Source of the DNA: Fibrobacter sp. UWB4
GTDB taxonomy: Bacteria; Fibrobacterota; Fibrobacteria; Fibrobacterales; Fibrobacteraceae
DNA: 64,000 bases
Direction: 5' to 3'
Assembly: GCF_002210345.1 (NCBI RefSeq)
Contig: NZ_MWQI01000005.1
Location: forward strand, 1-64,000
In this document: one piece after another, positions 1-64,000 of the stretch
Numbering within the stretch: the stretch's first letter is position 1
Layout: every line of letters starts with the position of its first letter
The notes under the pieces: model-generated
What the model saw: the letters and a program-made list of their open reading frames with translations, nothing else
Told to the model about the DNA's origin: nothing
The model's database searches: none
Program-made: the position numbers and the translations under genes

Positions 1-49
1 CACGACCTTGCCAAGGTCGGGGTCGAGGGTCCGAGTCCCTTTTCCCGCT
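1..49 (+). tRNA. tRNA-Gly(GCC), 3' portion (5' part outside window)
   Basis: The first 49 bases are identical to bases 359-407 of the complete tRNA-Gly below: anticodon arm CTTGCCAAG, T arm and the 3' acceptor strand TTCCCGC plus discriminator T. About 24 bases of the 5' side lie before the window edge, so this may be a complete gene. The CCA end is not encoded. A terminator hairpin follows immediately. Confidence 0.85.
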
Positions 50-60
50 CTAAAATAAAA

Positions 61-90
61 GAAGACGCTGTTGAGCGTCTTCTTTTATTT
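61..90 (+). terminator. Rho-independent terminator of the first tRNA-Gly
   Basis: A 9-bp perfect stem (GAAGACGCT / AGCGTCTTC, bases 61-69 and 74-82) with a GTTG loop is followed by a T-rich run (82-90). It starts 11 bases after the tRNA end. The hairpin is unrelated in sequence to the one behind the second tRNA copy, although the sequence beyond the two terminators is duplicated. Confidence 0.85.
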
Positions 91-126
91 TATGGTCAGA
101 ATAAGACGAGGCCCCGAGAAGAGGGT

Positions 127-175
127 GCGACAAAATTCGGCTTATGCACAAAGTGCGAAAAACCGAATTTTGCGC
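127..175. repeat. Long imperfect inverted repeat between the two tRNA-Gly copies
   Basis: CAAAATTCGG (131-140) pairs with CCGAATTTTG (163-172). The stem extends outward with GCG/CGC after one bulged A, and a second small hairpin (GCAC AAA GTGC, 146-156) sits in the loop. No T-run follows, so this does not look like a simple terminator. It lies in the 285-base gene-free stretch between the tRNA copies, where nothing else is recognisable apart from a GC-rich tract around 190-240. Confidence 0.5.
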
Positions 176-248
176 TTGACACGAACGCAGTGAGTGCAAG
201 CCCGAAGGGGCAAAGGCCAGCCGCGTAGCGGGGACTGGACTTTGACAA

Positions 249-263
249 TCCCTTTTCCCGCTC
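249..263 (+). repeat. Third copy of the tRNA-Gly 3' end (15 bases)
   Basis: TCCCTTTTCCCGCTC is identical to the last 14 bases of the tRNA-Gly genes plus the following base. No anticodon arm or 5' half accompanies it, so it is a fragment and not a gene. Such tRNA 3' fragments can be relics of tandem duplication or of an integrative element's attachment site. No integrase is visible nearby. Confidence 0.55.
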
Positions 264-334
264 AAAAAAATTCACTTTTTCATCCCAGACCCCTTTATAA
301 CTACAAATTTTATTTCTATATATGGGCTACCCTC

Positions 335-407
<73 letters not shown>

Positions 408-418
408 CTAAAACAAAA

Positions 419-447
419 AGCCTAGCATCAAGCTAGGCTCTTTTTTT
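419..447 (+). terminator. Rho-independent terminator of the second tRNA-Gly
   Basis: The stem AGCCTAGC / GCTAGGCT (419-426 with 432-439, loop ATCAA) is followed by seven Ts. Immediately downstream, TATGGTCAGAATAAGACGAGG (447-467) repeats the sequence at 91-111 behind the first tRNA terminator. Confidence 0.85.
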
Positions 448-490
448 ATGGTCAGAATAAGACGAGGACCCGAGCCAAGTAGTTCTTTTT

Positions 491-496
491 TATATT
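491..496 (+). promoter_or_regulatory. Putative -10 box (TATATT) for hemW
   Basis: TATATT lies 15 bases before the hemW ATG. The same hexamer recurs before several genes in this window, often at a short distance from the start codon. No clear -35 box or Shine-Dalgarno sequence is seen here. Assignment is by pattern only. Confidence 0.35.
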
Positions 497-511
497 TAAC
501 CAGTTGAAGTT

Positions 512-1672
512 ATGTTCGGTATTTATATTCACGTTCCGTTTTGCGCGAAAATTTGCGATTATTGCGACTTTCGCGTGATGCCTGCGAATGCTCGGCTGTT
601 CGAGGAATATGTGGGCTTGCTGGAACGTGAAATTCGCGCGTTTGCGATGGCGCATCCTGTATCGCATTCGGCGTCTTCCAAAAGCGCTCTTTCGCGGGCG
701 CGAACGCTTTATCTTGGCGGTGGAACTCCTTCAATTTTGCCAAGCGCATGCCTGGAACGGATTTTTGCGGTGCTTGCGTCGTGTGGCGTTCGCGTAGATG
801 CGCTTGACGAAGTCTCGATGGAATTCAACCCGGAATCGTGTACCGAAGAATCTGTGCAAACGGCGCTCTCGTGCGGCGTGCGTCGCTTTAGCCTTGGACT
901 TCAAACGTTTTCGCAAACGCTCTTGGACCGCATTGGCCGCAGGCACACGGTAGAACGCGGCTTTGAAGCTTTGCGTTTGTTAACTTCGCTTCCGCAGGCG
1001 AAAGTCTCGGCGGATTTGATGTTTGATTTGCCGGGGCAATCGGTAGATTCTTTCTTGAAAGATGTGGACCGCTTGTCGGATTTTCCGCTTGGGCACTTGA
1101 GCTTTTATGGATTGAATGTGGGCGAGAGGACGCTTTTGGGCGGTCGCGTGTCTCGTGGCGAAGAAAAAATTGACGAGAGTTTGTACGAGCCGATGTATCT
1201 CGGGGGCGTCGAGATTCTTGAGAAAAAGGGCTTCGCGCGTTATGAGGTCTCGAATTTTGCAAAGCCTGGCGACGAAAGCTTGCACAACATGAACTACTGG
1301 AATCGCGGCGAGTACATTGGCTTTGGGCCGGGTGCGCATAGCTATTTTGACGGTCGCCGTTTCTGCGCTCCAGAGATGTATCCGCGTTGGCGCGATTATG
1401 TGAATGCTGGCTCGCCGGATGCATCGCTGACATACGATGATCTTGATAAAGATGACGTCCTGACGGAGCGCGTGTGGCTTTCGCTTCGCCAGCGCTCTGG
1501 CCTCGACCTAAATGCGCTTGTTGCTGACGGAATTTCTGTTTCGCCGGCAGGCTATGAGCGATGGGTCAAGAAAGGTTTCGCAACGCTCGATGGCGGAATC
1601 CTAAAACTTGTCGGCCGTGGCTGGATTTTCATGGACAGCGTCGTGACGGACGTGTTGAACGCCTGCCGATAG
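512..1672 (+). CDS. hemW: Radical SAM heme chaperone HemW (coproporphyrinogen III oxidase-like)
   Basis: The 386-residue protein opens with the HemW/HemN-type radical SAM cluster motif CAKICDYC (Cys11, Cys15, Cys18), preceded by IYIHVPF. A GGGTPS SAM-binding segment lies near residue 69, with a NYWNRGEYIGFGPGAHSY-type segment in the C-terminal half. The length matches HemW (about 370-390) and not HemN (about 450). Members bind a 4Fe-4S cluster and heme and are thought to deliver heme to membrane respiratory enzymes; older annotations call them oxygen-independent coproporphyrinogen oxidases. The gene is transcribed alone, toward the convergent sigma-factor gene. The start ATG has no obvious ribosome-binding site. 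Confidence 0.88.
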   Translation: MFGIYIHVPFCAKICDYCDFRVMPANARLFEEYVGLLEREIRAFAMAHPVSHSASSKSALSRARTLYLGGGTPSILPSACLERIFAVLASCGVRVDALDEVSMEFNPESCTEESVQTALSCGVRRFSLGLQTFSQTLLDRIGRRHTVERGFEALRLLTSLPQAKVSADLMFDLPGQSVDSFLKDVDRLSDFPLGHLSFYGLNVGERTLLGGRVSRGEEKIDESLYEPMYLGGVEILEKKGFARYEVSNFAKPGDESLHNMNYWNRGEYIGFGPGAHSYFDGRRFCAPEMYPRWRDYVNAGSPDASLTYDDLDKDDVLTERVWLSLRQRSGLDLNALVADGISVSPAGYERWVKKGFATLDGGILKLVGRGWIFMDSVVTDVLNACR

Positions 1673-1684
1673 CACGTTCTCCAT

Positions 1685-1721
1685 AAAAAGGAGATGCCCC
1701 GTCGGAGCGGGGCATGACAAG
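1685..1721. repeat. GGAGAT...GGCATGACA palindromic repeat, copy 1
   Basis: The hairpin GATGCCCCG / CGGGGCATG lies between the convergent hemW and sigma-factor genes. It belongs to a dispersed family with the outline AAGGAGAT-(G)CCCG...CGGG-(C)ATGACA that recurs near 9760, 39650, 40645, 45350 and 48480. It could act as a bidirectional terminator, but it has no T-run. Confidence 0.6.
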
Positions 1722-1739
1722 TTTAATTTTGGCTTTTAA

Positions 1740-2552
1740 CTACTTATTAATCGCCGCCAAGAATGCGTCTTTCTTTTCTTGCAAGAAGTCCTTGCTGTTG
1801 TACTTGCGGATACGGCGGAGAGCCTGGTCGCGCAACTGACGCACACGTTCGTGGGAGATGTTCATGGATTCGCCCACTTCGCGGAGAGTCTGCGGAGCTT
1901 CCTGGTTGATGCCGAAAATGCCGGTAATGACTCGAGCTTCGCGTTCCGGGAGCTGTTCCATGAGGTCACGAGCCAAAGCTTCGACGCTCTGGATTTCGGA
2001 ATCGGCTTCCGGGTTCGATGCACCACTGTCCGGGAGGACTTCGGCGTATGTAGCCTTGGAATCAGCCTTGAGCGGGCTATCGAACGAAACGCCGCGCTGA
2101 CCGATCTGGATCAATTCACGGATTTCTTCGTTGATTTCTTTACCGCGGGATTGTTCGTGCAAAGCCTTACGCACGCGGAGGTGCTGGTTTGCTGGCAAGC
2201 GGATAAGGTTGCCCTGTTCGTTAATAGCACGAGTGATATATGCCTTGATCCACCAAACGCCGTAACTGATGAATTTAAGACCACGGGTATGTTCGAAGGA
2301 TTCGATTGCGCGGACGAGACCCATAGCGCCTTCGCTGACCAAGTCCGGAAGCGGAATCGGGCAGCCACGGTACTGGATGGCGACTTTGAGCACAAAACGC
2401 ATGTTTGCAGAAATCAGTTTTTTACGGGCGATTTTGTCGCCTTCTTTAGCTTTCTGGAAAAGAATCTGTTCTTCTTCGCGTGATAGGGGTGCGGTACGAC
2501 GGATGTCTTCTAGGTATCTTTTGAGAGTGGTATCGGTAGAATCAATATGCAT
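1740..2552 (-). CDS. RNA polymerase sigma-70 family factor (RpoD/group 1-2 type)
   Basis: The 270-residue sigma factor has region 1.2 (LKRYLEDIRR, near 10-19), region 2 (about 45-112, with the core-binding and -10-recognition segment DLVSEGAMGLVRAIESF and YGVWWIKAYITRAI), region 3, and region 4 (about 198-252) ending in the -35 helix-turn-helix SHERVRQLRDQALRRIRK. Region 1.1 is absent, as in the short primary sigma factors of Bacteroidetes-like bacteria, so it may be the housekeeping factor or a group 2 relative. The sequence alone does not decide. It recruits core polymerase to promoters. A TATTAT-like box lies about 15-20 bases upstream of its start on the minus strand. Confidence 0.9.
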   Translation of the reverse strand: MHIDSTDTTLKRYLEDIRRTAPLSREEEQILFQKAKEGDKIARKKLISANMRFVLKVAIQYRGCPIPLPDLVSEGAMGLVRAIESFEHTRGLKFISYGVWWIKAYITRAINEQGNLIRLPANQHLRVRKALHEQSRGKEINEEIRELIQIGQRGVSFDSPLKADSKATYAEVLPDSGASNPEADSEIQSVEALARDLMEQLPEREARVITGIFGINQEAPQTLREVGESMNISHERVRQLRDQALRRIRKYNSKDFLQEKKDAFLAAINK

Positions 2553-2888
2553 TTTAAAAACCTTGCCCTTATAATATCGCTTTTTTAAAGCAAGTTGCGT
2601 GCCAATTGTGTAAAATTTTCCAAATTTTTTACAAAAAGTCCTTTAAATGTCGGTTTCGCGGTTTTCGGAGCCGTGGATGCCCAATATTTTTGTCGTAATT
2701 TTGTAAAATTGTCGTAAAAATATAACAAATTTTTCAAAACGTGACAATTTGAACACGGCAATCTGCTCTAGCCGAATAGAAAATGTAAAGTCGTATGTTT
2801 CATTTTGGAATACACCGTTGACCAATGACTACTGACTAATAACCCACTTCTAACTTCCTATTTCCTACTTCCTACTCTCATTTTTTCA
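2553..2888. other. Intergenic region upstream of the sigma factor, with TTCCTAC microrepeats
   Basis: This AT-rich, gene-free stretch lies between divergent genes. A minus-strand TATTAT-like -10 box (about 2568-2573) would serve the sigma-factor gene. Bases 2821-2877 hold ACCAATGACTACTGACTAA followed by repeats of the type CTTCCTA TTTCCTA CTTCCTA, a low-complexity motif that recurs in at least four other intergenic regions of the window. The only open frame here (60 codons, minus strand) has no supporting features. Confidence 0.5.
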
Positions 2889-2894
2889 TATATT
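2889..2894 (+). promoter_or_regulatory. Putative -10 box (TATATT) only 9 bases before the methyltransferase ATG
   Basis: TATATT at 2889-2894 is followed by TATCCCCGTT and then ATG at 2904, with no Shine-Dalgarno sequence. If this is the real -10 box, transcription would begin at or within a few bases of the start codon, giving a leaderless mRNA. The inference rests on spacing alone. Confidence 0.35.
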
Positions 2895-2903
2895 ATCCCC
2901 GTT

Positions 2904-3680
2904 ATGTCAATAAAAGAGCCTGATCAATCCGTATGGAACCGTTTTTGGCAGCGCAAGAACGACATGGACAAGGTCTATCCGTCTTCGCCGTCTATTATAG
3001 AAGCTATTAAGAAGAATTTTAAGCTCGATGGCTTGAAGGTGCTGGAGGTCGGTGCAGGTACCGGCCGCGACAGTGCTGAACTTGCTCGTTTGGGCGCCGA
3101 TGTCTATGTTCTCGATTTTGCCGACAATAGCTTGAAAATTGTCAATTCGCTCCGCGAGAGTGAAGGTCTCAAGAATTTGCACCTGGTTCGTGGCGATGCT
3201 TTCAAGTCTCCGTTCCCGGATAACACTTTTGACTTGGTGTTCCATCAGGGCTTGGCTGAACATTTCAAGGATTCGCTCCCGCTCTTGCAAGAAAACTTCC
3301 GCATCGTCAAGCACGGCGGTTGCTGCCTTTGCGATGTCCCGCAGACGGTCCACCCGTACACGATTATCAAGCATATCTTGATTGCGCTCGATAAGTGGTT
3401 TGCCGGTTGGGAAAAGCAGTTCACGATGGGTCAGCTCAAGACGCTTATGCGTGACGCTGGTTTTGAATGTGTCTATGCCTATGGCGACTGGATGCGCCCG
3501 AATCTTTACTACCGCATTCTGCGTGAACTCTGCTTCAAGTTCGGTATTGAACTCCCGAAGTATCCGCTCGATGGAACGGCCTACCAGAAAATTAAGGACA
3601 AAATTCTGGATAGCCTCCAGTCTGTGCCGGTAATGCACTACACGCAGCTTTGCATCGGTGTTATTGGCCGCAAGCCCTAA
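2904..3680 (+). CDS. Class I SAM-dependent methyltransferase
   Basis: The 258-residue Rossmann-fold methyltransferase has motif I VLEVGAGTGRDSAELA (from residue 46), an acidic residue ending the second strand in the VLDFADNSL segment, and the post-motif FDLVFHQGLAEHF. It resembles Methyltransf_11/25 enzymes, often found among glycan or lipid modification genes. It leads a three-gene operon (20 bases to the glycosyltransferase, which overlaps the flippase-like gene), so it probably modifies a surface sugar or lipid. The substrate cannot be told. The start codon has no ribosome-binding site but sits just behind a TATATT box. Confidence 0.8.
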   Translation: MSIKEPDQSVWNRFWQRKNDMDKVYPSSPSIIEAIKKNFKLDGLKVLEVGAGTGRDSAELARLGADVYVLDFADNSLKIVNSLRESEGLKNLHLVRGDAFKSPFPDNTFDLVFHQGLAEHFKDSLPLLQENFRIVKHGGCCLCDVPQTVHPYTIIKHILIALDKWFAGWEKQFTMGQLKTLMRDAGFECVYAYGDWMRPNLYYRILRELCFKFGIELPKYPLDGTAYQKIKDKILDSLQSVPVMHYTQLCIGVIGRKP

Positions 3681-3700
3681 GTTTGTGCTAAGGTAGTTGC

Positions 3701-4846
3701 TTGAAAATCCTCGTCGTAAATTATCGGGATCGTATGCATCCGGCTGCCGGCGGCGCCGAAAAGCACTTGCATCGCATTTTCGGAAAGATTGTAGAAATGG
3801 GCCACACGGTAGTCCTGTTTACGACGACATTTCCTGGCGCCAAGGAACGCGAAGTTGTTGATGGAATTCAGGTCATCCGCAAGGGTGGCGATTTGATGTT
3901 CCAGCTCACGGTGGCATTGAATCTGAAAAAGCTTGACCGCGAATTCAACTTTGACGTTGTTGTTGAGGATTTGAACAAGTTACCGGTCTTTGCCCACTGG
4001 TTCGTCCGCAAGCCGCTCCTGGTGCAGATGCATCACTTGTGGCGGAAGTCGATTTTTGCGGAGGCCGTTTTCCCGGTGGCGTTTGGTGTCTGGTTCTTTG
4101 AGCGGATTATCCCGTTCTTTTACCGCACTCAGAATTTTGTGGTGGTAAGCCCGAGCACCAAGAAAGAACTTGCCGAAATCGGCGTGGACGAAAGTCGAAT
4201 CTCCGTGATTTATAACGGGTCGGAAATGCCCAAAGTTGCGGAGTGCGCGGATTCTTGTGAGAGTGCGACGAATCCTGCGACAAGTGCGGCGACTCCGTAT
4301 TTCATTTGGCTTTCGCGTGTACATCGTTACAAGGGCATCTGGACGGCGCTCGAAGCGTTTGAAAAATTCTCAAAGTCGCACCCTGAAGTCAATCTTTATG
4401 TCGTTGGCGATGGCCCGCTTTTGAAAAAGCTCCCGACCTGGATTCAATCGCATGGCCTGGAAGGCAAGGTGGTTTTGACGGGTTTTGTGTCTGCTGCCCG
4501 CAAGTATGAACTGCTTTCGTCTTCGCTTGCGCTGTTGCAGACGAGCTACAAGGAAGGCTGGGGGCTTACCGTAATGGAAGCGGCACAGCTCTGCAAGACG
4601 ACGATTGCGTCGGATGTGCCGGGACTCTGCGATAGCGTCCGTGACGGCGAGACGGGAATTCTGTTCCCGTCGGGAGATGCGGCCGCGTGCGCTTCTGCCA
4701 TGGAAAAAATTTATGGCGATGCAGAACTCCGCGCGAATCTTGGCAAGAATGCTAAGCGTTATGCACTCACGTTTAGCTGGGAAAAGTCTGCCTGTGAAAC
4801 GTTGGAATTGCTGGAACGTACGATCGAAAGGAGCGTACGAAAATGA
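3701..4846 (+). CDS. Glycosyltransferase family 4 (GT-B fold)
   Basis: The 381-residue GT-B enzyme has an N-terminal acceptor half starting MKILVVNYRD with the glycine-rich AAGGAEKHLHRI segment typical of GT4. Its donor half carries the E-x7-E signature in KEGWGLTVMEAAQ (about 285-297), followed by SDVPGLCDSV. GT4 enzymes transfer a sugar from a nucleotide or lipid donor with retention. Translation begins at TTG, with AGGT eight bases upstream, and no ATG lies nearby. The gene follows the methyltransferase and overlaps the next gene by four bases (ATGA). It probably belongs to cell-surface glycan synthesis. Confidence 0.85.
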   Translation: MKILVVNYRDRMHPAAGGAEKHLHRIFGKIVEMGHTVVLFTTTFPGAKEREVVDGIQVIRKGGDLMFQLTVALNLKKLDREFNFDVVVEDLNKLPVFAHWFVRKPLLVQMHHLWRKSIFAEAVFPVAFGVWFFERIIPFFYRTQNFVVVSPSTKKELAEIGVDESRISVIYNGSEMPKVAECADSCESATNPATSAATPYFIWLSRVHRYKGIWTALEAFEKFSKSHPEVNLYVVGDGPLLKKLPTWIQSHGLEGKVVLTGFVSAARKYELLSSSLALLQTSYKEGWGLTVMEAAQLCKTTIASDVPGLCDSVRDGETGILFPSGDAAACASAMEKIYGDAELRANLGKNAKRYALTFSWEKSACETLELLERTIERSVRK

Positions 4847-5853
4847 AGTTGAATCCGAAGCTCAAGTCGGTAATCGTTTTTTGCTTAAAGCTGGTGGTGA
4901 CGCTCGTTCCTGCTTACTTTGTCTATCGGAACATTGTGAGCGACCCGGAATGGGACGTTGGTGACCTCTATGACTTGTTCAAGAAGAACAGCATTTTCCC
5001 GCTTGTGATTGCACTCCTCAGCCTTGCGGTTTCGAACTTTACCGCTTGCCTCCAGTGGAAGCTCTTGCTCGAAAAGCAGGGTGTTCGCCTCAAGTACGGC
5101 AAGCTCCTCAAGCTTTATCACGTGGGACTGTTCTTTAATAACTTCATGCCGGGGAATGTCGGCGGTGACGTCAAGAAGGTTTACGATATCCGCATGCAGG
5201 GCGGGCAAGATACGGTTGGCGCAGGTTTTACGGCGACGGTGTTTGACCGCTTGTTTGGACTTTTCTTTATTACGTTATTTGCTCTCGGTGTGGGCGCCTT
5301 GTTCTTTATTCACGATCCAGAACAGCGTGCGTTCATGTGGCCGTCTGTCTGGATATTCCTCGGCTTCTGCGTGATGTTTGCTGGGCTTTTGAGCCGCCGC
5401 ATTGGCAAGTTCTTCTGCCGCATGGCAGGGAAGGTTTTGCCCGAAAAATTTGAAACGCGACTCCTTCGCATGTTTGACCGTTTCCAGAAGTTCCGCTCCA
5501 AGAAACTTTGGATCAACATCATTTGCCTTTCGATGGTCACGCAGTCGCTCCGCATCTTTGTGCACTTTTTCTGCGGGATTGCGGTGGGCGTGAACCTCTC
5601 GATGTCGTGGTACTTCTATTACATTCCGCTGGTTGCCATTGTGAGTGCGCTCCCGATTTCGATTGGCGGTTTTGGTCCGCGTGAATTTTTGGCACAGTCG
5701 CTTTTTGCGCGTGCAGGTGTGCCTGGACTTGAATCGGTTGTGATTCAGTTGCTCGCTTATTTTGTAAGTTTGATTTTGAGCTTGTTCGGGGCGGTGGCAT
5801 TTTTGGTGGGGCAGAAGCCCGTGCCGGCCGAACCCGCGAAGAACGCTCAATAG
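4843..5853 (+). CDS. Flippase-like integral membrane protein (LPG synthase TM / UPF0104 family)
   Basis: The 336-residue protein is highly hydrophobic, with about eight membrane helices. It has family hallmarks: FFNNFMPGNVGGDVKKVYDI near 100-120, conserved as N-x-x-P-x-x-x-G-G-D, the TVFDRLFGLF segment and a C-terminal SIGGFGPREF motif. The family groups with the membrane part of lysylphosphatidylglycerol synthase and the archaeal AglD C-terminus and is usually thought to move lipids or lipid-linked sugars; no soluble catalytic domain is present. It is translationally coupled to the glycosyltransferase (ATGA overlap). A second family member is at 9828-10769, also next to a methyltransferase and a GT4 gene. 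Confidence 0.82.
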   Translation: MKLNPKLKSVIVFCLKLVVTLVPAYFVYRNIVSDPEWDVGDLYDLFKKNSIFPLVIALLSLAVSNFTACLQWKLLLEKQGVRLKYGKLLKLYHVGLFFNNFMPGNVGGDVKKVYDIRMQGGQDTVGAGFTATVFDRLFGLFFITLFALGVGALFFIHDPEQRAFMWPSVWIFLGFCVMFAGLLSRRIGKFFCRMAGKVLPEKFETRLLRMFDRFQKFRSKKLWINIICLSMVTQSLRIFVHFFCGIAVGVNLSMSWYFYYIPLVAIVSALPISIGGFGPREFLAQSLFARAGVPGLESVVIQLLAYFVSLILSLFGAVAFLVGQKPVPAEPAKNAQ

Positions 5854-5854
5854 T

Positions 5855-5888
5855 TTGCTATATCCGTTGCTTATATCCTTTGCTATAT
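5855..5888 (+). repeat. Three tandem TTGC(T)TATAT motifs
   Basis: TTGCTATAT, TTGCTTATAT and TTGCTATAT follow one another at 12-13-base spacing just behind the flippase-like gene and about 80 bases before the helicase. Each resembles the -10 region seen elsewhere in the window (TTGCTATATT). They could be alternative -10 boxes or a tandem binding site. Confidence 0.4.
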
Positions 5889-5923
5889 GAACCTGCGTTA
5901 AAAAGGAACGCTAAAACAGTAGT

Positions 5924-5948
5924 GTCATCCTGAGCGTAGTCGAAGGAT
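5924..5948. repeat. GTCATCCTGAGCG...CGAAGGAT dispersed repeat
   Basis: GTCATCCTGAGCGTAGTCGAAGGAT matches the widely distributed GTCATCCTGAGCGAAGTCGAAGGAT-type intergenic repeat. Related copies lie near 39662 and 48384, and degenerate ones near 30800 and 43265. Its function is unknown. Confidence 0.6.
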
Positions 5949-5968
5949 TTAGCTGCTTATATGAAAAT

Positions 5969-8170
5969 ATGGATGTAGAAAGTCTTTTGGTCGGACTGAA
6001 CTCCGACCAACGTGCAGCGGTACTCCACGATCATGAAACGAACGGACAACTTTTAATTCTGGCTGGGGCGGGTTCGGGAAAGACTTCGGTCTTGACCAAG
6101 CGAATCCAGTACCGGATTATGTCGGGCGTTGTGCCGGAAAAAATTTTGGCGCTCACGTTCACGGCGAAAGCGGCTGCCGAAATGCGGGAACGTGTGCAAA
6201 AGCTTTTCCCGAATGCGGGTGTGCGACTCTGCACATTCCACTCGCTTGCGCTGTTTATCCTCAAGTCGAAAGTTCCTGCGGCGTCTTGCCCTGCGTACGA
6301 GCTTGTTGGTTTCAAGAAAATGCCGGTCCCGACGGAATTGGCAGACAAGACTTTTATACAGGAACTTGCGAAAGTTGGCGGGCGAAAATTCCGCTTCTCA
6401 CGCGAAGAGCTTTTTTCAGATGCGCATCCCGCGAAACTCCTTAAAAAGCTTGAACCTTTACGTCAGCGCGTCCTGGAATCCGGGCAAGTTGTTTTCGAAG
6501 ACCTCATTTACCAGACGATTAATCTGCTCGAAAATCACGAAGAGGCGCGCGCATATTTCCAAAATCAATGGACCGAGATTCTCGTCGATGAATACCAGGA
6601 CATCAACCCGTCGCAGTACCGTCTTGTGAAAGCGTTGCTGGGCGATCGCAAGTCGTTGTTTGTTGTGGGCGATGATGACCAGGCCATTTACGGATTCCGT
6701 GGGGCGGATATAGGAAACATCAATCGCTTCCGCGATGACTTCAAAGAAAGTTCGCTTATCCGCTTGGAATGGAATTACCGCTCGGTCGCGAATATCTTGC
6801 ATTTTTCGAATCGCATTTTCGAAAACAAGCCCATCCACTTGCGGAAGGTCTTGCGGGCTGGCAACATGAATGGCTCGGGCGGCTCGCCGATTTTCAAGGA
6901 AAACCGTGAACCCGAAATCTGGGTGTGCGAAGACCCCGTCGAGGAAATGCTGAAAATTATCACGAGTATCAAGTTGCTCCGCGAAAGCTATGACCTCCAA
7001 TGGAAAAACTTTGCAATCCTCGTGCGCTATAATAGGCAGCGCCTATACTACGAAGAAGCGCTCCGCGATGCCCGCCTCCCGATTGCAGGGACGGTCGTGT
7101 CGGAAGTGGGTGACGTGGAGGGGGAGGGCGAGGTCCTTGAAAACGGGATCCATGTCGAGACGGTCCACGCATCCAAGGGGCTTCAGTATGCGGTGGTCTA
7201 TTATGCGGGTATGTCCGAGGGGCTTACGCCGGGTTCATGCACGGGCACACGGAAAGAACGCCAAAAACAGCTCGATGAGGAACGCCGATTGTTTTACGTC
7301 GGGGTCACGCGGGCTGAATCTTTTTTGGTTTTGCTATATTGCAAACGTAGATATTGGAAAGGGCGCCTTACGAAACTCAGACGGTCTCGTTTTTTGCCCA
7401 GGGAAAATTCAAAAACAGAGTGTAATATGCCAGTTATGTTATTTAGGATCTATGGAGCAGCAAGAATTTTTGCGTTTATGCTCGAATATATTTTCAAGAT
7501 TGCATTCATGTACATTTTCCGTCGCAAAGACCTGGATCCATGGCTTGAAGAAAAGGTGCAGGTTTTCTCACGCTTCTGCATGAAGGTCTTGCGCGTGGAC
7601 TTGACGATCGAGGATCAGGCGCAACTGGCGAAAGTGGACTGGACACGCCCGGTGTTCGTGATGGGCAACCACCGTTCGTACCTGGATATCCCGCTTGCGT
7701 TCCTCGCGTTGCAGCGTACCGTGGGCTTTATCGCCAAGACGCAGTTGCAGCGCATCCCGATTCTGAACTTCTGGATGCACAAGCTCGGTTGCGTCTTTAT
7801 CGACCGCGAAAAGGGCGGCGGCGCTGCGATTATCCAGAAGGCGCTCCAGACGGGCAAGATGCCGAGACTCTTTGTTTTCCCGGAAGGCACCCGCAGCAAG
7901 CGCGATGGCATGGTCGCTTTCAAGAGCGGCTGCTTTAGACTAGCCGTCGAGGCTAATGCTATTATATTACCTATGGTCACTAGAGGTTCCGACTTGCTTT
8001 GGGAACACCGCAAGGATTCCAAGCACCATCCGGTCAACATCAAGATTCTCGAACCGATAGATACAGTCGAGTTCAAGAAAACTCACGGCGGCGATGCGAT
8101 GGACCCGCGCCATGAACTGCTCCCGTATGTCCGCAGCAAGATGGAAGAAGCTTATGATCGGCGTCTTTGA
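5969..8170 (+). CDS. UvrD/Rep-type helicase fused in frame to a PlsC-like acyltransferase
   Basis: One uninterrupted 733-codon frame joins two unrelated enzymes. Residues 1-486 form a compact superfamily 1 helicase: Walker A AGAGSGKT (about 32-39), TFTAKAAAEMRERV, DEYQD, GDDDQAIYGFRGAD, motif IV-like LEWNYRS, motif V VETVHASKGLQYAVVYYAGM, motif VI EERRLFYVGVTRAE and the UvrD-family tail RSRFL. It is short for UvrD (about 720) because the 2B region is reduced. Residues 487-733, starting MPVMLFRIYG (ATG at 7427), are a full-length 1-acylglycerol-3-phosphate acyltransferase: an N-terminal hydrophobic helix, the catalytic NHRSYLD (H-x4-D) and FPEGTRS. The linker is only a few residues. Either this is a true fusion or the helicase stop codon was lost and plsC is also translated by itself; a TATATT box at 7335 favours a separate plsC transcript. 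murI overlaps the end by 17 bases. Confidence 0.8.
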   Translation: MDVESLLVGLNSDQRAAVLHDHETNGQLLILAGAGSGKTSVLTKRIQYRIMSGVVPEKILALTFTAKAAAEMRERVQKLFPNAGVRLCTFHSLALFILKSKVPAASCPAYELVGFKKMPVPTELADKTFIQELAKVGGRKFRFSREELFSDAHPAKLLKKLEPLRQRVLESGQVVFEDLIYQTINLLENHEEARAYFQNQWTEILVDEYQDINPSQYRLVKALLGDRKSLFVVGDDDQAIYGFRGADIGNINRFRDDFKESSLIRLEWNYRSVANILHFSNRIFENKPIHLRKVLRAGNMNGSGGSPIFKENREPEIWVCEDPVEEMLKIITSIKLLRESYDLQWKNFAILVRYNRQRLYYEEALRDARLPIAGTVVSEVGDVEGEGEVLENGIHVETVHASKGLQYAVVYYAGMSEGLTPGSCTGTRKERQKQLDEERRLFYVGVTRAESFLVLLYCKRRYWKGRLTKLRRSRFLPRENSKTECNMPVMLFRIYGAARIFAFMLEYIFKIAFMYIFRRKDLDPWLEEKVQVFSRFCMKVLRVDLTIEDQAQLAKVDWTRPVFVMGNHRSYLDIPLAFLALQRTVGFIAKTQLQRIPILNFWMHKLGCVFIDREKGGGAAIIQKALQTGKMPRLFVFPEGTRSKRDGMVAFKSGCFRLAVEANAIILPMVTRGSDLLWEHRKDSKHHPVNIKILEPIDTVEFKKTHGGDAMDPRHELLPYVRSKMEEAYDRRL
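7335..7340 (+). promoter_or_regulatory. Putative internal -10 box (TATATT) inside the helicase, before the PlsC part
   Basis: TTTTGCTATATTGCAAACG within the helicase 3' coding region matches the window's recurring -10 pattern and lies 86 bases before the ATG at 7427 that would start a stand-alone acyltransferase. It would let plsC and murI be transcribed without the helicase. Pattern match only. Confidence 0.3.
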
Positions 8171-8963
8171 TTCTGGTTTTGGCGGGCTCACGATCTTGCA
8201 GAAGCTCCGCCACACGCTCCCGCAGTACGATTACCTGTATTTGGGGGATAACGCCCGTGCACCGTATGGCTCCCGCAGTTTCGAGACGATTTACCGCTAC
8301 ACGCTCCAGTCCGTGCGTGAACTTTTTCGCCGTGGCTGCCCGCTGGTGATTCTCGCTTGCAACACGGCATCGGCAAAGGCGCTCCGCAGCATCCAGCAAC
8401 AGGTGCTCCCGGTCGAATTCCCGGACCGTCGCGTCTTGGGCATAGTACGTCCGACTGCCGAAGAAATCGGGAACTTCTCGAAGACGGGACACATCGGCAT
8501 TTTCGCCACCTCGGGGACGGTTTCTTCGAACAGCTACGTCCTTGAAATCAGCCACTTTTTCCCAGACCTGAAGGTGACGCAGCACGCCTGCCCGATGTGG
8601 GTGCCGCTCGTGGAATACGGCGAACGCGGGACCGAGGGTGCTCGATTCTTCGTGAAAAAGGACGTGGACCAGTTGCTCGCGGCTGACCCTGAAATCGATA
8701 CGGTACTTTTGGCTTGCACTCATTACCCGCTTCTTGAAGAAGAAATTCGGGCCGCACTTCCACCGCACGTCCGCTTGGTGGTCCAGGGCGACATCGTCGC
8801 CGACAAGACTTTGGACTACCTCAAGCGCCATGTGGACATGGAAAAACGCCTTTCGAAGGGCGGTTCCGTGCATTATTTGACAACTGATACCGCAGAATTC
8901 TTCAAAAAAGGCGCTTTTCGCTTTGGAATGGAAGATATTTCGGCGGAGTCGTTGACTTTTTAA
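8154..8963 (+). CDS. murI: Glutamate racemase MurI
   Basis: The 269-residue racemase makes D-glutamate for peptidoglycan. It shows the family's DSGFGG (Asp6-Ser7), the first catalytic cysteine in ACNTAS (Cys69) and the second in ACTHYP (Cys188), plus GDNARAPYG. The length is normal. I chose ATG 8154 (MIGVFDSG) over an upstream in-frame ATG at 8094 because the family begins a few residues before DSG. The gene overlaps the end of the helicase-acyltransferase frame by 17 bases, so it is probably co-transcribed with the acyltransferase part. Confidence 0.93.
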   Translation: MIGVFDSGFGGLTILQKLRHTLPQYDYLYLGDNARAPYGSRSFETIYRYTLQSVRELFRRGCPLVILACNTASAKALRSIQQQVLPVEFPDRRVLGIVRPTAEEIGNFSKTGHIGIFATSGTVSSNSYVLEISHFFPDLKVTQHACPMWVPLVEYGERGTEGARFFVKKDVDQLLAADPEIDTVLLACTHYPLLEEEIRAALPPHVRLVVQGDIVADKTLDYLKRHVDMEKRLSKGGSVHYLTTDTAEFFKKGAFRFGMEDISAESLTF

Positions 8964-9065
8964 TAAGTAAATTGTATTTTGATAATTGTTACTGACGAAC
9001 CGTACTCGGTCCGCTTGTACTCGTTTTAATTTTCGAACTTTAAACTATTTGAGTGGATTTATAAA

Positions 9066-9704
9066 ATGCCGAAAACACAGATCAATCTCGAAGGTTGGCA
9101 AGACTACCGTGGCAACATGGCGGGTAGCCTGCTTTATGTCGAAACTAGCCATCAGTCCGAAATGCCTGTCCGCGACCAGCTGAATGAAAATGAAAAGGGT
9201 TTTCTTTACGAACCGAACTACGAAACCAGCACCTATGGTCTGATGAGCTGCTACAATGTGAAGGCTATCAACACGATCGTGAAGAGCAAGAGCCGTTACA
9301 TTCTTTTCGGCACCCGTTACGAAGGCTTGAGCGATTCCGAAATGCGCAACAAGTACCTCATCATGGGTTACATGCGCATCGACAAGATCAAGGATGTGCG
9401 CACCCGTCACGTGCAGCGCTACATGGCAAACCCGGAAATGGAAGAACCGGAATGCATGCAGATGGAACACAACTGGGCTGTCTACGGTCCGATGCGCTTT
9501 GTCTCCCTCGACGATTCTTTCGTTGTGACGGACGAGATCCTCAAGGAATGGGGCTACAAGGGCCATGCATCCCGCCAGCTCAAGACCGTGTTCTCCAAGG
9601 AACACCTCGAAAAGATTCTCGCTCACCTGGATTCCAAGCAGGACATGATTGACGAGTATATCGCTACCGTCGATGAATACAAGGAAGCCCTCGCCGAAGA
9701 ATAA
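9066..9704 (+). CDS. Conserved hypothetical protein (212 aa)
   Basis: I do not recognise this soluble, charged protein. It has no signal peptide or membrane segment. It contains an ILFGTRYEGLSDSEMRNKY segment followed by LIMGYMRIDKIKDVR, a pattern that recalls PUA/EVE-like or nucleotide-modification-associated small beta domains, but I cannot assign it. Histidines, tyrosines and methionines are frequent, and the C-terminal third looks helical. Codon use matches the well-expressed neighbours, and a strong terminator follows, which argues for a real single-gene transcript. The start ATG lacks a clear ribosome-binding site. Confidence 0.7.
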   Translation: MPKTQINLEGWQDYRGNMAGSLLYVETSHQSEMPVRDQLNENEKGFLYEPNYETSTYGLMSCYNVKAINTIVKSKSRYILFGTRYEGLSDSEMRNKYLIMGYMRIDKIKDVRTRHVQRYMANPEMEEPECMQMEHNWAVYGPMRFVSLDDSFVVTDEILKEWGYKGHASRQLKTVFSKEHLEKILAHLDSKQDMIDEYIATVDEYKEALAEE

Positions 9705-9727
9705 TTCTTCGAAAAGCGATGTCTAAA

Positions 9728-9753
9728 GTCCCCGCCTCGGCGGGGCTTTTTTT
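9728..9753 (+). terminator. Rho-independent terminator after the 212-aa protein
   Basis: CCCCGCC / GGCGGGG (9730-9736 and 9739-9745) forms a GC-rich stem followed by CTTTTTTT. It closes the transcription unit of the preceding gene. Confidence 0.85.
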
Positions 9754-9756
9754 GTA

Positions 9757-9794
9757 TAAAAAGGAGATACCCGATCAAGTCGGGCATGACAAAG
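9757..9794. repeat. GGAGAT...GGGCATGACA palindromic repeat, copy 2
   Basis: AAGGAGATACCCGATCAAG is followed by TCGGGCATGACAAAG, with a second GGGCATGAC half-site at 9800-9808. It sits directly behind a true terminator, so termination is unlikely to be its main role here. Confidence 0.6.
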
Positions 9795-9827
9795 AAAACG
9801 GGCATGACATGTGGCGTTTGTGTGAGG

Positions 9828-10769
9828 TTATTTCTTTTTAGCGAGGAGCACGATTGCTCCTTGAGCTGCCTGGAACAGTAGCGGGATGTAGCCCAGCAGC
9901 CCGGCGGATAACACGACCGGTGCCGGAATCCCGAGAATCCCCGTGAACAGCGCCACTTGCGTCCCTTCGCGGACGCCAATGCCGTTGAGTGAAATCGGGA
10001 CCATCGAGATGACAATTGTGATGCTTGTGAATACAACTAGAATGCTGATGTCGATATCGACTCTGACAGCCCGAAAATAGGCGTAAGCTATAAACAATGT
10101 CAATAGCTGTAGCCACAGCGAATCGAGGGATGAAAGCAGGATTTGTTTTTTGTGCTTTCTATATATAGAAAGGCTATTCTGCAATTTGCCTATGAACGAG
10201 AATTTGTTGCTGATAAATTGTGGAATGGGCAATTTATCTGAGAAAAGGCAAAGTAAAATAAAGATGACGCAAGCAAGGCTTGCTGCCGTCATGATTAAGG
10301 TGTAGACTAATGGAATTTCGGCTTTGCTCAGCGCAAAAGGAAGTGCAATAAAAAAGCAGAGGAACATGGCCAGGAGTCCTTGGATGCGGGCTAGCAATAC
10401 CGCCGAAACAGATTGGCTTGTCTGGTTAAATTTCTTTCCAAATGCAAGGGACTTCACGGCGTCGCCGCCAAAACCGGTCGGGAGCAGGTTGTTGAAGAAG
10501 TAACCCATGGCGGTGTAGGCGTAGTAAGTCTTGAATGGAATCTCTGGACCTTGTACTGAAAGTCCTTTCCAGCGGTTCGCCTGGATGGCCATGACAAGCG
10601 TTGCCGCGACAAGCATTGCCAAAATCCATGGCGTCATGCCGATGTTCCAGTTGTCGATGACCTCGTTTATGGGAATTTTGTAGAATATGTAGGCAAAACC
10701 ACCAATGCTTACGAGAAGCTGGATTATTCGCTTGACAAAGAGCTTTGTGCCTGTCTTATCGGTTGCCAT
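9828..10769 (-). CDS. Flippase-like integral membrane protein (LPG synthase TM / UPF0104 family), second copy
   Basis: This polytopic membrane protein of about 313 residues shares the family pattern of the 4843-5853 protein: YFFNNLLPTGFGGDAVKSLA, LLARIQGLLAMF and the C-terminal SLNGIGVREGTQ segment. It probably moves a lipid or lipid-linked sugar across the inner membrane. I chose the second Met (MATDKTGTKLF); an ATG six codons upstream (10787) is equally open and neither has a Shine-Dalgarno sequence. It is divergent from a methyltransferase gene with only about 40-60 bases between, so they share a control region. Confidence 0.8.
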   Translation of the reverse strand: MATDKTGTKLFVKRIIQLLVSIGGFAYIFYKIPINEVIDNWNIGMTPWILAMLVAATLVMAIQANRWKGLSVQGPEIPFKTYYAYTAMGYFFNNLLPTGFGGDAVKSLAFGKKFNQTSQSVSAVLLARIQGLLAMFLCFFIALPFALSKAEIPLVYTLIMTAASLACVIFILLCLFSDKLPIPQFISNKFSFIGKLQNSLSIYRKHKKQILLSSLDSLWLQLLTLFIAYAYFRAVRVDIDISILVVFTSITIVISMVPISLNGIGVREGTQVALFTGILGIPAPVVLSAGLLGYIPLLFQAAQGAIVLLAKKK

Positions 10770-10805
10770 TGACTGCAATAATAGCATTTTTGATTTTGAA
10801 AAATT

Positions 10806-10811
10806 TATATT
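10806..10811 (+). promoter_or_regulatory. Putative -10 box (TATATT) for the methyltransferase at 10829
   Basis: TATATT lies 17 bases before the ATG, in the short divergent region shared with the membrane protein gene. AAAAAAGG between them provides a plausible ribosome-binding site. Confidence 0.4.
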
Positions 10812-10828
10812 TAAGAAAAAAGGTTTTT

Positions 10829-11452
10829 ATGTATCGCAATAAGATTCGTTATGATGTTGCTACGCTTGTCCCGAAGGATGCTAAGAGTGTTCTTGAAATT
10901 GGGGCGGGCGCCGGAATGAATTACGTTATTTATCCCAAGGATTCTTATAAGGTCGCTATCGAACCAGAAGAACGTACCGATGCGCAGACGATTGACAAGG
11001 TTCCGGGGGGCTTCAACGAATACCATCATGGATTTTATGAGCAATATACCGAGGACCGCAAGTTTGACTTGGTGGTCATGTGCGATGTCTTGGAACATGT
11101 GAACGATCCTGTAGATTTAATCAATTTCTGCAAGAAACATTTGAATCCAGATGGCCATATTCTTGTGTCGTTGCCGAATTTTATTTGCATCGAAAACCTC
11201 CTCAAGATTATTATCACGAGAGATTTCCGTTATTTTAAGCCGGACGAGGGCGAACATGCGCTTGGTGTTCTCGATATCAATCACAAGACATTCTGGACAA
11301 AGAAGAGCTTTGTGCGCTTTGCGAAAGAAAACGGTCTCGAAGTGGAACGTATCGTGGGTATCCGCAAACAGCTCAAGTTCATGCCGAACTTGTTGAGCCA
11401 TTCGTACTTTATCCCGTTCCAGTACGGGTTTTTGACGAAACTTAAGAAGTAA
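10829..11452 (+). CDS. Class I SAM-dependent methyltransferase (Methyltransf_23/11 type)
   Basis: The 207-residue enzyme has motif I VLEIGAGAGMNY (about 21-32), an acidic residue at the end of strand 2 (IEPEER), motif FDLVVMCDVLEHVNDP and the post-motif LNPDGHILVSLPN. This layout is common in methyltransferases found in O-antigen and other glycan clusters. I chose ATG 10829 because AAGG precedes it by six bases, and the upstream extension would cover the promoter region. It is convergent with, and three bases from, the glycosyltransferase gene. It likely acts on a surface sugar or lipid precursor. Confidence 0.82.
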   Translation: MYRNKIRYDVATLVPKDAKSVLEIGAGAGMNYVIYPKDSYKVAIEPEERTDAQTIDKVPGGFNEYHHGFYEQYTEDRKFDLVVMCDVLEHVNDPVDLINFCKKHLNPDGHILVSLPNFICIENLLKIIITRDFRYFKPDEGEHALGVLDINHKTFWTKKSFVRFAKENGLEVERIVGIRKQLKFMPNLLSHSYFIPFQYGFLTKLKK

Positions 11453-11454
11453 CC

Positions 11455-12564
11455 TTATTCTTTATACAAGGCGCAAAGTTGCGCCTTTATTTTTTGAGCG
11501 CAAGCTTCCCATGTGAAATGGCTGACCCATTCCACAATTTCATCGTTATGTTTGCCCTTGTCGTCGATGGAATTCTCGAGTGCGCAGGCGATGCTGGAGG
11601 CGTCTTCTGGGTCGAAGTACTTGGCGACTTTGCCGCCCACTTCTGGGAGTGAAGATGTGTTGGAACAGACTACGGGTGTGCCGCAAGCGAGCGATTCGAG
11701 CACGGGGAGGCCAAAGCCCTCGTACAGTGATGGCAATACAAAGAGGTCAGCGAGGTTGTAGAAGTTCACGAGGTCTTCTTGTGAGACCATTCCCGCGTGG
11801 ATTGTGAATTCTTCAATGCCGAGTTCTTTTTCGCAAGTCGCTTTGGAACGGCCGTCAAAGGCTTTCCCGACAAGCACGAGACGGCAATTTTCACGCCCAT
11901 GCATTTGAGAAAAGCCCTCTAAAAGCTTGTTCAAGTTCTTGTGCGGGAGCAAGTTCCCGACGTAGAGCAAGATCTTCTTGTTGCGAGGGATGTTGAATTT
12001 GTCGTACAGATAATCGATTTCTATAGGTGATTTTTTGACAAATTCCTTGCCAACACCAAGCGGGATGACCGTAATTTTGGATTCGTCCATTTTGTAGAAT
12101 CGCAAAAGGTCGCGCTTGGTGCTTTCGGAAACGGTGATAATCTTGTCGGCACGCTTGCTGACAAACCAGAAAATGAACTTGAAATAATAGTGGACGAGCT
12201 TGAACGGTAAAAACTCGGGATAGACCAGGTGTGTGAGGTCGTGGATGGTGACGAGCATCTTGCCGCGGTAGAATAATGGTACATTGCAGTGTGGAACGTG
12301 CAAAATATCGGGCTTCTCTCGATAAAGTGCTCGGTATGGAAATTTGAACTGCTCTTTGTAGCCGTAAATGCTGCTGATAAAGGGGATGTGCTTGGGAATG
12401 TTGTTGTAGGAATTCAGTTCTTTAGGGTCGCCAAGAGCTATTGTGTAACCTACATCTTTAAGCCAGTGCTGGATGCATGTGCCAATACCGGACTTGTTGA
12501 CCATTCGCGCATCGATGGCGATTCTTGGTGCTTTTTCTAGGTCTTTTTTACCGGTATTGTTCAT
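11455..12564 (-). CDS. Glycosyltransferase family 4 (GT-B fold)
   Basis: The 369-residue GT4 enzyme has an N-terminal IAIDARMVNKSGIGT segment, a central LLYVGNLLPHKNLNKLLEGF hinge/donor-domain start, and the donor motif SLYEGFGLPVLESLACGTPVV with its E-x7-E pair, followed by SSLPEVGG. This is the typical mannosyl/rhamnosyl-transferase pattern of polysaccharide clusters. I chose ATG 12564 because AAAGGA lies nine bases upstream; in-frame Met codons further out lie in the promoter. A palindrome within its promoter suggests regulation. Confidence 0.85.
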   Translation of the reverse strand: MNNTGKKDLEKAPRIAIDARMVNKSGIGTCIQHWLKDVGYTIALGDPKELNSYNNIPKHIPFISSIYGYKEQFKFPYRALYREKPDILHVPHCNVPLFYRGKMLVTIHDLTHLVYPEFLPFKLVHYYFKFIFWFVSKRADKIITVSESTKRDLLRFYKMDESKITVIPLGVGKEFVKKSPIEIDYLYDKFNIPRNKKILLYVGNLLPHKNLNKLLEGFSQMHGRENCRLVLVGKAFDGRSKATCEKELGIEEFTIHAGMVSQEDLVNFYNLADLFVLPSLYEGFGLPVLESLACGTPVVCSNTSSLPEVGGKVAKYFDPEDASSIACALENSIDDKGKHNDEIVEWVSHFTWEACAQKIKAQLCALYKE

Positions 12565-12580
12565 TTTTTTGAATCCTTTC

Positions 12581-12608
12581 ATGATACAAATAATTTGTAT
12601 TGTGTCAA
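12581..12608 (-). promoter_or_regulatory. Promoter of the GT4 gene with a palindrome between -35 and -10
   Basis: On the minus strand TTGACA (12608-12603) and TATCAT (12586-12581) are separated by 16 bases. The spacer contains a perfect 8-bp-arm inverted repeat, ATACAAAT-A-ATTTGTAT (12584-12600). A repressor bound there would block polymerase. Both elements are seen directly; the regulatory role is inferred. Confidence 0.5.
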
Positions 12609-12777
12609 AATACATTATTTTCTATGTGTTTTAGCGGGCTAATGTATCATAATGATAAAAAACACTGTTTGTAAACGGAAATATACAAAAAAGAGCTGGA
12701 TGAAAAATTGCCAGGAAACGGAATATTAGATAATTTACCTTTTGTTACGAGGTGGAAAACTTTGTAAGGAGGACGTA

Positions 12778-14397
12778 ATGAGTGGAAAGATGACAAAATG
12801 GCTGGCTGGATCCCTGATGGCAATGGGAGCGTTCGTTGCAGGATGCTCTGATACCAACTCTTCAGATCCGTTTGCATCTACCGTAAACGATGGCGTTTAT
12901 TTGAAGAATGATGCTAAGGACATGTGGGCTCGAATCGATGAACGCGGCAGTATTGCCAGCTACTTCGATTCCCTTTCAAAGGAGGAAGGTGCTCCTGTTA
13001 TTGGAACTTCGACTCGTTCTAATATCCGTTGCGAAGCCCCGGCCCTTAAAATGGATGATAACACCCGCTATCTCGACGAACTGGAATCCCTTTTTGACGA
13101 AGGTGAACAGGTCGAGGGCGTTTGCGGAAAGGCTCTCAAGCTGAGTGACGGTCAGGTTGCTCCGCTTGGCGTGAATTTGATTGATTCTATGAGTGTTGGA
13201 ACAGTCGAATTCTGGTTCCGCCCGAATGCAGACTTCTTTGACAAGAATGCAAGAACGCTTCTTGGCAATGATGGTGCTAGAATCCATTTCTTTTACAAGA
13301 AGGGAGAACTCTTCTTCCAGAAAAACCATCACAACCAGCATTATTTTGTGCAGGGCAAGGCCGTGCTTAAGGAAAATGACTGGAACTTGATTGCTGGCCA
13401 ATGGGGAAATGGCTACATGAGCTTGTGGCTCAATGGCGAACTTGTCGGTTATTGGGAGCATGACAAGGGCTATGTGCCGGCTCAGCGTGATATTCCGTTT
13501 GAAAATCTCGTCGTGATCGGTTATAAGTCCCGTTGCTGCATGGAAGGTCCTGGGCAGTACGAGGCTATGACCACGTCGGGTTCTTTCGACCAGTTCCGTA
13601 TCTCGAATATCAATCGTTACACCTTGCCGGATTCTGTGACGGCTAAGGCAAATCCGGTTGACGAAAAGGATACGATTTTCAAAATAGATACAGTTGCAAC
13701 GGATACCGTAAAGAAGGGCGATATCACTTGCAAGACTTCTGCTCTTGTTATGGACGAGAAGACTCTTTATTTTGATGAACTGGATGCGGAATACGAAGAA
13801 GGTACGCTGGTGGATGGCGTCTGCGGTAAGGCAGTTTCCCTCAAGGATGGTGAAAGCATCCAGACGGGGATTAACCTGATCGACGAAATGCCTGCTGGCA
13901 CGGTGGAATTCTGGTTCCGTCCGGGCAAGGATTTCGATGAAAAGTCTGCCCGTACGCTCCTTGGTAATGATGGTTCCCGTGTTCACTTCTTTGTGAAGGA
14001 CGGCAAGCTTATTTTCCAGAAGAACCATGCTGATATTCACTACTATGTACAAGCTCCGGTTCAGTTCAATAATGACTGGAATTTGATTGCGGGTCAGTGG
14101 GGTGATGGTTTCTTGAGTATCTGGGTCAATGGAGAAATGATTGCAAGTAAGGTGCATGTAGAAGGTTACGAACCTGCTCAGCGTGGTATTGAAGGTGAAA
14201 ACCTCATCGTGGTTGGTCGCAAGTCTAGCTGCTGCATGGAAGGTCCGGGTCAGTATAGTCGCTTGACGACTTCTGGTGATTTTGACCAGCTTAGAATCTC
14301 CTCTGTGACGCGCTACGAAGTCAAGGTTGAGGAAGCTCCGGTTGATTCCGATAAGCCAGAATTCGTGATTGACACGACTGTGGTTGATTCTCTCTAG
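12778..14397 (+). CDS. Lipoprotein with two tandem LamG-like (concanavalin-fold) domains
   Basis: This is a 539-residue lipoprotein with an N-terminal signal and lipobox FVAGC (Cys23). It carries two repeats of about 200 residues (about 85-285 and 318-518). Both repeats carry the same order: C-x-(8-10)-MD, LDE(L), VCGKA, GTVEFWFRP, ARTLLGNDG, FQKNH, NDWNLIAGQWG, LWLNGE, then CCMEGPGQY and FDQ(F/L)RIS. This is the pattern of LamG/Laminin_G_3 jelly-roll domains, which bind glycans or proteins. The adjacent cysteines in CCMEGPGQY are unusual. I chose ATG 12778 because AAGGAGG lies six bases upstream. It is probably anchored in the outer membrane. A terminator follows. Confidence 0.8.
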   Translation: MSGKMTKWLAGSLMAMGAFVAGCSDTNSSDPFASTVNDGVYLKNDAKDMWARIDERGSIASYFDSLSKEEGAPVIGTSTRSNIRCEAPALKMDDNTRYLDELESLFDEGEQVEGVCGKALKLSDGQVAPLGVNLIDSMSVGTVEFWFRPNADFFDKNARTLLGNDGARIHFFYKKGELFFQKNHHNQHYFVQGKAVLKENDWNLIAGQWGNGYMSLWLNGELVGYWEHDKGYVPAQRDIPFENLVVIGYKSRCCMEGPGQYEAMTTSGSFDQFRISNINRYTLPDSVTAKANPVDEKDTIFKIDTVATDTVKKGDITCKTSALVMDEKTLYFDELDAEYEEGTLVDGVCGKAVSLKDGESIQTGINLIDEMPAGTVEFWFRPGKDFDEKSARTLLGNDGSRVHFFVKDGKLIFQKNHADIHYYVQAPVQFNNDWNLIAGQWGDGFLSIWVNGEMIASKVHVEGYEPAQRGIEGENLIVVGRKSSCCMEGPGQYSRLTTSGDFDQLRISSVTRYEVKVEEAPVDSDKPEFVIDTTVVDSL

Positions 14398-14444
14398 GTT
14401 GGTTTTACAGGCGCGAAATAAGTAACGAGCTATTTGCGAAAAGG

Positions 14445-14470
14445 TCCCAGCTTTCGAGCTGGGATTTTTT
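14445..14470 (+). terminator. Rho-independent terminator after the LamG lipoprotein
   Basis: TCCCAGCT / AGCTGGGA (14445-14452 and 14457-14464) with a TTCG loop is followed by TTTTTT. A TTCCTAC/TCTACTG-type microrepeat tract (14488-14520) lies between it and dnaE. Confidence 0.9.
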
Positions 14471-14539
14471 GCAATTACTTCTAGCATCCCCCTTCCTACA
14501 GTCTACTGCCTACTGCCAACTAATTACTAAATTGCAAGC

Positions 14540-17500
14540 ATGGCGTTCGTTCATTTACAGACTCATTCTGAATTTTCGATTTTGCAGGCTTCGGCTAGGC
14601 TTGATGATATTTTGGCGGCTGCTGCGGCAGAAAATGCACCTGCTGTTGCTTTGACGGACCATGGTGCCATGTTTGGTATTCTTGAAATCCAGACGCGTGG
14701 CAAGGAACTGAATAAAAAGCGCAAGGAACAGGGCCTCCCGCCGGTCAAGACGGTTTATGGCTGCCACATTTACGTGGATACGCCGAGCGCAAGCCAGAAA
14801 GATCCGACTACTTTTGAACGATTGACGCTCCTCGTCGAGAACGAAAAGGGCTATTACAACCTGCTTCGCATTGTGAGTTACCGCTACGAAGACGGGGAAC
14901 GCTGGGCTGAAATTCCGTCCGTGCCGCTCGAGACGATTAACGAATTTAAGGAAGGCATTATCGCCATTGCGGGCGATTATTTTAGCCGTTACGGCCAGAA
15001 TGTGGCTTCGGGCAGGGATTCTCTTGCGCTCGAGTACATGGACCGCCTGAACGAGATTTTTGACCACGACCACCTGTACATCTCGGTTTGCGATAACGGG
15101 ATTCCGCAGCAAAAGCACGTGAACGAATTCAACGTGGAACTTGCGAAAAAGTACGGTCGTGAAGTCGTTGCCGTGGGCGATGTCCATTACATCAAGCCCG
15201 AAGACGCCACTTCGCACAAGATTCTGCGTTGCATCTCGCTCAAAGTCACGCTCAATGGTTTTGAGGACAAGCGCTTCCCGACGGAAAAGTTCTATTTCCG
15301 CACCGAGAAGGAAATGGTGGAACTGTTCGGGCATATTCCGGGCGCTATCGAGAATACGGTCAAGATTGCCGAGCGCTGTAACTTTACTGTGAAAACCGGT
15401 ATCGGTGACGAGTTCTGGCCGCGTTTCAAGATTCCTGATGAATTCCTCGCTTCTGAGGAATACCAGAACATCAAGGCCATCATGAAGGCGGAATACGATG
15501 CGGAATATCCGGTCGTCCGTGAACGTGAACTCAAGGGCGTTATCAAGGACCGCAAAAAGAAGGTCAAGGCAAATTACTGTGCTGAAAAAGGCATTGCCGA
15601 AGATGCGTTGACCGATGCGGACAATGCAGAAATCGACCGCCTCTCGCAGCCGGAATTCTTTGATGCAGACGACAACAAGGCTTGGGACAAGAATGTTCAC
15701 CGCTGGTGCAAACCGGGTGGCGATGCCGACATCTATATCACGCACCTTTGCAATGAACGCTTAAAGTGGCGATTCCCCGACGAAGATTTCAAGTTCCCTG
15801 CTCACGAAACGAACGTGGGCAAGCGCATGTACAAGGAGCTGAACTGTATCCGCAACATGAACGTCGCGGGTTACTTGCTCATTGTGTGGGACTTCATTAA
15901 CTGGTCTCGTGAACATGGCATTCCCGTGGGGCCGGGGCGTGGTTCTGCAGCAGGTTCCTTGGTCACTTACATCATCGGTATTACCGACATTGACCCGCTT
16001 ACTTTCGACCTCCTTTTTGAACGATTCCTGAACCCGGAACGTGTGTCCATGCCGGATATCGATACGGACTTTGCTGACCGTGACCGCGGCCGCGTGATCC
16101 AGTACGTGACGGATAAGTACGGCAAGGAGTGCGTGGGCCAGATTATTACCTACGGCATGCTCAAGTCGAAGGCGGTGATTACGGACGTGGCCCGCGTGCT
16201 CGGGATTCCGCCTGCCGAAGCGAAGGCCATTACGAAGCTCTTCCCGCAGCGCACGTTGAACTTTAGCTTAAAGCAGGCCTGGACGGGTAAGGACAAGAAG
16301 GGCAATAACCTCGAAGATGGTTACAGCCCGGAACCGTTGCAGGCGATGATTGGCAGCCGCGCAAGCTACCAGAACCTTTGGGATGTCGCGAAGCGACTTG
16401 AAGATTTGCCGCGCCAGACGGGTGTGCATGCTTGCGGCGTGGTGATTACGCCGACCCCGATTTACAACCTTGCTCCACTTTACCGTGCCGCTCCGGAAGA
16501 TACGCCGGTGGTGATGTACGATAAGCACTACGCCGAAGACATCGGACTTTTGAAGATGGACTTCCTTGGGCTTATCAACTTGTCCATCATTCAGGATACG
16601 GTGAAGATGGTCGAACAGAACCGCAACATCAAGCTTGTGATGAACAAAATTCCGATTGATGACAAGGCGACGTTCGAACTTTTGGGCAAGGGCCTTACGA
16701 CGACGGTGTTCCAGTTCGAATCTCCGGGTATGCAGAAGTACCTGCGCGAACTGAAGCCGACCCGAATTTTTGACCTTATCGCTATGAACGCCCTGTACCG
16801 ACCGGGGCCGATTGACCAGATTCCGCACTTCATTGCCCGTAAGAACGGCAAGGAAGAGATTGACTGCTACCATCCGGACTTGGAACAGGTGCTTGGCGAA
16901 ACGTACGGCGTTATCGTGTACCAGGAACAGGTGATGAAGCTTGCCCAGATTCTGGGTGGCTACTCGCTGGGTGGCGCTGACAACATCCGCCGTATCATGG
17001 CTAAGAAGATGCCGGAAAAGATGGCGAAGCTCGAACCGGAATTCTTCCAGAAGTGCTTGGACAAGGGCTACGACAAGGCGATGATCCAGAAGGTCTGGGA
17101 CGCCGTGCTTCCGTTCTGCGGATACGCATTTAACAAGAGTCATGCTGCTGCTTACGCTTACGTGGCTTACCAGACGGCGTACCTCAAGACGCATTACGGC
17201 CCGGAATACATGGCTGCCTCCATGACTTCCAAGATGGGTAAGACCGAAGATACGGTGACCATCATTCTGGAATGCAAGCGCCTGGGGATCCCGGTCTTGT
17301 CGCCGAATATCAACACGTCTTTGGGGGTATTCTCGGCGAACACGAAGGGCCAGATTCTTTACGGCCTCGCGGGTATCCGCAACGTGGGTATCGCTGTCGT
17401 CGAAGACGTGGTCGCGGAACGCGAACGCCGCGGCATCTACAAGGACATCTTTGATTTCTGCAAGCGCGTGGCGGAATACCAGGCGGCCCAGCCCGAAAAA

Positions 17501-18397
17501 CGCCCGCCGCTCAACAAGAAGGTCCTGGAATGCTTGATCATGGCGGGCGCCTTGGATGATTTGCCGGGTAGCCGTGCCGTGCAATGTGCAACGGTGGACC
17601 GCGCTCTGGAAGTCGCCATGCGCAGCCAGGAGGACAAGGCCAAGGGCCAGGTCTCTCTGTTTGACTTGGGTGGCCCTGCCGCCATGCCGAATACGGCTGA
17701 AGTCTTGGAAGAAGCCGAAGAATGGACGGCGATGGAAATGCTCAACAAGGAACGCAGTGTACTTGGTTTGTTCCTCTCTGGGCATCCGCTTGATGAGTTC
17801 CGCCCGGAACTTACGGGCTTTACGAGCTGCTCGCTCTCGGAAGACGAAATCACCCGCTATGTGGGCGATACGGTTGTCGTGGGCGGTGTCGTTATCCGCA
17901 TGCGCTCCATCGAAACAAAGCGCGGCGATACGATTGGCTCTGGCGCTATTCAGGATTTTCAGGGTGAAATCGAAATGTTCTTCAAGAAGGACGTCTGGGA
18001 ACGCTTGCGCGATACGGTTTCTGTCGATGACCGCGTACTTGTGAAGGGTGTCTTGGAACAGCAGCGCGACCGCGACGGCTACCAGATTATCGTCGAAGAA
18101 GTCATACAGCTTGACCGTGTGCGTTGCGACATGGTGGATTACATCCATGCGAACTTCACCGTCGGGATGCTTACAGACGAGTTCCTGGACAAGCTGGAAG
18201 TCGAAATGAAGGCCAATTTGGCCGATGAATACTGCCATGGGTGCCAAATGGTGTTCCATTTGGAGGCAGATTCCGGATTTGAGCATGTCGTTGTTCTAAA
18301 AAAATATAAAGTTGTATATACTCAGGAATTGTTGCAGTGGCTTAAAACGGATTTAGGCGCTCTGAAGGTTTGGGTATCGAATCGTGCAAAACGCTAA
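14540..18397 (+). CDS. dnaE: DNA polymerase III subunit alpha
   Basis: This is a 1285-residue replicative polymerase of the DnaE type. The N-terminal PHP domain begins FVHLQTHSEFSIL; Gln replaces a metal-binding His of the HLH motif, as in proofreading-inactive PHP domains such as that of E. coli. The C-family palm holds the catalytic aspartates in PDIDTDFADRDRGRV (Asp506, Asp508) and KMDFLGL (Asp674), with GPGRGSAAGSLV and FNKSHAAAYAYVAYQTAYLK. The C-terminus has an OB fold (about 1110-1190) for ssDNA. The catalytic set is complete. Its last 14 bases overlap the lpxB start, so the two may be co-transcribed. Confidence 0.97.
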   Translation: MAFVHLQTHSEFSILQASARLDDILAAAAAENAPAVALTDHGAMFGILEIQTRGKELNKKRKEQGLPPVKTVYGCHIYVDTPSASQKDPTTFERLTLLVENEKGYYNLLRIVSYRYEDGERWAEIPSVPLETINEFKEGIIAIAGDYFSRYGQNVASGRDSLALEYMDRLNEIFDHDHLYISVCDNGIPQQKHVNEFNVELAKKYGREVVAVGDVHYIKPEDATSHKILRCISLKVTLNGFEDKRFPTEKFYFRTEKEMVELFGHIPGAIENTVKIAERCNFTVKTGIGDEFWPRFKIPDEFLASEEYQNIKAIMKAEYDAEYPVVRERELKGVIKDRKKKVKANYCAEKGIAEDALTDADNAEIDRLSQPEFFDADDNKAWDKNVHRWCKPGGDADIYITHLCNERLKWRFPDEDFKFPAHETNVGKRMYKELNCIRNMNVAGYLLIVWDFINWSREHGIPVGPGRGSAAGSLVTYIIGITDIDPLTFDLLFERFLNPERVSMPDIDTDFADRDRGRVIQYVTDKYGKECVGQIITYGMLKSKAVITDVARVLGIPPAEAKAITKLFPQRTLNFSLKQAWTGKDKKGNNLEDGYSPEPLQAMIGSRASYQNLWDVAKRLEDLPRQTGVHACGVVITPTPIYNLAPLYRAAPEDTPVVMYDKHYAEDIGLLKMDFLGLINLSIIQDTVKMVEQNRNIKLVMNKIPIDDKATFELLGKGLTTTVFQFESPGMQKYLRELKPTRIFDLIAMNALYRPGPIDQIPHFIARKNGKEEIDCYHPDLEQVLGETYGVIVYQEQVMKLAQILGGYSLGGADNIRRIMAKKMPEKMAKLEPEFFQKCLDKGYDKAMIQKVWDAVLPFCGYAFNKSHAAAYAYVAYQTAYLKTHYGPEYMAASMTSKMGKTEDTVTIILECKRLGIPVLSPNINTSLGVFSANTKGQILYGLAGIRNVGIAVVEDVVAERERRGIYKDIFDFCKRVAEYQAAQPEKRPPLNKKVLECLIMAGALDDLPGSRAVQCATVDRALEVAMRSQEDKAKGQVSLFDLGGPAAMPNTAEVLEEAEEWTAMEMLNKERSVLGLFLSGHPLDEFRPELTGFTSCSLSEDEITRYVGDTVVVGGVVIRMRSIETKRGDTIGSGAIQDFQGEIEMFFKKDVWERLRDTVSVDDRVLVKGVLEQQRDRDGYQIIVEEVIQLDRVRCDMVDYIHANFTVGMLTDEFLDKLEVEMKANLADEYCHGCQMVFHLEADSGFEHVVVLKKYKVVYTQELLQWLKTDLGALKVWVSNRAKR

Positions 18398-19550
18398 CGA
18401 AGAAAATTCTCCTTATATCCTCTTCTGTGCAGGAGAGGACTCCGGCGACATGATTGGCGCCGAGATGGTGGCTGTTGCTGTACAGCAGGGCTTTAAAGTC
18501 GTTGGTGTCGGTGGACCGCTGATGCAGGAGAATGGGCTTCAGCCCTTGTGGGACTACAATGATCTCCCGGTTTCGGGTGTGGGCGATGTAGTGCCGAAGT
18601 ATTTTTCGTTAAAGAACGTTTTTGAAGTCTTGAGCGATGCCGCAGAATCGAGAAAGTGCCTTGGTATTGTGGCGATTGACTATCCTGGATTTAACATGAA
18701 GCTTGCGCGCCTTGCCAAAAAGTGGGGCAAACCCATGCTCTATGTGGCACCTCCGCAAGTCTGGGCCTGGAAATCCAAGCGGGCGAGCCTCTTTAAGCAG
18801 GCAAACAATATCCGCTTGGCGGTGTTCTTCGATATCGAAGCGAAGGCGTATAAGCAGATGGGCGTTGAAACGGTTCGCGTCAAGCACCCGATTGCAGGCT
18901 GGATTTATGATCAGGTCGAACCCCGGTCTGATATGCTGATCTTGCCGGGAAGCCGCCGTGATAGTGCGCTGCGCAACTTGCCTTCATTTGTGACCGTGGC
19001 GGAAAAATACCGCAATGTGTGGGCGGACCGCAATTTGGGACCTCTGCCGGATGTGGTGGTGGTGGCTTCGCGTGAGCATTTGGAAGTCCCGCTTCTGGTT
19101 GCCCTGGAATCGCTCTATGATGGCCGCTTGCCTAGCTGGCTGAAGGTTGTTGTGGCGCCCAAGCGCATCAGTGACCGGTTGAACTTTTATTCATGCTATT
19201 CGGCGGCAATTACATCGTTTGGTACGAGTACTCTTGAAATGGCTTGCGTCGGGATTCCGTTTGCAGCATGCATTGTGCCGGACTTTCTCACATACGCGAT
19301 GGGCAAGTTCATGGTCAAGTCGGAGTTCTTGTCGCTCCCGAATGCGATTTTTGGCTGCGGCGTGACTCCGGAATTTATCATTCGCCATAAGCTGAACGAC
19401 CGCATGGCAGAGGCGATTATCGATGCTCTGTTCCAGCAGGACATTGGGACTGCTGATGAAATCGCCTTGCGTCTCCGCAAGGCTCTGGATGTCGGTAAGA
19501 CTTCTAGTGAACTAATGTCTGAATTTCTTGCTCAGTTCCTCAAGCGTTAA
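18384..19550 (+). CDS. lpxB: Lipid-A-disaccharide synthase LpxB
   Basis: The 388-residue GT19 enzyme condenses UDP-2,3-diacylglucosamine with lipid X to give the lipid A disaccharide. It shows the family's N-terminal AGEDSGDMIGAEM, GVGGPLMQ, IDYPGFNMKLAR, YVAPPQVWAWKSKR and the C-terminal TSFGTSTLEMACVGIPF segments. Its presence implies an LPS-type outer membrane. Translation seems to start at GTG within the last codons of dnaE. The 3' end overlaps the convergent mutL by 39 bases. Confidence 0.93.
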   Translation: MQNANEENSPYILFCAGEDSGDMIGAEMVAVAVQQGFKVVGVGGPLMQENGLQPLWDYNDLPVSGVGDVVPKYFSLKNVFEVLSDAAESRKCLGIVAIDYPGFNMKLARLAKKWGKPMLYVAPPQVWAWKSKRASLFKQANNIRLAVFFDIEAKAYKQMGVETVRVKHPIAGWIYDQVEPRSDMLILPGSRRDSALRNLPSFVTVAEKYRNVWADRNLGPLPDVVVVASREHLEVPLLVALESLYDGRLPSWLKVVVAPKRISDRLNFYSCYSAAITSFGTSTLEMACVGIPFAACIVPDFLTYAMGKFMVKSEFLSLPNAIFGCGVTPEFIIRHKLNDRMAEAIIDALFQQDIGTADEIALRLRKALDVGKTSSELMSEFLAQFLKR

Positions 19551-21449
19551 GCGCATGAGCGTCGGGCTTCCGAACGGGGACTTGAGCGGATCCTGCGTAA
19601 TCATCAACTGACTGACAAGTGCCGTGATTTCTTCGGGCTTGAGCTTGTCGCCTGCCTGGTATGCGTTTGTCTTTGCCCAGGATTTCGCAATGGCTTCCTG
19701 GAACTTGACCATGTCATTCTTGGTATCGTCTTCATCGACGTCGTTCAAGAAATCGTGAACCGCTTTGGCGGCACGCGAAAGCGGGAGCGCGCTTGGAATC
19801 GAGCGGATCTGGTAGGTGTCGCCACCAAACGGCTCGACAAAGAATCCGAGCTTGCGCAGCTGCTCATCGACGTTTCGGAAGATTTCCTTCTCTTGCTTGG
19901 AAAGGTCGATGAGTTCCGGGAACAGGAGTTCCTGACTATCTTGCATGATGTTGTTCTGGAGCGATTCCATGGCCTGTTCAAAGAGCACTCGCGTGTGGGC
20001 GGCATGCTGGTCGATGATCAAGAGTCCGTTGGAATCTTCGCCGGCGATGTAGGTGTTTGCAATTTGGAAGAACGAGGGCGGCGCCCACGGCGTCTCGGGA
20101 GGCGGTGCGGGCTTGCTGTGATCGGGTTCCAGCGAAATGATCTTGCCGTATTCGGGGAGCGAAAAGAGGTCCTGAACGTCATCGCTTACGTCGTATTTGG
20201 ACTTCTTGTCCGAAAGCGTAGTTGCCGGTTTTACCGGTTGAGCGTAAGGCTTGCTTGCTGATGTCGCGTATGGCTTTGCCTGCTGGAACGGATTTTCCCA
20301 TGGCAAGTCGTTTTGCGGCTGTGCGGGCGTTGCAAACGAAGGCTGCGTGGGCGTCTCGATAGTCCCCGGCATCTCGGGCATTGTGGATTGTGCTGGCGCC
20401 GTCTGAGAAACAGATGCCGGGCTTCCCATAAATTCATCGCTCAAGTCGATGATGGGGGAGTGCGCTTCCAAATCCTTGGTAAACGTATCGCGGATGGCGT
20501 GTGTGACGACGAGGAACACCAAGTTCCCATTTGCGAATCGGACTTCGCGCTTGGCCGGGTGCACGTTGATGTCAAATTCCATGTCCGGCATGTCCAGGAA
20601 CAGTACCGTTACGGGCTTGCATTGTGCTCCATATGGTTCGTATGCTTGCGATACTGCCTTGCTCACCATCTTGTTTTCGATGGGGCGGTTCCTCATGAAA
20701 AGGAACTGGTGATTGCGCTTGCCGTTCGTTTCGGTCGTGGGCGAGATGTAGCCAGTCACGTGGACGCCAGCTTCTGTGTAATCGACGGGGAGCAAGCCTT
20801 TGGCAACCTTGGAACCGATCGCTTCGGCAATGCGGCTGCGGAGTTCTCCAGGAACGCCTGTGAAGACCGTTCTATCGCCAACTTTATAGTCAAAGCGGAT
20901 TTCCGGGTGCGAAATGGCTGTCTTTAGTACAATGTCTAAAATGCGGGAACATTCGGACGTTTCACTGCCGAGGAACGTCCGGCGTACGGGCGTGTTGTAG
21001 AACAGGTCTTCGACGAGAAATGACGTGCCACGGCTTGCCTGGATATCTTCTTTTTCGATGACTTCTCCACCTTTTACGACGATGCGACCGCTTTCGCCTT
21101 CTTGCGTGGCGCTAGTGATGGTCAGCTTGGAAACGGCTGCGATGGAGGCTACAGCTTCACCTCGGAAACCGTTTGTATGGAGGTGGAATAAGTCGTCTGC
21201 GTTTGTTAGTTTGGATGTAGTATGGCGAAGGTAGCACAGGTCCAAATCGGCGGCACCCATACCCTTACCGTTGTCTGTGACCAGGATTTTTTTCTTTCCA
21301 CCTTGTTCGATCTGGATCTGAATTCGGGTTGCTCCGGCGTCGATTGCGTTCTCTATAAGTTCCTTGACAGCCGATGCTGGGCGTTCAATGACCTCGCCAG
21401 CAGCAATTTTATTGATAATTTCATCGGATAAAAGGTGAATTTCCGCCAT
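19512..21449 (-). CDS. mutL: DNA mismatch repair protein MutL lacking endonuclease motifs
   Basis: The 645-residue MutL has an intact N-terminal GHKL ATPase: ENAIDAGAT (Glu33, Asn34), DNGKGMG (59-65) and NGFRGEA (93-99). A proline/glutamine-rich linker covers about 340-430 and a C-terminal dimerisation domain follows. In nicking MutL proteins the C-terminus carries DQHA-x2-E-x4-E, an ACxxA(V/I)(R/K) segment and CPHGRP. Here they read DQHAAHTRVLFE (Thr486 in place of the first Glu), SWAKTNAY and SPFGSP (Cys, His and Arg all replaced). The endonuclease is therefore probably inactive, as in MutL of MutH-containing bacteria, although no mutH is in this window. It is divergent from the 21550 gene and convergent with lpxB. 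Confidence 0.93.
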   Translation of the reverse strand: MAEIHLLSDEIINKIAAGEVIERPASAVKELIENAIDAGATRIQIQIEQGGKKKILVTDNGKGMGAADLDLCYLRHTTSKLTNADDLFHLHTNGFRGEAVASIAAVSKLTITSATQEGESGRIVVKGGEVIEKEDIQASRGTSFLVEDLFYNTPVRRTFLGSETSECSRILDIVLKTAISHPEIRFDYKVGDRTVFTGVPGELRSRIAEAIGSKVAKGLLPVDYTEAGVHVTGYISPTTETNGKRNHQFLFMRNRPIENKMVSKAVSQAYEPYGAQCKPVTVLFLDMPDMEFDINVHPAKREVRFANGNLVFLVVTHAIRDTFTKDLEAHSPIIDLSDEFMGSPASVSQTAPAQSTMPEMPGTIETPTQPSFATPAQPQNDLPWENPFQQAKPYATSASKPYAQPVKPATTLSDKKSKYDVSDDVQDLFSLPEYGKIISLEPDHSKPAPPPETPWAPPSFFQIANTYIAGEDSNGLLIIDQHAAHTRVLFEQAMESLQNNIMQDSQELLFPELIDLSKQEKEIFRNVDEQLRKLGFFVEPFGGDTYQIRSIPSALPLSRAAKAVHDFLNDVDEDDTKNDMVKFQEAIAKSWAKTNAYQAGDKLKPEEITALVSQLMITQDPLKSPFGSPTLMRLTLEELSKKFRH

Positions 21450-21498
21450 TTTCGCTTTTATATGTAGCTATTACGTATGTTTTTTGTTATTTGATTGC

Positions 21499-21504
21499 TA
21501 TATT
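21499..21504 (+). promoter_or_regulatory. Putative -10 box (TATATT) for the 432-aa protein
   Basis: TTGCTATATTATAAATATAG matches the recurrent -10 pattern, about 50 bases before the ATG at 21550 and followed by the Shine-Dalgarno GAGGTG. On the opposite strand a TATAAA-like box could serve mutL. Confidence 0.4.
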
Positions 21505-21549
21505 ATAAATATAGCTAATGAATTTTTATGAACAAGTGAGGTGAGTGAA

Positions 21550-22848
21550 ATGGTTTCAAATCTATTCCTTCAGCTAGCACACATTGAATTACTGATGTCT
21601 TACCCGGTCAAGGACATTTTGACCTTGGTCAAACGGGATTCAAGGTTCAATGTAAAACTCCTAAATGATTTGTACTTTGAAGATTCATACGTAGATGAAA
21701 GCGCTTACCGTTTCATAATGGACAACATCGTTGCGTGGTTGTATGAACGCGGCGAAAACCCTGATGATTTCATTGAACGCATTGTGAAGCGTTGCGCTGC
21801 ATTTGAAGCTGTTCCTGCTCGTAGCGTTCTTCGCTCCTACTTGCCGTTCGTCTCTTCGTTCTACTCTGCCGAAGATGCTCGCGAACTCTGCTTGGAAATT
21901 ATCCCAAAACGCTATCCGTTCCTTACGAAGGCAAGCATCCTTCGTAACGAAGTTATTGAAGGTAATCGCAGGGTGGACTTCACGTTCCAGTTCGAGACTC
22001 CGGGTGTGCTTGCGGCAAACCCGATGCGCTGGATCCGCAGCATGATCAACATCGGACCTCTCCTCTTGAACACGCCTGCATACGAACACATTAGCTATCT
22101 CGCATCTCAGACGTCGTTTATCGAAGCTCTTGAAAATAGAGTTCCCGCCGAAATGAAGGAAGACGGTGGTGTTTATGTTAAGGGCGAACTCGTGGGCCGC
22201 CACGTGACATTCGATGATTGCATCAAGGAACACAACCTCGAATGGAAGAACGACGTGGAACGTAGCATCGGTTGTGTGCGTTCTCTGGTGGACATCCGCG
22301 ACCCGAAGACCGGTGCTCTCCTCATCGAAAAGGATTGCTACTACGGTGCTCCGGCTTACATTCTTGAGTTTAATTTCAAGGCAAACGTAAATGCAACAGA
22401 ACCGTTCCTCAAGCTCATGAGTTCTGTCGTGAAGCAGGAATTTGCGGCTTGGGCGCCGATCCAGAAGGCTCACGAACAGCTCCTTGATGCGATGAACGAT
22501 TCCGTCACGATCGTGTACTACAAGAGTGATGACTCGATCTCCGTGAACAGCAAGCATCTCATGCGCAATGTCCCGGCTCGAATCCTTCGCAACTTGCTCC
22601 GCGAGTACACTGTGACCGGTCGTGAAGAATACGAAAACCGCGAATTCAAGCGCGATCCGGCTATTTGCATGGACCCGCTTCGCCCGAACTTCGAGAGCAG
22701 GTTGAACCGCGTCATTGCCCATATCAACGGCTCTGATGATCCGGAACATCCGAGTGAAGGTGTCAAGAAGTATTTCGAAATTGAACGTCATCGTCGTGGT
22801 GGATTCCGTTTCGTTCCGAAATGCAAGATTGTCTTCAGGGAAGAATAA
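21550..22848 (+). CDS. Conserved hypothetical protein with a C-terminal winged-helix-like segment (432 aa)
   Basis: I cannot name this protein. It has no signal peptide or transmembrane segment and is evenly charged. The last 120 residues (SVNSKHLMRNVPARILRNLL, EYTVTGREEYENREFKRD, LRPNFESRLNRVIAHI) resemble the C-terminal wHTH-like domain of some bacterial sensory regulators, which share a P-A-R-I-L-R, G-R-x-E-x-E-x-R-E-F-K-R, N-F-E-x-R pattern. The N-terminal 250 residues are unassigned. It could be a DNA-binding regulator. I prefer ATG 21550 over GTG 21541 because GAGGTG sits six bases before the ATG. A candidate small RNA follows. Confidence 0.75.
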   Translation: MVSNLFLQLAHIELLMSYPVKDILTLVKRDSRFNVKLLNDLYFEDSYVDESAYRFIMDNIVAWLYERGENPDDFIERIVKRCAAFEAVPARSVLRSYLPFVSSFYSAEDARELCLEIIPKRYPFLTKASILRNEVIEGNRRVDFTFQFETPGVLAANPMRWIRSMINIGPLLLNTPAYEHISYLASQTSFIEALENRVPAEMKEDGGVYVKGELVGRHVTFDDCIKEHNLEWKNDVERSIGCVRSLVDIRDPKTGALLIEKDCYYGAPAYILEFNFKANVNATEPFLKLMSSVVKQEFAAWAPIQKAHEQLLDAMNDSVTIVYYKSDDSISVNSKHLMRNVPARILRNLLREYTVTGREEYENREFKRDPAICMDPLRPNFESRLNRVIAHINGSDDPEHPSEGVKKYFEIERHRRGGFRFVPKCKIVFREE

Positions 22849-22966
22849 TTTTACTTTGTTCTGAATTTACGAATGTAATCGTAATGTAAGGACTGTAAAT
22901 TTTATTGAGTGAAGAAATAAGAAAAAGGAAAGAACCGACCCCTGATCATTTTGGTATATTTAGAGC

Positions 22967-23103
22967 GTTGAGAAAGGTTAGAAAGGTAAATCCTGAAACG
23001 ACTTTATCATTGCTCCCCTCCTGATAGGTTCAAGGTTCTGGAAACCACTCAATATTTTCTCCTTCTTAGGAAAGGGTTCTTTTAGAGCCCTTTCTCTTTT
23101 TTT
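22967..23103 (+). ncRNA. Candidate trans-acting small RNA with an exposed C-rich (anti-Shine-Dalgarno) loop
   Basis: This stand-alone unit of about 135 bases lies between two convergent genes. It has a TATATT box (22955-22960) seven bases before the presumed start and a strong terminator at the end. Predicted pairing: GTTGAG (22967-22972) with CTCAAT (23048-23053), and GGTT (22976-22979) with AACC (23043-23046). Inside this, a hairpin TATCA/TGATA (23005-23009, 23022-23026) displays the 12-base loop TTGCTCCCCTCC, which is complementary to GGAGG/GGGGAG ribosome-binding sites. C-rich loops of this kind are the targeting element of several sRNAs. It does not match SRP RNA, tmRNA, RNase P or 6S RNA by eye. 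The structure was drawn by hand. Confidence 0.45.
23070..23103 (+). terminator. Rho-independent terminator (end of candidate sRNA)
   Basis: GAAAGGGTTCT (23070-23080) pairs with AGAGCCCTTTC (23084-23094) around a TTT loop, followed by TCTTTTTTTT. It is an 11-bp stem with one G-T pair and an excellent T-tract. Confidence 0.9.
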
Positions 23104-23136
23104 ATGCACTTTCATCCTGGCGCAAGCGCCAACCTT

Positions 23137-23182
23137 ACGGCTCAGCCATGACCATACAAGTATGGTCGCGGCACTCGCCTTT
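23137..23182. repeat. GGCGAG...GAGCCGT hairpin repeat, copy B (minus orientation)
   Basis: Read on the minus strand: AAGGCGAGTGCCGCGACC, a palindrome ATAC-TTGT-AT..., then GGTCATGGCTGAGCCGT. The outer ends match the copies at 30753-30799 and 48247-48298, while the central palindrome differs between copies. It lies in the 3' intergenic region of thrC together with a short GGCGCAAGCGCC hairpin (about 23119-23130). Confidence 0.6.
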
Positions 23183-23290
23183 TAAGGTTGTGGCCGACGC
23201 TCTATTCTCACAACGTAAGACCTTTAAATTATTGGTTTGATATCTTTCTCGCTATTTATGGATTAAAGCTGTTGTGAATTTTATGAAATA

Positions 23291-23320
23291 AAAAAGACGA
23301 TGTAAATACATCGTCTTTTT
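23291..23320 (-). terminator. Bidirectional terminator of thrC
   Basis: AAAAAGACGATGTA (23291-23304) and TACATCGTCTTTTT (23307-23320) form a long perfect stem with T-runs on either strand. It closes thrC on the minus strand and can also stop plus-strand readthrough. Confidence 0.88.
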
Positions 23321-23339
23321 GAATCTTTTGCAGATTTGT

Positions 23340-23400
23340 ATTAGCGGCGGCGGGCGGCCATTGGCTAATGCTTGCGCATTAGCGACGGCGTGCTGCCATT
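23340..23400 (-). repeat. Duplicated thrC C-terminal codons separated by a small hairpin
   Basis: On the minus strand thrC ends ATGGCAGCACGCCGTCGC-TAA (Met-Ala-Ala-Arg-Arg-Arg-stop). After the hairpin ATGCGCAAGCAT, a second in-frame-style block ATGGCCGCCCGCCGCCGC-TAA encodes the same six residues and stop. The two blocks differ at synonymous positions, so the duplication is old or maintained. Confidence 0.65.
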
Positions 23401-24719
23401 TCCTTCGTGAGGATGTCCATGACGGCACCGATTTCGGCTGGAGCCTTGAACACCGGGTTTGCGTACTTGCTTGCGATGTTTTCGAGCTTCTGTTCGTGGT
23501 AGCCGACCTTGAATTCCGTGAACTTGAGGCCGTGAGCCGTGCTGATGACAACGACGTTTTCGTCCTTTGCGATCTTGCCTGCAGCGACGAGCTTTTCGAG
23601 AGCGCCGAGAGCGACACCCGTATGCGGGCAGCAGTAAAGACCGATGCGGTCGCCGCGGTGGGCGGCGTTGGCGAGTTCTTCTTCAGAGACGCTTACGACC
23701 ATGCCGTTTGTCTTCTGGATAGCGCGGACTGCCTTCGGGTAGCTGACCGGGTTACCGATCTGGATGGCAGATGCGAGAGTTTTCTTGGCTTGAACCGGCA
23801 CGAGCTTGTCGAAGCCGCGTTCGTATGCCTGGTAGAACGGGTTTGCGTTTTCGGCCTGAGCGACGATGATGCGCGGGATGCGGTCGATGAGGCCCATAGC
23901 CTTGCAGTCTTCGAAGCCCTTGGCGAGTGCACTTACGTTACCGAGGTTGCCGCCCGGGATGATTACGGTGTCAGGCACCGTCCAGCCAAGTTCCTGGCAG
24001 ATTTCCGGAGAAATCGTCTTCTGGCCTTCGACGCGGAGGCTGTTCATGGAGTTGGCGAGATAAATGCGGTTGTCCTTCGTGACTTCCTGAACGATCTTCA
24101 TGCAACCGTCAAAGTCGGTGTCGAGAGCGAGCACGATGCTGCCGTTAGAGATCGGCTGGATGAGCTGTGCAGTGCTGGTCTTGCCGGCCGGGAGGAACAC
24201 GATGGAAGGGATGCCGGCCTTAGCGCAGTAGGCGCTGAGGGCTGCAGAAGTGTCACCGGTAGAGGCGCAAGCGACGGCGTCAATCGGGTGGATTCCCTTC
24301 TTGATGATGTGATTCACCTGGCTTACGAGAACCGTCATGCCGAGGTCCTTGAAAGAACCCGTGTGGGAGTTGCCGCAGAGTTTCACCTTGAGGCTTCCGA
24401 TGCCGAGTTCCTTGGCGAGCGGGGCTGCGTCAAAGAGCGGACTCCAGCCTTCGCGCATGGTGACGATGTCTTCGACCGGAATATCCGGGAGCACCATTTC
24501 GCGCTTGCTCCAAATACCACTCATGTCTTCGGGCTTAAAGCTCATGCGGCGTTCGGCAAAGAGCTTCTTCCATTCTTCCGGGCTGCGGCTTGCGAGTGCT
24601 GCGCGGTCGTGTTCGACTTCGAGCAGGCTACCGTCCACCTTGCTGCGGTAAATGACGTCGGTCAGCGGGTAGGTATCGTCGCCGTTGATGTTTCTAAAAT
24701 GAGCGTTAAACTGAGACAT
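23379..24719 (-). CDS. thrC: Threonine synthase ThrC
   Basis: The 446-residue PLP enzyme converts O-phosphohomoserine to threonine. The Schiff-base lysine is Lys124 in HTGSFKDLGMT. CASTGDTSAAL (phosphate cup), PGGNLGNVSALAKGF and an N-terminal domain beginning with INGDDTYPLTDVIYR are typical of the shorter bacterial ThrC class. AGAGGA precedes the ATG by about seven bases, and a TATATT box lies at 24747-24752. It is transcribed alone and ends in a strong terminator. The final codons are duplicated just downstream. Confidence 0.95.
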   Translation of the reverse strand: MSQFNAHFRNINGDDTYPLTDVIYRSKVDGSLLEVEHDRAALASRSPEEWKKLFAERRMSFKPEDMSGIWSKREMVLPDIPVEDIVTMREGWSPLFDAAPLAKELGIGSLKVKLCGNSHTGSFKDLGMTVLVSQVNHIIKKGIHPIDAVACASTGDTSAALSAYCAKAGIPSIVFLPAGKTSTAQLIQPISNGSIVLALDTDFDGCMKIVQEVTKDNRIYLANSMNSLRVEGQKTISPEICQELGWTVPDTVIIPGGNLGNVSALAKGFEDCKAMGLIDRIPRIIVAQAENANPFYQAYERGFDKLVPVQAKKTLASAIQIGNPVSYPKAVRAIQKTNGMVVSVSEEELANAAHRGDRIGLYCCPHTGVALGALEKLVAAGKIAKDENVVVISTAHGLKFTEFKVGYHEQKLENIASKYANPVFKAPAEIGAVMDILTKEMAARRR

Positions 24720-24746
24720 AGTAATCCTCTTGAATTTTACGAGGCA

Positions 24747-24752
24747 AATATA
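24747..24752 (-). promoter_or_regulatory. Putative -10 box (TATATT) for thrC
   Basis: On the minus strand TTGCTATATTTGCC precedes the thrC ATG by 27 bases, leaving room for a normal leader with the Shine-Dalgarno AGAGGA. Confidence 0.45.
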
Positions 24753-25083
24753 GCAATTTAGTCAGTGGTCATTGGTTGTTAGTCATTGGTCTGTAGTTCT
24801 AGTCTATGTCAGCTTAAACATAAATGTAGACTTAGGCTATGGGCATGCTCGCCTTAGGCTCTCTTTGAGGTTTGGAGTATGGGCAATTATTATATGAAAA
24901 GTTCGAAAGCTTGCGAAAGACGAGTGTTGCTACTAATGCCGAAGGCGAAATACCTAGCAGTGCTAGGCAATCTCAAAGCGAAGCGACCCCAAAGTGCTTT
25001 AGCACGACCTCAAAGCCCGCTGCCTACTGTCTACATCTAACTTCCTACTTCCTACCGCCTACTTCCGACTCTATGTAATTTGC
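24753..25083. other. Gene-free intergenic mosaic of short repeats
   Basis: There is no coding signal here. Seen in order: GTCAGTGGTCATTGGTTG...AGTCATTGGT (24761-24790), two CTCAAAG/CTCTTTGAG-type segments, small hairpins CCTAGC-AGT-GCTAGG and GTGC-TTTA-GCAC (about 24952-25003), a GACGAGTGTTGC segment like the end of the GGCGAG repeat family, and a CTTCCTACTTCCTACCGCC-type microrepeat tract (25020-25070). Confidence 0.55.
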
Positions 25084-25089
25084 TATATT
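25084..25089 (+). promoter_or_regulatory. Putative -10 box (TATATT) for the lipoprotein/barrel operon
   Basis: TTTGCTATATTATGGGCG lies about 42 bases before the GTG start of the lipoprotein gene, the same consensus as before other genes of the window. Confidence 0.45.
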
Positions 25090-25130
25090 ATGGGCGAAAT
25101 TTATTTATAAGCAAATACTCGGAGTTCTGA

Positions 25131-26570
25131 GTGAAAAAGAAAAAATTTATTCTGTTGCCGCTTTTGGCGATTTTTCTGTCATCGTGCATGTTTGATACGG
25201 ATGACGACGGTTTGACAAACTGGCTTTCTGATCAAGGGATGCCTAGCAACTACAAGGTGCAGACTGTAACGGTTGGCAGCTTGAAACCGGTGTCTGCAGA
25301 AGTTTTTCAGGATACGCGTCCCAAGAGTGCTTGGGGTGTTGGTGTTATTGGTGCCGTGTCCGGCATGTCCTATGATCTCGCCTTGGATTTTGCGCTGGAC
25401 AGTGCATTCCTCGATACCTTGAAAAAGGCTGATTCTGCAAGTTCGGTTTTGTACTTGCGTCTTATTGATTCTTATTATCAGTCTGAATATTTGCCTTCGG
25501 GTATTCTTCCGATCGAAGAAGATTTGAATATCAATGTGAGCTGGATCCTTTCGGAAAAGCTGAGTAAGAGTGAATTCAAGGATTTGGGCGAGATCTATGA
25601 TACGACATGGCTGCGGGATCTCGAGTCCTGGAAAGCCAAGAAAACGGCTGATACGACAATTTCTGTTTCGATTAGCAAAAAGGACTCCCTTTTAGTGCTT
25701 GATTTGCCGAGTGCTCTTGTAAATGATGTTCGTAAGAACTCTGGCAATCGTCGTTTGCAGGTTCGCATTTCGGCTCCGGAAGCTTCGACTATTTATCGCT
25801 TTTATGGTCCTGGTCACGAAAAGTATTACCCGCAATTCTTTATGGTGGCGGAGAAAAAAGAGAAGTTCCCGAAAATGTTTGACGTGTACCGTGCTGCAGT
25901 TATTTCTTCGAACCATGAAACGTGCTCGGATTGCCTTGTGTTGCATGGAGGAACCTTTGATTCTCTCGTCGTCGAGTTCCCGTCCAAGCCGATTATGAAG
26001 GCTCTGTCTGATTTCTATGGCGATGAATTCCCTAATCCTCAAGGGGATGGTAACGATGTGCGCCAGGCGGTCGTGATGGCCCAGATGACGTTCTATAGAG
26101 ATGATTCTAAGGGCGAAAGCCAACTTGGATACCCGATTCGTGTTGATGTGGGATCGTATGCGGACAGCGCTGATACGGTCGTTCGCCGTTTGGAAAGCTA
26201 CAAGATTGACAAGCCGAGAATCCTTGAAAGTGGACACCCGAACATGGTGTTCTATAAAGGCGATTCTGTGTCATTGCAGGTGACTGCTGGCATGCGCGAT
26301 TTTATTAACAGGGCCAGCGATGGTCGTTCGTTCAAGATGATGATGCGTCTTGCCTATCCTGTTCTGTTGGATAAGGATACGGTTTTCTATGATCGTGTTG
26401 TAGGAGATAGCGACACGCTAGAAGTGTTTTTCCCGCATTACGACTATGCACGTTACGATTTTACTTCTATTAAGGAAAAGTCAGCGACGCTTAAGTTGTG
26501 GCTGGCCTCGAAGCGCGGCGACAAAAAGGACGAAAAAGCCGCAACCTCTACTGTACGCGAGGGTAAATAA
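25131..26570 (+). CDS. Predicted lipoprotein of unknown function (479 aa)
   Basis: The signal peptide is KKKKFILLPLLAIFLSSC with a lipobox LSSC (Cys19). The mature part is soluble with beta-rich, Asp/Ser-rich sequence, for example LDFALDSAFLDTLKKAD, and contains a C-S-D-C pair near residue 265. I do not recognise a domain. Translation starts at GTG with GGAG six bases upstream. The stop codon overlaps the start of the next gene (TAATG), which encodes an outer-membrane barrel, so the two probably act together at the outer membrane, for example as exported lipoprotein plus partner channel. Confidence 0.75.
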   Translation: MKKKKFILLPLLAIFLSSCMFDTDDDGLTNWLSDQGMPSNYKVQTVTVGSLKPVSAEVFQDTRPKSAWGVGVIGAVSGMSYDLALDFALDSAFLDTLKKADSASSVLYLRLIDSYYQSEYLPSGILPIEEDLNINVSWILSEKLSKSEFKDLGEIYDTTWLRDLESWKAKKTADTTISVSISKKDSLLVLDLPSALVNDVRKNSGNRRLQVRISAPEASTIYRFYGPGHEKYYPQFFMVAEKKEKFPKMFDVYRAAVISSNHETCSDCLVLHGGTFDSLVVEFPSKPIMKALSDFYGDEFPNPQGDGNDVRQAVVMAQMTFYRDDSKGESQLGYPIRVDVGSYADSADTVVRRLESYKIDKPRILESGHPNMVFYKGDSVSLQVTAGMRDFINRASDGRSFKMMMRLAYPVLLDKDTVFYDRVVGDSDTLEVFFPHYDYARYDFTSIKEKSATLKLWLASKRGDKKDEKAATSTVREGK

Positions 26571-27814
26571 TGAAAAAGTTTATTAGTGCTTTGCTTTGTG
26601 TTTCGAGTTTCTCCTTTGCGTCGATGATTGGAATTGATGCTCTCGGTGAAGAGCAGATTGCTGGCGGTTCTGCGGCCATGGCTGGTCGCGGTTTTGCGGG
26701 TAATGCCAAGACGGGCGAGGCTGAAGGCGTTTCCGTGGTGAACCCGGCACGTCAGGGCTTTGATTCTAAAGTTGTAATGAACTTGAATTTTTTGCTTGAT
26801 GTTTCGACGGCTGATCGTTCGAATTCCCATTACACGACGAATAACGTCTCTATGCCTTCGATGAACCTTTCGTTCCCGATGGGGGATTTTGGTACGATTG
26901 GCGTATCGCTGTGGCAGCACTATGCTTCTTCGATTCGCGAAGATGTCGAAAACGAAGAAGAGGACTGGAATTCTCGTATTGAGTACCAGAGCAGCCTTTA
27001 TGAACTTGTGCCGACATACGCTATTCGTCTTCCGTTCCTCCGTCCGGTTTCGTTGGGCGCTTCTGCACATTTTGTGATAGGTAGTTTTACCCGTAACTTG
27101 ATGCTTGGGCCGGACAATAGCGAAATCGCCGAGAAGGATTCCTGGGCGACAAACAATGCTGTTGTATCGGACTATGTGACGGGTGACTGGGAAATCAAGA
27201 ATCATCCGGCATATTACACTTTTGCAGCCCAGTATCGTGGCCGTATGGCTTCATACTTCTTCTCGTTTACGACGCCTTTTACGCTTAGGAATGAACTGGA
27301 GTACAACTTCAGGTTTAGCGAGACGGATACGCTTGCCCCGACTCATTATACCCGCGAAATTAAGGTGCCTGCAATGCTTGCGACGGGTGTCAATTACCGC
27401 TTTAGCAAGCGCCATAACTTAATGGCTGATATTGCCTGGCGCGCCTGGGAACATGATGTTGAAAATGTTGCCGGTAGCTGGGACATGGCAAAGGTGACTA
27501 AAACGCAAAGTGACTTTAATATTTCTGTCGGGTATCAACGCGATGGAAGCGATATCTTTTACGATGCCTATTGGGATCGCATAACTTACAGAGCCGGCGT
27601 TTGGTATAAAAGCTGGTATGTAGAAAATGTTTCTGAAATTGGTGGATCCATTGGTGCTGGTTTCCCGCTCGGTAGAAAGGGAACTATGTTGGATTTTGCC
27701 ATTCAGGGGGGCGTTCGCCTGACAGACGATGACCGCAACTGGAGCGAATCCTATATTGGTATACGTCTCGGTTTGCTCGGTGTCGGAAGTTGGGGTAAAA
27801 CCCGTGGTCAATAA
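26570..27814 (+). CDS. Predicted outer-membrane beta-barrel protein (OmpP1/FadL-like)
   Basis: The 414-residue protein has a Sec signal (MKKFISALLCVSSFSFAS) and a mature N-terminus of the type SMIGIDALGEEQIAGGSAAMAGRG, reminiscent of OmpP1/FadL or PorV-like barrels whose N-terminus names aligned residues G-x-x-x-A-M-G-x-G-G. It continues with alternating aromatic/hydrophobic strands (LMADIAWRAWEH, FNISVGYQRDGS, ITYRAGVWYKSW) and ends in a strand with G-I-R-L-G-L. It is translationally coupled to the preceding lipoprotein gene. The exact substrate is unknown. Confidence 0.65.
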   Translation: MKKFISALLCVSSFSFASMIGIDALGEEQIAGGSAAMAGRGFAGNAKTGEAEGVSVVNPARQGFDSKVVMNLNFLLDVSTADRSNSHYTTNNVSMPSMNLSFPMGDFGTIGVSLWQHYASSIREDVENEEEDWNSRIEYQSSLYELVPTYAIRLPFLRPVSLGASAHFVIGSFTRNLMLGPDNSEIAEKDSWATNNAVVSDYVTGDWEIKNHPAYYTFAAQYRGRMASYFFSFTTPFTLRNELEYNFRFSETDTLAPTHYTREIKVPAMLATGVNYRFSKRHNLMADIAWRAWEHDVENVAGSWDMAKVTKTQSDFNISVGYQRDGSDIFYDAYWDRITYRAGVWYKSWYVENVSEIGGSIGAGFPLGRKGTMLDFAIQGGVRLTDDDRNWSESYIGIRLGLLGVGSWGKTRGQ

Positions 27815-27836
27815 GATTCAACAGAAGGAGATCGAA

Positions 27837-29087
27837 ATGGCTACTAAGAAAAAAGATGAGGATGTTAAGAAGACCGCCGCTAAGAAGACGGCTTCTGTGA
27901 AAGTTTCTGAAAAGAAGACTGTAGCCAAAAAGGCTACAGAAACGGCTGCAACTTCTGCAACCAAGAAGGTTGCTGCAGAAAAGAAGCAGACTGCTGCAAA
28001 GAAAGTTCCTGCCGAAAAGAAGGTTGTCGCCAAGAAACCGAGCGCAACAGTTGAAAAGGTGGCTGCTAAGGCTGCTCCGGCAAAGAAGACTGTAAAGGCT
28101 AAGGCCGAAAAGGCTGAAAAGCCGGCTGCAAAGACTGCAACGAAGACTGCCAAGGTTTCTGCAAAGACCGAAAAGTCTGTTGCCGCCGCCAAGAAGGTCG
28201 TGAAGGCTGCAACGAAGGCCAAGAAGGTCGAAGTTAAAGTCGTGGAAACACCGAATGGTTCGACAAGCTCACCAACCGGTACGGTTAAAAAGGCCGCCGC
28301 TCCGGAAGCTTTGCCGCAATCCTTCGATGCCGAATACCTCGTGCTCATGCAGAAGGATCCGAACTGGATGCAAGCCTTCTGGGAAGTTTCTGAAGAACGT
28401 ATCAACGCTGCCAAGAAGGGCAAGGGCAAGCTCGTGCTCCGCTTGTTCGACATCTCGAACGACTTGACCGTGAAGCGCAACAAGAAGCTCAAGTTCCACG
28501 ATATCGAAGTTCCGGCAGACGCCCGTAGCTGGTACGTGGAAAACAAGGCAACGCAGAACTGCGCTGCTGCTCTTGGCGTTGTCGCCGCTGGCAAGTTCGA
28601 ACCGCTCGTCGAAGCTGGCCCGATGCAGACGTTCACGCTTGAAGGTTCCGAAGTGAATACGGACAACGTATTTGTTCGCGCATCCCTCGGCGGGGCTACT
28701 CTCGGTGGCTTTGGCAGCTCGGGACTTTCTTCGATGTCTGCAAAGAACTGGCTTGAATCGCTTTCGAGTTCTTCGGGTTCTATGTTCTCTGGCGCACTTT
28801 CCAGTGCCGCTCTCAAGAGCAATAAGCTTGAACTCCCGAAGGATTCCGTGAACTACGGCAAGGACTTCTTCTTGTGGGTGAAGACCCGCTTGATCGTCTA
28901 CGGTGGCACGCGTCCGGATGCGCACTTGCAGGTGCGTGGCGAACCGTTCCCGCTGAACCCGGATGGCACCTTCAGCTTTGAAGAAGACCTCCCGGACGTG
29001 ACGAAGATTATCCCTGTCTTTGCTACCGATAAGGATGGCGATTTCCCGACGACAATCGTTCCGATCGTGGTGAAGCGCACGGAATAA
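27837..29087 (+). CDS. DUF4912 protein with an N-terminal Lys/Ala-rich histone-like tail
   Basis: The 416-residue protein has about 135 N-terminal residues that are almost entirely Ala, Lys, Thr and Val with repeated AKK/KKTA units, like histone H1 tails. The rest forms the DUF4912 domain (from about 155: FDAEYLVLMQKDPNWMQAFWEVSEER, then KLVLRLFDIS and YVENKATQNCAAALGV) with a C-terminal region rich in RGEPFPLNPDGTFSFEEDLP. DUF4912 genes often sit next to GH57 genes, as here (TAATG overlap), suggesting a part in glycogen metabolism. AGAAGGAG six bases before ATG 27837 fixes the start. The basic tail may bind DNA or polyanions. Confidence 0.82.
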   Translation: MATKKKDEDVKKTAAKKTASVKVSEKKTVAKKATETAATSATKKVAAEKKQTAAKKVPAEKKVVAKKPSATVEKVAAKAAPAKKTVKAKAEKAEKPAAKTATKTAKVSAKTEKSVAAAKKVVKAATKAKKVEVKVVETPNGSTSSPTGTVKKAAAPEALPQSFDAEYLVLMQKDPNWMQAFWEVSEERINAAKKGKGKLVLRLFDISNDLTVKRNKKLKFHDIEVPADARSWYVENKATQNCAAALGVVAAGKFEPLVEAGPMQTFTLEGSEVNTDNVFVRASLGGATLGGFGSSGLSSMSAKNWLESLSSSSGSMFSGALSSAALKSNKLELPKDSVNYGKDFFLWVKTRLIVYGGTRPDAHLQVRGEPFPLNPDGTFSFEEDLPDVTKIIPVFATDKDGDFPTTIVPIVVKRTE

Positions 29088-30691
29088 TGGCGAAGCCTGG
29101 TCGCGTTCATCTTTTGCTTCACGCACATTTACCTTTTGTGCGTGAACCCTCTTTTGACCGGTTCTTGGAAGAGAACTGGTTTTTTGAGGCTATGGCGGAG
29201 ACGTATTTGCCCATCATCCAGATGCTCAACCGTCTAGAAGAAAAGGGCGTACCGGGCACTCTCAACTTTAGCGTTTCATCGGCGCTGCTCTCGATGCTTA
29301 CGGATAAGCTTTTGCTTACCCGTTTTTCGGCGCATTTGCACAAACAGCTTGAACTGATTGAACGCGAAAAGGTCCGCTTCCAGGGCAATTCCGAGCTTAT
29401 GGAAGTGGTGGATTTTTATTACCGCAGGCAGCTTGCGCTCATCAACACGTGGGAGCGCGATTGCGGTTGCGAAATTGTCCCTGCACTCAAGCGCTTGGAG
29501 CAGATTGGAAAAATCAACTTGCTTACTTGCGTGGGGACGCATCCGTTTTTGCCCGCGTACCAGAATGATGTCGAAGCTATCCGTTTGCAGCTGAAGATTA
29601 CGGTCCGTGCATTCGAAGAGGCGTTTGGCAAAAAGCCTCGTGGGCTGTGGCTTCCGGAATGTGGCTATTTTGAAGGCTTGGATGCGATTCTTGCAGAATA
29701 TGGATTCAAGTATTTCTTCCTGGAAACGCACGGCGTACTTTTAGCAAAGCCTGCGCCTAAGTATGGCGTGTTCTCGCCAATCAAGACTCCGGCAGGGCTT
29801 TATTGCATGGGCCGCGAACAGAGCAGTTCCATGGAAGTCTGGAGCCGCAAGACCGGTTACCCGGGGCATCCGGAATACCGCGAGTTCTTTAAGGACATTG
29901 CGCACGAACGTGAAAGCGAGTATCTAGGCGATTACTTCTTGGCGGCTGGCGCACATATCGAAACGGGCCTCAAGTATTACCGCATCACGGGAAGCGAAGA
30001 CAAGAAGATTTATCGCCCGTGGAATGCGCTCCGCTTGGTTGAAGACCACGCGCGACTTTTTGTCGCCAATCGCGAAGCGACTGTGTCGAGCTTGCTTCCG
30101 AATATGGAGGGCAATAAGGTCTCGATTCTTTGCCCGTACGATGCCGAACTTTTTGGACATTGGTGGTTCGAAGGTCCGCTGTTTATCGAGAAAATGTTTG
30201 AACGTGCGGCAAGCTCGAGCGTGGTCGATATGGCATCTCTTGAAGATTCGATTCGCGAGCCTGCGGATAAGGACATTCACAAGCCGATTTTCTCGTCGTG
30301 GGGCGAGGGCGGCTTTGGTGAAGTCTGGATGAACGATGAAGTCGCTTTCCAGTACCCGATGTTCTTCAGAATGCGTAAGATGATGGACGATTTGAAGTCG
30401 CGCATTTCTAAAGTTGCAGGGAAGGCTTCTGGGAATGCGCGCGGTTCAAAGGCTGCCAAGCGTTTCTTGGCGCAGATGGCGCGCGAACTTGTGCTATTCC
30501 AGGCTTCGGACTGGGCGTTCATGATCCATAACAATTCAGCGGCGGATTACGCACGCGCCCGTTTGAACGGACATTATGAAAATGTCTGTGCGCTTTATAA
30601 AGAAGCGGTGAAGGCGAACCCTGATACCAAATTGCTCAAGAAGTTAGAACAAAAGAATAACTTGTTCCCGTGGATCGGGGAATGTTTGTAG
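29087..30691 (+). CDS. Glycoside hydrolase family 57 protein, probable 1,4-alpha-glucan branching enzyme
   Basis: The 534-residue GH57/DUF1957 enzyme has an N-terminal HLLLHAHLPFVRE (family motif 1), the nucleophile Glu191 in GLWLPECGY, and the acid/base-region aspartate Asp352 in PYDAELFGHWWFEGP. A helical C-terminal domain follows, with LFQASDWAFMIHN. This combination marks the GH57 branching enzymes (Thermotoga/Thermus type), which create alpha-1,6 branches in glycogen. It is coupled to the DUF4912 gene, so the two probably serve storage glycogen together. Confidence 0.87.
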   Translation: MAKPGRVHLLLHAHLPFVREPSFDRFLEENWFFEAMAETYLPIIQMLNRLEEKGVPGTLNFSVSSALLSMLTDKLLLTRFSAHLHKQLELIEREKVRFQGNSELMEVVDFYYRRQLALINTWERDCGCEIVPALKRLEQIGKINLLTCVGTHPFLPAYQNDVEAIRLQLKITVRAFEEAFGKKPRGLWLPECGYFEGLDAILAEYGFKYFFLETHGVLLAKPAPKYGVFSPIKTPAGLYCMGREQSSSMEVWSRKTGYPGHPEYREFFKDIAHERESEYLGDYFLAAGAHIETGLKYYRITGSEDKKIYRPWNALRLVEDHARLFVANREATVSSLLPNMEGNKVSILCPYDAELFGHWWFEGPLFIEKMFERAASSSVVDMASLEDSIREPADKDIHKPIFSSWGEGGFGEVWMNDEVAFQYPMFFRMRKMMDDLKSRISKVAGKASGNARGSKAAKRFLAQMARELVLFQASDWAFMIHNNSAADYARARLNGHYENVCALYKEAVKANPDTKLLKKLEQKNNLFPWIGECL

Positions 30692-30752
30692 TAATTCTAA
30701 CGTTTGCTTAATAACGAGAAATAACTAGATGGGGCTAAAGCCCCAACTCTTT

Positions 30753-30799
30753 GGCTCGGTTATAAAAATGAGCAAGCTCATTTTTGCAACACTCGCCTT
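30753..30799. repeat. GGCGAG...CCGAGCC hairpin repeat, copy C (minus orientation)
   Basis: On the minus strand AAGGCGAGTGTTGC, then the palindrome AAAAATGAGC-TTGC-TCATTTTT, then ATAACCGAGCC. The ends match copies B and A and the centre is unique. A separate GGGGCTAAAGCCCC hairpin precedes it (30731-30744), and TTCCTAC-type microrepeats follow (30879-30910). Nothing else is seen in 30692-30909. Confidence 0.6.
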
Positions 30800-30909
30800 C
30801 TGAGTAGTCTTCGTCGCTTTGCTCCTCAGGATGACGAGTTTGAGGATGACTGCTTCTAGATGACGGCTTCGAGGATTACTCCTTCCTACCGTCTACTGTT
30901 TACTTCCTA

Positions 30910-32541
30910 CTAATACATCACCATAAAGCTTGTGGTTTTGCCTTTATTCCCGACGCGGAAGCGGTAGACGCCAGGTGCCATCATGGATTTTACTTTGTCT
31001 TCTGACAGGCAGTATTTGTTGCTTAAATATTTTTCCTGAGAAACCAGATCTCCACGTCTTGTCCTGATTTCAATGAATTTTTTATCGTGGGGAAGTGGGG
31101 CAAAACAAAGAGGTCCTTGTCTCCAGGGAACGGGGTAGGCATGCGGTGCGGCATCCTTGTTTACCAAAGGAATGCTTTCTGAATCGCCAAATCTGCTGAA
31201 AATCCATAAAGTAGAATCGCTAGTTATTAACACGGAAGAAAGGCTATCGAGCGTTTTGGTGTTTTGAATGGTGTAGATGCTTGCGGTACCGTTGTTAAAT
31301 GTGATGACCGATGCTTTACCGATAAAGTCTGTAAAGTCTGGTTCTATGTAGTTGTTGCTTGTACGATAAAATTTGAATGCCAGACTTTCGAGTTCTGGTT
31401 TAATGGAGTCCTGATCGTAAAATAGTGCGGACGGCCATTCTGGTTGATCATCGACAATCCATTCTTTTTTGGAAATGGATTTGCTTTTGGAACCTGATAA
31501 TGATAGCCGTACGGTGTAATCGTGGAATACGCTGTCGGCATCTAGATGGTAGGGCTTTAATGATGTTTCAAACTGATATTCAAAAGGCTTAGTTGGATTT
31601 TTGGAGAAACTCTCCCAAATGGACCTGTCGAATTCATTTGAAACTCTGTGGAACAGATAAAGGAAAAATGTTGAAACTCCGTATATTTTGTGGGAGTTGT
31701 TTTGGTTAATCTTTGAAAGTGGCTCACCCATATCGCGGAATAGAGATGGAATGTAGGAAAAATAATCATCAATGTCGGAGTTTGTGATTTCTTCGAATCC
31801 GGTGGCGGATGCTTCAAACCAGAATAAATGATTATCCATTATAACATTGAGGTATTGAAGCTGTATGGCGTGATAAAATTCATGAAATACGGTAAGGCGG
31901 ATTCCCTTGGCCCATTCGTCGGCATAGGAAAAGTTGTGTGCGCTGTTGCGCAGCGGAATATAGCCTTTGGCGTAAGAACAAGTGGTTCCGTTTACGGTAA
32001 TTTCTTCTTTGTTGTAGTTGTTCTGTGCTCCGTAATAGAAATCGTTGTCCAGAAAAATTTGAGAAGTTGTTGGATCGTCTAGCGGAATGGTGAGTGCAAA
32101 ACAGGCGTTGCAGGTGTACGAACCGTCGGGATCTCGAATTTGATCAACATCAATGATTTCGATTGGGTATAGCCCTTCTTTGACTTCATGCTGATAGTGG
32201 TGGCTTACGCTTGGGCCTTTCGGTGCTCGCATTTTAAGCTTGTTGACGTAATAATTCCAGGCTTCTTCCATGCTTTTCGCGGTGCTCTCGGCAAATGCTT
32301 TCGTTGTGGCGTGAGGACCGTTTAAAACGTATAATACTTGAATGTGTGGTGTTTCGATGGTGTAGACGGAATCGTAGTACTGCTCGTAGCTACATCTTTC
32401 GTAATCGAACTTTATAGAGGTTAAACGGGGCTGTTTTCTTTTGTTGATGATATTCTGAAGAACTTGCATCGTTCCGCATCCGCCTTCGTAGGCGTGTACA
32501 AAGCTGAATGATGCGATGAGCAATAGTGCGATGAAGCGCAT
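30910..32541 (-). CDS. Secreted putative metalloprotease (HExxH) with a type IX-like C-terminus
   Basis: The 543-residue protein has a signal peptide (MRFIALLLIASFSFVHA). The zinc motif HEFYH (His220, Glu221, His224) is followed by IQLQYL and a downstream FWFEASATGFEE that can supply a glutamate ligand. This layout matches the MXAN_6640-type putative metalloproteases. Eight or so cysteines in the mature N-terminal half (such as CNAC, CSY) suggest disulphides. The C-terminus, APGVYRFRVGNKGKTTSFMV, resembles a type IX secretion sorting domain. It lies three bases upstream of the ubiD-like gene's stop, on the same strand, so co-transcription is possible. Confidence 0.75.
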   Translation of the reverse strand: MRFIALLLIASFSFVHAYEGGCGTMQVLQNIINKRKQPRLTSIKFDYERCSYEQYYDSVYTIETPHIQVLYVLNGPHATTKAFAESTAKSMEEAWNYYVNKLKMRAPKGPSVSHHYQHEVKEGLYPIEIIDVDQIRDPDGSYTCNACFALTIPLDDPTTSQIFLDNDFYYGAQNNYNKEEITVNGTTCSYAKGYIPLRNSAHNFSYADEWAKGIRLTVFHEFYHAIQLQYLNVIMDNHLFWFEASATGFEEITNSDIDDYFSYIPSLFRDMGEPLSKINQNNSHKIYGVSTFFLYLFHRVSNEFDRSIWESFSKNPTKPFEYQFETSLKPYHLDADSVFHDYTVRLSLSGSKSKSISKKEWIVDDQPEWPSALFYDQDSIKPELESLAFKFYRTSNNYIEPDFTDFIGKASVITFNNGTASIYTIQNTKTLDSLSSVLITSDSTLWIFSRFGDSESIPLVNKDAAPHAYPVPWRQGPLCFAPLPHDKKFIEIRTRRGDLVSQEKYLSNKYCLSEDKVKSMMAPGVYRFRVGNKGKTTSFMVMY

Positions 32542-32543
32542 TT

Positions 32544-34448
32544 TTACAGGACTCCTGCGTCTTTGAGGATTTGTTCTGCCTTTTTCGAGATTTCGGCGGG
32601 TACGGTCAGCTGTTGTTGGTGCTGTGGTTTAATGCGGGCGTCTATAATCAGTGGCGCTTTGCATTTCCAGTGCTTTTCTTCAACGGTTTCTTCGAGACCG
32701 TAAATATCTTGTGCTGGATCAGAACGTGTGAATGTAATCCAGAGAAAATCGCTTAAAATGTTGTCTGTGCTTGCAGCTTTGTTTGCAATAAGGGCGCCTT
32801 CGTCGATGATGGAAATCCAGGGGTAGTTCTCGCGGAATTCCCAATGGGCGAGGGTGTTTTTGAGTTGTTCGAAAGTCGCGGACTTCTCGTTGTTCTCAAG
32901 AATCACCGGGCCTTCGATCATGAGCACACCGGGCATCACGATGGTCGCGTTCTTGAACATTTGCGGGAGCGCAAGCGTTTCTAAATCGCCTGGGTTGTTG
33001 CGAAGCTTGCGAATCTTTGCGCCGGCAGCGGCAATCACGACTTTGGAACCGTGGTTGAGGCTTGTGCCGGTGTAGTCGAGCGTGTCTATGGTCGTCGCGG
33101 TCTGGAAATGTAAATCGCGGTCGAAATGGACGCGTTCGAGAATGTGTCCGAAGAACGCGGGAACGTTGTTTACATCGAGATTCGCGGCTGTTTCATTTGC
33201 GATGGCTTTCGCGTCAGTAGAAATGCTCGCAGCGTCTTCTTTTGCGGCGATGAGCAAATACTTTGTTAGGCTCGCCTGGTTGAATCCGAGAAGCGCGTTT
33301 GCCGTCTTTAAAAGTTCCATCGGTTCGCGTTCTTCGGGGCTTGCGTACGGTCGGAACGCTTCTGAACCGAGCGCGAGGCAAAGCGGGTGTACGCCAGCGT
33401 CATCGACCGCGTGAATCCCGTAAACGCCCGGGAGCGAGGCGGGAACCATTGGCTTTGTAATCGCGTGAATGTATTTCCCGAACAGCGTATCTTCTTGAGG
33501 CGGGCGTCCAACGACCGTGAATGGGAAAATGGCGTTCTTTTTGCAAAGCACTTTTGTGACTTTCATACAAGGGAAATCGTGTTTGCCGGAATAATAGCCG
33601 ATGTGGTCGCCAAATGGACCTTCGGGTTTTAATCCGGGTTCGAGTTCTCCTAAAATACAAAAATCGGCATCGCTAGAGACAAGGTAACCATCATGTTCAA
33701 AGTAACGGAAACGGCGGTTGCCGAGCATGCCTGCAAACAAAAGCTCCGAGAGGTTCTCGGGCATGGGCATCACGGCGGCAAACGTGTGCGATGGAGGCCC
33801 GCCAATGAAAATGCTCACCTTGAGCGGGCGCCCTTCTTCGATGGCCTTCTGGTGGTGCCTTGCTATGTCGCGCTTGATCTGGTAATGAAGTCCGCATTCT
33901 TCGTTCGGAATGTATTCGTTCCCTGAAATCTGGATGCGGTACATGCCCACGTTCGTCTGCATGATGCTTGCGTTTTCACTCGGGCGTGTGGCGACTTGCG
34001 GGAGCGTGATAAACGCTCCGCCGTCTAGCGGCCAGCTGACCAGCTGAGGCAAGTCGCTGAGGCTGCATTCTTCGAAGTCTTTGATGCAGCCGGAGCGTCT
34101 CGGCAAAGACTTTATCCCGGCAAATCCCGCCTGGAACAGTTGTAGCGGGTGCCTGAACGCCTGCTTGAAAAATTCGATCGGGTTTGCCTTGAAGTTTACG
34201 GCGATTTTCGTCTGCTCGAAGCCGTCTCGGAACAGAAAATTGAACCGTTCGTCGCTTCCAAAAATGTTACAGGCGGCGCGGAACTTGCTCCCTTTGACAT
34301 GCTCGAAAAGGAGTGCCGGGCCACCCTGCCTAAAATTTTCCCTCGCGATTTCGGCCATTTCCAGGTGCGGATCGACTTCGGCGTGAATACGTTTGAGCAT
34401 TCCCGCTTTTTCCAAATCCAGCAGGGCCTGTTCGAGGGACTTGTACAT
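32544..34448 (-). CDS. UbiD-family decarboxylase (menaquinone-type)
   Basis: The 634-residue protein is similar in plan to UbiD/menaquinone-biosynthesis decarboxylases: N-terminal LEKAGMLKRIHAEVDPHLEMAEIA, central RPSENASIMQTNVGMYRIQI with the prFMN-binding region, LEPGLKPEGPFGDHIGYYSG (the E-P-G-D signature), and RPPQEDTLFGKYIHAIT. UbiD enzymes decarboxylate aromatic acids with prenylated FMN. At over 600 residues it matches the longer class annotated in menaquinone synthesis and not E. coli UbiD (about 497). No ubiX is in the window. It is four bases from the SRPBCC-like gene upstream. Confidence 0.82.
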   Translation of the reverse strand: MYKSLEQALLDLEKAGMLKRIHAEVDPHLEMAEIARENFRQGGPALLFEHVKGSKFRAACNIFGSDERFNFLFRDGFEQTKIAVNFKANPIEFFKQAFRHPLQLFQAGFAGIKSLPRRSGCIKDFEECSLSDLPQLVSWPLDGGAFITLPQVATRPSENASIMQTNVGMYRIQISGNEYIPNEECGLHYQIKRDIARHHQKAIEEGRPLKVSIFIGGPPSHTFAAVMPMPENLSELLFAGMLGNRRFRYFEHDGYLVSSDADFCILGELEPGLKPEGPFGDHIGYYSGKHDFPCMKVTKVLCKKNAIFPFTVVGRPPQEDTLFGKYIHAITKPMVPASLPGVYGIHAVDDAGVHPLCLALGSEAFRPYASPEEREPMELLKTANALLGFNQASLTKYLLIAAKEDAASISTDAKAIANETAANLDVNNVPAFFGHILERVHFDRDLHFQTATTIDTLDYTGTSLNHGSKVVIAAAGAKIRKLRNNPGDLETLALPQMFKNATIVMPGVLMIEGPVILENNEKSATFEQLKNTLAHWEFRENYPWISIIDEGALIANKAASTDNILSDFLWITFTRSDPAQDIYGLEETVEEKHWKCKAPLIIDARIKPQHQQQLTVPAEISKKAEQILKDAGVL

Positions 34449-34452
34449 GATG

Positions 34453-34965
34453 TTATCCGGCGGTTGCGGACTGATCTAAAGCTTCGAAAGCTTGGGTCTT
34501 TTTCTTTGCTTCTACAAGTGCAATTTGTTCGCGGGCCATTTCACGGGCTTGGATAGCATAAACCATGCTTGCGCTTGCCATGACAATTGAGAACGTGTCT
34601 TCGGCAAAGTCCTTGCAGCCCTGGAATGTCATGTCGTCAAAGCAGGTCGTGATGCCCTTGACGGAATCGAACGTGTGCTTTGCTGTAAAGCCGCGGAACG
34701 GGCCTTCGCCAAGACGCACTGCGATTTCAATGACATTTTTGGTTTTGCCGGGTGTGACCGCTCCAATGATGCCGGTCCAACTTATTTTTCTGAAACCCGC
34801 CACAATTGTGTAGCGTATAAATTCGCCGGATTCAATCATCTTGGGCAATGTGTAGTAAAGAACGGCATTTTTCCCAACGGACAAGGACATCGGCGCATAG
34901 CGCATAATATCAAGCGTATCAGAAAGAGAGCCGTATTGCCAAGAAGTTTGACTGAATTGAACCAT
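34453..34965 (-). CDS. SRPBCC-like hypothetical protein (170 aa)
   Basis: This small soluble protein has the strand/helix order of START/SRPBCC ligand-binding folds. SGEFIRYTI, TGIIGAVTPGKTKNVIEI and FTAKHTFDSVKGITTCFDDMTFQG look like successive beta strands, and the C-terminal helix runs from FAEDTFSIVMASASMVYA to a charged end. Such proteins bind or cyclise hydrophobic ligands. It lies four bases upstream of the UbiD-like gene, so it may share a quinone or aromatic ligand, but the link is inference. Confidence 0.6.
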   Translation of the reverse strand: MVQFSQTSWQYGSLSDTLDIMRYAPMSLSVGKNAVLYYTLPKMIESGEFIRYTIVAGFRKISWTGIIGAVTPGKTKNVIEIAVRLGEGPFRGFTAKHTFDSVKGITTCFDDMTFQGCKDFAEDTFSIVMASASMVYAIQAREMAREQIALVEAKKKTQAFEALDQSATAG

Positions 34966-35149
34966 ATGCCAGATAATTTAGAAAAAAGAATTCAAAATTG
35001 GGTCCTAAGGTCTAAATTTCAGGTGTTTTTTTAACTTGCTATAAAGTATGTAGCTCTTGCAGTAGCGGTGCTTTAGGTTCTCGTAAAAATTAAAGATGAT
35101 CTGCAAATTGGAGCTGATGAATGACATACGGCCTTATGGGGATTTAAAC

Positions 35150-35155
35150 TATATT
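35150..35155 (+). promoter_or_regulatory. Putative -10 box (TATATT) 10 bases before the flippase ATG
   Basis: AACTATATTTGATGTCGTTATG: TATATT ends ten bases before the start codon and no Shine-Dalgarno sequence is present. This is the same very short spacing as at 2889, again implying a leaderless or near-leaderless mRNA. Confidence 0.35.
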
Positions 35156-35165
35156 TGATGTCGTT

Positions 35166-36611
35166 ATGGAAAATCTAGAAGCAGACAGCAAGTTTCTAAA
35201 AAAAGCTTTGATTGTAAATGTTGTGGGGACGATTCTTAAAGTTTGTGGTCCTCTTCTTACATTTGTGATGGCCCGCATTTTTGGTGCAGCGGAATTTGGT
35301 ATTTTCGTTTCTGCGCAAACATTGATTTTGACGATTGCTCATTCGGCAACGTTAGGGCTGGACAAGGGCTTGTATTGGTATCTTCCGCAGAACAAGCTGA
35401 ACAATCGCGTTTTACACGATGGCATCATGGAATCATTCTGGATTTCGGTTGCCATTGCGTTGCTTTGTACGGCGGTCATCTTTGTTGGATCGTTTACGCC
35501 CTATATCTCAGCGGAATTGCCCTGGTATGCGCTTTCCCTGTTGTTCTATGTGGGTACCTATGTCTTTAGTACCGCGTCAGAGGGAAACCGCCGCCCGCAA
35601 AACGCCGTGTTTGTTAATTCTTTCTTGACGGTCACGCTTGCGCCAGCAACTTCTATTGCTCTCTATTACGGTGGAATTCCGCATGCTCTTCCGTTGGGCT
35701 TGCTTGTGGGGCAGGTCGTAGGTTTTATGGTCCATTTTGTCCTGGTCCGTCGGCAATTCCCGGATATGCCGATGAATCCTGGCAAGCTGGTTTCTAGAAG
35801 CCTGTTGCTTTATTCTCTTCCGCTTGGTTTTGGTGAATTTGTTTCGTCGTTCCTGGTTCGTTCAAGTCTTTGGCTTGTCATGTTGTTCCTTGGGCCTGAA
35901 AAGGCGGGTGCTTATGGCATTATGGTTACGATTTCAAATGCCCTTCAGACAATTCGCGTTGGCTTCACTCCTATTCTTACACCTGTCGTTGCGGGCATGG
36001 ACAAGGATCGTCTGCATACGGACTTGAAACCGGTGTATAGTTATTGCGTTTTTATGGTGACGTTTATCCAGCTGCTCATTGGGTTCTTCATTGTGCTGTT
36101 CCCGGGTGAAATTTTGGGCATTGCCGGCAAGGATTTCATTGTGCAGCCTGAAACTCTTGGCATATTGCTTTTGGTTCATCTAGTTGCTGGTTTTGGAGGA
36201 ATGTCCATTGTCGTTTTGAACGGCATGGGAAAAAGCCTCTACTCCCTTAAAATGGATGTCCTTTCACTTGGCGTAGCGCTTATTTCGGGATATTTCCTGA
36301 TTCCCGCTTTTGGGCTTGTCGGTGCGGCGCTTTCTATGCTTTGCTATAATCTGGTGGCGATTGTTTGCAATAACATATACCTTTTCAAAATGGGACTGTG
36401 GCCGTATTCCTCGAAGCTCATTTCCCAGATTGTGTGGATTGTCGGGCTTATTGCATTCTACATTGTAATCAATGCAAAATTTACAGATTTGGACTTGATT
36501 ACAAAAGCCCTTGTATATGCAGTGGTTCTTGCCATGCTTGGTATTTATTGGATTGTCCAGAAGAAAAAAATTGAAGCGGATAAGGATTCTGCACAGAAGG
36601 TATCGAAATGA
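35166..36611 (+). CDS. Polysaccharide flippase (Wzx/MVF-superfamily, MATE-like)
   Basis: The 481-residue integral membrane protein has about 12-14 hydrophobic helices. The first segment, NVVGTILKVCGPLLTFVMARIFGAAEFGIFVSAQ, is characteristic of Wzx-type flippases, and a late LGLVGAALSMLCYNL repeats the pattern. It would export an undecaprenyl-linked oligosaccharide across the inner membrane. It heads a four-gene, head-to-tail operon with licD (ATGA overlap), a GT8-like gene and a GT4 gene, which supports a surface-polysaccharide role. Confidence 0.85.
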   Translation: MENLEADSKFLKKALIVNVVGTILKVCGPLLTFVMARIFGAAEFGIFVSAQTLILTIAHSATLGLDKGLYWYLPQNKLNNRVLHDGIMESFWISVAIALLCTAVIFVGSFTPYISAELPWYALSLLFYVGTYVFSTASEGNRRPQNAVFVNSFLTVTLAPATSIALYYGGIPHALPLGLLVGQVVGFMVHFVLVRRQFPDMPMNPGKLVSRSLLLYSLPLGFGEFVSSFLVRSSLWLVMLFLGPEKAGAYGIMVTISNALQTIRVGFTPILTPVVAGMDKDRLHTDLKPVYSYCVFMVTFIQLLIGFFIVLFPGEILGIAGKDFIVQPETLGILLLVHLVAGFGGMSIVVLNGMGKSLYSLKMDVLSLGVALISGYFLIPAFGLVGAALSMLCYNLVAIVCNNIYLFKMGLWPYSSKLISQIVWIVGLIAFYIVINAKFTDLDLITKALVYAVVLAMLGIYWIVQKKKIEADKDSAQKVSK

Positions 36612-37417
36612 AAAAAATCTCGCGAGAAGAAGCTAGAGAAATACAGATGTGCATTCTGGATGAGATTGCTAGAATCTGTAAGGAAAACGGATTGCATTAC
36701 TACATCGCTTGTGGTACGCTTCTGGGGGCTGTCCGCCATAAGGGTTATATTCCCTGGGACGATGACATGGATATCATTGTCATGCGCGATGATTACGACA
36801 AGTTGATTTCTTTGCTGAAAGACAAATCCGTAAAGAAACCAGAGTGGCTTGACGTTGTTGATGATACGAATGAGGACTATTTCTGCCCGTTTGCAAAAGT
36901 GACGGATAACCGTACTCGTGTGAAGATGGATCGGCATAAGGAAAATGGGGGCCTCTGGGTTGATGTGTTCCCTTATGATGGCCTTCCGTCTTCGATGTTC
37001 TTCGCTAAGATTTATACCAGTATTGCAGCTCTGATTCGTGTTATCTGCCTTGCGATGGATACCGATTTTTCATCGAAAACATTAAGTTTTTGGAATTTGC
37101 TGTATAAGCGTTTCTTCAACGCCTTTACTTGTGTTATTGGCCGCAAGCGGTTCTGCCGTTTTGTTGAATGGTTCCATCGTCGTTTTGATATTAAAAAGTC
37201 GAAATATGTGACAAGCCTTTTCTTTGACACGCGCGTTGATACGATTCTTGATAAGGAAATGCTTTTGCCGCAGGCGGAGTTCCAGTTTGAAAATCGTAAG
37301 TACACGGGATTTGCAAATTATGATTATGTTTTGTCCCGTGCTTATGGTAACTATATGCAGTTGCCACCTGAAGAAAAGCGTATTACGCATGATTTCGATG
37401 TTTGGTGGAAAGAATAG
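36608..37417 (+). CDS. LicD-family phosphotransferase
   Basis: The 269-residue protein carries the LicD nucleotidyltransferase-fold core: YYIACGTLLGAVRHKGYIPWDDDMDI (about 31-56), with GTLLG and the acidic W-D-D-D-x-D, followed by LPSSMFFAKIYT and a C-terminal YGNYMQLPPEEKR segment common to the family. LicD proteins add phosphocholine, phosphoribitol or similar groups to surface glycans. It overlaps the flippase gene by four bases and is 12 bases from the GT8-like gene, so it probably decorates the glycan exported by the flippase. Confidence 0.88.
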   Translation: MKKISREEAREIQMCILDEIARICKENGLHYYIACGTLLGAVRHKGYIPWDDDMDIIVMRDDYDKLISLLKDKSVKKPEWLDVVDDTNEDYFCPFAKVTDNRTRVKMDRHKENGGLWVDVFPYDGLPSSMFFAKIYTSIAALIRVICLAMDTDFSSKTLSFWNLLYKRFFNAFTCVIGRKRFCRFVEWFHRRFDIKKSKYVTSLFFDTRVDTILDKEMLLPQAEFQFENRKYTGFANYDYVLSRAYGNYMQLPPEEKRITHDFDVWWKE

Positions 37418-37429
37418 CGAGGTTCTTGC

Positions 37430-38446
37430 ATGCCTTCTGTGAAATATCTTTTTGTGTTGACGAGTTCCCCGAAGGACTTCTTTTGCGAGCAGACGCTTGT
37501 GGCGATTGCTTCGCTGCGCGTCCATAACCCGAATGCGTTCGTGACGCTTTTGACGGACGACAAGACGGCTGAAACTCTGACGGGTCCACGTGCGGTCTTG
37601 AAGGACGCAGTCGATGAACTCAAGGTGTTGACGCTTGATGAAAAGTTCACGCCGATGCTTCGTTCTCGTTACCTCAAGACGGTGATGCGCAATGTGGTCG
37701 ATGGCGACTTCTTGTACATGGATTCGGATATCGCAATTGTCGATGACCTCTCGATTCCGGACGAATGGCGCGGTGGCATTTATGCCGTACTCGACTTCCA
37801 CACGAATCTGTCGAAGGCGATTAACCGCAAGAAGGTCTTGAACAACGCGAAGATGATGGGCTTTTCGCCAATTCTCAACGACGAGATTTTCAACGGGGGC
37901 GTGATGTTTGCCGCCGATACGCCGGAAGCCCGCGAGTTCTTCAAGACTTGGCATGAACTTTGGCTTTACTGCGTTTCCAAGAACTTCCCGTATGACATGG
38001 CAAGCCTTGCTGAAACCAATTACAAGTTCGGTTATATCACGAAAAAGATGGATGGCGGCTGGAACTGCCAGCTTGCTTATGGCAACCGTTTCTTGCCGAC
38101 GGCGAAGGTGTTGCACTTCTTTGGTTCGCGCATTATCGATACGCGTGGCCGCAAGGTGCCGGAATCGATGAACATCTTTTTGCCGAAGATTTTGCGCAAG
38201 GACTTTTATACGAATTTGAAGAACATCCCCGTGACGGTGAATGCGGACAAGTCCATTCACATCAACGAATATTACGATGACGTGATTGCGCATGCGAAGG
38301 ATGCGTTCATGTACCAGACGAACAAGGTCGGCGCTGCGGGTGCCTACATCATCCGCTCTTACGCGTTTGCAAAGTCGCTCGCCTGGCTGTACAAGAAAAT
38401 GCCGTTCCTCGTGAAGCCTTTGGAAATCCTGGGCAAGCTTTTCTAG
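37430..38446 (+). CDS. Glycosyltransferase family 8-like protein
   Basis: The 338-residue GT-A-type protein has FLYMDSDIAIVDD with the metal-binding D-x-D (Asp98, Asp100), a downstream EIFNGGVMFA (about 152-161) and the C-terminal KVLHFFG that provides the third metal ligand (His). This set is typical of GT8 galactosyl/glucosyl-transferases. GAGGT precedes the ATG. It lies between licD and a GT4 gene of the same operon and likely adds a sugar to the surface glycan. Confidence 0.78.
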   Translation: MPSVKYLFVLTSSPKDFFCEQTLVAIASLRVHNPNAFVTLLTDDKTAETLTGPRAVLKDAVDELKVLTLDEKFTPMLRSRYLKTVMRNVVDGDFLYMDSDIAIVDDLSIPDEWRGGIYAVLDFHTNLSKAINRKKVLNNAKMMGFSPILNDEIFNGGVMFAADTPEAREFFKTWHELWLYCVSKNFPYDMASLAETNYKFGYITKKMDGGWNCQLAYGNRFLPTAKVLHFFGSRIIDTRGRKVPESMNIFLPKILRKDFYTNLKNIPVTVNADKSIHINEYYDDVIAHAKDAFMYQTNKVGAAGAYIIRSYAFAKSLAWLYKKMPFLVKPLEILGKLF

Positions 38447-38456
38447 GGGGCGTTTT

Positions 38457-39620
38457 ATGAATTTGCTTTTTAATCTTGTTGCGGTGCAGCCGATTCACAG
38501 TGCAAAGTTTCACGGTGGCGGCAGCTATGGCGAAGTGATTTTCTGGGCGCTTGTGAAACGTGGCGCAAAGTTCAGTTGCGTTTACGATAGCCGCAAATAC
38601 TTGTCGCCGGATATTCTCGAAGCATGCGAAAAGTGCAGCATTCCGCTCTTTGACATTGCCGAAAAGATGCCGCAGCAGATTATCGACGAAAATGCGATTG
38701 ATGCGTTCTACACGCCGCTTTATTCGCTCGAAAAGAAATGGCAAATTCAGGTGAAACGTTTTGTGTTCACGTGGCATGGCGTACGCGCTCTTGAAATGCA
38801 GTACAGCTGGCAAGGCGTTGGCTTTGCGAAAAAGCTTTCGCAGAAGCTCGAAGCGCTTGTGCGTTACCGCGAAAGCTGGAAAAAACTTTATTATGCGCCT
38901 AAGTACCGCGATTTGGCGGCCCGCATTGCCGACGGCCGTGCCGAATGCATTACGGTGAGCGAACATAGCCGTGCTTCTATCAAGTCCTTCTTCCCGGAAC
39001 TTCTGGACAAAGAAATCCCCGTTTTCTATAGCCCGATGCTGGATTACGAACCCGAAGGATTCTTGCCGCCGGGCGTAAAGTCAAAAAAATTCTTTTTGCT
39101 CACGAGCGGAGCCCGCTGGGAAAAGAACAATTTGCGTGCGGTCAAGGCGTTCGATGAACTTGTAACAATGATGCGTTCGACAAATCATGAGTTCGACATG
39201 AAGCTCGTGATTACGGGGGCTACAAACGTGAAAGTTTACCGCAAACATGTCCGCAACAAGGATGCGTTTGTATTCCTCGGCTACGTGGAATCGAAGGAAC
39301 TTGAATTCTTGCACAAGAACGCGTATGCGTTTATTTTCCCGAGCTTGAACGAAGGCTTTGGCTATCCGCCGGTGCAGTCGATGCGTTATGGCGTGCCCGT
39401 GGCCGCGAGCGGCACGACGTCTGTGCCAGAAGTCTGCGAAAATGCTGTGCTCTACTTTGACCCATATTCCGTGAGCGAAATCAAGAACCGCATGATTCAA
39501 TTGCTAGATTCGAACATTTATGCGATGTACGCTTCTCGTGGTGTTGTACGTTACGGCGAAGTGCATAAACGCCAAAAAGAAGACCTCGAAAAAGCAGTCG
39601 AGTTTGTTCTCGGCGAATAA
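38457..39620 (+). CDS. Glycosyltransferase family 4 (GT-B fold)
   Basis: The 387-residue enzyme has the GT4 C-terminal signature FPSLNEGFGYPPVQSMRYGVPVAASG with the E-x7-like region and TTSVPEVCENAVLYFDP. A mid-protein FFLLTSGARWEKNNLRAVKAF marks the start of the donor domain. The N-terminus, FHGGGSYGEVIFWAL, has a glycine-rich acceptor loop. AGGGGG precedes the start. It is the last gene of the flippase-licD-GT8-GT4 operon, ten bases behind the GT8-like gene. Confidence 0.85.
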   Translation: MNLLFNLVAVQPIHSAKFHGGGSYGEVIFWALVKRGAKFSCVYDSRKYLSPDILEACEKCSIPLFDIAEKMPQQIIDENAIDAFYTPLYSLEKKWQIQVKRFVFTWHGVRALEMQYSWQGVGFAKKLSQKLEALVRYRESWKKLYYAPKYRDLAARIADGRAECITVSEHSRASIKSFFPELLDKEIPVFYSPMLDYEPEGFLPPGVKSKKFFLLTSGARWEKNNLRAVKAFDELVTMMRSTNHEFDMKLVITGATNVKVYRKHVRNKDAFVFLGYVESKELEFLHKNAYAFIFPSLNEGFGYPPVQSMRYGVPVAASGTTSVPEVCENAVLYFDPYSVSEIKNRMIQLLDSNIYAMYASRGVVRYGEVHKRQKEDLEKAVEFVLGE

Positions 39621-39646
39621 TTATTAGGAGCGATAGCTCCGATTCT

Positions 39647-39706
39647 GTCATGCCCGCTAGAGCCTGTCCTGAGCGAAGTCGAAGGATGCGAGCATCTCCT
39701 TTTTTT
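39647..39706 (+). terminator. Composite repeat and terminator-like hairpin after the glycan operon
   Basis: GTCATGCCCGC...GCGAGCATCTCC is a copy of the GGAGAT...GGGCATGAC family (minus orientation) that encloses a CCTGAGCGAAGTCGAAGGAT repeat. Its 3' part GATGC-GA-GCATC is followed by TCCTTTTTTT, so it can act as a plus-strand terminator. Confidence 0.55.
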
Positions 39707-39719
39707 GTAATTTATTCAT

Positions 39720-40643
39720 ATGATTAAGAAAATTAGTTTTGTTGTTTGCTTGTTACTTTTTGGGGATGCTTTTGCATGTAAATCCATGCCTAGTCCTCCT
39801 TGTTTGCTCATTAGATGTCCGGGCTTTGGCGATATGGGTTGTGCACGACTCGATCCGAAATTTAAGGATTTTGAAAATTTTTTTGATGTTAAAAAAGTTC
39901 GCCATTTATGCGGAGAAAATTTTACTTTTTATGTAACGCCTAAAGTTAAAATACCGTTTGAAAATATAATTTTTAAATTCAATATGGCGTTTGCAGATAG
40001 TTCGTTTAAAAAATCTCCATTAGATGTTGTAGAGTCTTTTAAGACAATGGCGGCTGCTATCCATAAAAATCCATCTTTCGAAAAATGGTTGGAAAGAAAT
40101 GCTAGGGAACGAGTAGAGAAAAAAATGCCCCATCAATTATTAGTTTATGAAAATATTGCAAAGATATACAATCAAAAAGAGATATATGTTAAGGGTAAAT
40201 CTTGGTGGAACGAGCCTATAGAAAATGTTTGGAATAAAATAGGAATGTCTGGTAAATATGTTGGTACGTTATCTTTTTGTGAAGCTCCAGATTTTTGCGA
40301 AGTTGTTGAAAGCTGTGGAACTCCAGATTTTTTGTTGGGTGATAATGGGGACGTTTTCGTTCCAGAAATATGGTTGTGGAATTCTAAAAAAGAAAAGATA
40401 TTAGATGTTTCTCAGAATGAAATAGACGCTATTCCTGATACTAGATTGAAACAATGCAAGGTTCAAAAATCTTCTAAAGGAATTTTATCATATGTTGAAG
40501 ATTTTTTGTGCAATCATTCTCTAGTCTCAGAAAAACGTTGCACGGAATGGCGTTCAAAATACTATAAGACTGAATATTGCGACTACCTTATCATCCATCA
40601 CGACGGAACAATCGAATACGGCCCGAAATCAGGGGATATGTAA
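39720..40643 (+). CDS. Secreted hypothetical protein, AT-rich (307 aa)
   Basis: The signal peptide is MIKKISFVVCLLLFGDAFAC. Nothing in the mature part is recognisable, but it has about a dozen cysteines (for example LLIRCPGF, CEAPDFCEVVESCG), suggesting disulphide bonds. The Cys at the end of the signal could be a lipobox (AFAC). Base composition is clearly more AT-rich than all its neighbours (long A/T runs, AAA/AAT/GAT codons), which suggests recent acquisition. It stands alone between repeats. Function unknown. Confidence 0.65.
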   Translation: MIKKISFVVCLLLFGDAFACKSMPSPPCLLIRCPGFGDMGCARLDPKFKDFENFFDVKKVRHLCGENFTFYVTPKVKIPFENIIFKFNMAFADSSFKKSPLDVVESFKTMAAAIHKNPSFEKWLERNARERVEKKMPHQLLVYENIAKIYNQKEIYVKGKSWWNEPIENVWNKIGMSGKYVGTLSFCEAPDFCEVVESCGTPDFLLGDNGDVFVPEIWLWNSKKEKILDVSQNEIDAIPDTRLKQCKVQKSSKGILSYVEDFLCNHSLVSEKRCTEWRSKYYKTEYCDYLIIHHDGTIEYGPKSGDM

Positions 40644-40679
40644 AAAAAGAGATCCCGGCTCGGAGGCCGGGATGACAAG
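40642..40679. repeat. GGAGAT...GGGATGACA palindromic repeat, copy 4
   Basis: AAAGAGATCCCGGCTCGGAG followed by GCCGGGATGACAAG: stem ATCCCGGC / GCCGGGAT. It belongs to the family described at 1685, here between the AT-rich orphan and the convergent metallo-hydrolase gene. Confidence 0.6.
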
Positions 40680-40754
40680 TGTAGAGTGGCGGGCATGACG
40701 CTTTATATGTTGCGAGCGTGTCGCTTTTGAGTTGCTAATGAACTGCGGAACTTT

Positions 40755-41504
40755 CTATAGTTTCATCACGCGCTTCATCTCGAGATTCTCGTAGCCTTCT
40801 GGACAATGCGTCGAGAGGTAGACGGTCGGGTTGTTGGCGATAAATTCGCGGACGCGGTCGAGCGTTTCGCGGGCGGCTGCAATGTCTTCAAAAACGATGC
40901 TTAATTTGTTTGCCTTGAGGGCGGCATCGCAGTAGGTCACATCGCCATGCATCATGTAGAAGAGTCCGTCGTTTTCGGCGACGATGATGCTGTTGCCTTT
41001 GGTGTGTCCCTTCGCTTCAATGAAATAGATTCCGTTTGCGTTTTTTTCGCATTTCGGGAAGTTGTGGTAAGGCCCGTCCTTGTAAGTGCAGCGCACGATG
41101 TTTGGACCTTCGAGCTTCATGGCGTCGGCATCTTCGGGCGAAACGAATACCTTCGCATTCGGGAAGTACTGGATGGCCGCAGAATGGTCCGGATGCTTGT
41201 GCGTGATGAGAATTTTAGTGACCTGCTCGGGCTTGTAGCCAAACTCTGCAAACGCTTCCATGTAGTCTTTTAGCTTTTCGCCCATGTAAAGCGGTGCGCC
41301 GAGCTTTTTTTCGGGTGCTGCAAAGTCATTGACGAATCCCGTATCGACGAGGATGACTTCGCTCCCGGTGTCGATGAGAAAGTTTTGCAGGCTGCTGCGG
41401 TAGATAATCTGCTCGTCGAACTTGTCTTTGCCTTCTTCACCGCCAAAGGCAAACGCCTGGTTCATGAAACCATGGTCAAACATGCGTACGGCTTTAATTT
41501 CCAT
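40755..41504 (-). CDS. Metallo-beta-lactamase-fold hydrolase (quorum-lactonase-like layout)
   Basis: The 249-residue MBL-fold protein has ILVDTGFVND, the zinc-binding ITHKHPDHSAA (His102, His104, Asp106, His107), AKGHTKGNS, MHGDVTY and STHCPEG near the end. This order matches the lactonase/AttM-like group of class B hydrolases, but the substrate cannot be told. I chose ATG 41504 (MEIKAVRMF) because AAGGGA precedes it; an upstream in-frame Met lacks such a site. It is transcribed alone. Confidence 0.82.
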   Translation of the reverse strand: MEIKAVRMFDHGFMNQAFAFGGEEGKDKFDEQIIYRSSLQNFLIDTGSEVILVDTGFVNDFAAPEKKLGAPLYMGEKLKDYMEAFAEFGYKPEQVTKILITHKHPDHSAAIQYFPNAKVFVSPEDADAMKLEGPNIVRCTYKDGPYHNFPKCEKNANGIYFIEAKGHTKGNSIIVAENDGLFYMMHGDVTYCDAALKANKLSIVFEDIAAARETLDRVREFIANNPTVYLSTHCPEGYENLEMKRVMKL

Positions 41505-41727
41505 ATGCTTTCCCTTCTGAAAATGTATGCTTTTATACCAATATATACTCAAAAGGTCTCAAATCAAAATAAGGCGTTATTCCAATTTGGGGCGTAAGCA
41601 AAAAATATGGCTATTTGCGGGGGCTGCCCGGCGGTTGAAATAAAAATTTTTCAGGTTTAGTCTTTGCATATGGCTCAAGATTTCTATTTTTGTGCGTGGA
41701 AAATCTTTTTCTATCCAGGAGTCTTAT

Positions 41728-43203
41728 ATGGGCGGCTTTTGTGGTGTTATTTCCAAAGAAGATTGCGTTTGCGATCTCTTTTATGGAACCGACTACCATT
41801 CTCACCTCGGCACTCATCGCGGCGGCATGGCTGTTTTGAAATCAGATGGAGTTTTCCATCGCTCGATTCACAACATCCAGAACACTCCGTTCCGCAGCAA
41901 GTTCGAGCACGATCTTTCACATTTTTCTGGCAAGGTTGGCTTAGGCGTCATTTCTGACACAGACCCGCAGCCGCTCGTCATGACCTCCAAGCTGGGAACG
42001 TTCGCGATTGTGACGGTTGGTCTCATTACGAACATCGAAGATATTAAGAACGAACTTTTCCGCAACAATTGCATGCAACTCCAGTTCTCGACAACGAGTG
42101 GCATGGTCGGTCCGACCGAAGTTGTTTCAGCGCTTATCGCTACGCAGGATTCAATTATTGATGGTCTCAAGTACGTTCAGGACAAGGTGAAGGGAAGTTG
42201 CTCCGTGCTGATTATGGATAGCGCGGGGCGTTTTTATGCGTGCCGTGACAAGTGGGGCCGTACGGCTGTAATCCTTGGTAAGAAGGATGGCGCCATGATC
42301 GCTCTGCAAGAAAGCTGCGCTCTTCCGAACCTCGGTTACGAATACGTCCGTGATCTTGGCCCAGGTGAAGTGGTCGAGCTCACGCCGGATGGCGAAACGG
42401 TGCTTGTTCCGCCGCGCAAAAAAATGGCAATTTGTTCGTTCCTCTGGGTGTATTACGGTTACCCGGCCTCCAGTTACGAAGGTCGTAATGTGGAAATGAC
42501 CCGTTATCGTTGCGGTTCCGCTCTTGCGAAGCGCACCCCGACCGAAGCCGATGCCGCTTGCGGTATTCCGGACTCCGGTACGTCTCATGCATTGGGCTAT
42601 GCTCACGAAGCTGGCATCAAGTTTGCACGCCCGTTCGTGAAGTACACGCCGACTTGGGCACGTTCGTTTATGCCGCAGGACCAGCGCCAGCGCGAACACG
42701 TCGCCTCGATGAAGCTCATCCCGATTCCGGGACTCATCAAGGACCGTCGCCTCGTTTTCTGCGATGACTCCATCGTTCGCGGAACACAGCTTGGTAAGCA
42801 GGCTGCAAAGCTTTATTCGATGGGCTGCAAGGAAACGCACATGCGTATCGCTTGCCCGCCGCTCGTTTATCCGTGCAAGTTCATCAACTTCTCTCGCTCC
42901 AAGAATGAATACGACCTCATCACGCGCCGTTACATTCGCGACCAGGAAGGCGAAAATGCTGATTTGGACAAGTACACCGATCCGAATGGCCAGCCGTACA
43001 AGGACATGGTCGAATACATCCGCAAGAAGCTGAACCTCACGTCGCTTGCGTTCCAGCGCATTGACGACTTGATCCAGGCTATCGGCCTCCCGGAAGAAGA
43101 CCTTTGTACTTACTGCTGGACTGGCAAGGACTACGCCGAAACGGGTGACTGCTATCATTGCCCGTGCCATTGCCACGATAAGGAAAAGGAAGACAAGGAA
43201 TAA
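41728..43203 (+). CDS. purF: Amidophosphoribosyltransferase (PurF-like)
   Basis: The 491-residue protein has an N-terminal Ntn-hydrolase glutaminase half starting MGGFCGVISKEDCVCDLFYG with Cys5 as probable nucleophile, and a C-terminal phosphoribosyltransferase half with the PRPP loop VFCDDSIVRGTQLGKQ (about 340-355). It catalyses the first step of purine synthesis (PRPP + Gln to phosphoribosylamine). The sequence belongs to the divergent PurF class known from Bacteroidetes and clostridia (YHSHLGTHRGGMA, GVISDTDPQP). The extreme C-terminus is unusually Cys/His-rich (CYHCPCHCHDKEKEDKE). CAGGAG lies seven bases before ATG 41728. Confidence 0.88.
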   Translation: MGGFCGVISKEDCVCDLFYGTDYHSHLGTHRGGMAVLKSDGVFHRSIHNIQNTPFRSKFEHDLSHFSGKVGLGVISDTDPQPLVMTSKLGTFAIVTVGLITNIEDIKNELFRNNCMQLQFSTTSGMVGPTEVVSALIATQDSIIDGLKYVQDKVKGSCSVLIMDSAGRFYACRDKWGRTAVILGKKDGAMIALQESCALPNLGYEYVRDLGPGEVVELTPDGETVLVPPRKKMAICSFLWVYYGYPASSYEGRNVEMTRYRCGSALAKRTPTEADAACGIPDSGTSHALGYAHEAGIKFARPFVKYTPTWARSFMPQDQRQREHVASMKLIPIPGLIKDRRLVFCDDSIVRGTQLGKQAAKLYSMGCKETHMRIACPPLVYPCKFINFSRSKNEYDLITRRYIRDQEGENADLDKYTDPNGQPYKDMVEYIRKKLNLTSLAFQRIDDLIQAIGLPEEDLCTYCWTGKDYAETGDCYHCPCHCHDKEKEDKE

Positions 43204-43307
43204 ACCTTCGTTTCGTCATGGGGCTTGCCCCATCCAGTGACATTATTACATCAGAACTTAACTGGATTCTTCAAGGCTTCGCCTTTCAGAATGACGCTAG
43301 AAATTAA

Positions 43308-43337
43308 AAATCCGACCTCATGCGAGGCCGGATTTTT
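43308..43337. terminator. Bidirectional Rho-independent terminator
   Basis: AAATCCGACCTC / GAGGCCGGATTT (43308-43319, 43324-43335; loop ATGC) with A-run before and T-run after. It can end purF (plus) and the lipoprotein gene (minus). A second hairpin AAAGTCCCGC / GCGGGACTTT follows at 43346-43372. Confidence 0.85.
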
Positions 43338-43401
43338 TCATAGGAAAAGTCCCGCACATTTGGCGGGACTTTCTACATAAGGAGATGTATGGGACTTTGT
43401 T

Positions 43402-44985
43402 TTAACGATTCTTCACCTTGTTGGTGATGGCCGCAGCTGTGACACCGCAAACGCCGCCGTTATACGGACCAATTTCCTGGATGTTGAAATTGTATTTGCC
43501 CGCAGAGGCTTGAATTTTGAATCTGAGGGCCGCGAGTGTTCTGGAAGCCTGTTCACCGGTGTATGACGTTTTGCCCTTGTACCAGGACGGCTGCTTGAAA
43601 GAGGACCATGGGATAAACCTTGTTGTACCGGAAGGACTCTTCGGGAGTGCTACTGCCGGTAATGCGTATTCCAAGGTTGCGTCCAAATGATCACCGAGGC
43701 TCATTTCAAGTGTTGGTGCTGCATCCGAGGAGTAAGTAATGCAGATTCCACCCATGCCGGCAGCGTCAGCTGTAGCAACATTGCCGTCGTCGTTATTGCC
43801 TGCCAAGTTGAAGCCTATGCCGACAAACGGTTGGTAATACAAATCTCCCTCGTCAAGGATTGCCGTACCGCAAACGCCGCCACAATGTTCAATGACAGGT
43901 AGCAGGGATTCTGGATTGTATTCGTTGCCGAGGAGTTCTGGCCAAATGATTCTGGATTTTCCACCGTCGATATCGTCGCCGTAATAGAACCAGTAGCCGG
44001 ATGTTTCTGTACCGACGTCATATCCAGTATGAATTTGTTCGATGCCATCAAGTCCAAACCAGGTTGTAAAGTCGTTTGTGGTCGGTGGTGGATCGATCGG
44101 ATTTGGCGGATCAATCGGGTCTGGCGGATTTACTTGGGTTGTCGGCCTGAAGATCGGGAATTGAGAAGCTTCGCAACCATCGTATGGGCCAACTGCTGCG
44201 ATGTTGAATGTGCCCGTAGAGCCGCTTTCTCCTTGGAACTTGAAGATGATAGCGGCGAGGTGTGCTGCAGCTTCTTCTCCAGATATCGGTTGGCCTTTGT
44301 ACCAGGCCGGCTGCTTGAAATCCTGCCATGCGATACGTTTTGTCGTGCCGGAACTCTTGGGGAGTAATACGGCTGGTACTGCGTAGTCGATGGATGCATC
44401 CATTTCTTCACCGAGGCGCATTTCTGCAGATATTGGTATGTCGGATGCGTAAGTCACGCAAACGCCGCCCATGCTTGATGCGTCACCGACTTCTGCAGAC
44501 GAGTCATCGAAACTCTTTTCTCCGACCAGATTGAAACCTACGCCGACATATGGTTTGTACATTAAAGAACCCTTGTCTAGAACATACGTTCCGCAAAGAC
44601 CGCTGCAATGATTGATAATCGGATCCATTGCTTCGTTGCTGTATTCGTTTCCGGGTTCTACAGGCCAAAGGATTTTTGAGAGACCGCCGTCCATCTCGTC
44701 GCTGAAGGAATACCAATAACCAGCAGTTTCAGTGTCGTTCGCCAAGCCGGTCTGAATTTGAGGTTCTCCATTGTAGCCGTACCATGTCTGGAATTCTCCG
44801 GAAGGGGTTGCAACGGAAGAAGACGATTTAGCCTTGCTGGAAGAGCTTATTTGTATTGGATCGTCATCCGAGGGGTCATGCGGCAATAAAGAATCGAGGT
44901 AGCTGCAAGCTGTAAATGGGATTGATGCGGCGACCATTGCGAGGATCGCGGCTTTCCCGAAATATTTTCTTTGTCTTTTGTTCAT
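43402..44985 (-). CDS. Lipoprotein with two tandem carbohydrate-binding-like domains
   Basis: This is a 527-residue lipoprotein (FTAC lipobox, Cys27) with a Ser-rich stretch (SSSSKAKSSSSV) and two repeats of about 210 residues (about 64-275 and 304-515) joined by a Pro-rich linker (PPDPIDPPNPIDPPP). Each repeat runs: F-x-T-W-(Y/F)-G, ETxGYW, DGGxS(K/R)I(L/I)WP, HCxGxCGT, GxGFNL, GGxC(V/I)TY, W-x-x-F-K-Q-P-x-W-Y-K-G, A-A-x-x-F-K-x-Q and I-G-P-Y-(D/N)-G. The C-terminal W-F-K-Q-P/L-A-A-I-I-F part resembles CBM11/CIA30 galactose-binding-like folds, so glycan binding is plausible. AGGAGG precedes the ATG. Confidence 0.75.
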   Translation of the reverse strand: MNKRQRKYFGKAAILAMVAASIPFTACSYLDSLLPHDPSDDDPIQISSSSKAKSSSSVATPSGEFQTWYGYNGEPQIQTGLANDTETAGYWYSFSDEMDGGLSKILWPVEPGNEYSNEAMDPIINHCSGLCGTYVLDKGSLMYKPYVGVGFNLVGEKSFDDSSAEVGDASSMGGVCVTYASDIPISAEMRLGEEMDASIDYAVPAVLLPKSSGTTKRIAWQDFKQPAWYKGQPISGEEAAAHLAAIIFKFQGESGSTGTFNIAAVGPYDGCEASQFPIFRPTTQVNPPDPIDPPNPIDPPPTTNDFTTWFGLDGIEQIHTGYDVGTETSGYWFYYGDDIDGGKSRIIWPELLGNEYNPESLLPVIEHCGGVCGTAILDEGDLYYQPFVGIGFNLAGNNDDGNVATADAAGMGGICITYSSDAAPTLEMSLGDHLDATLEYALPAVALPKSPSGTTRFIPWSSFKQPSWYKGKTSYTGEQASRTLAALRFKIQASAGKYNFNIQEIGPYNGGVCGVTAAAITNKVKNR

Positions 44986-45310
44986 CAGAATGTCCTCCTG
45001 TTTGTTCTGGTTGACGTTTTAAATATATGTAAATTAAAAAACAAAACAATAGGCCATTTTAGGACATAAAAGTTGTAATATTAATTTGTATGTAAATATG
45101 CGTACTATGATAGTACAGCGTTCGTTTTTATGATACGTGTTTTTTACGTTATATAATACAGCAAGTTTATTTGAGCTATATTTGTGATACACCTTGGATT
45201 TCGGATAAGTACGAAAATTATTTTTATATGTTAAAAATCTTTTTACATAAAGGTCGGAGAAAATTGATTTTTTGTGGAAAAACATTGCGGAATGCGGCCT
45301 TCTAAACGCA
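44986..45310. other. AT-rich intergenic region upstream of the two-domain lipoprotein
   Basis: About 325 bases of AT-rich DNA form the upstream region of the lipoprotein gene. Runs such as AAATATATGTAAATTAAAA (about 45020-45045) could supply promoter elements, but I cannot fix them. The only long open frame (about 130 codons, minus) overlaps the valS end and shows no coding features. Confidence 0.4.
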
Positions 45311-45340
45311 AAAAGAGGCGCTCCGTTGGGAGTGCCTCTT
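45311..45340 (-). terminator. Rho-independent terminator of valS
   Basis: On the minus strand AAGAGGCACTCC-CAAC-GGAGCGCCTCTT (one mismatch) runs into TTTTTGCG, 50 bases behind the valS stop. A GGAGAT...GGGAATGACA family repeat (45349-45378) lies between the stop codon and the hairpin. Confidence 0.82.
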
Positions 45341-45388
45341 AAACTTTTGGGAGATTCCCACTCAAGGCGGGAATGACAACCGTGAATT

Positions 45389-48151
45389 TTACTTGAGTTC
45401 TTCGAGCGCCTTTGTGCTCTTGGCAATGATATCCATCTGCGTTGCGAGCTTGGTGCGTTCGGCGTTCACGACAGCCTCAGGTGCGCCATTGACGAACTTT
45501 TCATTCGACAACTTGCGTTCGATAGAAGCAGCGAAAGCCTTTGCCTTTTCGATTTCCTTTTCGAGGCGTGCGATTTCTGTAGCCGGGTCAAGGATGCCTT
45601 CCAGCGGGATGTAGAGTTCGCCACCCGGCACCACGGAGCTTGCGCTGAACTTCGGCTTTGCGGCCTTCACGGCTACAGAGAACGATTCAAGTCCACCGAG
45701 TTCGGTGATGATGGCCTGGCAGTCCTTCACGCTTGCTTCGGTTTCGGCGGTATCGACGCTCACGACAGCCTTGAGCTTGGTAGCCGGGCTTACGTTGTAG
45801 CGACCGCGCACGCCACGCACACTTTCCACCACGGCGAATGCCTGGTTGAATGCAGCTTCGATCTTATCGTCGATGAGGCTCGTGTCAGCCTTCGGCCATG
45901 CGCTGTTGATCACGCGTTCAGAACCCGGGAAGAGCGTTGCGTTGAGTTCTTCCGTGATGAACGGCATCACCGGATGCAACAGGTCAATCACGCCGCGGAG
46001 CACGTGGCTGAGGATTGCCATAGCGTTCTTCTTTTCGGCGGTGAGCGTTTCGCTGTTGATCACGGCCTTCTTGATTTCCAAGTAGCTGGAGCAGACATCG
46101 TCCCAGACAAAGCGGTAGAGGAAGCCGGCGAGTTCAGCAAAGTGGAACTCTTCCAGCATCTTCGTTGCGTTCTGGATGGTGGAGTTCAAGCGAGAGAGAA
46201 TCCAGCGGTCTTCGAGTGCGAAGATCGAAGAATCCATCGGGAGCATGTCCTTGGAAAGTGCGCCAGCCTGTTCCAAGTGCGGGAACAAGAAGCGGCAAGC
46301 GTTCCAGAGCTTGTTCGAGAAATTACGACCAATTTCGAACTTTTCGCTCGTGTTGATGACAGAACCATCTTCCTGCTTTTCCTTCTTCACCGGGAGACGA
46401 ACGTCCTGGTTGTCGGTGCAGAGGCTTGCCATCACGAAACGGAGAGCGTCCGTGCCGTACTTCTTTTCGATATCCATCGGGTCCACGCCATTGCCCTTGG
46501 ACTTGCTCATGGTCATGCCATTGCCGTCCAAAATCTTCGGGTGGATGTACACCGTGTGGAACGGGACCGTGCCCATGTTTTCTTGGCTGAAGAGCACCAT
46601 GCGGGCGACCCAGAGCGTAATGATGTCGCGGCTCGTCACAAGCACAGAAGTCGGGTAGTACTTCTTAAGCGTGTCCGTCTGTTCCGGCCAGCCCATCGTG
46701 GAGTGCGGCCAGAGACCACTGGAGAACCACGTGTCGAGCACGTCTTCTTCCTGCACAATCTTGTGACCGGCAACAGCGTCTTCGGAGAGGTTTTCTTCTT
46801 CGGAGCAGATGAGCCAGATGCCGTTCTGTGCCTTGTAATAGTAAATGTCGTTACGGCCTGCGAATGCCTTGTTCAAGTCCTCTTCGGTCGTCGTTTCGTC
46901 GGCGTGCCAAATAGGAATGCGGTGGCCCCACCAGAGCTGACGGCTGATGCACCAGTCGCGCTTTTCCTTGAGCCAGTCGAGGTACTTGTTTGCATAGCGT
47001 TCCGGAATGATCTTGATTTCGCCGCTCGTGACAGCCTTCATGGCGTTGTCGGCGAGGACGTCCATCTTCACGAACCACTGGTCGCTCAAGTACGGTTCAA
47101 TCACAGTCTTGGAACGGTCGGAATGGCCCACCTGCATTTCGTGGTCTTCGACCTTGATGAGGAGGCCGAGATCTTCGAGACCCTTCACCACGGCGTCGCG
47201 TGCGGCCTGACCCTTCATGCCCTGGAACGGACCGGCGTTTTCGTTCAAGCTGCCGTCGTCGTTCATGATGTTGATCATCGGGAGCTTGTGGCGGAGGCCC
47301 GTAGCGTAGTCGTTCGGGTCATGTGCCGGAGTCACCTTCACGGAACCCGTACCGAATTCCATATCGACGAGGATAGCGTCTGCAATCACCGGAATTTCGC
47401 GGTTCACGAACGGAACCTTGAGCATCTTGCCGATGAACTGCTTGTAGCGTTCGTCGTTCGGGTGCACAGCGAGAGCCGTATCGCCCATGATCGTTTCCGG
47501 ACGAGTCGTCGAAACCGGGATGAATCCCGAACCGTCGGCGAGAGGATACTTGAACGTCCAGAAGTGACCCTTCACAGTTTCGTAATAAATTTCATCGTCT
47601 GCCACAGCCGTCTGGAGCTTGGTGTCCCAGTTCACGAGACGCTTGCCGCGGTAGATAAGACCCTTCTTGAAAAGGTTGAAGAATGCGTGGCGGACAGCCT
47701 TTGCGCAAACCGGGTCGAGCGTGAAGCGCTGACGGCTCCAGTCGCAGCTGACACCGAGGCTCTTGAGCTGCTTCGTGATGCGGGCTTCGTATTCGTCCTT
47801 CCACTTCCAAATGCGCTCCACGAGGGCGTCGCGGCCAATGTCGTGGCGTGTCTTGTGTTCGTCCTGGAAAAGTCTCTTTTCGACGACTGCCTGCGTGGCA
47901 ATGCCGGCGTGGTCCGTGCCCGGAATCCAGAGCGTGTCACGGCCAGTCTTACGGCGATAGCGAACGAGAATGTCCTGCAGTGTGTCGTTCAGAGCGTGGC
48001 CGAGATGCAAAGCACCCGTAACGTTCGGAGGCGGAATGACGACGGAGAACGGTTCGCCCTTTCCGCTCGGGGCAAAATCATTATTCTTGTTCCATTGGTC
48101 GTGCCAACGGTCTTCTACAATTTTCGGATTATAACGAGTTTCCATTTCCAT
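45389..48151 (-). CDS. valS: Valine--tRNA ligase
   Basis: The 920-residue class Ia synthetase has the HIGH-type motif HLGHAL (from residue 49) preceded by PPPNVTG, and the editing (CP1) domain with TTRPETIMGDTALAVHP and DPNDYATG. KMSKS occurs as TMSKSKGN (about 550), then an anticodon-binding helical domain and the C-terminal coiled-coil arm (about 845-920, ARLEKEIEKAKAFAASIERKL) typical of ValRS. The gene is complete and of normal length. It has its own terminator. Confidence 0.97.
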   Translation of the reverse strand: MEMETRYNPKIVEDRWHDQWNKNNDFAPSGKGEPFSVVIPPPNVTGALHLGHALNDTLQDILVRYRRKTGRDTLWIPGTDHAGIATQAVVEKRLFQDEHKTRHDIGRDALVERIWKWKDEYEARITKQLKSLGVSCDWSRQRFTLDPVCAKAVRHAFFNLFKKGLIYRGKRLVNWDTKLQTAVADDEIYYETVKGHFWTFKYPLADGSGFIPVSTTRPETIMGDTALAVHPNDERYKQFIGKMLKVPFVNREIPVIADAILVDMEFGTGSVKVTPAHDPNDYATGLRHKLPMINIMNDDGSLNENAGPFQGMKGQAARDAVVKGLEDLGLLIKVEDHEMQVGHSDRSKTVIEPYLSDQWFVKMDVLADNAMKAVTSGEIKIIPERYANKYLDWLKEKRDWCISRQLWWGHRIPIWHADETTTEEDLNKAFAGRNDIYYYKAQNGIWLICSEEENLSEDAVAGHKIVQEEDVLDTWFSSGLWPHSTMGWPEQTDTLKKYYPTSVLVTSRDIITLWVARMVLFSQENMGTVPFHTVYIHPKILDGNGMTMSKSKGNGVDPMDIEKKYGTDALRFVMASLCTDNQDVRLPVKKEKQEDGSVINTSEKFEIGRNFSNKLWNACRFLFPHLEQAGALSKDMLPMDSSIFALEDRWILSRLNSTIQNATKMLEEFHFAELAGFLYRFVWDDVCSSYLEIKKAVINSETLTAEKKNAMAILSHVLRGVIDLLHPVMPFITEELNATLFPGSERVINSAWPKADTSLIDDKIEAAFNQAFAVVESVRGVRGRYNVSPATKLKAVVSVDTAETEASVKDCQAIITELGGLESFSVAVKAAKPKFSASSVVPGGELYIPLEGILDPATEIARLEKEIEKAKAFAASIERKLSNEKFVNGAPEAVVNAERTKLATQMDIIAKSTKALEELK

Positions 48152-48653
48152 AATGCGCCAAATTTAGTAAATAGTGTGCAAGGCGAGTAAAGCGCGAAAT
48201 TCAATTTCGCATTTTTGAGCCGTAGCCACGGACGCCGAAGGCGTCAAAGGCGAGCGTCGCGACAATCGTGCTTGCACGAATTGTCATGACCGAGCCGTAC
48301 TAAATCGCCCGAAGGGCGTCAATTTAGTAAAAGTAGCAGGTAGGAAGTAGGAAGTGAAATGTAGTGGGAAATGCGCTAATCGCGTCATCCTGAGCGAAGT
48401 GTAACGGAGTCGAAGGATCCAGTGAAGTCTTGAAAAATAGGATGGGAGGGGAAAGCCTTCCCCTCGCTTCAGCCGAATGTCATTCCCGGCGCCTGTCCTC
48501 GCTTGACGGGGATGACCGGGAATCTCCTTTCGGCTTCCGCTACCCCTTCGAGCGGGCCCTCATTCGCCGGCCCGCAACGCCCCGGCTAAAAAAGCTGCCG
48601 CAAAAATGCAACAGCTCTAAAAGTTAATTTGCTTGAATTACTCCGCCAGATAA
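48152..48653. other. Gene-free repeat-rich region upstream of valS
   Basis: This 500-base gap carries, in order: copy A of the GGCGAG repeat family (48247-48298), the hairpin CGCCC-GAAG-GGCG, a CAGGTAGGAAGTAGGAAG microrepeat (minus form of TTCCTAC, 48332-48350), a GTCATCCTGAGCGAAG...CGAAGGATCC repeat (48384-48420), GAGGGGAAAGCCTTCCCCTC (48447-48466), a nested GTCATTCCCGG...CCGGGAATCTCC palindrome (48479-48527), and a GC-rich tract of CGGGCC/GGCCCG half-sites to about 48595. The valS promoter must lie near 48155-48200 but no clear box is seen. Confidence 0.55.
48247..48298 (+). repeat. GGCGAG...GAGCCGT hairpin repeat, copy A
   Basis: AAGGCGAGCGTCGCGAC, then the palindrome AATCGTGC-TTGC-ACGAATT, then GTCATGACCGAGCCGT. 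The ends match copy B (23137, minus) base for base over most positions; the central palindrome differs in sequence but keeps a TTG-containing loop. Confidence 0.62.
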
Positions 48654-49184
48654 TTACTCCGCCCAGACGATGCGGCCTTCCTTGCGGGGGTGTGCTGCGG
48701 GCTGTTCGCAGTCGGCATAACCCAAAGCGCAGTGAGCGATACCAACCCATTCGTCTGCGTTCAGGCCCAGTGACTTGAGAATTTCCTTGCCCTCGTCGCT
48801 TTCGACTTCTTCCTTGGCGCGGTGAATCCAGATGCTGCCGAGCCCGAGGCTGTAAGCGGCGTTCATGAGGTTCCCCATGGCGAGCGAACCATCGTACAGG
48901 TGGGTCGGGATTTCCTTTTTCGCAAGGACTAGCAAAATCACGGGTGCTCCGTAGAACGGGTCGAAACCCTCGTCCCAACCGCCAATCTTGCGGTTCATTT
49001 CGGAGATGCGATCGCGCAGCCCTTTGTTCGTAATGGCGACCACGGTGGCGGCCTGCTTGCCCATGCCGCTTGCAGCGTAGATGCCCGCTTCGGCGACTTG
49101 TGCGATGAGCTCCTTGCTCACGGCGTCAGATTTGAATTTGCGGATGCTCCTGCGGTTGAGCAAAGTCTTGATTGTTTCATTCAT
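48654..49184 (-). CDS. Nitroreductase family protein (FMN-dependent)
   Basis: The 176-residue protein starts with the family motif LNRRSIRKFK (about 8-18) for FMN phosphate binding and has ASGMGKQ, YDGSLAMGNLMNAAYSLGLGSIWI (dimer/FMN segment) and a C-terminal HCALGYAD. It is a small, probably NADH-dependent oxidoreductase. The end CEQPAAHPRKEGRIVWAE fits the family pattern. I chose ATG 49184 because GGAGA lies four bases upstream; longer in-frame starts read through non-coding-like sequence. Confidence 0.87.
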   Translation of the reverse strand: MNETIKTLLNRRSIRKFKSDAVSKELIAQVAEAGIYAASGMGKQAATVVAITNKGLRDRISEMNRKIGGWDEGFDPFYGAPVILLVLAKKEIPTHLYDGSLAMGNLMNAAYSLGLGSIWIHRAKEEVESDEGKEILKSLGLNADEWVGIAHCALGYADCEQPAAHPRKEGRIVWAE

Positions 49185-49276
49185 AAAGTCTCCGGGAAAT
49201 GGGATGATAAATTTAAATCTATAAAAAACGTAGGGAAGTGGCGTTGTAATCCGTGACTTGACCGGGGATTTCCTTC

Positions 49277-49633
49277 TTAAGCCTTGTATGTTCTTTGTTT
49301 TTCGGCTACGGCGCATGGCATGGGACCTCGCTTACGCCTGAATTTGGCTTTGGGAACTAGGCGCATTTGAATGCCCATGGCGGCAAGGACTTTGAATACC
49401 GTTTCAAATCGCGGATGAGCTTTTTCATCAAGTGCCTTATAGAGACTCTCTCGTCCGAGACCGGACGTTTCCGCAATTTTCGCCATACCCTTGCTACGAG
49501 CTATATGACCGATAGACCTCAGTAACAGGGCTGGGTCGTTTTCTTGGCAAATGAGATTGAGATACTCAGCGACAATTTCTTCGCTGTCAAGATATTCTGC
49601 AATATCCAATTGATTGATTTTATTTTCTTTCAT
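49277..49633 (-). CDS. Antitoxin of a type II toxin-antitoxin pair (HigA/addiction-module antidote family)
   Basis: The 118-residue Xre-like protein has a helix-turn-helix at about 55-80 (MAKIAETSGLGRESLYKALD, then FETVFKVLAAMGIQMRL), the pattern of the 'putative addiction module antidote' family. It would neutralise the upstream toxin and repress the operon. The gene follows the toxin, with 14 bases overlap, in the toxin-first order typical of this family. AAGGA precedes ATG 49633. Confidence 0.85.
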   Translation of the reverse strand: MKENKINQLDIAEYLDSEEIVAEYLNLICQENDPALLLRSIGHIARSKGMAKIAETSGLGRESLYKALDEKAHPRFETVFKVLAAMGIQMRLVPKAKFRRKRGPMPCAVAEKQRTYKA

Positions 49634-49922
49634 TTTTGATTCCTTGCCAAATATTCTTTGCCCTTGCGATGTCTTGATCTTGTGTGGATTTATCGCCGCC
49701 AATTAAAAGAATTACGATTGTTTTGCCATCTTTTGCAAAATAAAGTCTGTAACCTGGTCCATAATTGATGCGTATTTCTAGAACGCCGTTCCCGACTGAT
49801 TTAAAGTCGCCGAGATTTCCTCCTTCAACTTGGGTCAATCGCAAAAGAATATGCGCCTTTGCTCGAATATCTCGTAATTTCAGCATCCATTTTCTAAAAT
49901 CGGATGTTTGATTTACGACCAT
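49620..49922 (-). CDS. RelE/HigB-like toxin (phage-derived Gp49-like family)
   Basis: The 100-residue protein has the family layout: SDFRKWMLKLRDIRAKAHILLRL, then GDFKSVGNGVLEIRINYGPGYRLYFAK, then IVILLIGGDKSTQDQDI with the conserved L-L-x-G-G-D-K-S-T-Q. Such toxins are RelE-fold mRNA interferases acting at the ribosome. GGAGGA lies six bases before ATG 49922. The start is preceded by a likely autoregulatory operator. Confidence 0.88.
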   Translation of the reverse strand: MVVNQTSDFRKWMLKLRDIRAKAHILLRLTQVEGGNLGDFKSVGNGVLEIRINYGPGYRLYFAKDGKTIVILLIGGDKSTQDQDIARAKNIWQGIKNERK

Positions 49923-49936
49923 TCTGTTCCTCCAAA

Positions 49937-49954
49937 TGTATCTAATCGGATACA
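49937..49954 (-). promoter_or_regulatory. Palindromic operator upstream of the toxin-antitoxin operon
   Basis: TGTATC-TAATCG-GATACA is a perfect 6-bp-arm inverted repeat starting 15 bases upstream of the toxin ATG. Antitoxins of this family usually bind such a palindrome to repress the operon. The role is inferred from position. Confidence 0.6.
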
Positions 49955-50068
49955 AAATGTCAAGAGGCGAATAAGAAAACTCATAAGTTCCAAAAGGGAA
50001 CGTGAGGTTATTCTGCCATGTCTTTGAAATGCGTGGATTTTTTATAATAGAAACCAGAATGTATGAGA

Positions 50069-50089
50069 AATATGCAAAATTTGCATATT
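50069..50089. promoter_or_regulatory. Perfect 21-base palindrome
   Basis: AATATGCAAA-A-TTTGCATATT has two perfect 10-bp arms about a single A. It lies between the toxin-antitoxin pair and the KilA-N remnant and looks like a dimeric repressor site. No cognate regulator can be named. Confidence 0.5.
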
Positions 50090-50110
50090 ACATCTAGGTC
50101 CTTTTCTTTT

Positions 50111-50303
50111 TCATCTTTCTCTCCGGCCCTCAAACACGCTTGAAATTGCGGATCTTTTCTTCTGATTTGCGATTATTTCAACAATCTGTTTCCTAAACCC
50201 CTCGAATTCGATGGGTTTAAAATCGGGATTGTATAGTTGCTCCCGTAGCTCCCGTTATGATGCGAACATCCTTATCTTTAACAACGATTGTCTTTGATGT
50301 CAT
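50111..50303 (-). pseudogene. Decayed remnant of a KilA-N domain (RhuM-like) gene
   Basis: On the minus strand a consensus Shine-Dalgarno GGAGGT (50308-50313) precedes an ATG at 50303 encoding MTSKTIVVKDKDVRIITG, which looks like the N-terminus of KilA-N proteins, but the frame stops after 28 codons. From about 50262 on, a second frame reads RELREQLYNPDFKPIEFEGF, matching the typical KilA-N segment around 'LHNPxFxxxEFDxFR', and ends at 50111. So there is at least one frameshift and large internal deletions. It is probably not functional. Assignment is by memory of the domain's pattern. Confidence 0.45.
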
Positions 50304-50430
50304 CTTTACCTCCATCTGCCTACATGCAAAAAAGACAGATAATAAGTTACGTTTTGTTTGTATGAACGTTTGTGCACTAAATGTAATTTCAAAAACTACG
50401 GCTGTCAATAGACCGGAGAGAATTTTCTGA

Positions 50431-50463
50431 AATATGCCTTTTTTCACCTTAAATCGGCATATT
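50431..50463. other. Inverted repeat upstream of the restriction remnant
   Basis: AATATGCC (50431-50438) pairs with GGCATATT (50456-50463) across a 17-base loop with a T-run. It lies about 40 bases before the chimeric hsd gene and may be an old terminator or a control site. The remaining gene-free sequence between 50304 and 50430 shows nothing further. Confidence 0.35.
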
Positions 50464-50504
50464 CCCGCTCCATTTTTGATATATATTTGCAAACAAGGTT
50501 TCCC

Positions 50505-51347
50505 ATGGAAGTGAATAAGAAAGACCTCTCCGAACGCGACATTGTCAGCAAGTTCATTTCGCCCAGCATTATCAATGCTGGGTGGAGTCTTGATACGCAA
50601 ATTCGCGAAGAGGTCTCGTTCACAGACAGTCGAATTTTTGTGAAGGGCAAGACCGTCGTGCGCGGGCAAAAGAAGCGTGCGGATATCATTCTCTATTACA
50701 AGCCGAACATGCCGATTGCCGTGGTAGAGGCGAAGGACAACAAGCATTACGTTAGCGATGGCGTAGAGACGAACTATCCCGCCTCTTTCCGCACCACAGA
50801 AAGTGCAGACCTTTTCTTACTCCTGATGATGCGTTACCTCAAGGACGGTGGCCGCGCAGCAATCGTATTGCCCGATGGCTCGCTTACCGGTGACGGCGTG
50901 AAGGAACGCATCCGCAAAGAATTTTTGACGCAGTGCAATGTACACACCATCGTGCGACTGCCCAATTCCGTTTTCCAGCCCTACGCAAGCGTCGCGACCA
51001 ACCTGCTCTTCTTTACCAAGGGCGAAAAGACCAAGGATGTCTGGTATTACGAGCACAAGGTGCCCGAAGGAATGAAGGCGTATTCCAAGACCAAGCCCAT
51101 TCAGAAATCGGAATTCGAACCGCTCAAAAAATGGTGGAATAAACGCAAAAAATCCGATGTCGCCTGGAAAGTCTCGATAAAGGAACTCGAAGAGAACGGC
51201 TACAATCTCGACATCAAGAACCCCACCGTCCCCGAAGAAGAAACCGTATATACCACCGCCGAACTTATGCAGAAACTCCACGAATCCTTCAAGGCTAGCG
51301 AAGATTTGCTGAACGATTTAAGAAAGGGACTTTCTTATGGCAAATAA
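50505..51347 (+). pseudogene. In-frame hybrid of HsdR N-terminus and HsdM C-terminus (deletion chimera)
   Basis: This is an open frame of 280 codons. Residues 1-86 are the start of a type I restriction R subunit: LSERDIVSKFISPSI, then the PD-(D/E)xK half RADIILYY...VVEAKDNK (Asp60, Glu75, Lys77). From about residue 87 the sequence is the C-terminal part of the M subunit (TNYPASFRTTESADLFLLLM, GGRAAIVLPDGSLTGDG, SVFQPYASVATNLLFF, YNLDIKNP). Missing are all of the R helicase motor, the nuclease QxxxY motif, and the M protein's SAM-binding and NPPF/Y motifs. A GATGGCG at the joint (50757-50763) could be the microhomology of the deletion. It can no longer methylate or translocate. Whether the hybrid still binds HsdS is unknown. 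Confidence 0.75.
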
Positions 51348-52443
51348 AAGAAATCCTATTGAAGTTTTGAACGATGAATATCGTGATTGGCTTCGTCAAT
51401 TAAAGGCGAATATTCGGTCTGCTCAGATAAAAGCTTCCATTGCTGTAAATGAAGAAATGCTCATATTGTATTGGAATATTGGCAAAGATATCTCCAATAA
51501 AAAAATGGATGCGCAATATGGAAGCCGCTTTTTTGAAAAATTGAGTCGAGATTTGCGCTCTGATTTTCCAGATGCTCAGGGATTTTCAGAAACGAATTTA
51601 AAATATATGAAGCGTTTTTATCAGTTTTATACTGAAAAGATGTTGTTGCTTGCTCCAGATTCTATAATTCGTCACCAGCTTGGTGACGAATTGGAAAAAA
51701 CGCTATTTGTCATTCCTTGGCGTCATCATGTGGAAATCTTTACGCGGTCCAAAAGCATAGAAGAAGCTCTGTTCTTTATAGAGAAAACCAAAGAAAATGG
51801 ATGGAGCCGGGCTATGCTCGTAAACATGATGAAAACAAAGTTTTTCGAGACTCAAGGAAATACGGTAAATAATTTCTCGCTAACGATGCCGAAAAATGAT
51901 AGTGAATGTGCAAGGCAAATCCTAAAAGATACATACAAGCTTGATTTTCTGACCTTGTATGAGGATTATGAAGAAAACGACTTGCACAAGGCTTTAGAAG
52001 AAAACCTCATAAAATTTTTGTTGGAACTGGGTACTGGTTTTGCTTTTGTGGGTAGTCATGTTCCATTTGTTGTCAATGGCGACGAATTTGAATGCGACAT
52101 GCTGTTCTATAATCTTAAATTACGTCGTTATATTGTTGTTGAACTGAAAGTTGTCAAGTTTGAACCGGAGCTTGTAAGTAAACTCAATTTTTACTGTAAT
52201 GCAGTAAATCATCTTATAAAAGATGATGTTGACAAGGATACTATAGGCCTTTTGATTTGTAGCGAAAAAAACGATTTAGTCGCTCAGTGGACCGTAGAAA
52301 ACAGCCGTGAGCCTGTTGGTATTTCAACTTACGAACTGACAAATATTATTCCGGCAGTAAAAAATATTTTCCCGGAAACAAGCGAGATTGAAAATAAACT
52401 TGGCCCCATTTTGCACAGAAATAGACGGAATAAAAGAAAATAG
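51337..52443 (+). CDS. DUF1016 / YhcG-type PD-(D/E)xK nuclease
   Basis: The 368-residue protein has an N-terminal DUF1016-N helical domain (LILYWNIGKDISNKK, SETNLKYMKRFYQFY) and a C-terminal PDDEXK domain with FECDMLFYNLKLRRYIVVELKV (Asp254, Glu269, Lys271). The family often sits inside type I restriction loci and other defence islands. The start overlaps the hybrid hsd gene by 11 bases, so translation is coupled. Codon use is more AT-rich than in the hybrid, pointing to separate origin. The catalytic residues are intact, so the nuclease may be active. Confidence 0.88.
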   Translation: MANKRNPIEVLNDEYRDWLRQLKANIRSAQIKASIAVNEEMLILYWNIGKDISNKKMDAQYGSRFFEKLSRDLRSDFPDAQGFSETNLKYMKRFYQFYTEKMLLLAPDSIIRHQLGDELEKTLFVIPWRHHVEIFTRSKSIEEALFFIEKTKENGWSRAMLVNMMKTKFFETQGNTVNNFSLTMPKNDSECARQILKDTYKLDFLTLYEDYEENDLHKALEENLIKFLLELGTGFAFVGSHVPFVVNGDEFECDMLFYNLKLRRYIVVELKVVKFEPELVSKLNFYCNAVNHLIKDDVDKDTIGLLICSEKNDLVAQWTVENSREPVGISTYELTNIIPAVKNIFPETSEIENKLGPILHRNRRNKRK

Positions 52444-52458
52444 GGTTGTGGGTACTGG

Positions 52459-53412
52459 ATGGAATTCTCTGAATATTATGTGGCCTATTTTGATGTTTTA
52501 GGGTATAAAGAAGCCTTTAAAAAATCAAAGGATTTTTCTGCAAAGCTTATTGATGCAATTGAATTTTCAATTAAAATAATGAAAAAAATTGTATCAATTC
52601 ATAATACCACCATATTAGGCGAATCAACCGAAAAAATACCTGAAATAGAATACAAAGTTTTTTCAGATAATGTTCTGATTTGTTATAAGGAAACGAAAGA
52701 CGATTTATCAGCATTGTCTTTGGTGTCTTTTTTGCGATTGGTGGCTACCATACAACGTGTGTTTTTTGAGCGTCCTCATTTGATTGTTCGTGGAGGAATA
52801 ACAAAGGGACCTCTATATTTGACAAAGGATTTTGTAGGCGGCAAAGCATTGATTGAAGCTGTAGAACTTGAAAATAATGCTGTTTATCCAAGGATAGTTG
52901 TTGATGATTGTATTCTTAATGAATTGAATTTATTTAAAATGAAAGACGAGCTTTCTAAAAGCGTTATGGAAGCATCGTGTTTAGATTTGCTTGTGAAGGA
53001 TACTGATGGCAAATATTTTTTGAATTATATCATGTCTTATGACGCTTGGATAATATTCCCCAAAAACAGTTCGCAATTAGAGCCTGTAGGGAGTTTTGAA
53101 GAACTAGAACAAAATGTCAGAGAAGGGTGCCAACTCAAACCGATATACAACCCCGAATGTCTTAGAGAAGTTTTCGTTATTTTGAAAAAACACAAAGATT
53201 TTGTAGAAGAGAAGGTAATTGAATTTAGTCAATCATCAAATGATGGAACCGAAGAAGCGAAAAGGCTGAAAATTCTGAAGAAATATTTGTGGTTGGTCTC
53301 TTTCCATAATAAGATTTGTGACCATGTATTATACAAAATGCCCGAATTAAAGATTAATTTAAAATCGGAATTTAACGAACAGACTTTGGCTTTTGATGTG
53401 AGTGTGGATTGA
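52459..53412 (+). CDS. Unknown protein with a nucleotide-cyclase-like motif pattern, inserted before hsdS
   Basis: This AT-rich gene encodes 317 residues. The N-terminal half has YYVAYFDVLGYKEAF (Asp12), EYKVFSDNVLICY (Asp70), VRGGITKGPLYL (111-122) and VGGKALIEAVELENNAVYPRI (126-146). That order (Asp in first strand, second Asp, R-G-G-I-x-x-G, G-x-x-L-x-x-A-x-x-L-E) matches class III nucleotidyl cyclase / cyclase-homology domains, as in bacterial 'FxDxLGF' proteins. The C-terminal half (KKHKDFVEEKVIEF) is helical and unassigned. It lies between a DUF1016 nuclease gene and hsdS, both on the same strand and nearly touching. A signalling role in defence is speculative. Confidence 0.6.
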   Translation: MEFSEYYVAYFDVLGYKEAFKKSKDFSAKLIDAIEFSIKIMKKIVSIHNTTILGESTEKIPEIEYKVFSDNVLICYKETKDDLSALSLVSFLRLVATIQRVFFERPHLIVRGGITKGPLYLTKDFVGGKALIEAVELENNAVYPRIVVDDCILNELNLFKMKDELSKSVMEASCLDLLVKDTDGKYFLNYIMSYDAWIIFPKNSSQLEPVGSFEELEQNVREGCQLKPIYNPECLREVFVILKKHKDFVEEKVIEFSQSSNDGTEEAKRLKILKKYLWLVSFHNKICDHVLYKMPELKINLKSEFNEQTLAFDVSVD

Positions 53413-53413
53413 T

Positions 53414-54766
53414 ATGAGCGAATGGAAGAAAGTAAAGATTGGTGAGTTTCTTACGGAACGAGAAGGTCGCTTTAAGCCTGACGATAAAAGGATTTCCAAA
53501 TATCAGCGATTGGATAAAATCGACTTTTCTGGAAATATTCATTTATCAAACAAACCCACAAAAACAGATATGATTCTTGTTCAGCCGGGCGATTTGGTTA
53601 TTTCAGGAATTAATGTTGCCAAGGGCGCGATTACGGTTTATCAAGGTGAAGAACCCGTTTGTGCAACGATTCATTATTCGTCCTATACCTTTGATAGTTC
53701 TAAAGTCGATTTAGGTTATTTCAAGTTTTTCGTAAAAAGTGCCGCTTTTATCGCTGCAATGCAAAAACAAGTTAAGGGAAGCATCAAGACAGAAATAAAG
53801 TCTAAACATTTGCTCGCCCTTGAAATATCAATTCCTGATTTACAAACGCAGAAAAAAATTGTCAAAGAAATTTCATCTCAACTAGATAAAACGGAACAGC
53901 TCTCGATTGAAATCGCTAAACAAAAATCCTACGCAAAACAACTCCGCCAGAACATCCTCCAAGAGGCAATAGAAGGAAAACTCACCGCAGATTGGCGTAA
54001 ACAACACCCCGTCCAAAAAGGCAACCCCGACTACGACGCCGAAGCATTATTTGAGAAAATCCAAGCGGAAAAATCGGAAACCAAAAGTTCCAAAAAGACT
54101 GTTGCTCCCATCACAAAAGACGAAATCCCCTTTGAAATCCCAGCCGGCTGGAAATGGGTCAGACTCGGAGATATATCGCTATTTAGTTCCGCAGGAAAAA
54201 GTTTTAATTGCGAAAGTCGAGAAGCAATCGGTGATGAATGGGGCATTATTAAAACCAGCGCAATCACTTCCGGAGTCTTTGTTGAAAGTGAAAATAAGTT
54301 CTATTCTAAAAAGTGCAATAATGATGTTCAAACAAAAATTCAAATGGGAGATTTCTTGTTTTGTCGAGCAAGTGGATCAAAAGGGTTGGCAGGTCGTTCT
54401 TGTGTTGTAGAAAAGATTTCTTCAAATTTATTATTGAGTGACAAAAGTATACGAATAGAATTAGCTCAAGGAATTAGCAAATCACTAGTAAACATGCTCA
54501 ATAATTCTCAATATGGAGAAAATTACAGACTTTCTTTAGGCACGAATAAAAGTACTTCAATGAACAATTTAACAAGAGAGCAAATTCTAAATTTTAGAAT
54601 TCCTCTTCCACCAACTGCAGAACAAAAAGAAATCGTCGCCCGAGTAGAACAACACCTACAAACCATCACCCAACTCGAAACCCAAATCGCCACCCGCGAA
54701 ACCACCACCAAACAACTCATGCAAAGCATCTTGAAAGACGCCTTCGGGGAGGGCATAGATGGATAA
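53414..54766 (+). CDS. hsdS: Type I restriction-modification specificity subunit HsdS
   Basis: The 450-residue HsdS has two target-recognition domains (about 1-160 and 245-405), each followed by a conserved helical spacer: QTQKKIVKEISSQLDKTEQL with KQLRQNILQEAIEGKLTADW, and AEQKEIVARVEQHLQTITQL with KQLMQSILKDAF. Complete specificity subunits recognise a bipartite DNA sequence and dock two HsdM subunits. Here no intact HsdM or HsdR is present, so the subunit is orphaned in this locus unless another one supplies them. I chose ATG 53414 (MSEWKKVKIGEF). Its end overlaps the next gene by eight bases. Confidence 0.9.
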   Translation: MSEWKKVKIGEFLTEREGRFKPDDKRISKYQRLDKIDFSGNIHLSNKPTKTDMILVQPGDLVISGINVAKGAITVYQGEEPVCATIHYSSYTFDSSKVDLGYFKFFVKSAAFIAAMQKQVKGSIKTEIKSKHLLALEISIPDLQTQKKIVKEISSQLDKTEQLSIEIAKQKSYAKQLRQNILQEAIEGKLTADWRKQHPVQKGNPDYDAEALFEKIQAEKSETKSSKKTVAPITKDEIPFEIPAGWKWVRLGDISLFSSAGKSFNCESREAIGDEWGIIKTSAITSGVFVESENKFYSKKCNNDVQTKIQMGDFLFCRASGSKGLAGRSCVVEKISSNLLLSDKSIRIELAQGISKSLVNMLNNSQYGENYRLSLGTNKSTSMNNLTREQILNFRIPLPPTAEQKEIVARVEQHLQTITQLETQIATRETTTKQLMQSILKDAFGEGIDG

Positions 54767-55949
54767 CCATAATGCATCACCTCAAGCTTTAGGATATCTT
54801 TATCAGGTACAATGTGCTTTATTGTTCCTTTTAAATTCTGAAGATGAAGACATCAAGGTTTGTATTGAAAAATTTGACGACATCAGTTTTCATAAAGACC
54901 AAAATGTCATTGAACAACTTCAATTAAAATATCATTCAAAAGACGGGAATATTACAAATTCAAGTGTTGATTTTTGGCGAACTTTAAAAGTTTGGATAGA
55001 TGCGATTAATGCTGACGTGACTTTATTAGATTCAACAAGATTTTATATAATAACAACAAATAGTATCGCAACTGATTCTGTGATTGAGAAAATCAAAAAA
55101 GTCAACAAGAATGGCGAAGATAAAGTTGATGAAATATATAATGAACTGAGGCAAATTGCAAATGATGGGTTAAAAAATTGCGATCAAAAATCTCAAAATC
55201 ATAAGTTTTATTCTGCTTTTATCAATTTCCAAGAAAATCGAGCAAAATCATTAATTAAATCTATCGTTATAATTCCAGATTTTTACCAGCCTTCTGAAAT
55301 AAATGCATGTATTTTAAGAAGGATTAAACCTTTTACATTGTCAAAAACGGAACACCATGTCTTTGAAACCCTTACAGGATGGTGGTACGGCAAAATGATT
55401 TTATGCTTGCAGAATCCACAGCCCACATTTATTTCTTTTAACGATTTACGATTGAAAATAAGTACTATTCTTTCTGATTTGAGCGAAAATACATTGCCAA
55501 TCGACGTAACAGAAAAGGAGATTACCGCCTTGGCATCAGAAAGTAATGTTCAAAACATCCTAAAACAAATGCAGCTGATAAATGCAAAAAAATCAAAAAT
55601 TAATAATGCCGTTCAAAGTTATTACAGGGCATATGCACAGCGGTCTAAATGGTTAAAGGATGCATTATTGTATTCAGACGAGTTAGATGAATATGATGAA
55701 CGGTTAAATAGAGAATGGGAATTTCAATTTAATGAAATTACAGATGACTTAGAGGATGATAGTCCAGAAGAACAAAAAGTAGAAGCGGGAAAAGAATTGT
55801 ATAAAAAGTTAATGGACAAAGATATTCCTATACGTTCTAATCTGAATGACAACACAATAAGTCGTGGCAGTCTTAATGGCTTATCAAATGAATTAAAAAT
55901 TGGTTGGCATCCTGATTATAAAAAAAGAATATCGGGTATCGAGGAGTAA
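54759..55949 (+). CDS. ABC-3C system effector with N-terminal Cap4/DUF4297-like nuclease domain
   Basis: The 396-residue protein opens ASPQALGYLYQVQCALLFLL and continues with VCIEKFDDISF and EQLQLKYH (Glu37, Asp40/41, Gln55-Leu-Lys57). This is the layout of Cap4/DUF4297-type restriction-endonuclease-fold nucleases (G-x-x-Y-Q-x-x-x-A, E-x-x-D-D, Q-x-K). The C-terminal third (YYRAYAQRSKWLKDALLYSD, ERLNREWEFQF, HPDYKKRI) is the conserved C-terminal domain of ABC-three-component (ABC-3C) proteins. With the following middle component and DUF3732 ATPase it forms a full ABC-3C cassette, a predicted conflict system. GGGGAGGG lies before the ATG. AT-rich. Confidence 0.75.
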   Translation: MDNHNASPQALGYLYQVQCALLFLLNSEDEDIKVCIEKFDDISFHKDQNVIEQLQLKYHSKDGNITNSSVDFWRTLKVWIDAINADVTLLDSTRFYIITTNSIATDSVIEKIKKVNKNGEDKVDEIYNELRQIANDGLKNCDQKSQNHKFYSAFINFQENRAKSLIKSIVIIPDFYQPSEINACILRRIKPFTLSKTEHHVFETLTGWWYGKMILCLQNPQPTFISFNDLRLKISTILSDLSENTLPIDVTEKEITALASESNVQNILKQMQLINAKKSKINNAVQSYYRAYAQRSKWLKDALLYSDELDEYDERLNREWEFQFNEITDDLEDDSPEEQKVEAGKELYKKLMDKDIPIRSNLNDNTISRGSLNGLSNELKIGWHPDYKKRISGIEE

Positions 55950-55950
55950 C

Positions 55951-56415
55951 ATGCGGTCTTGGGAAAATCGTTCAAAAGAAATTGCTTATCTATTAAATCC
56001 TGCATATTGCGGAAAAATTTTGTATTCTTCCATAAAAAAATACAATGAGACTTCTCAAAGAGGCAATTTCCCATTTGCGTTAATCTATTTAATTTTGCCT
56101 TTGATGCTTTATCCACAAGTGCCTGAAAAAATTAATGCAAAGTCACGTTTTTCTAAATTCGTGACAGACAATCCTGAACTTTTTATCAATTTTGGGAAAA
56201 GGGCGAGCAGTCTTACAACAATAACAAATGAAGCTATAGAATTTTTAATGTCTGGGAAATTGATTGTTTTTAATGATGATGCAACATTGAGTTGTTTTGA
56301 ATCTTTAAAAATACCAAACGATGATTTGATAAAAAAGTCGAGTGCTTTAGGAAAAATGCTTGCAACGGCAGGATCAACTAATGTTATTTATTTGATGCTA
56401 GGAGTAAAACCATGA
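55951..56415 (+). CDS. ABC-3C system middle component
   Basis: The 154-residue helical protein starts SWENRSKEIAYLLNPAYCGKIL and carries FPFALIYLILPLMLYP, the typical 'N-P-A-F-x-x-x-L' and 'L-x-x-x-x-P-L-x-L' pattern of three-component ABC middle components. It probably bridges the nuclease-bearing component and the ATPase. GAGGAG lies four bases before ATG 55951; the gene starts one base behind the effector's stop and overlaps the ATPase gene by four bases, so the three are translated together. Confidence 0.75.
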   Translation: MRSWENRSKEIAYLLNPAYCGKILYSSIKKYNETSQRGNFPFALIYLILPLMLYPQVPEKINAKSRFSKFVTDNPELFINFGKRASSLTTITNEAIEFLMSGKLIVFNDDATLSCFESLKIPNDDLIKKSSALGKMLATAGSTNVIYLMLGVKP

Positions 56416-58328
56416 TGCAGATAGAAGCTATTGTCATTTATGGTAAGAATGGGGAGAGACGAATTCTTCCTTTTAATCCAGGTAAAAATAATATTATATC
56501 AGGAGTCTCCAAAACAGGGAAATCAACTGTTGGTCAGATAATTGAGTATTGCTTCGGAAGCCGACAATGTGAAATCTCCGCTGGAGTTGTAAGAAAATAT
56601 TCTGATTGGTTTGGAATGCTGTTAAAGCTCGATGAGGAAAAATGCTTTGTCGCACGAAAAAATCCCGATTTAGATAAAAAATATTGCAATACAATGTATT
56701 GTGAATTTTCAAAAAATGCTGAAATTCCACTTAAAGTAGATTGGGTTTCAAATATTGATAATGAAATTTTTGCCAAACTAATAACAACAAGATTGGGTAT
56801 AGAAGAAAACATCCATTTTACTCCGTCTAATCAAACTCGTAATGATCTTGTTGCAAATATAAAGCATTCCTTGTTTTATTGCTTTCAATGTCAATATGAA
56901 ATAGCTAGTCCAATAAATTTATTTCATAAAGAATCAGAAGAATTTGTAAAACAAGCCATCAAAGATACGATACCTTATTTCTTTGGTGCTGTTGACAAAA
57001 AACAAATAGATATAAAGCAAGAACTGCAAGAATTAAAGAGAAAGCTTCTTTTACTAGAACGTAAAGAAAGAGAAAAAATAACCATACAAGGCGGGAAGAA
57101 AAGAGCTCTGCAACTGTTAGAAGAAGCCATACAAGTTGGTCTTATCGATTCCTCTGCGTATGATTCTGATGCTGATATCGCTCATTTAATCAATGTATTA
57201 AGAAAAATAGAAAGTTCTGACATCACTCCTCTAGAGACTTTTTTGTCTGGAGAAGACAACTTGACGCATCTTCAAGTTACCTTAGAACAACAACGAGATA
57301 GGTTAAATGAACTGAAACATAAAATTGATGATGTAAAGCGTGTGTTGAAAGTTTCAGACGATTATAAAGATGCTCGGACGGAACAAAAAGAAAGGCTAGA
57401 ATCAATTGGGTTGTTCCAAAAACTAACTTTTGCAGAAAATACATGCCCGTTCTGTTCTCAAAAGACTCCAGAACCTTTCCCCGCTTTTGAAAAACTAAAA
57501 AAATCTTTGGAAGAATTGTCTAGAAATTTAGATAATCTAAATACTAATACATCTTCGTTAAGAGCATATTTGGTTCAACTAAATGAAGAAAAAAGAAATT
57601 TAAAGGAAGAGATTGCCAAAAAGAAAAATGAAATAGAAGCAATACAAAATTCAATAGCTGATGCTGAAAAATATAAAGATTTATCTGTCAGAAGAGGAAA
57701 AATCATTGGAAGAATTAGCTTATGGCTAGAAAGTTACAAGGAAGAACCTGTTGTTGCTAATGATAAGGATGATTTGCTGAGACAGATAAAAGAGAAGGAA
57801 GATCTTTTGTCCGACGAAACTATTCGTGAGAGGATGGATTCTATATTCAACATAGTTTCTGGCTATATGACACAATGGGTTGACGAAATCGATCTCGAAT
57901 ACAAAGACAGTATATATCGATTTAGTCCTTATAGCGCAACTGTTTTTGTCGATACCATAAAAGAGGGAGCAATTCCTTTAAAAAACTTAGGTAGCGGCTC
58001 TAATTGGGTTGGAGTGCACTTGCTCGCTTATTTTGCGTTCCAGAAATATCTTATTGAAAAGAACAGGCCCGTTCCTAGTTTTATTCTTCTTGACCAACCT
58101 TCGCAGATTTATTTTCCTAACCAAAAAGATAAAACTGATTGGGAGGCCGTGAAGAAAATTTATGCATTTATAGAAAATCGTGTAAAAGAAATGAATGGAA
58201 AATTACAGATTATTGTTTTGGATCACGCAGATTTTCCAGAAGACTTTGATTTTAAAAACGCGACGATTGAACGTTGGGATGGGGAAAATAATGCTTTGAT
58301 ACCTTATGAATGGATTAATGAAGAGTAA
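56412..58328 (+). CDS. ABC-3C system ATPase, DUF3732 (SMC/Rad50-like)
   Basis: The 638-residue protein has Walker A GVSKTGKST (31-39), two long coiled-coil stretches (about 195-340 and 360-425) around a zinc-hook-like CPFC (about 345-348), the ABC signature LGSGSNWVG (about 526) and Walker B SFILLDQPSQ (about 556-565). The C-terminus QIIVLDHADF...ERWDGENNALIPYEW is the DUF3732 end pattern. It should bind DNA or nucleoprotein with ATP, as Rad50/SMC relatives do. A fourth gene follows six bases later on the same strand. Confidence 0.85.
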   Translation: MMQIEAIVIYGKNGERRILPFNPGKNNIISGVSKTGKSTVGQIIEYCFGSRQCEISAGVVRKYSDWFGMLLKLDEEKCFVARKNPDLDKKYCNTMYCEFSKNAEIPLKVDWVSNIDNEIFAKLITTRLGIEENIHFTPSNQTRNDLVANIKHSLFYCFQCQYEIASPINLFHKESEEFVKQAIKDTIPYFFGAVDKKQIDIKQELQELKRKLLLLERKEREKITIQGGKKRALQLLEEAIQVGLIDSSAYDSDADIAHLINVLRKIESSDITPLETFLSGEDNLTHLQVTLEQQRDRLNELKHKIDDVKRVLKVSDDYKDARTEQKERLESIGLFQKLTFAENTCPFCSQKTPEPFPAFEKLKKSLEELSRNLDNLNTNTSSLRAYLVQLNEEKRNLKEEIAKKKNEIEAIQNSIADAEKYKDLSVRRGKIIGRISLWLESYKEEPVVANDKDDLLRQIKEKEDLLSDETIRERMDSIFNIVSGYMTQWVDEIDLEYKDSIYRFSPYSATVFVDTIKEGAIPLKNLGSGSNWVGVHLLAYFAFQKYLIEKNRPVPSFILLDQPSQIYFPNQKDKTDWEAVKKIYAFIENRVKEMNGKLQIIVLDHADFPEDFDFKNATIERWDGENNALIPYEWINEE

Positions 58329-58334
58329 AAATAT

Positions 58335-59078
58335 ATGCTAAATATAACGGGTCAAATAAAAGAAATTTTAGGCAAAGGCAACTTTTGGATTGTTAAAGAA
58401 GTTCAACTTGACAATCCAATATCAGTCAATGGTAAACTGTATAATAATGTAGCTTGTAAATTCTCTATTAAACATTTTCAAGAAGATATTGATCGAAATC
58501 TAAACATTTACCAGTCTCTAAAGAAAAGTAATGTGCCCACTTTAGAATTTGTGGAGAAGGGTTGTTTTGAAAATGAAAATTGCTTAATTGCTGAAAATCT
58601 CGCCAATCGAGAAGATGTTCTTTTCGTATCTCCAAATACGCTACGAAATAAACCGGACACGCGTTTGATTGCTTTACTTCACAAAAAAAATGATTATGTC
58701 CCATCAAAGATCGAAACATATTTATCCAACAGTAAAGTTAATGAAATAGTCAACTTCAATGATTTTTTGAATTGTTCAGAGAATCAGGTTCGTTTGCTTA
58801 GTAAAAAAAGTTTGGGTTTGTGTGAAGATGCTCTCTTTTTTGGAGTTGATAAGAAAACTAGGAGTAAACTAACGGATTGGCTTATTGCTGATTTTGATTG
58901 TATCGAAATAGATTGTGTTGATGAGGAAGATGATATAAATCCCTTCAATGGGAATATGCAAGTTTTTTTGAATGCTTTATATGAATTTGTGCATCTTTTT
59001 GTTATAGAAAAGAAGCAAGTAAAATATTTAGATATAATTTCAGAATGGCATGAAAAGTATCAAACAAATTTATCGTAA
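58335..59078 (+). CDS. Unknown protein, possibly kinase-like (pseudokinase), linked to the ABC-3C cassette
   Basis: This 247-residue, AT-rich protein starts six bases after the ATPase gene. The first 75 residues resemble a protein-kinase N-lobe: ILGKGNFWIVKEV (glycine-loop-like), NNVACKFSIKHF (lysine in a V-A-x-K-like strand), and NCLIAENLAN (hinge-like). Later, SLGLCEDALFFG and WLIADFDCIEID look like a catalytic-loop and D-F-G region without the usual H-R-D/H-G-D, so if it is a kinase fold it is probably inactive or highly divergent. I know no named family for it. It may be a fourth component or a regulator of the ABC-3C system. Confidence 0.5.
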   Translation: MLNITGQIKEILGKGNFWIVKEVQLDNPISVNGKLYNNVACKFSIKHFQEDIDRNLNIYQSLKKSNVPTLEFVEKGCFENENCLIAENLANREDVLFVSPNTLRNKPDTRLIALLHKKNDYVPSKIETYLSNSKVNEIVNFNDFLNCSENQVRLLSKKSLGLCEDALFFGVDKKTRSKLTDWLIADFDCIEIDCVDEEDDINPFNGNMQVFLNALYEFVHLFVIEKKQVKYLDIISEWHEKYQTNLS

Positions 59079-59095
59079 GCTTCACTGTTTTTATA

Positions 59096-59512
59096 TCCAA
59101 GTTCACAATTCCAAAGAATGTGTTTATCATCGGCATGATGAATACGGCCGATAGAAGTTTGGCGATTTTGGACTATGCCTTGCGTCGCCGTTTTGCGTTT
59201 TACGAAATCAAGCCCGCCTTTGAATCTAGAGGTTTCAAAGAATATCAGGCGAGATTGGACAACCCCTTGTTCAATAAGCTTATTTCTTGTGTTAAGCGTC
59301 TGAATACTGTGATAAAAATGGATTCCTCATTAGGAAAAGGTTTTTGTATAGGGCATAGCTATTTTTGCGGTTTGACCCCAGAAGGAATCAGCGAAACAAG
59401 TTTGGATGCCATTATTGAATATGAGATTATCCCATTGTTAGAAGAATACTGGTTTGATGAACCCGATAATGTGAATAATTGGAGTGATCAACTGAGAAAT
59501 TCAATAAGATGA
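59096..59512 (+). pseudogene. 3' remnant of mcrB (AAA+ GTPase subunit)
   Basis: The fragment begins SKFTIPKNVFIIGMMNTADRS and continues LAILDYALRRRFAFYEIKP, the sensor-1 and arginine-finger segments of the McrB AAA+ domain. It ends just before mcrC with the usual overlap. The whole upstream part, with Walker A, Walker B and the methylcytosine-reading domain, is gone. The reading frame stays open from 59054, so a short peptide could be made (GTG 59120), but it cannot be a working motor. The break coincides with the end of the ABC-3C-linked gene, suggesting that insertion of that cassette, or a deletion, removed the rest. Confidence 0.8.
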
Positions 59513-60543
59513 TTCCTGTAAAAAACATATATTACATGCTTTCGTATGCCTTCAAGATATTGAATGAAGGCTGTTACAAAAGCGTGTCAACGGAATCTTT
59601 TGAAAACGCATCGGATTTATTTGCGGCTATTTTGATTAAGGGCGTTTCCAGCCTTTTGAGCCGTGGCTTGAGTCGAAGTTACATAGGTGTACAGGATTCT
59701 ATTTTGAGCGTGAAGGGGAAAATAAACCTCTCGGCAACTATCAAGGAAAATGCCCTGATAAAAAGGGAAGTTGTCTGTGAATATGATGAATTTTCCCCGA
59801 ATGAGTATCAGAATAAAATCCTGAAATCCACGATGATTCTTTTGCTGAAAGCAGATGTGTCTTTGGAGCGAAAGAAAAAGCTGAGAAAACTGCTATGCTT
59901 CTTCCGGGAGATAGACGAAATCGATGTTTATAAGATTAACTGGGATCTTAAGTTCAATCGGAATAATCTCCATTACAGGATGCTTCTCGGAATTTGTCAG
60001 TTAGTGGTGAAGGGGTTGCTTCAGACTCAATCGGATGGCTGTATGAAATTGCGGGATTACCTGGATGAACAACGCATGAGCCGATTGTATGAAAAATTCG
60101 TGCTTGAGTTTTACAGAAGGGAATATCCTGGATTGAAAGTTTCCGCCTCCGAAATTCAGTGGGCTTTGGACGACGATTTTGACGATCGGCTCCCGACCAT
60201 GAAAACGGACATCATGCTGCAACTAGATGAATCCGTGCTGATTATTGATACTAAATGGTATAGTTCCGTCACACAGTCGAAATTTGATTCGCATACGTGG
60301 CATTCTGCGAATATGTACCAGATTTTTACGTATGTGAAGAATAAAGAAACCGAACTTCAAGGCAAGCCGCATAAGGTTTCGGGAATGCTTCTGTATGCGA
60401 AAACAGACGAACAAATTCAACCAAACCATGATTACATGATGAGCGGGAATAAAATAAGCGTGAAGAGCCTGGACTTGAATGTAGATTTTACTCAGATCAA
60501 GGCTTGCCTTAATGACATCGCTCGTGAGTTTATACGAGGATAA
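59509..60543 (+). CDS. mcrC: McrC-like nuclease subunit of a 5-methylcytosine restriction system
   Basis: The 344-residue protein looks complete: IPVKNIYYMLSYAFKIL at the N-terminus, EYDEFSPNEYQNKILK and the PD-(D/E)xK site LPTMKTDIML...LIIDTKWY (Asp234, Asp247, Lys249). McrC joins McrB hexamers and cuts methylated DNA after GTP-driven translocation. The start overlaps the end of the mcrB remnant by four bases. With McrB truncated it should have no motor here, so it is probably idle or on its way to loss. GC content is closer to the host than that of the ABC-3C genes. Confidence 0.88.
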   Translation: MIPVKNIYYMLSYAFKILNEGCYKSVSTESFENASDLFAAILIKGVSSLLSRGLSRSYIGVQDSILSVKGKINLSATIKENALIKREVVCEYDEFSPNEYQNKILKSTMILLLKADVSLERKKKLRKLLCFFREIDEIDVYKINWDLKFNRNNLHYRMLLGICQLVVKGLLQTQSDGCMKLRDYLDEQRMSRLYEKFVLEFYRREYPGLKVSASEIQWALDDDFDDRLPTMKTDIMLQLDESVLIIDTKWYSSVTQSKFDSHTWHSANMYQIFTYVKNKETELQGKPHKVSGMLLYAKTDEQIQPNHDYMMSGNKISVKSLDLNVDFTQIKACLNDIAREFIRG

Positions 60544-60550
60544 AAAATAG

Positions 60551-60742
60551 AGACGTAGTCTTTTATTTCTCGAGGAAATATCTAAAAATCCAAATGTTAC
60601 GCAAGCAGAATTGGCTTCTATACTTAAATATCAGCGTTCGTCGGTTAGCGAAAGTATGTCAAAATTACAGGCTTTAGGCATATTAAAGCGAGTTGGTAGT
60701 AAAAAGACTGGCCATTGGGAAATCGTCAAAGAAGATTATTAA
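60551..60742 (+). pseudogene. Winged-helix fragment, C-terminus of an AlbA_2/AAA_4-type protein
   Basis: A frame without a start codon, open from 60551 to the TAA at 60740-60742, reads SLLFLEEISKNPNVTQAELA, then SILKYQRSSVSESMSKLQAL, then GILKRVGSKKTGHWEIV. This is the C-terminal helix-turn-helix typical of divergent-AAA (AlbA_2) proteins, which end in 'G-x-I-x-R-x-G-S-x-K-x-G-x-W'. The rest of the gene is missing, so this is a remnant at the edge of the defence island. Confidence 0.5.
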
Positions 60743-60776
60743 CGTGAAGAACAGATATTCTTCCAATAATCTTGTT

Positions 60777-62141
60777 TTAAATCTTGATCCTAATCTTCTT
60801 TTGCTTGTAAATCGATTGTCCGCCGTTGCAGATATAGGCGACCGTGCAGACGATGAAGAATGCGGGGAGGCAATTGAATCCGAAAATTTCGCCTGCGATG
60901 AGGATGGGGGCCCAGAGTGTATTGCTTGCGCTTGCGAACACGGCGGCAAAGCCGAGTGCTGCGGCGAGGGCAACGGGCATCCCGAACATCCCTGCAACGA
61001 ATACGCCAAACGTAGCGCCGATGGCGAAAAGCGGGGTGACGACACCGCCAATGAATCCTGCGGAGAGTGTAAGAATTGTGAGAGCGAATTTCAGAATCCA
61101 GTCGTACCCGGCGACGTTCCCAATCAAGTCTGCATTCCCGGCGATTCCAAAGCACATTTCCAACAAGTTTGTTCCAAGTCCTGCGTAGCGTCCCTGGAAG
61201 AACACGAGTAAAAGTGCACTTAGACCCACACCCATAATGGCGATTCGCTTAATGCTGTTTGGGAATTTCTTTGCGAAAAAGTTTTGCGAAAGTCCAAGCA
61301 ACTTTGCAAAACCGCCACCGACAATTCCGAAGAGCACTCCCATCAGCGCAAGCTTCACGAGGAACTTGCCGTCGAGCGCGCCTTCGTTTGTGAACACGTT
61401 TGCCGAGAATCCGCTTGCATCAAGAAGCGAATTCAAGTCCACGCTGAACTTGTGGAATCCGAGCATGCTTGAAACTTTGCAGGCCGTGAATGCGGCAGCG
61501 GCAGCGGGCAACAATGCGCCAAGTTCCAAGTGTCCGACGAGCAGAACTTCCAATGCGAATGCTGTAGCTGCCATCGGGGCCTGGAAAATTCCTGCAAAGC
61601 CTGCGGCAAGCCCTGTCACGAGCATAATGTGTGTTGCGTTTTCGAACGGCAACTTCTTACTTATGTTATACGAGAGTGCGGAGCCGATTTGCATGGCGGC
61701 ACCTTCGCGGCCTGCGCTTCCGCCGAAGAGCTGTGTCAGCCAAGTGCTCACTGCTGCCATCGGGATAGAAACGAGCGGGAAATCGGATTCCTTGTTGAGT
61801 CCTACGGCGAAAACCTGGTCCATGCCGCGTTCCGTCCAGCGTCCCCATTTCTTATAAGCGAATACGATGGCAGCACCGCCGATGGCGAGGGCGGGGATGA
61901 AGTACAGCGGGTTTGCGTCGCGGATTGCAGAAAGCTTGTCGCTGATATCGCCGAAGCATGCGGTGAGTGCGCCAATGACTGCGCCGAGTACAATCCCGAG
62001 CAGCACGAATGTCGGTGTTGCAAACCACTTGAGTAACTTTTCCTTAACGCGAGCCTTTGCCATCTTCATCATTTGTTCTTTCATCTCGGGGCTGAACTGA
62101 TTGAACTGTTGGCTCGCCTTGCTGAAGTCGCTGAAATTCAT
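60777..62141 (-). CDS. CLC-family antiporter, probable fluoride/proton exchanger (CLC-F type)
   Basis: The 454-residue membrane protein has the CLC fold motifs LFGGSAGREGAAMQIG with the gating glutamate (Glu146), and TLSAGFIGGVVTPLFAIGATFG. The usual chloride-binding GSGIP is absent; the corresponding region reads ERGMDQVFA. The pattern fits CLC-F exporters, which expel fluoride. The N-terminal 40 residues are a charged amphipathic extension. No fluoride riboswitch (crcB type) is seen in the 200 bases upstream. A hairpin with a T-run lies in the leader. It is divergent from the LTD/CotH lipoprotein gene. Confidence 0.75.
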   Translation of the reverse strand: MNFSDFSKASQQFNQFSPEMKEQMMKMAKARVKEKLLKWFATPTFVLLGIVLGAVIGALTACFGDISDKLSAIRDANPLYFIPALAIGGAAIVFAYKKWGRWTERGMDQVFAVGLNKESDFPLVSIPMAAVSTWLTQLFGGSAGREGAAMQIGSALSYNISKKLPFENATHIMLVTGLAAGFAGIFQAPMAATAFALEVLLVGHLELGALLPAAAAAFTACKVSSMLGFHKFSVDLNSLLDASGFSANVFTNEGALDGKFLVKLALMGVLFGIVGGGFAKLLGLSQNFFAKKFPNSIKRIAIMGVGLSALLLVFFQGRYAGLGTNLLEMCFGIAGNADLIGNVAGYDWILKFALTILTLSAGFIGGVVTPLFAIGATFGVFVAGMFGMPVALAAALGFAAVFASASNTLWAPILIAGEIFGFNCLPAFFIVCTVAYICNGGQSIYKQKKIRIKI

Positions 62142-62189
62142 GTAAAATCCTTTTTATGCAACTAAAATTTTTCACAAAAAATAGTAAAA

Positions 62190-62213
62190 CGGAACGCCTT
62201 GTTCCGCTTTTTT
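62190..62213. terminator. Hairpin with T-run in the clc leader / divergent region
   Basis: CGGAAC-GCCTT-GTTCCG is followed by CTTTTTT on the plus strand and by TTTTAC on the minus strand. It sits about 50 bases upstream of the CLC start, so on the minus strand it would lie inside the leader as a possible attenuator. No alternative pairing partner is obvious. Confidence 0.45.
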
Positions 62214-62353
62214 GCGTGTTGTCAAATGCTCAATCCTTTTACAACGTGAAATTAAAAAAAGAGGCTTTTGCAACGTGCCTAAATATATACTTAACTCAAG
62301 GATTGGATTGGTGTGGCGCTCAAAATGAATCGCTCAATTCTAAGGGATCAGAC

Positions 62354-64000
62354 ATGAAAAAAATCTTTTCTGGTGTAGCGTTATTTGGGATTAGTTTTGG
62401 TTTGGTTTTATCCGCTTGCGGTGATTCTAACGATTCTTCGTTTAGTCCTGCAGCTCCGGGAATTGGTGAAATTAGCTCCGATTCCAATGACGGTCAATTG
62501 GGCGGTTGGTCCAGTTCGGCTGGCGTCCCGGGACTTTCTTCAGCTGGCATTCCGGGAGGTTCCTCCGCGGGTGTTCCGGGAATGTCGTCTCCTGTTGCGC
62601 AGTCATCTTCCTCGGCTTTAGTTCCCTCTTCTAGTGCTCAGGATCCGCCGGCTTCGAGCGCTGCTACTGTTATTCCGCATTTCGAAGGGAATAGCCCGGT
62701 GTTCTTCTCGGAAGTTTCTCCGACAAATGCAAATCTCAAGGACAATGACGGTAACGATCCGGGATGGGTCGAATTTTACAACTCGTCCGATGCTCCGGTG
62801 AGTTTGAAGGGCTATTCGCTTACGGATGATTTGTCTAATCCTAGTCGTTGGTTTTTTGGTAACGCAACAATTCCAGCCAAGAGCTACATGATCGTTTTCC
62901 TTTCGGGCAAGAATTATCCTGACTATGTCTTGCCTTCTGATTCGCTTAATATGATGAGCTCGGATTGCAGTTCTGAATCTGCTGCGGGTGGCATGGGCGG
63001 ATTCAATTTCCCCGGCATGGGTGGTGGCATGGGCGGTGATTGGGGCGGCGGCATGGGTGGCTATCCTGGTGGCGGGTCTTCTGGTAGCAATGTCGATAAT
63101 TTGCAAGGCAAGTCAACGCTCTGCTTTAACGAAAATGGCGCTATTCAGATTGGTGCTGTAATGAAAGTGGCTCAGGGCGGGGATTATTCGCGTGTGGTTG
63201 TCAAAACCAATAATGCATCTAGCCTTAGCAAGGTCAACCAGCTTGTTGTGCGTGGCTTTATCACCAAAAATCATAAAATCCGTGTGAACTTTAAGGAAGG
63301 TGAATCGCTTAGCAATTGGAGCGGCAAGAATCTTCGCGGTACGGGCGATTTGTCATCGGTGTTCTATGTTCGTCTAGACGATAATGCAAAGGATCTCAAA
63401 CGGAACAACGTAACGGCGACAACATTTGCTACTGAAACTCAGGGCAGTGAATCGACGACCATCCAGATTACATCGTATATTGCCCGCAATCGCGGACATG
63501 AACCGCATGCATCGTTCAAGGTGGACAAGGACGGCGGTGCTCTGTACTTTATAAATGCCGAAGGCGCTATGCTTGACTCCGTTCGTTTTGGCGCTGTTCC
63601 GACGACCGCTTCCTGGTCACGTGATGGAGCTGGCAAGTGGGGGCTTGCAACGCCGTCGCCTTACGGTAATACGATCGGTGAGGTCTTTGCCGAACAGGTT
63701 CAAGTTGCTGAAGTGAACATTCCGCCTTCTGGATTCTACACGTCTGCGGTGACGGCTACATTCCCGGCGGGCACACGTTGCGAACAGGGCGGTACTGAAC
63801 CGACAACAAACTCTCCGGTGGTGCAGACTACGGTGACGATTAGTGCTACGACGGTCTTGCGTTGCCGAGCTTATGCCGGCGGCTCCTACCCGAGTGAAGA
63901 AATTATTCGTACTTATGTTTTCGAAAAGCAGCCTTCACTTGCATCGATTTTTGTGACGACAGATCCGCTCTCCATGTTCAGTCCGGATTCCGGCCTTTAT
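62354..64000 (+). CDS. Lipoprotein with lamin-tail domain, probable CotH-kinase-family protein (5' part; runs off window)
   Basis: At least 549 codons are open to the window edge. The lipobox is LSAC (Cys22), followed by a long Ser/Pro/Gly linker (SSAGVPGLSSAGIPGGSSAG), then a lamin-tail-like domain (from about 115: VFFSEVSPTNANLKDNDG, WVEFYNSS, VSLKGYSLTDD, IPAKSYMIVFLSG) interrupted by a Gly/Met-rich insert (about 217-250). From about 450 comes a chitobiase/hexosaminidase C-terminal-like domain (IPPSGFYTSAVTATFPAGT) ending in FVTTDPLSMFSPDSGLY, which in relatives directly precedes a CotH kinase domain. It is probably a surface-exposed lipoprotein. AAGGGA precedes the ATG. Confidence 0.72.
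   Translation, partial: MKKIFSGVALFGISFGLVLSACGDSNDSSFSPAAPGIGEISSDSNDGQLGGWSSSAGVPGLSSAGIPGGSSAGVPGMSSPVAQSSSSALVPSSSAQDPPASSAATVIPHFEGNSPVFFSEVSPTNANLKDNDGNDPGWVEFYNSSDAPVSLKGYSLTDDLSNPSRWFFGNATIPAKSYMIVFLSGKNYPDYVLPSDSLNMMSSDCSSESAAGGMGGFNFPGMGGGMGGDWGGGMGGYPGGGSSGSNVDNLQGKSTLCFNENGAIQIGAVMKVAQGGDYSRVVVKTNNASSLSKVNQLVVRGFITKNHKIRVNFKEGESLSNWSGKNLRGTGDLSSVFYVRLDDNAKDLKRNNVTATTFATETQGSESTTIQITSYIARNRGHEPHASFKVDKDGGALYFINAEGAMLDSVRFGAVPTTASWSRDGAGKWGLATPSPYGNTIGEVFAEQVQVAEVNIPPSGFYTSAVTATFPAGTRCEQGGTEPTTNSPVVQTTVTISATTVLRCRAYAGGSYPSEEIIRTYVFEKQPSLASIFVTTDPLSMFSPDSGLY

Follow-up and report, generated by a model that had tools for sequence, protein, structure and literature searches.

What lies between the two convergent genes that end on either side of this interval in Fibrobacter sp. 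UWB4, and what could its product do? The window analysed here (64,000 nt, positions 1 to 64,000 of contig NZ_MWQI01000005.1) carries at this place a gene on the plus strand ending at 22848 and thrC on the minus strand ending at 23379. Between them, covariance models R1 and R2 position a small RNA gene of about 135 nt on the plus strand (22966-23103), with matches in this genome (G000) at 22966-23098 for R1 (E = 3e-24) and at 22969-23055 for R2 (E = 2e-18). The gene is preceded by TATATT (22955-22960, plus strand), a presumed -10 box found at the same spot in 24 of 24 Fibrobacter loci, from which transcription would start near 22966-22967. Farther upstream, AATAAG (22916-22921, plus strand) keeps a fixed spacing to this box: TAAG or TAAT stands exactly at -37 from TATATT in 21 of the 24 loci, and the spaced pattern of upstream element and TATATT occurs once in the window versus 0.04 times expected. 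This element presumably has a function, possibly as an activator site or a UP-like element; TAAG elements resembling it also occur in other genera. The 3' end is formed by an intrinsic terminator (23069-23103, plus strand) with a 12-pair stem and a T tract. Indeed, at the sequence level the RNA has a transcription unit of its own, with promoter box and terminator, and the TATATT box, closing stem, C-rich loop (predicted to be unpaired), terminator and convergent flanks listed by the first-pass annotation are each present in the window. Between thrC and the RNA gene, a perfect 14-nt inverted repeat (AAAAAGACGATGTA/TACATCGTCTTTTT, 23291-23320) is likely a two-way terminator.

The predicted fold is a rod. 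Its closing stem P1 has a 5' strand at 22967-22979 (GUUGAG, GGUU) that pairs with 23043-23053 in two blocks (22967-22972 with 23048-23053, and 22976-22979 with 23043-23046). An internal loop follows, with GGUAAAU on the 5' side (22985-22991) and UUC on the 3' side (23036-23038), then the short, covarying helix P2 (CCU, 22992-22994, with AGG, 23033-23035) and P3, whose 5' strand at 23000-23009 (GACU, UAUCA) pairs with 23022-23030. At the tip, UAUCA/UGAUA closes a C-rich apical loop of 12 nt, UUGCUCCCCUCC (23010-23021), which we propose as a first pairing element. A second candidate pairing element, the pyrimidine stretch UAUUUUCUCCUUCUUAGGAA (23053-23072, hereafter module 2), is confined to the genus Fibrobacter. 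All these parts lie on the plus strand.

Minimum free energy was dropped as proof of this structure, since the folding-energy z-score is near 0 to -1 (-0.05 for 22940-23120 and -1.0 for the transcript alone), and covariation was used instead. When 55 copies from the whole family were aligned to R2, 83.7% of cells held standard pairs versus 74.4 +/- 0.8 in shuffles, and 107 cells were changed on both sides, that is, compensatory, versus 49 +/- 6. The covariation score over these copies reached 0.324, as compared with 0.194 +/- 0.010 for shuffles and at most 0.126 for slid structures; sliding the structure by 1-3 columns left at most 68 compensatory cells. A model-free alignment agrees (0.287 versus 0.194). 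Compensatory changes affect five of the five modelled pairs of P1, six pairs of P3 are changed on both sides while 91.6% of its cells are paired, and the terminator stem also covaries within the genus Fibrobacter. The first-pass annotation had staked its reading on the conservation of loop and stems in relatives; over the homologues both are conserved, and the helices covary. In several species, an alternative fold pairs part of the loop, which counts against the pairing role proposed for it.

These changes bear directly on the idea that the stem-loop arose by chance, or that the interval is a short protein-coding gene read from the reverse strand. The reverse complement does offer two pairs of Shine-Dalgarno (SD) site and start codon (AAGAAGGAG..TTG/ATG and AGGAGG..ATG), but the helices carry compensatory changes, the reverse-strand frames hit different early stops between species, and promoter box and T tract stand on the plus strand in all loci, which leaves this idea a negligible probability. 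A reverse-strand peptide was likewise discarded, as its reading frames are not conserved between species. Judged by sequence comparison, we are nearly certain that an RNA gene is established here.

How far does this gene extend? A blastn search with the whole unit, run on 25 Fibrobacter genomes and 16 more distant ones, retrieved it from 24 of the former, the sole exception being a genome that is 62% complete, and from none of the latter. The 24 loci, oriented via CTCCTTCTTAGGAA and all previously located by whole-unit blastn, share TATATT, the stems, CTCCTTCTTAGGAA, the terminator and a pyrimidine loop that contains CCCTC without exception. R1 and then the rod-only R2 were run on 168 genomes of the phylum and together detected the RNA in 108 of 111 Fibrobacteraceae genomes, namely in every one of the 31 that represent ten further genera and in 77 of 80 from Fibrobacter, most of these lying outside the training sets, whose sequences the models match by construction. 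The three family genomes in which it was missed are 62, 71 and 81% complete. Outside the Fibrobacteraceae, these 168 genomes gave nothing convincing, the sole R2 match having E = 0.04. The RNA is almost always present once per genome (twice in genus g16), and its length ranges from 75 to 135 nt across the family, with about 75 nt in g10. A possible paralogue, a one-mismatch match to the loop at G000:C7:158076, was taken as chance because a similar fold and flanking similarity are absent.

The claim that the RNA is not a common housekeeping RNA held up: no Rfam 15 family exceeded its gathering threshold, 6S RNA was not found in the family, and the SRP RNA lies elsewhere. Low-threshold Rfam matches to ctRNA_pT181 and the L20 leader, far below gathering scores, were set aside as chance. 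The bacterial small SRP RNA model (RF00169) has no match at the RNA gene, and the SRP RNA of the genome is encoded separately (G000:C2:325998-326094). A diverged, 6S-like housekeeping RNA would be family-wide and single-copy, as this RNA is, and the 6S covariance model (RF00013) finds nothing convincing in the family that would already fill the role. However, the RNA is too short (75-135 nt, and about 75 nt in g10, versus about 180 nt) and is devoid of a 6S-type bubble, the SRP RNA is accounted for, and no Rfam model matches; identity with 6S RNA was thus rejected for lack of a model match and on length, and a diverged 6S-like RNA appears highly improbable. A search for Hfq (PF17209) in 41 genomes of the phylum, 25 of them from Fibrobacter, gave no match, with a profile that found the protein in 5 of 14 control genomes. 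The class of Hfq-dependent sRNAs presupposes Hfq in the organism, and by this search the RNA falls outside it.

Which parts of the RNA are held constant? The apical loop carries the motif GCUCCCCUCC in 46 of 55 copies, GCTCCCCTCC in 46 and CCCC in 53, and its predicted mean unpaired probability is 0.88 in the genus and 0.96 in the window copy, whereas the whole RNA averages 0.42. Conservation and predicted openness together mark it as a conserved accessible pairing region. Two further features had been overlooked in the first-pass annotation, namely the conserved internal loop (22985-22991/23036-23038), kept as GGTAAATCC in 46 of the 55 family-wide copies, and the second invariant pyrimidine element (23053-23072). 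The 14-nt core of this module 2, CTCCTTCTTAGGAA, does not vary among the 24 Fibrobacter loci, and the predicted unpaired probability of the module is 0.85 on average and 0.48 in the window copy. Module 2 is absent outside the genus; at that place, an ordinary terminator stands in most of the other genera. A pseudoknot between GAAGG and module 2 was considered and rejected, its 5' side being variable while module 2 is constant.

Comparison of the genomes shows the layout of the unit, its predicted fold and its conservation. For its role, we give about an even chance to a free-standing gene of the Fibrobacteraceae for a trans-acting regulatory sRNA that would pair with SD regions, and our best reading is a putative new Hfq-independent sRNA family. 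With the RNA folded into the rod, its C-rich apical loop would stay single-stranded and would pair with the purine-rich SD regions of a restricted group of mRNAs, the partners of the loop being start regions complementary to CUCCCCUCC. In Fibrobacter, the unpaired UAUUUUCUCCUUCUU stretch ahead of the terminator could likewise pair with SD regions. Ribosome binding on the targets would thereby be blocked, with no need for Hfq.

Each of the two pyrimidine elements is complementary to purine runs of the SD type. The complement of module 2 partly matches real start regions (e.g. AAGAAGGAGAAAAAAAATG, AAGAAGGAGATAAATATG), and such complements resemble genuine start regions, with AAGAAGGAG ahead of ATG. 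The strict tests on the loop were negative. Apart from the RNA gene itself, each genome contains only one to three sites with GGAGGGGAGC, which complements the loop core exactly; these sites are inside or antisense to open frames, none being a conserved translation start. GAGGGG before ATG showed no enrichment over a reversed-pattern control, and the duplex energy of the loop with start regions of the window, based on naive gene calls, was just slightly better than for shuffled loops (-8.8 versus -8.0 +/- 0.6 kcal/mol). No conserved mRNA targets were found with strict loop complements; weaker or species-specific targets may exist. It had also been proposed that many genes of the window use GGAGG or GAGG sites, through which the RNA could regulate broadly. 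With naive gene calls, GGAGG stands upstream of only 3 of 44 genes and GAGGG of 2 of 44, so that few window genes have such sites, while loop complements are rare and off conserved starts. Thus, of the earlier interpretation, the orphan structured RNA gene with a conserved C-rich loop predicted to be unpaired stands, and broad regulation through common SD sites is so far unsupported; because the strict loop tests came out negative, that claim is unproven. The trans-acting, SD-pairing reading itself is plausible, with the negative target searches and the near-random pairing of window start regions counting against it.

The main rival is a protein-binding RNA, in which the GGUAAAU/UUC internal loop and the C-rich loop would form the recognition surface of one protein, so that the RNA would sequester or guide this protein instead of pairing with mRNAs. 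Several observations are consistent with it: internal and apical loop show equal conservation (46 of 55 copies each), P3 has kept its sequence and not just its pairing, the RNA is nearly universal in the Fibrobacteraceae at one per genome, and a conserved mRNA target was not seen. Sequence conservation of P3 and of the internal loop exceeds the need of a scaffold, and we count this against the trans-acting sRNA. However, the candidate partner encoded next to the RNA is absent from several genera that retain the RNA, and tandem copies keep the internal loop and alter the C-rich loop, which fits variable targets. On balance, we consider a protein-binding role somewhat unlikely. A near-universal ribonucleoprotein that uses both loops and acts globally on translation without Hfq, its point of action being, e.g., the initiating ribosome or a translation protein, is quite unlikely. 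The tandem second copies lie at L112:2234-2372, L114:2234-2371 and L127:1968-2052 (minus strand); they retain the GGUAAAUCC internal loop, and their C-rich loop is changed to CUCCCCUAUUG or UUCCCCUUCU.

The neighbouring genes raise a last alternative, that of a cis-acting leader or 3'-UTR element. The conserved upstream neighbour, orf435 (21541-22848, plus strand, 435 aa, function unassigned), lies outside the RNA and precedes it in the same orientation in each of the 24 Fibrobacter loci; records sharing this gene are Fibrobacter succinogenes-like metagenome genomes and F. intestinalis ATCC 43854. It has no Pfam or NCBIfam match and, with a confident AlphaFold model (pLDDT 88), no PDB fold match with E < 0.001, on which ground it was discarded as RNA-binding partner. 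As a target it was also discarded, its GAGG site pairing like any SD site and being devoid of extended conserved complementarity. The C-terminal region of the protein is nearly invariant (HLMRNVPARIL..TGREEYENREFKRD).

A role in cis would agree with this constant neighbourhood and with one locus of g17 (L106:1990-2126), where the stop codon of orf435 is immediately followed by the RNA and TATATT is missing, the sister locus L109 retaining a spacer. It would also agree with g10, where the downstream gene would be the one concerned: a small predicted secreted-protein gene (about 110-140 aa) follows the RNA in 8 of 11 loci examined (L119, L120, L121, L122, L126, L127, L138 and L145). Against this, the RNA in Fibrobacter comes with a conserved promoter box and a terminator of its own, its downstream neighbour changes between genomes and is convergent in the window, and the RNA persists in genera that lack orf435. 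Indeed, orf435 stands beside it in g11, g12, g13, g16 and g17 and is absent in g9, g10, g14 and g15; without orf435, the RNA adjoins mutL in g9, g14 and g15, and in g10 it is found elsewhere, away from mutL, behind TTGACA and TATACT boxes. Since the RNA is retained next to changing downstream genes, a cis leader is disfavoured; a cis role seems less probable than one in trans, and we judge it decidedly unlikely.

Riboregulation in the Fibrobacterota appears almost unstudied, and in the openly licensed literature searched we found no study of sRNAs in Fibrobacter or its phylum. A near-universal structured RNA in cellulose-degrading gut bacteria apparently without Hfq would be a tractable entry point, which would reveal which genes these bacteria control by RNA and how sRNAs directed at SD sites function in the absence of Hfq.

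Returning to the trans-acting sRNA, three known systems offer comparisons. Yfr1 of cyanobacteria exposes the ultraconserved single-stranded pyrimidine motif ACUCCUCACAC between two stem-loops (PMC2190773). Like Yfr1, the Fibrobacteraceae RNA is a small orphan RNA kept lineage-wide, with two stem elements including the terminator and a conserved pyrimidine motif, and its mode of action may be Yfr1-like. Unlike Yfr1, with which it shares no sequence or structural homology, it displays its motif at the tip of a long rod, in the apical loop, and this rod also contains a conserved internal loop; read directly, the window RNA does not have ACUCCUCACAC between two stem-loops. The SmelA075 and SmelA099 sRNAs of Rhizobiales present the anti-SD motif CCUCCUCCC in hairpin loops (PMC3927594), and the display of such a motif in a hairpin loop is shared; those RNAs consist of three to four hairpins whose stems vary, whereas the present one is a single rod in which stem sequence and internal loop are conserved. 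In RsaE of Staphylococcus aureus, a UCCC motif is proposed to pair with mRNAs and to inhibit formation of the initiation complex (PMC9266662). A UCCC-type motif proposed for target mRNA pairing is common to both, but no homology was seen, and the targetome of RsaE has been studied experimentally. By this analogy, Yfr1, the CCUCCUCCC-loop sRNAs and RsaE would be functional analogues of the Fibrobacteraceae RNA.
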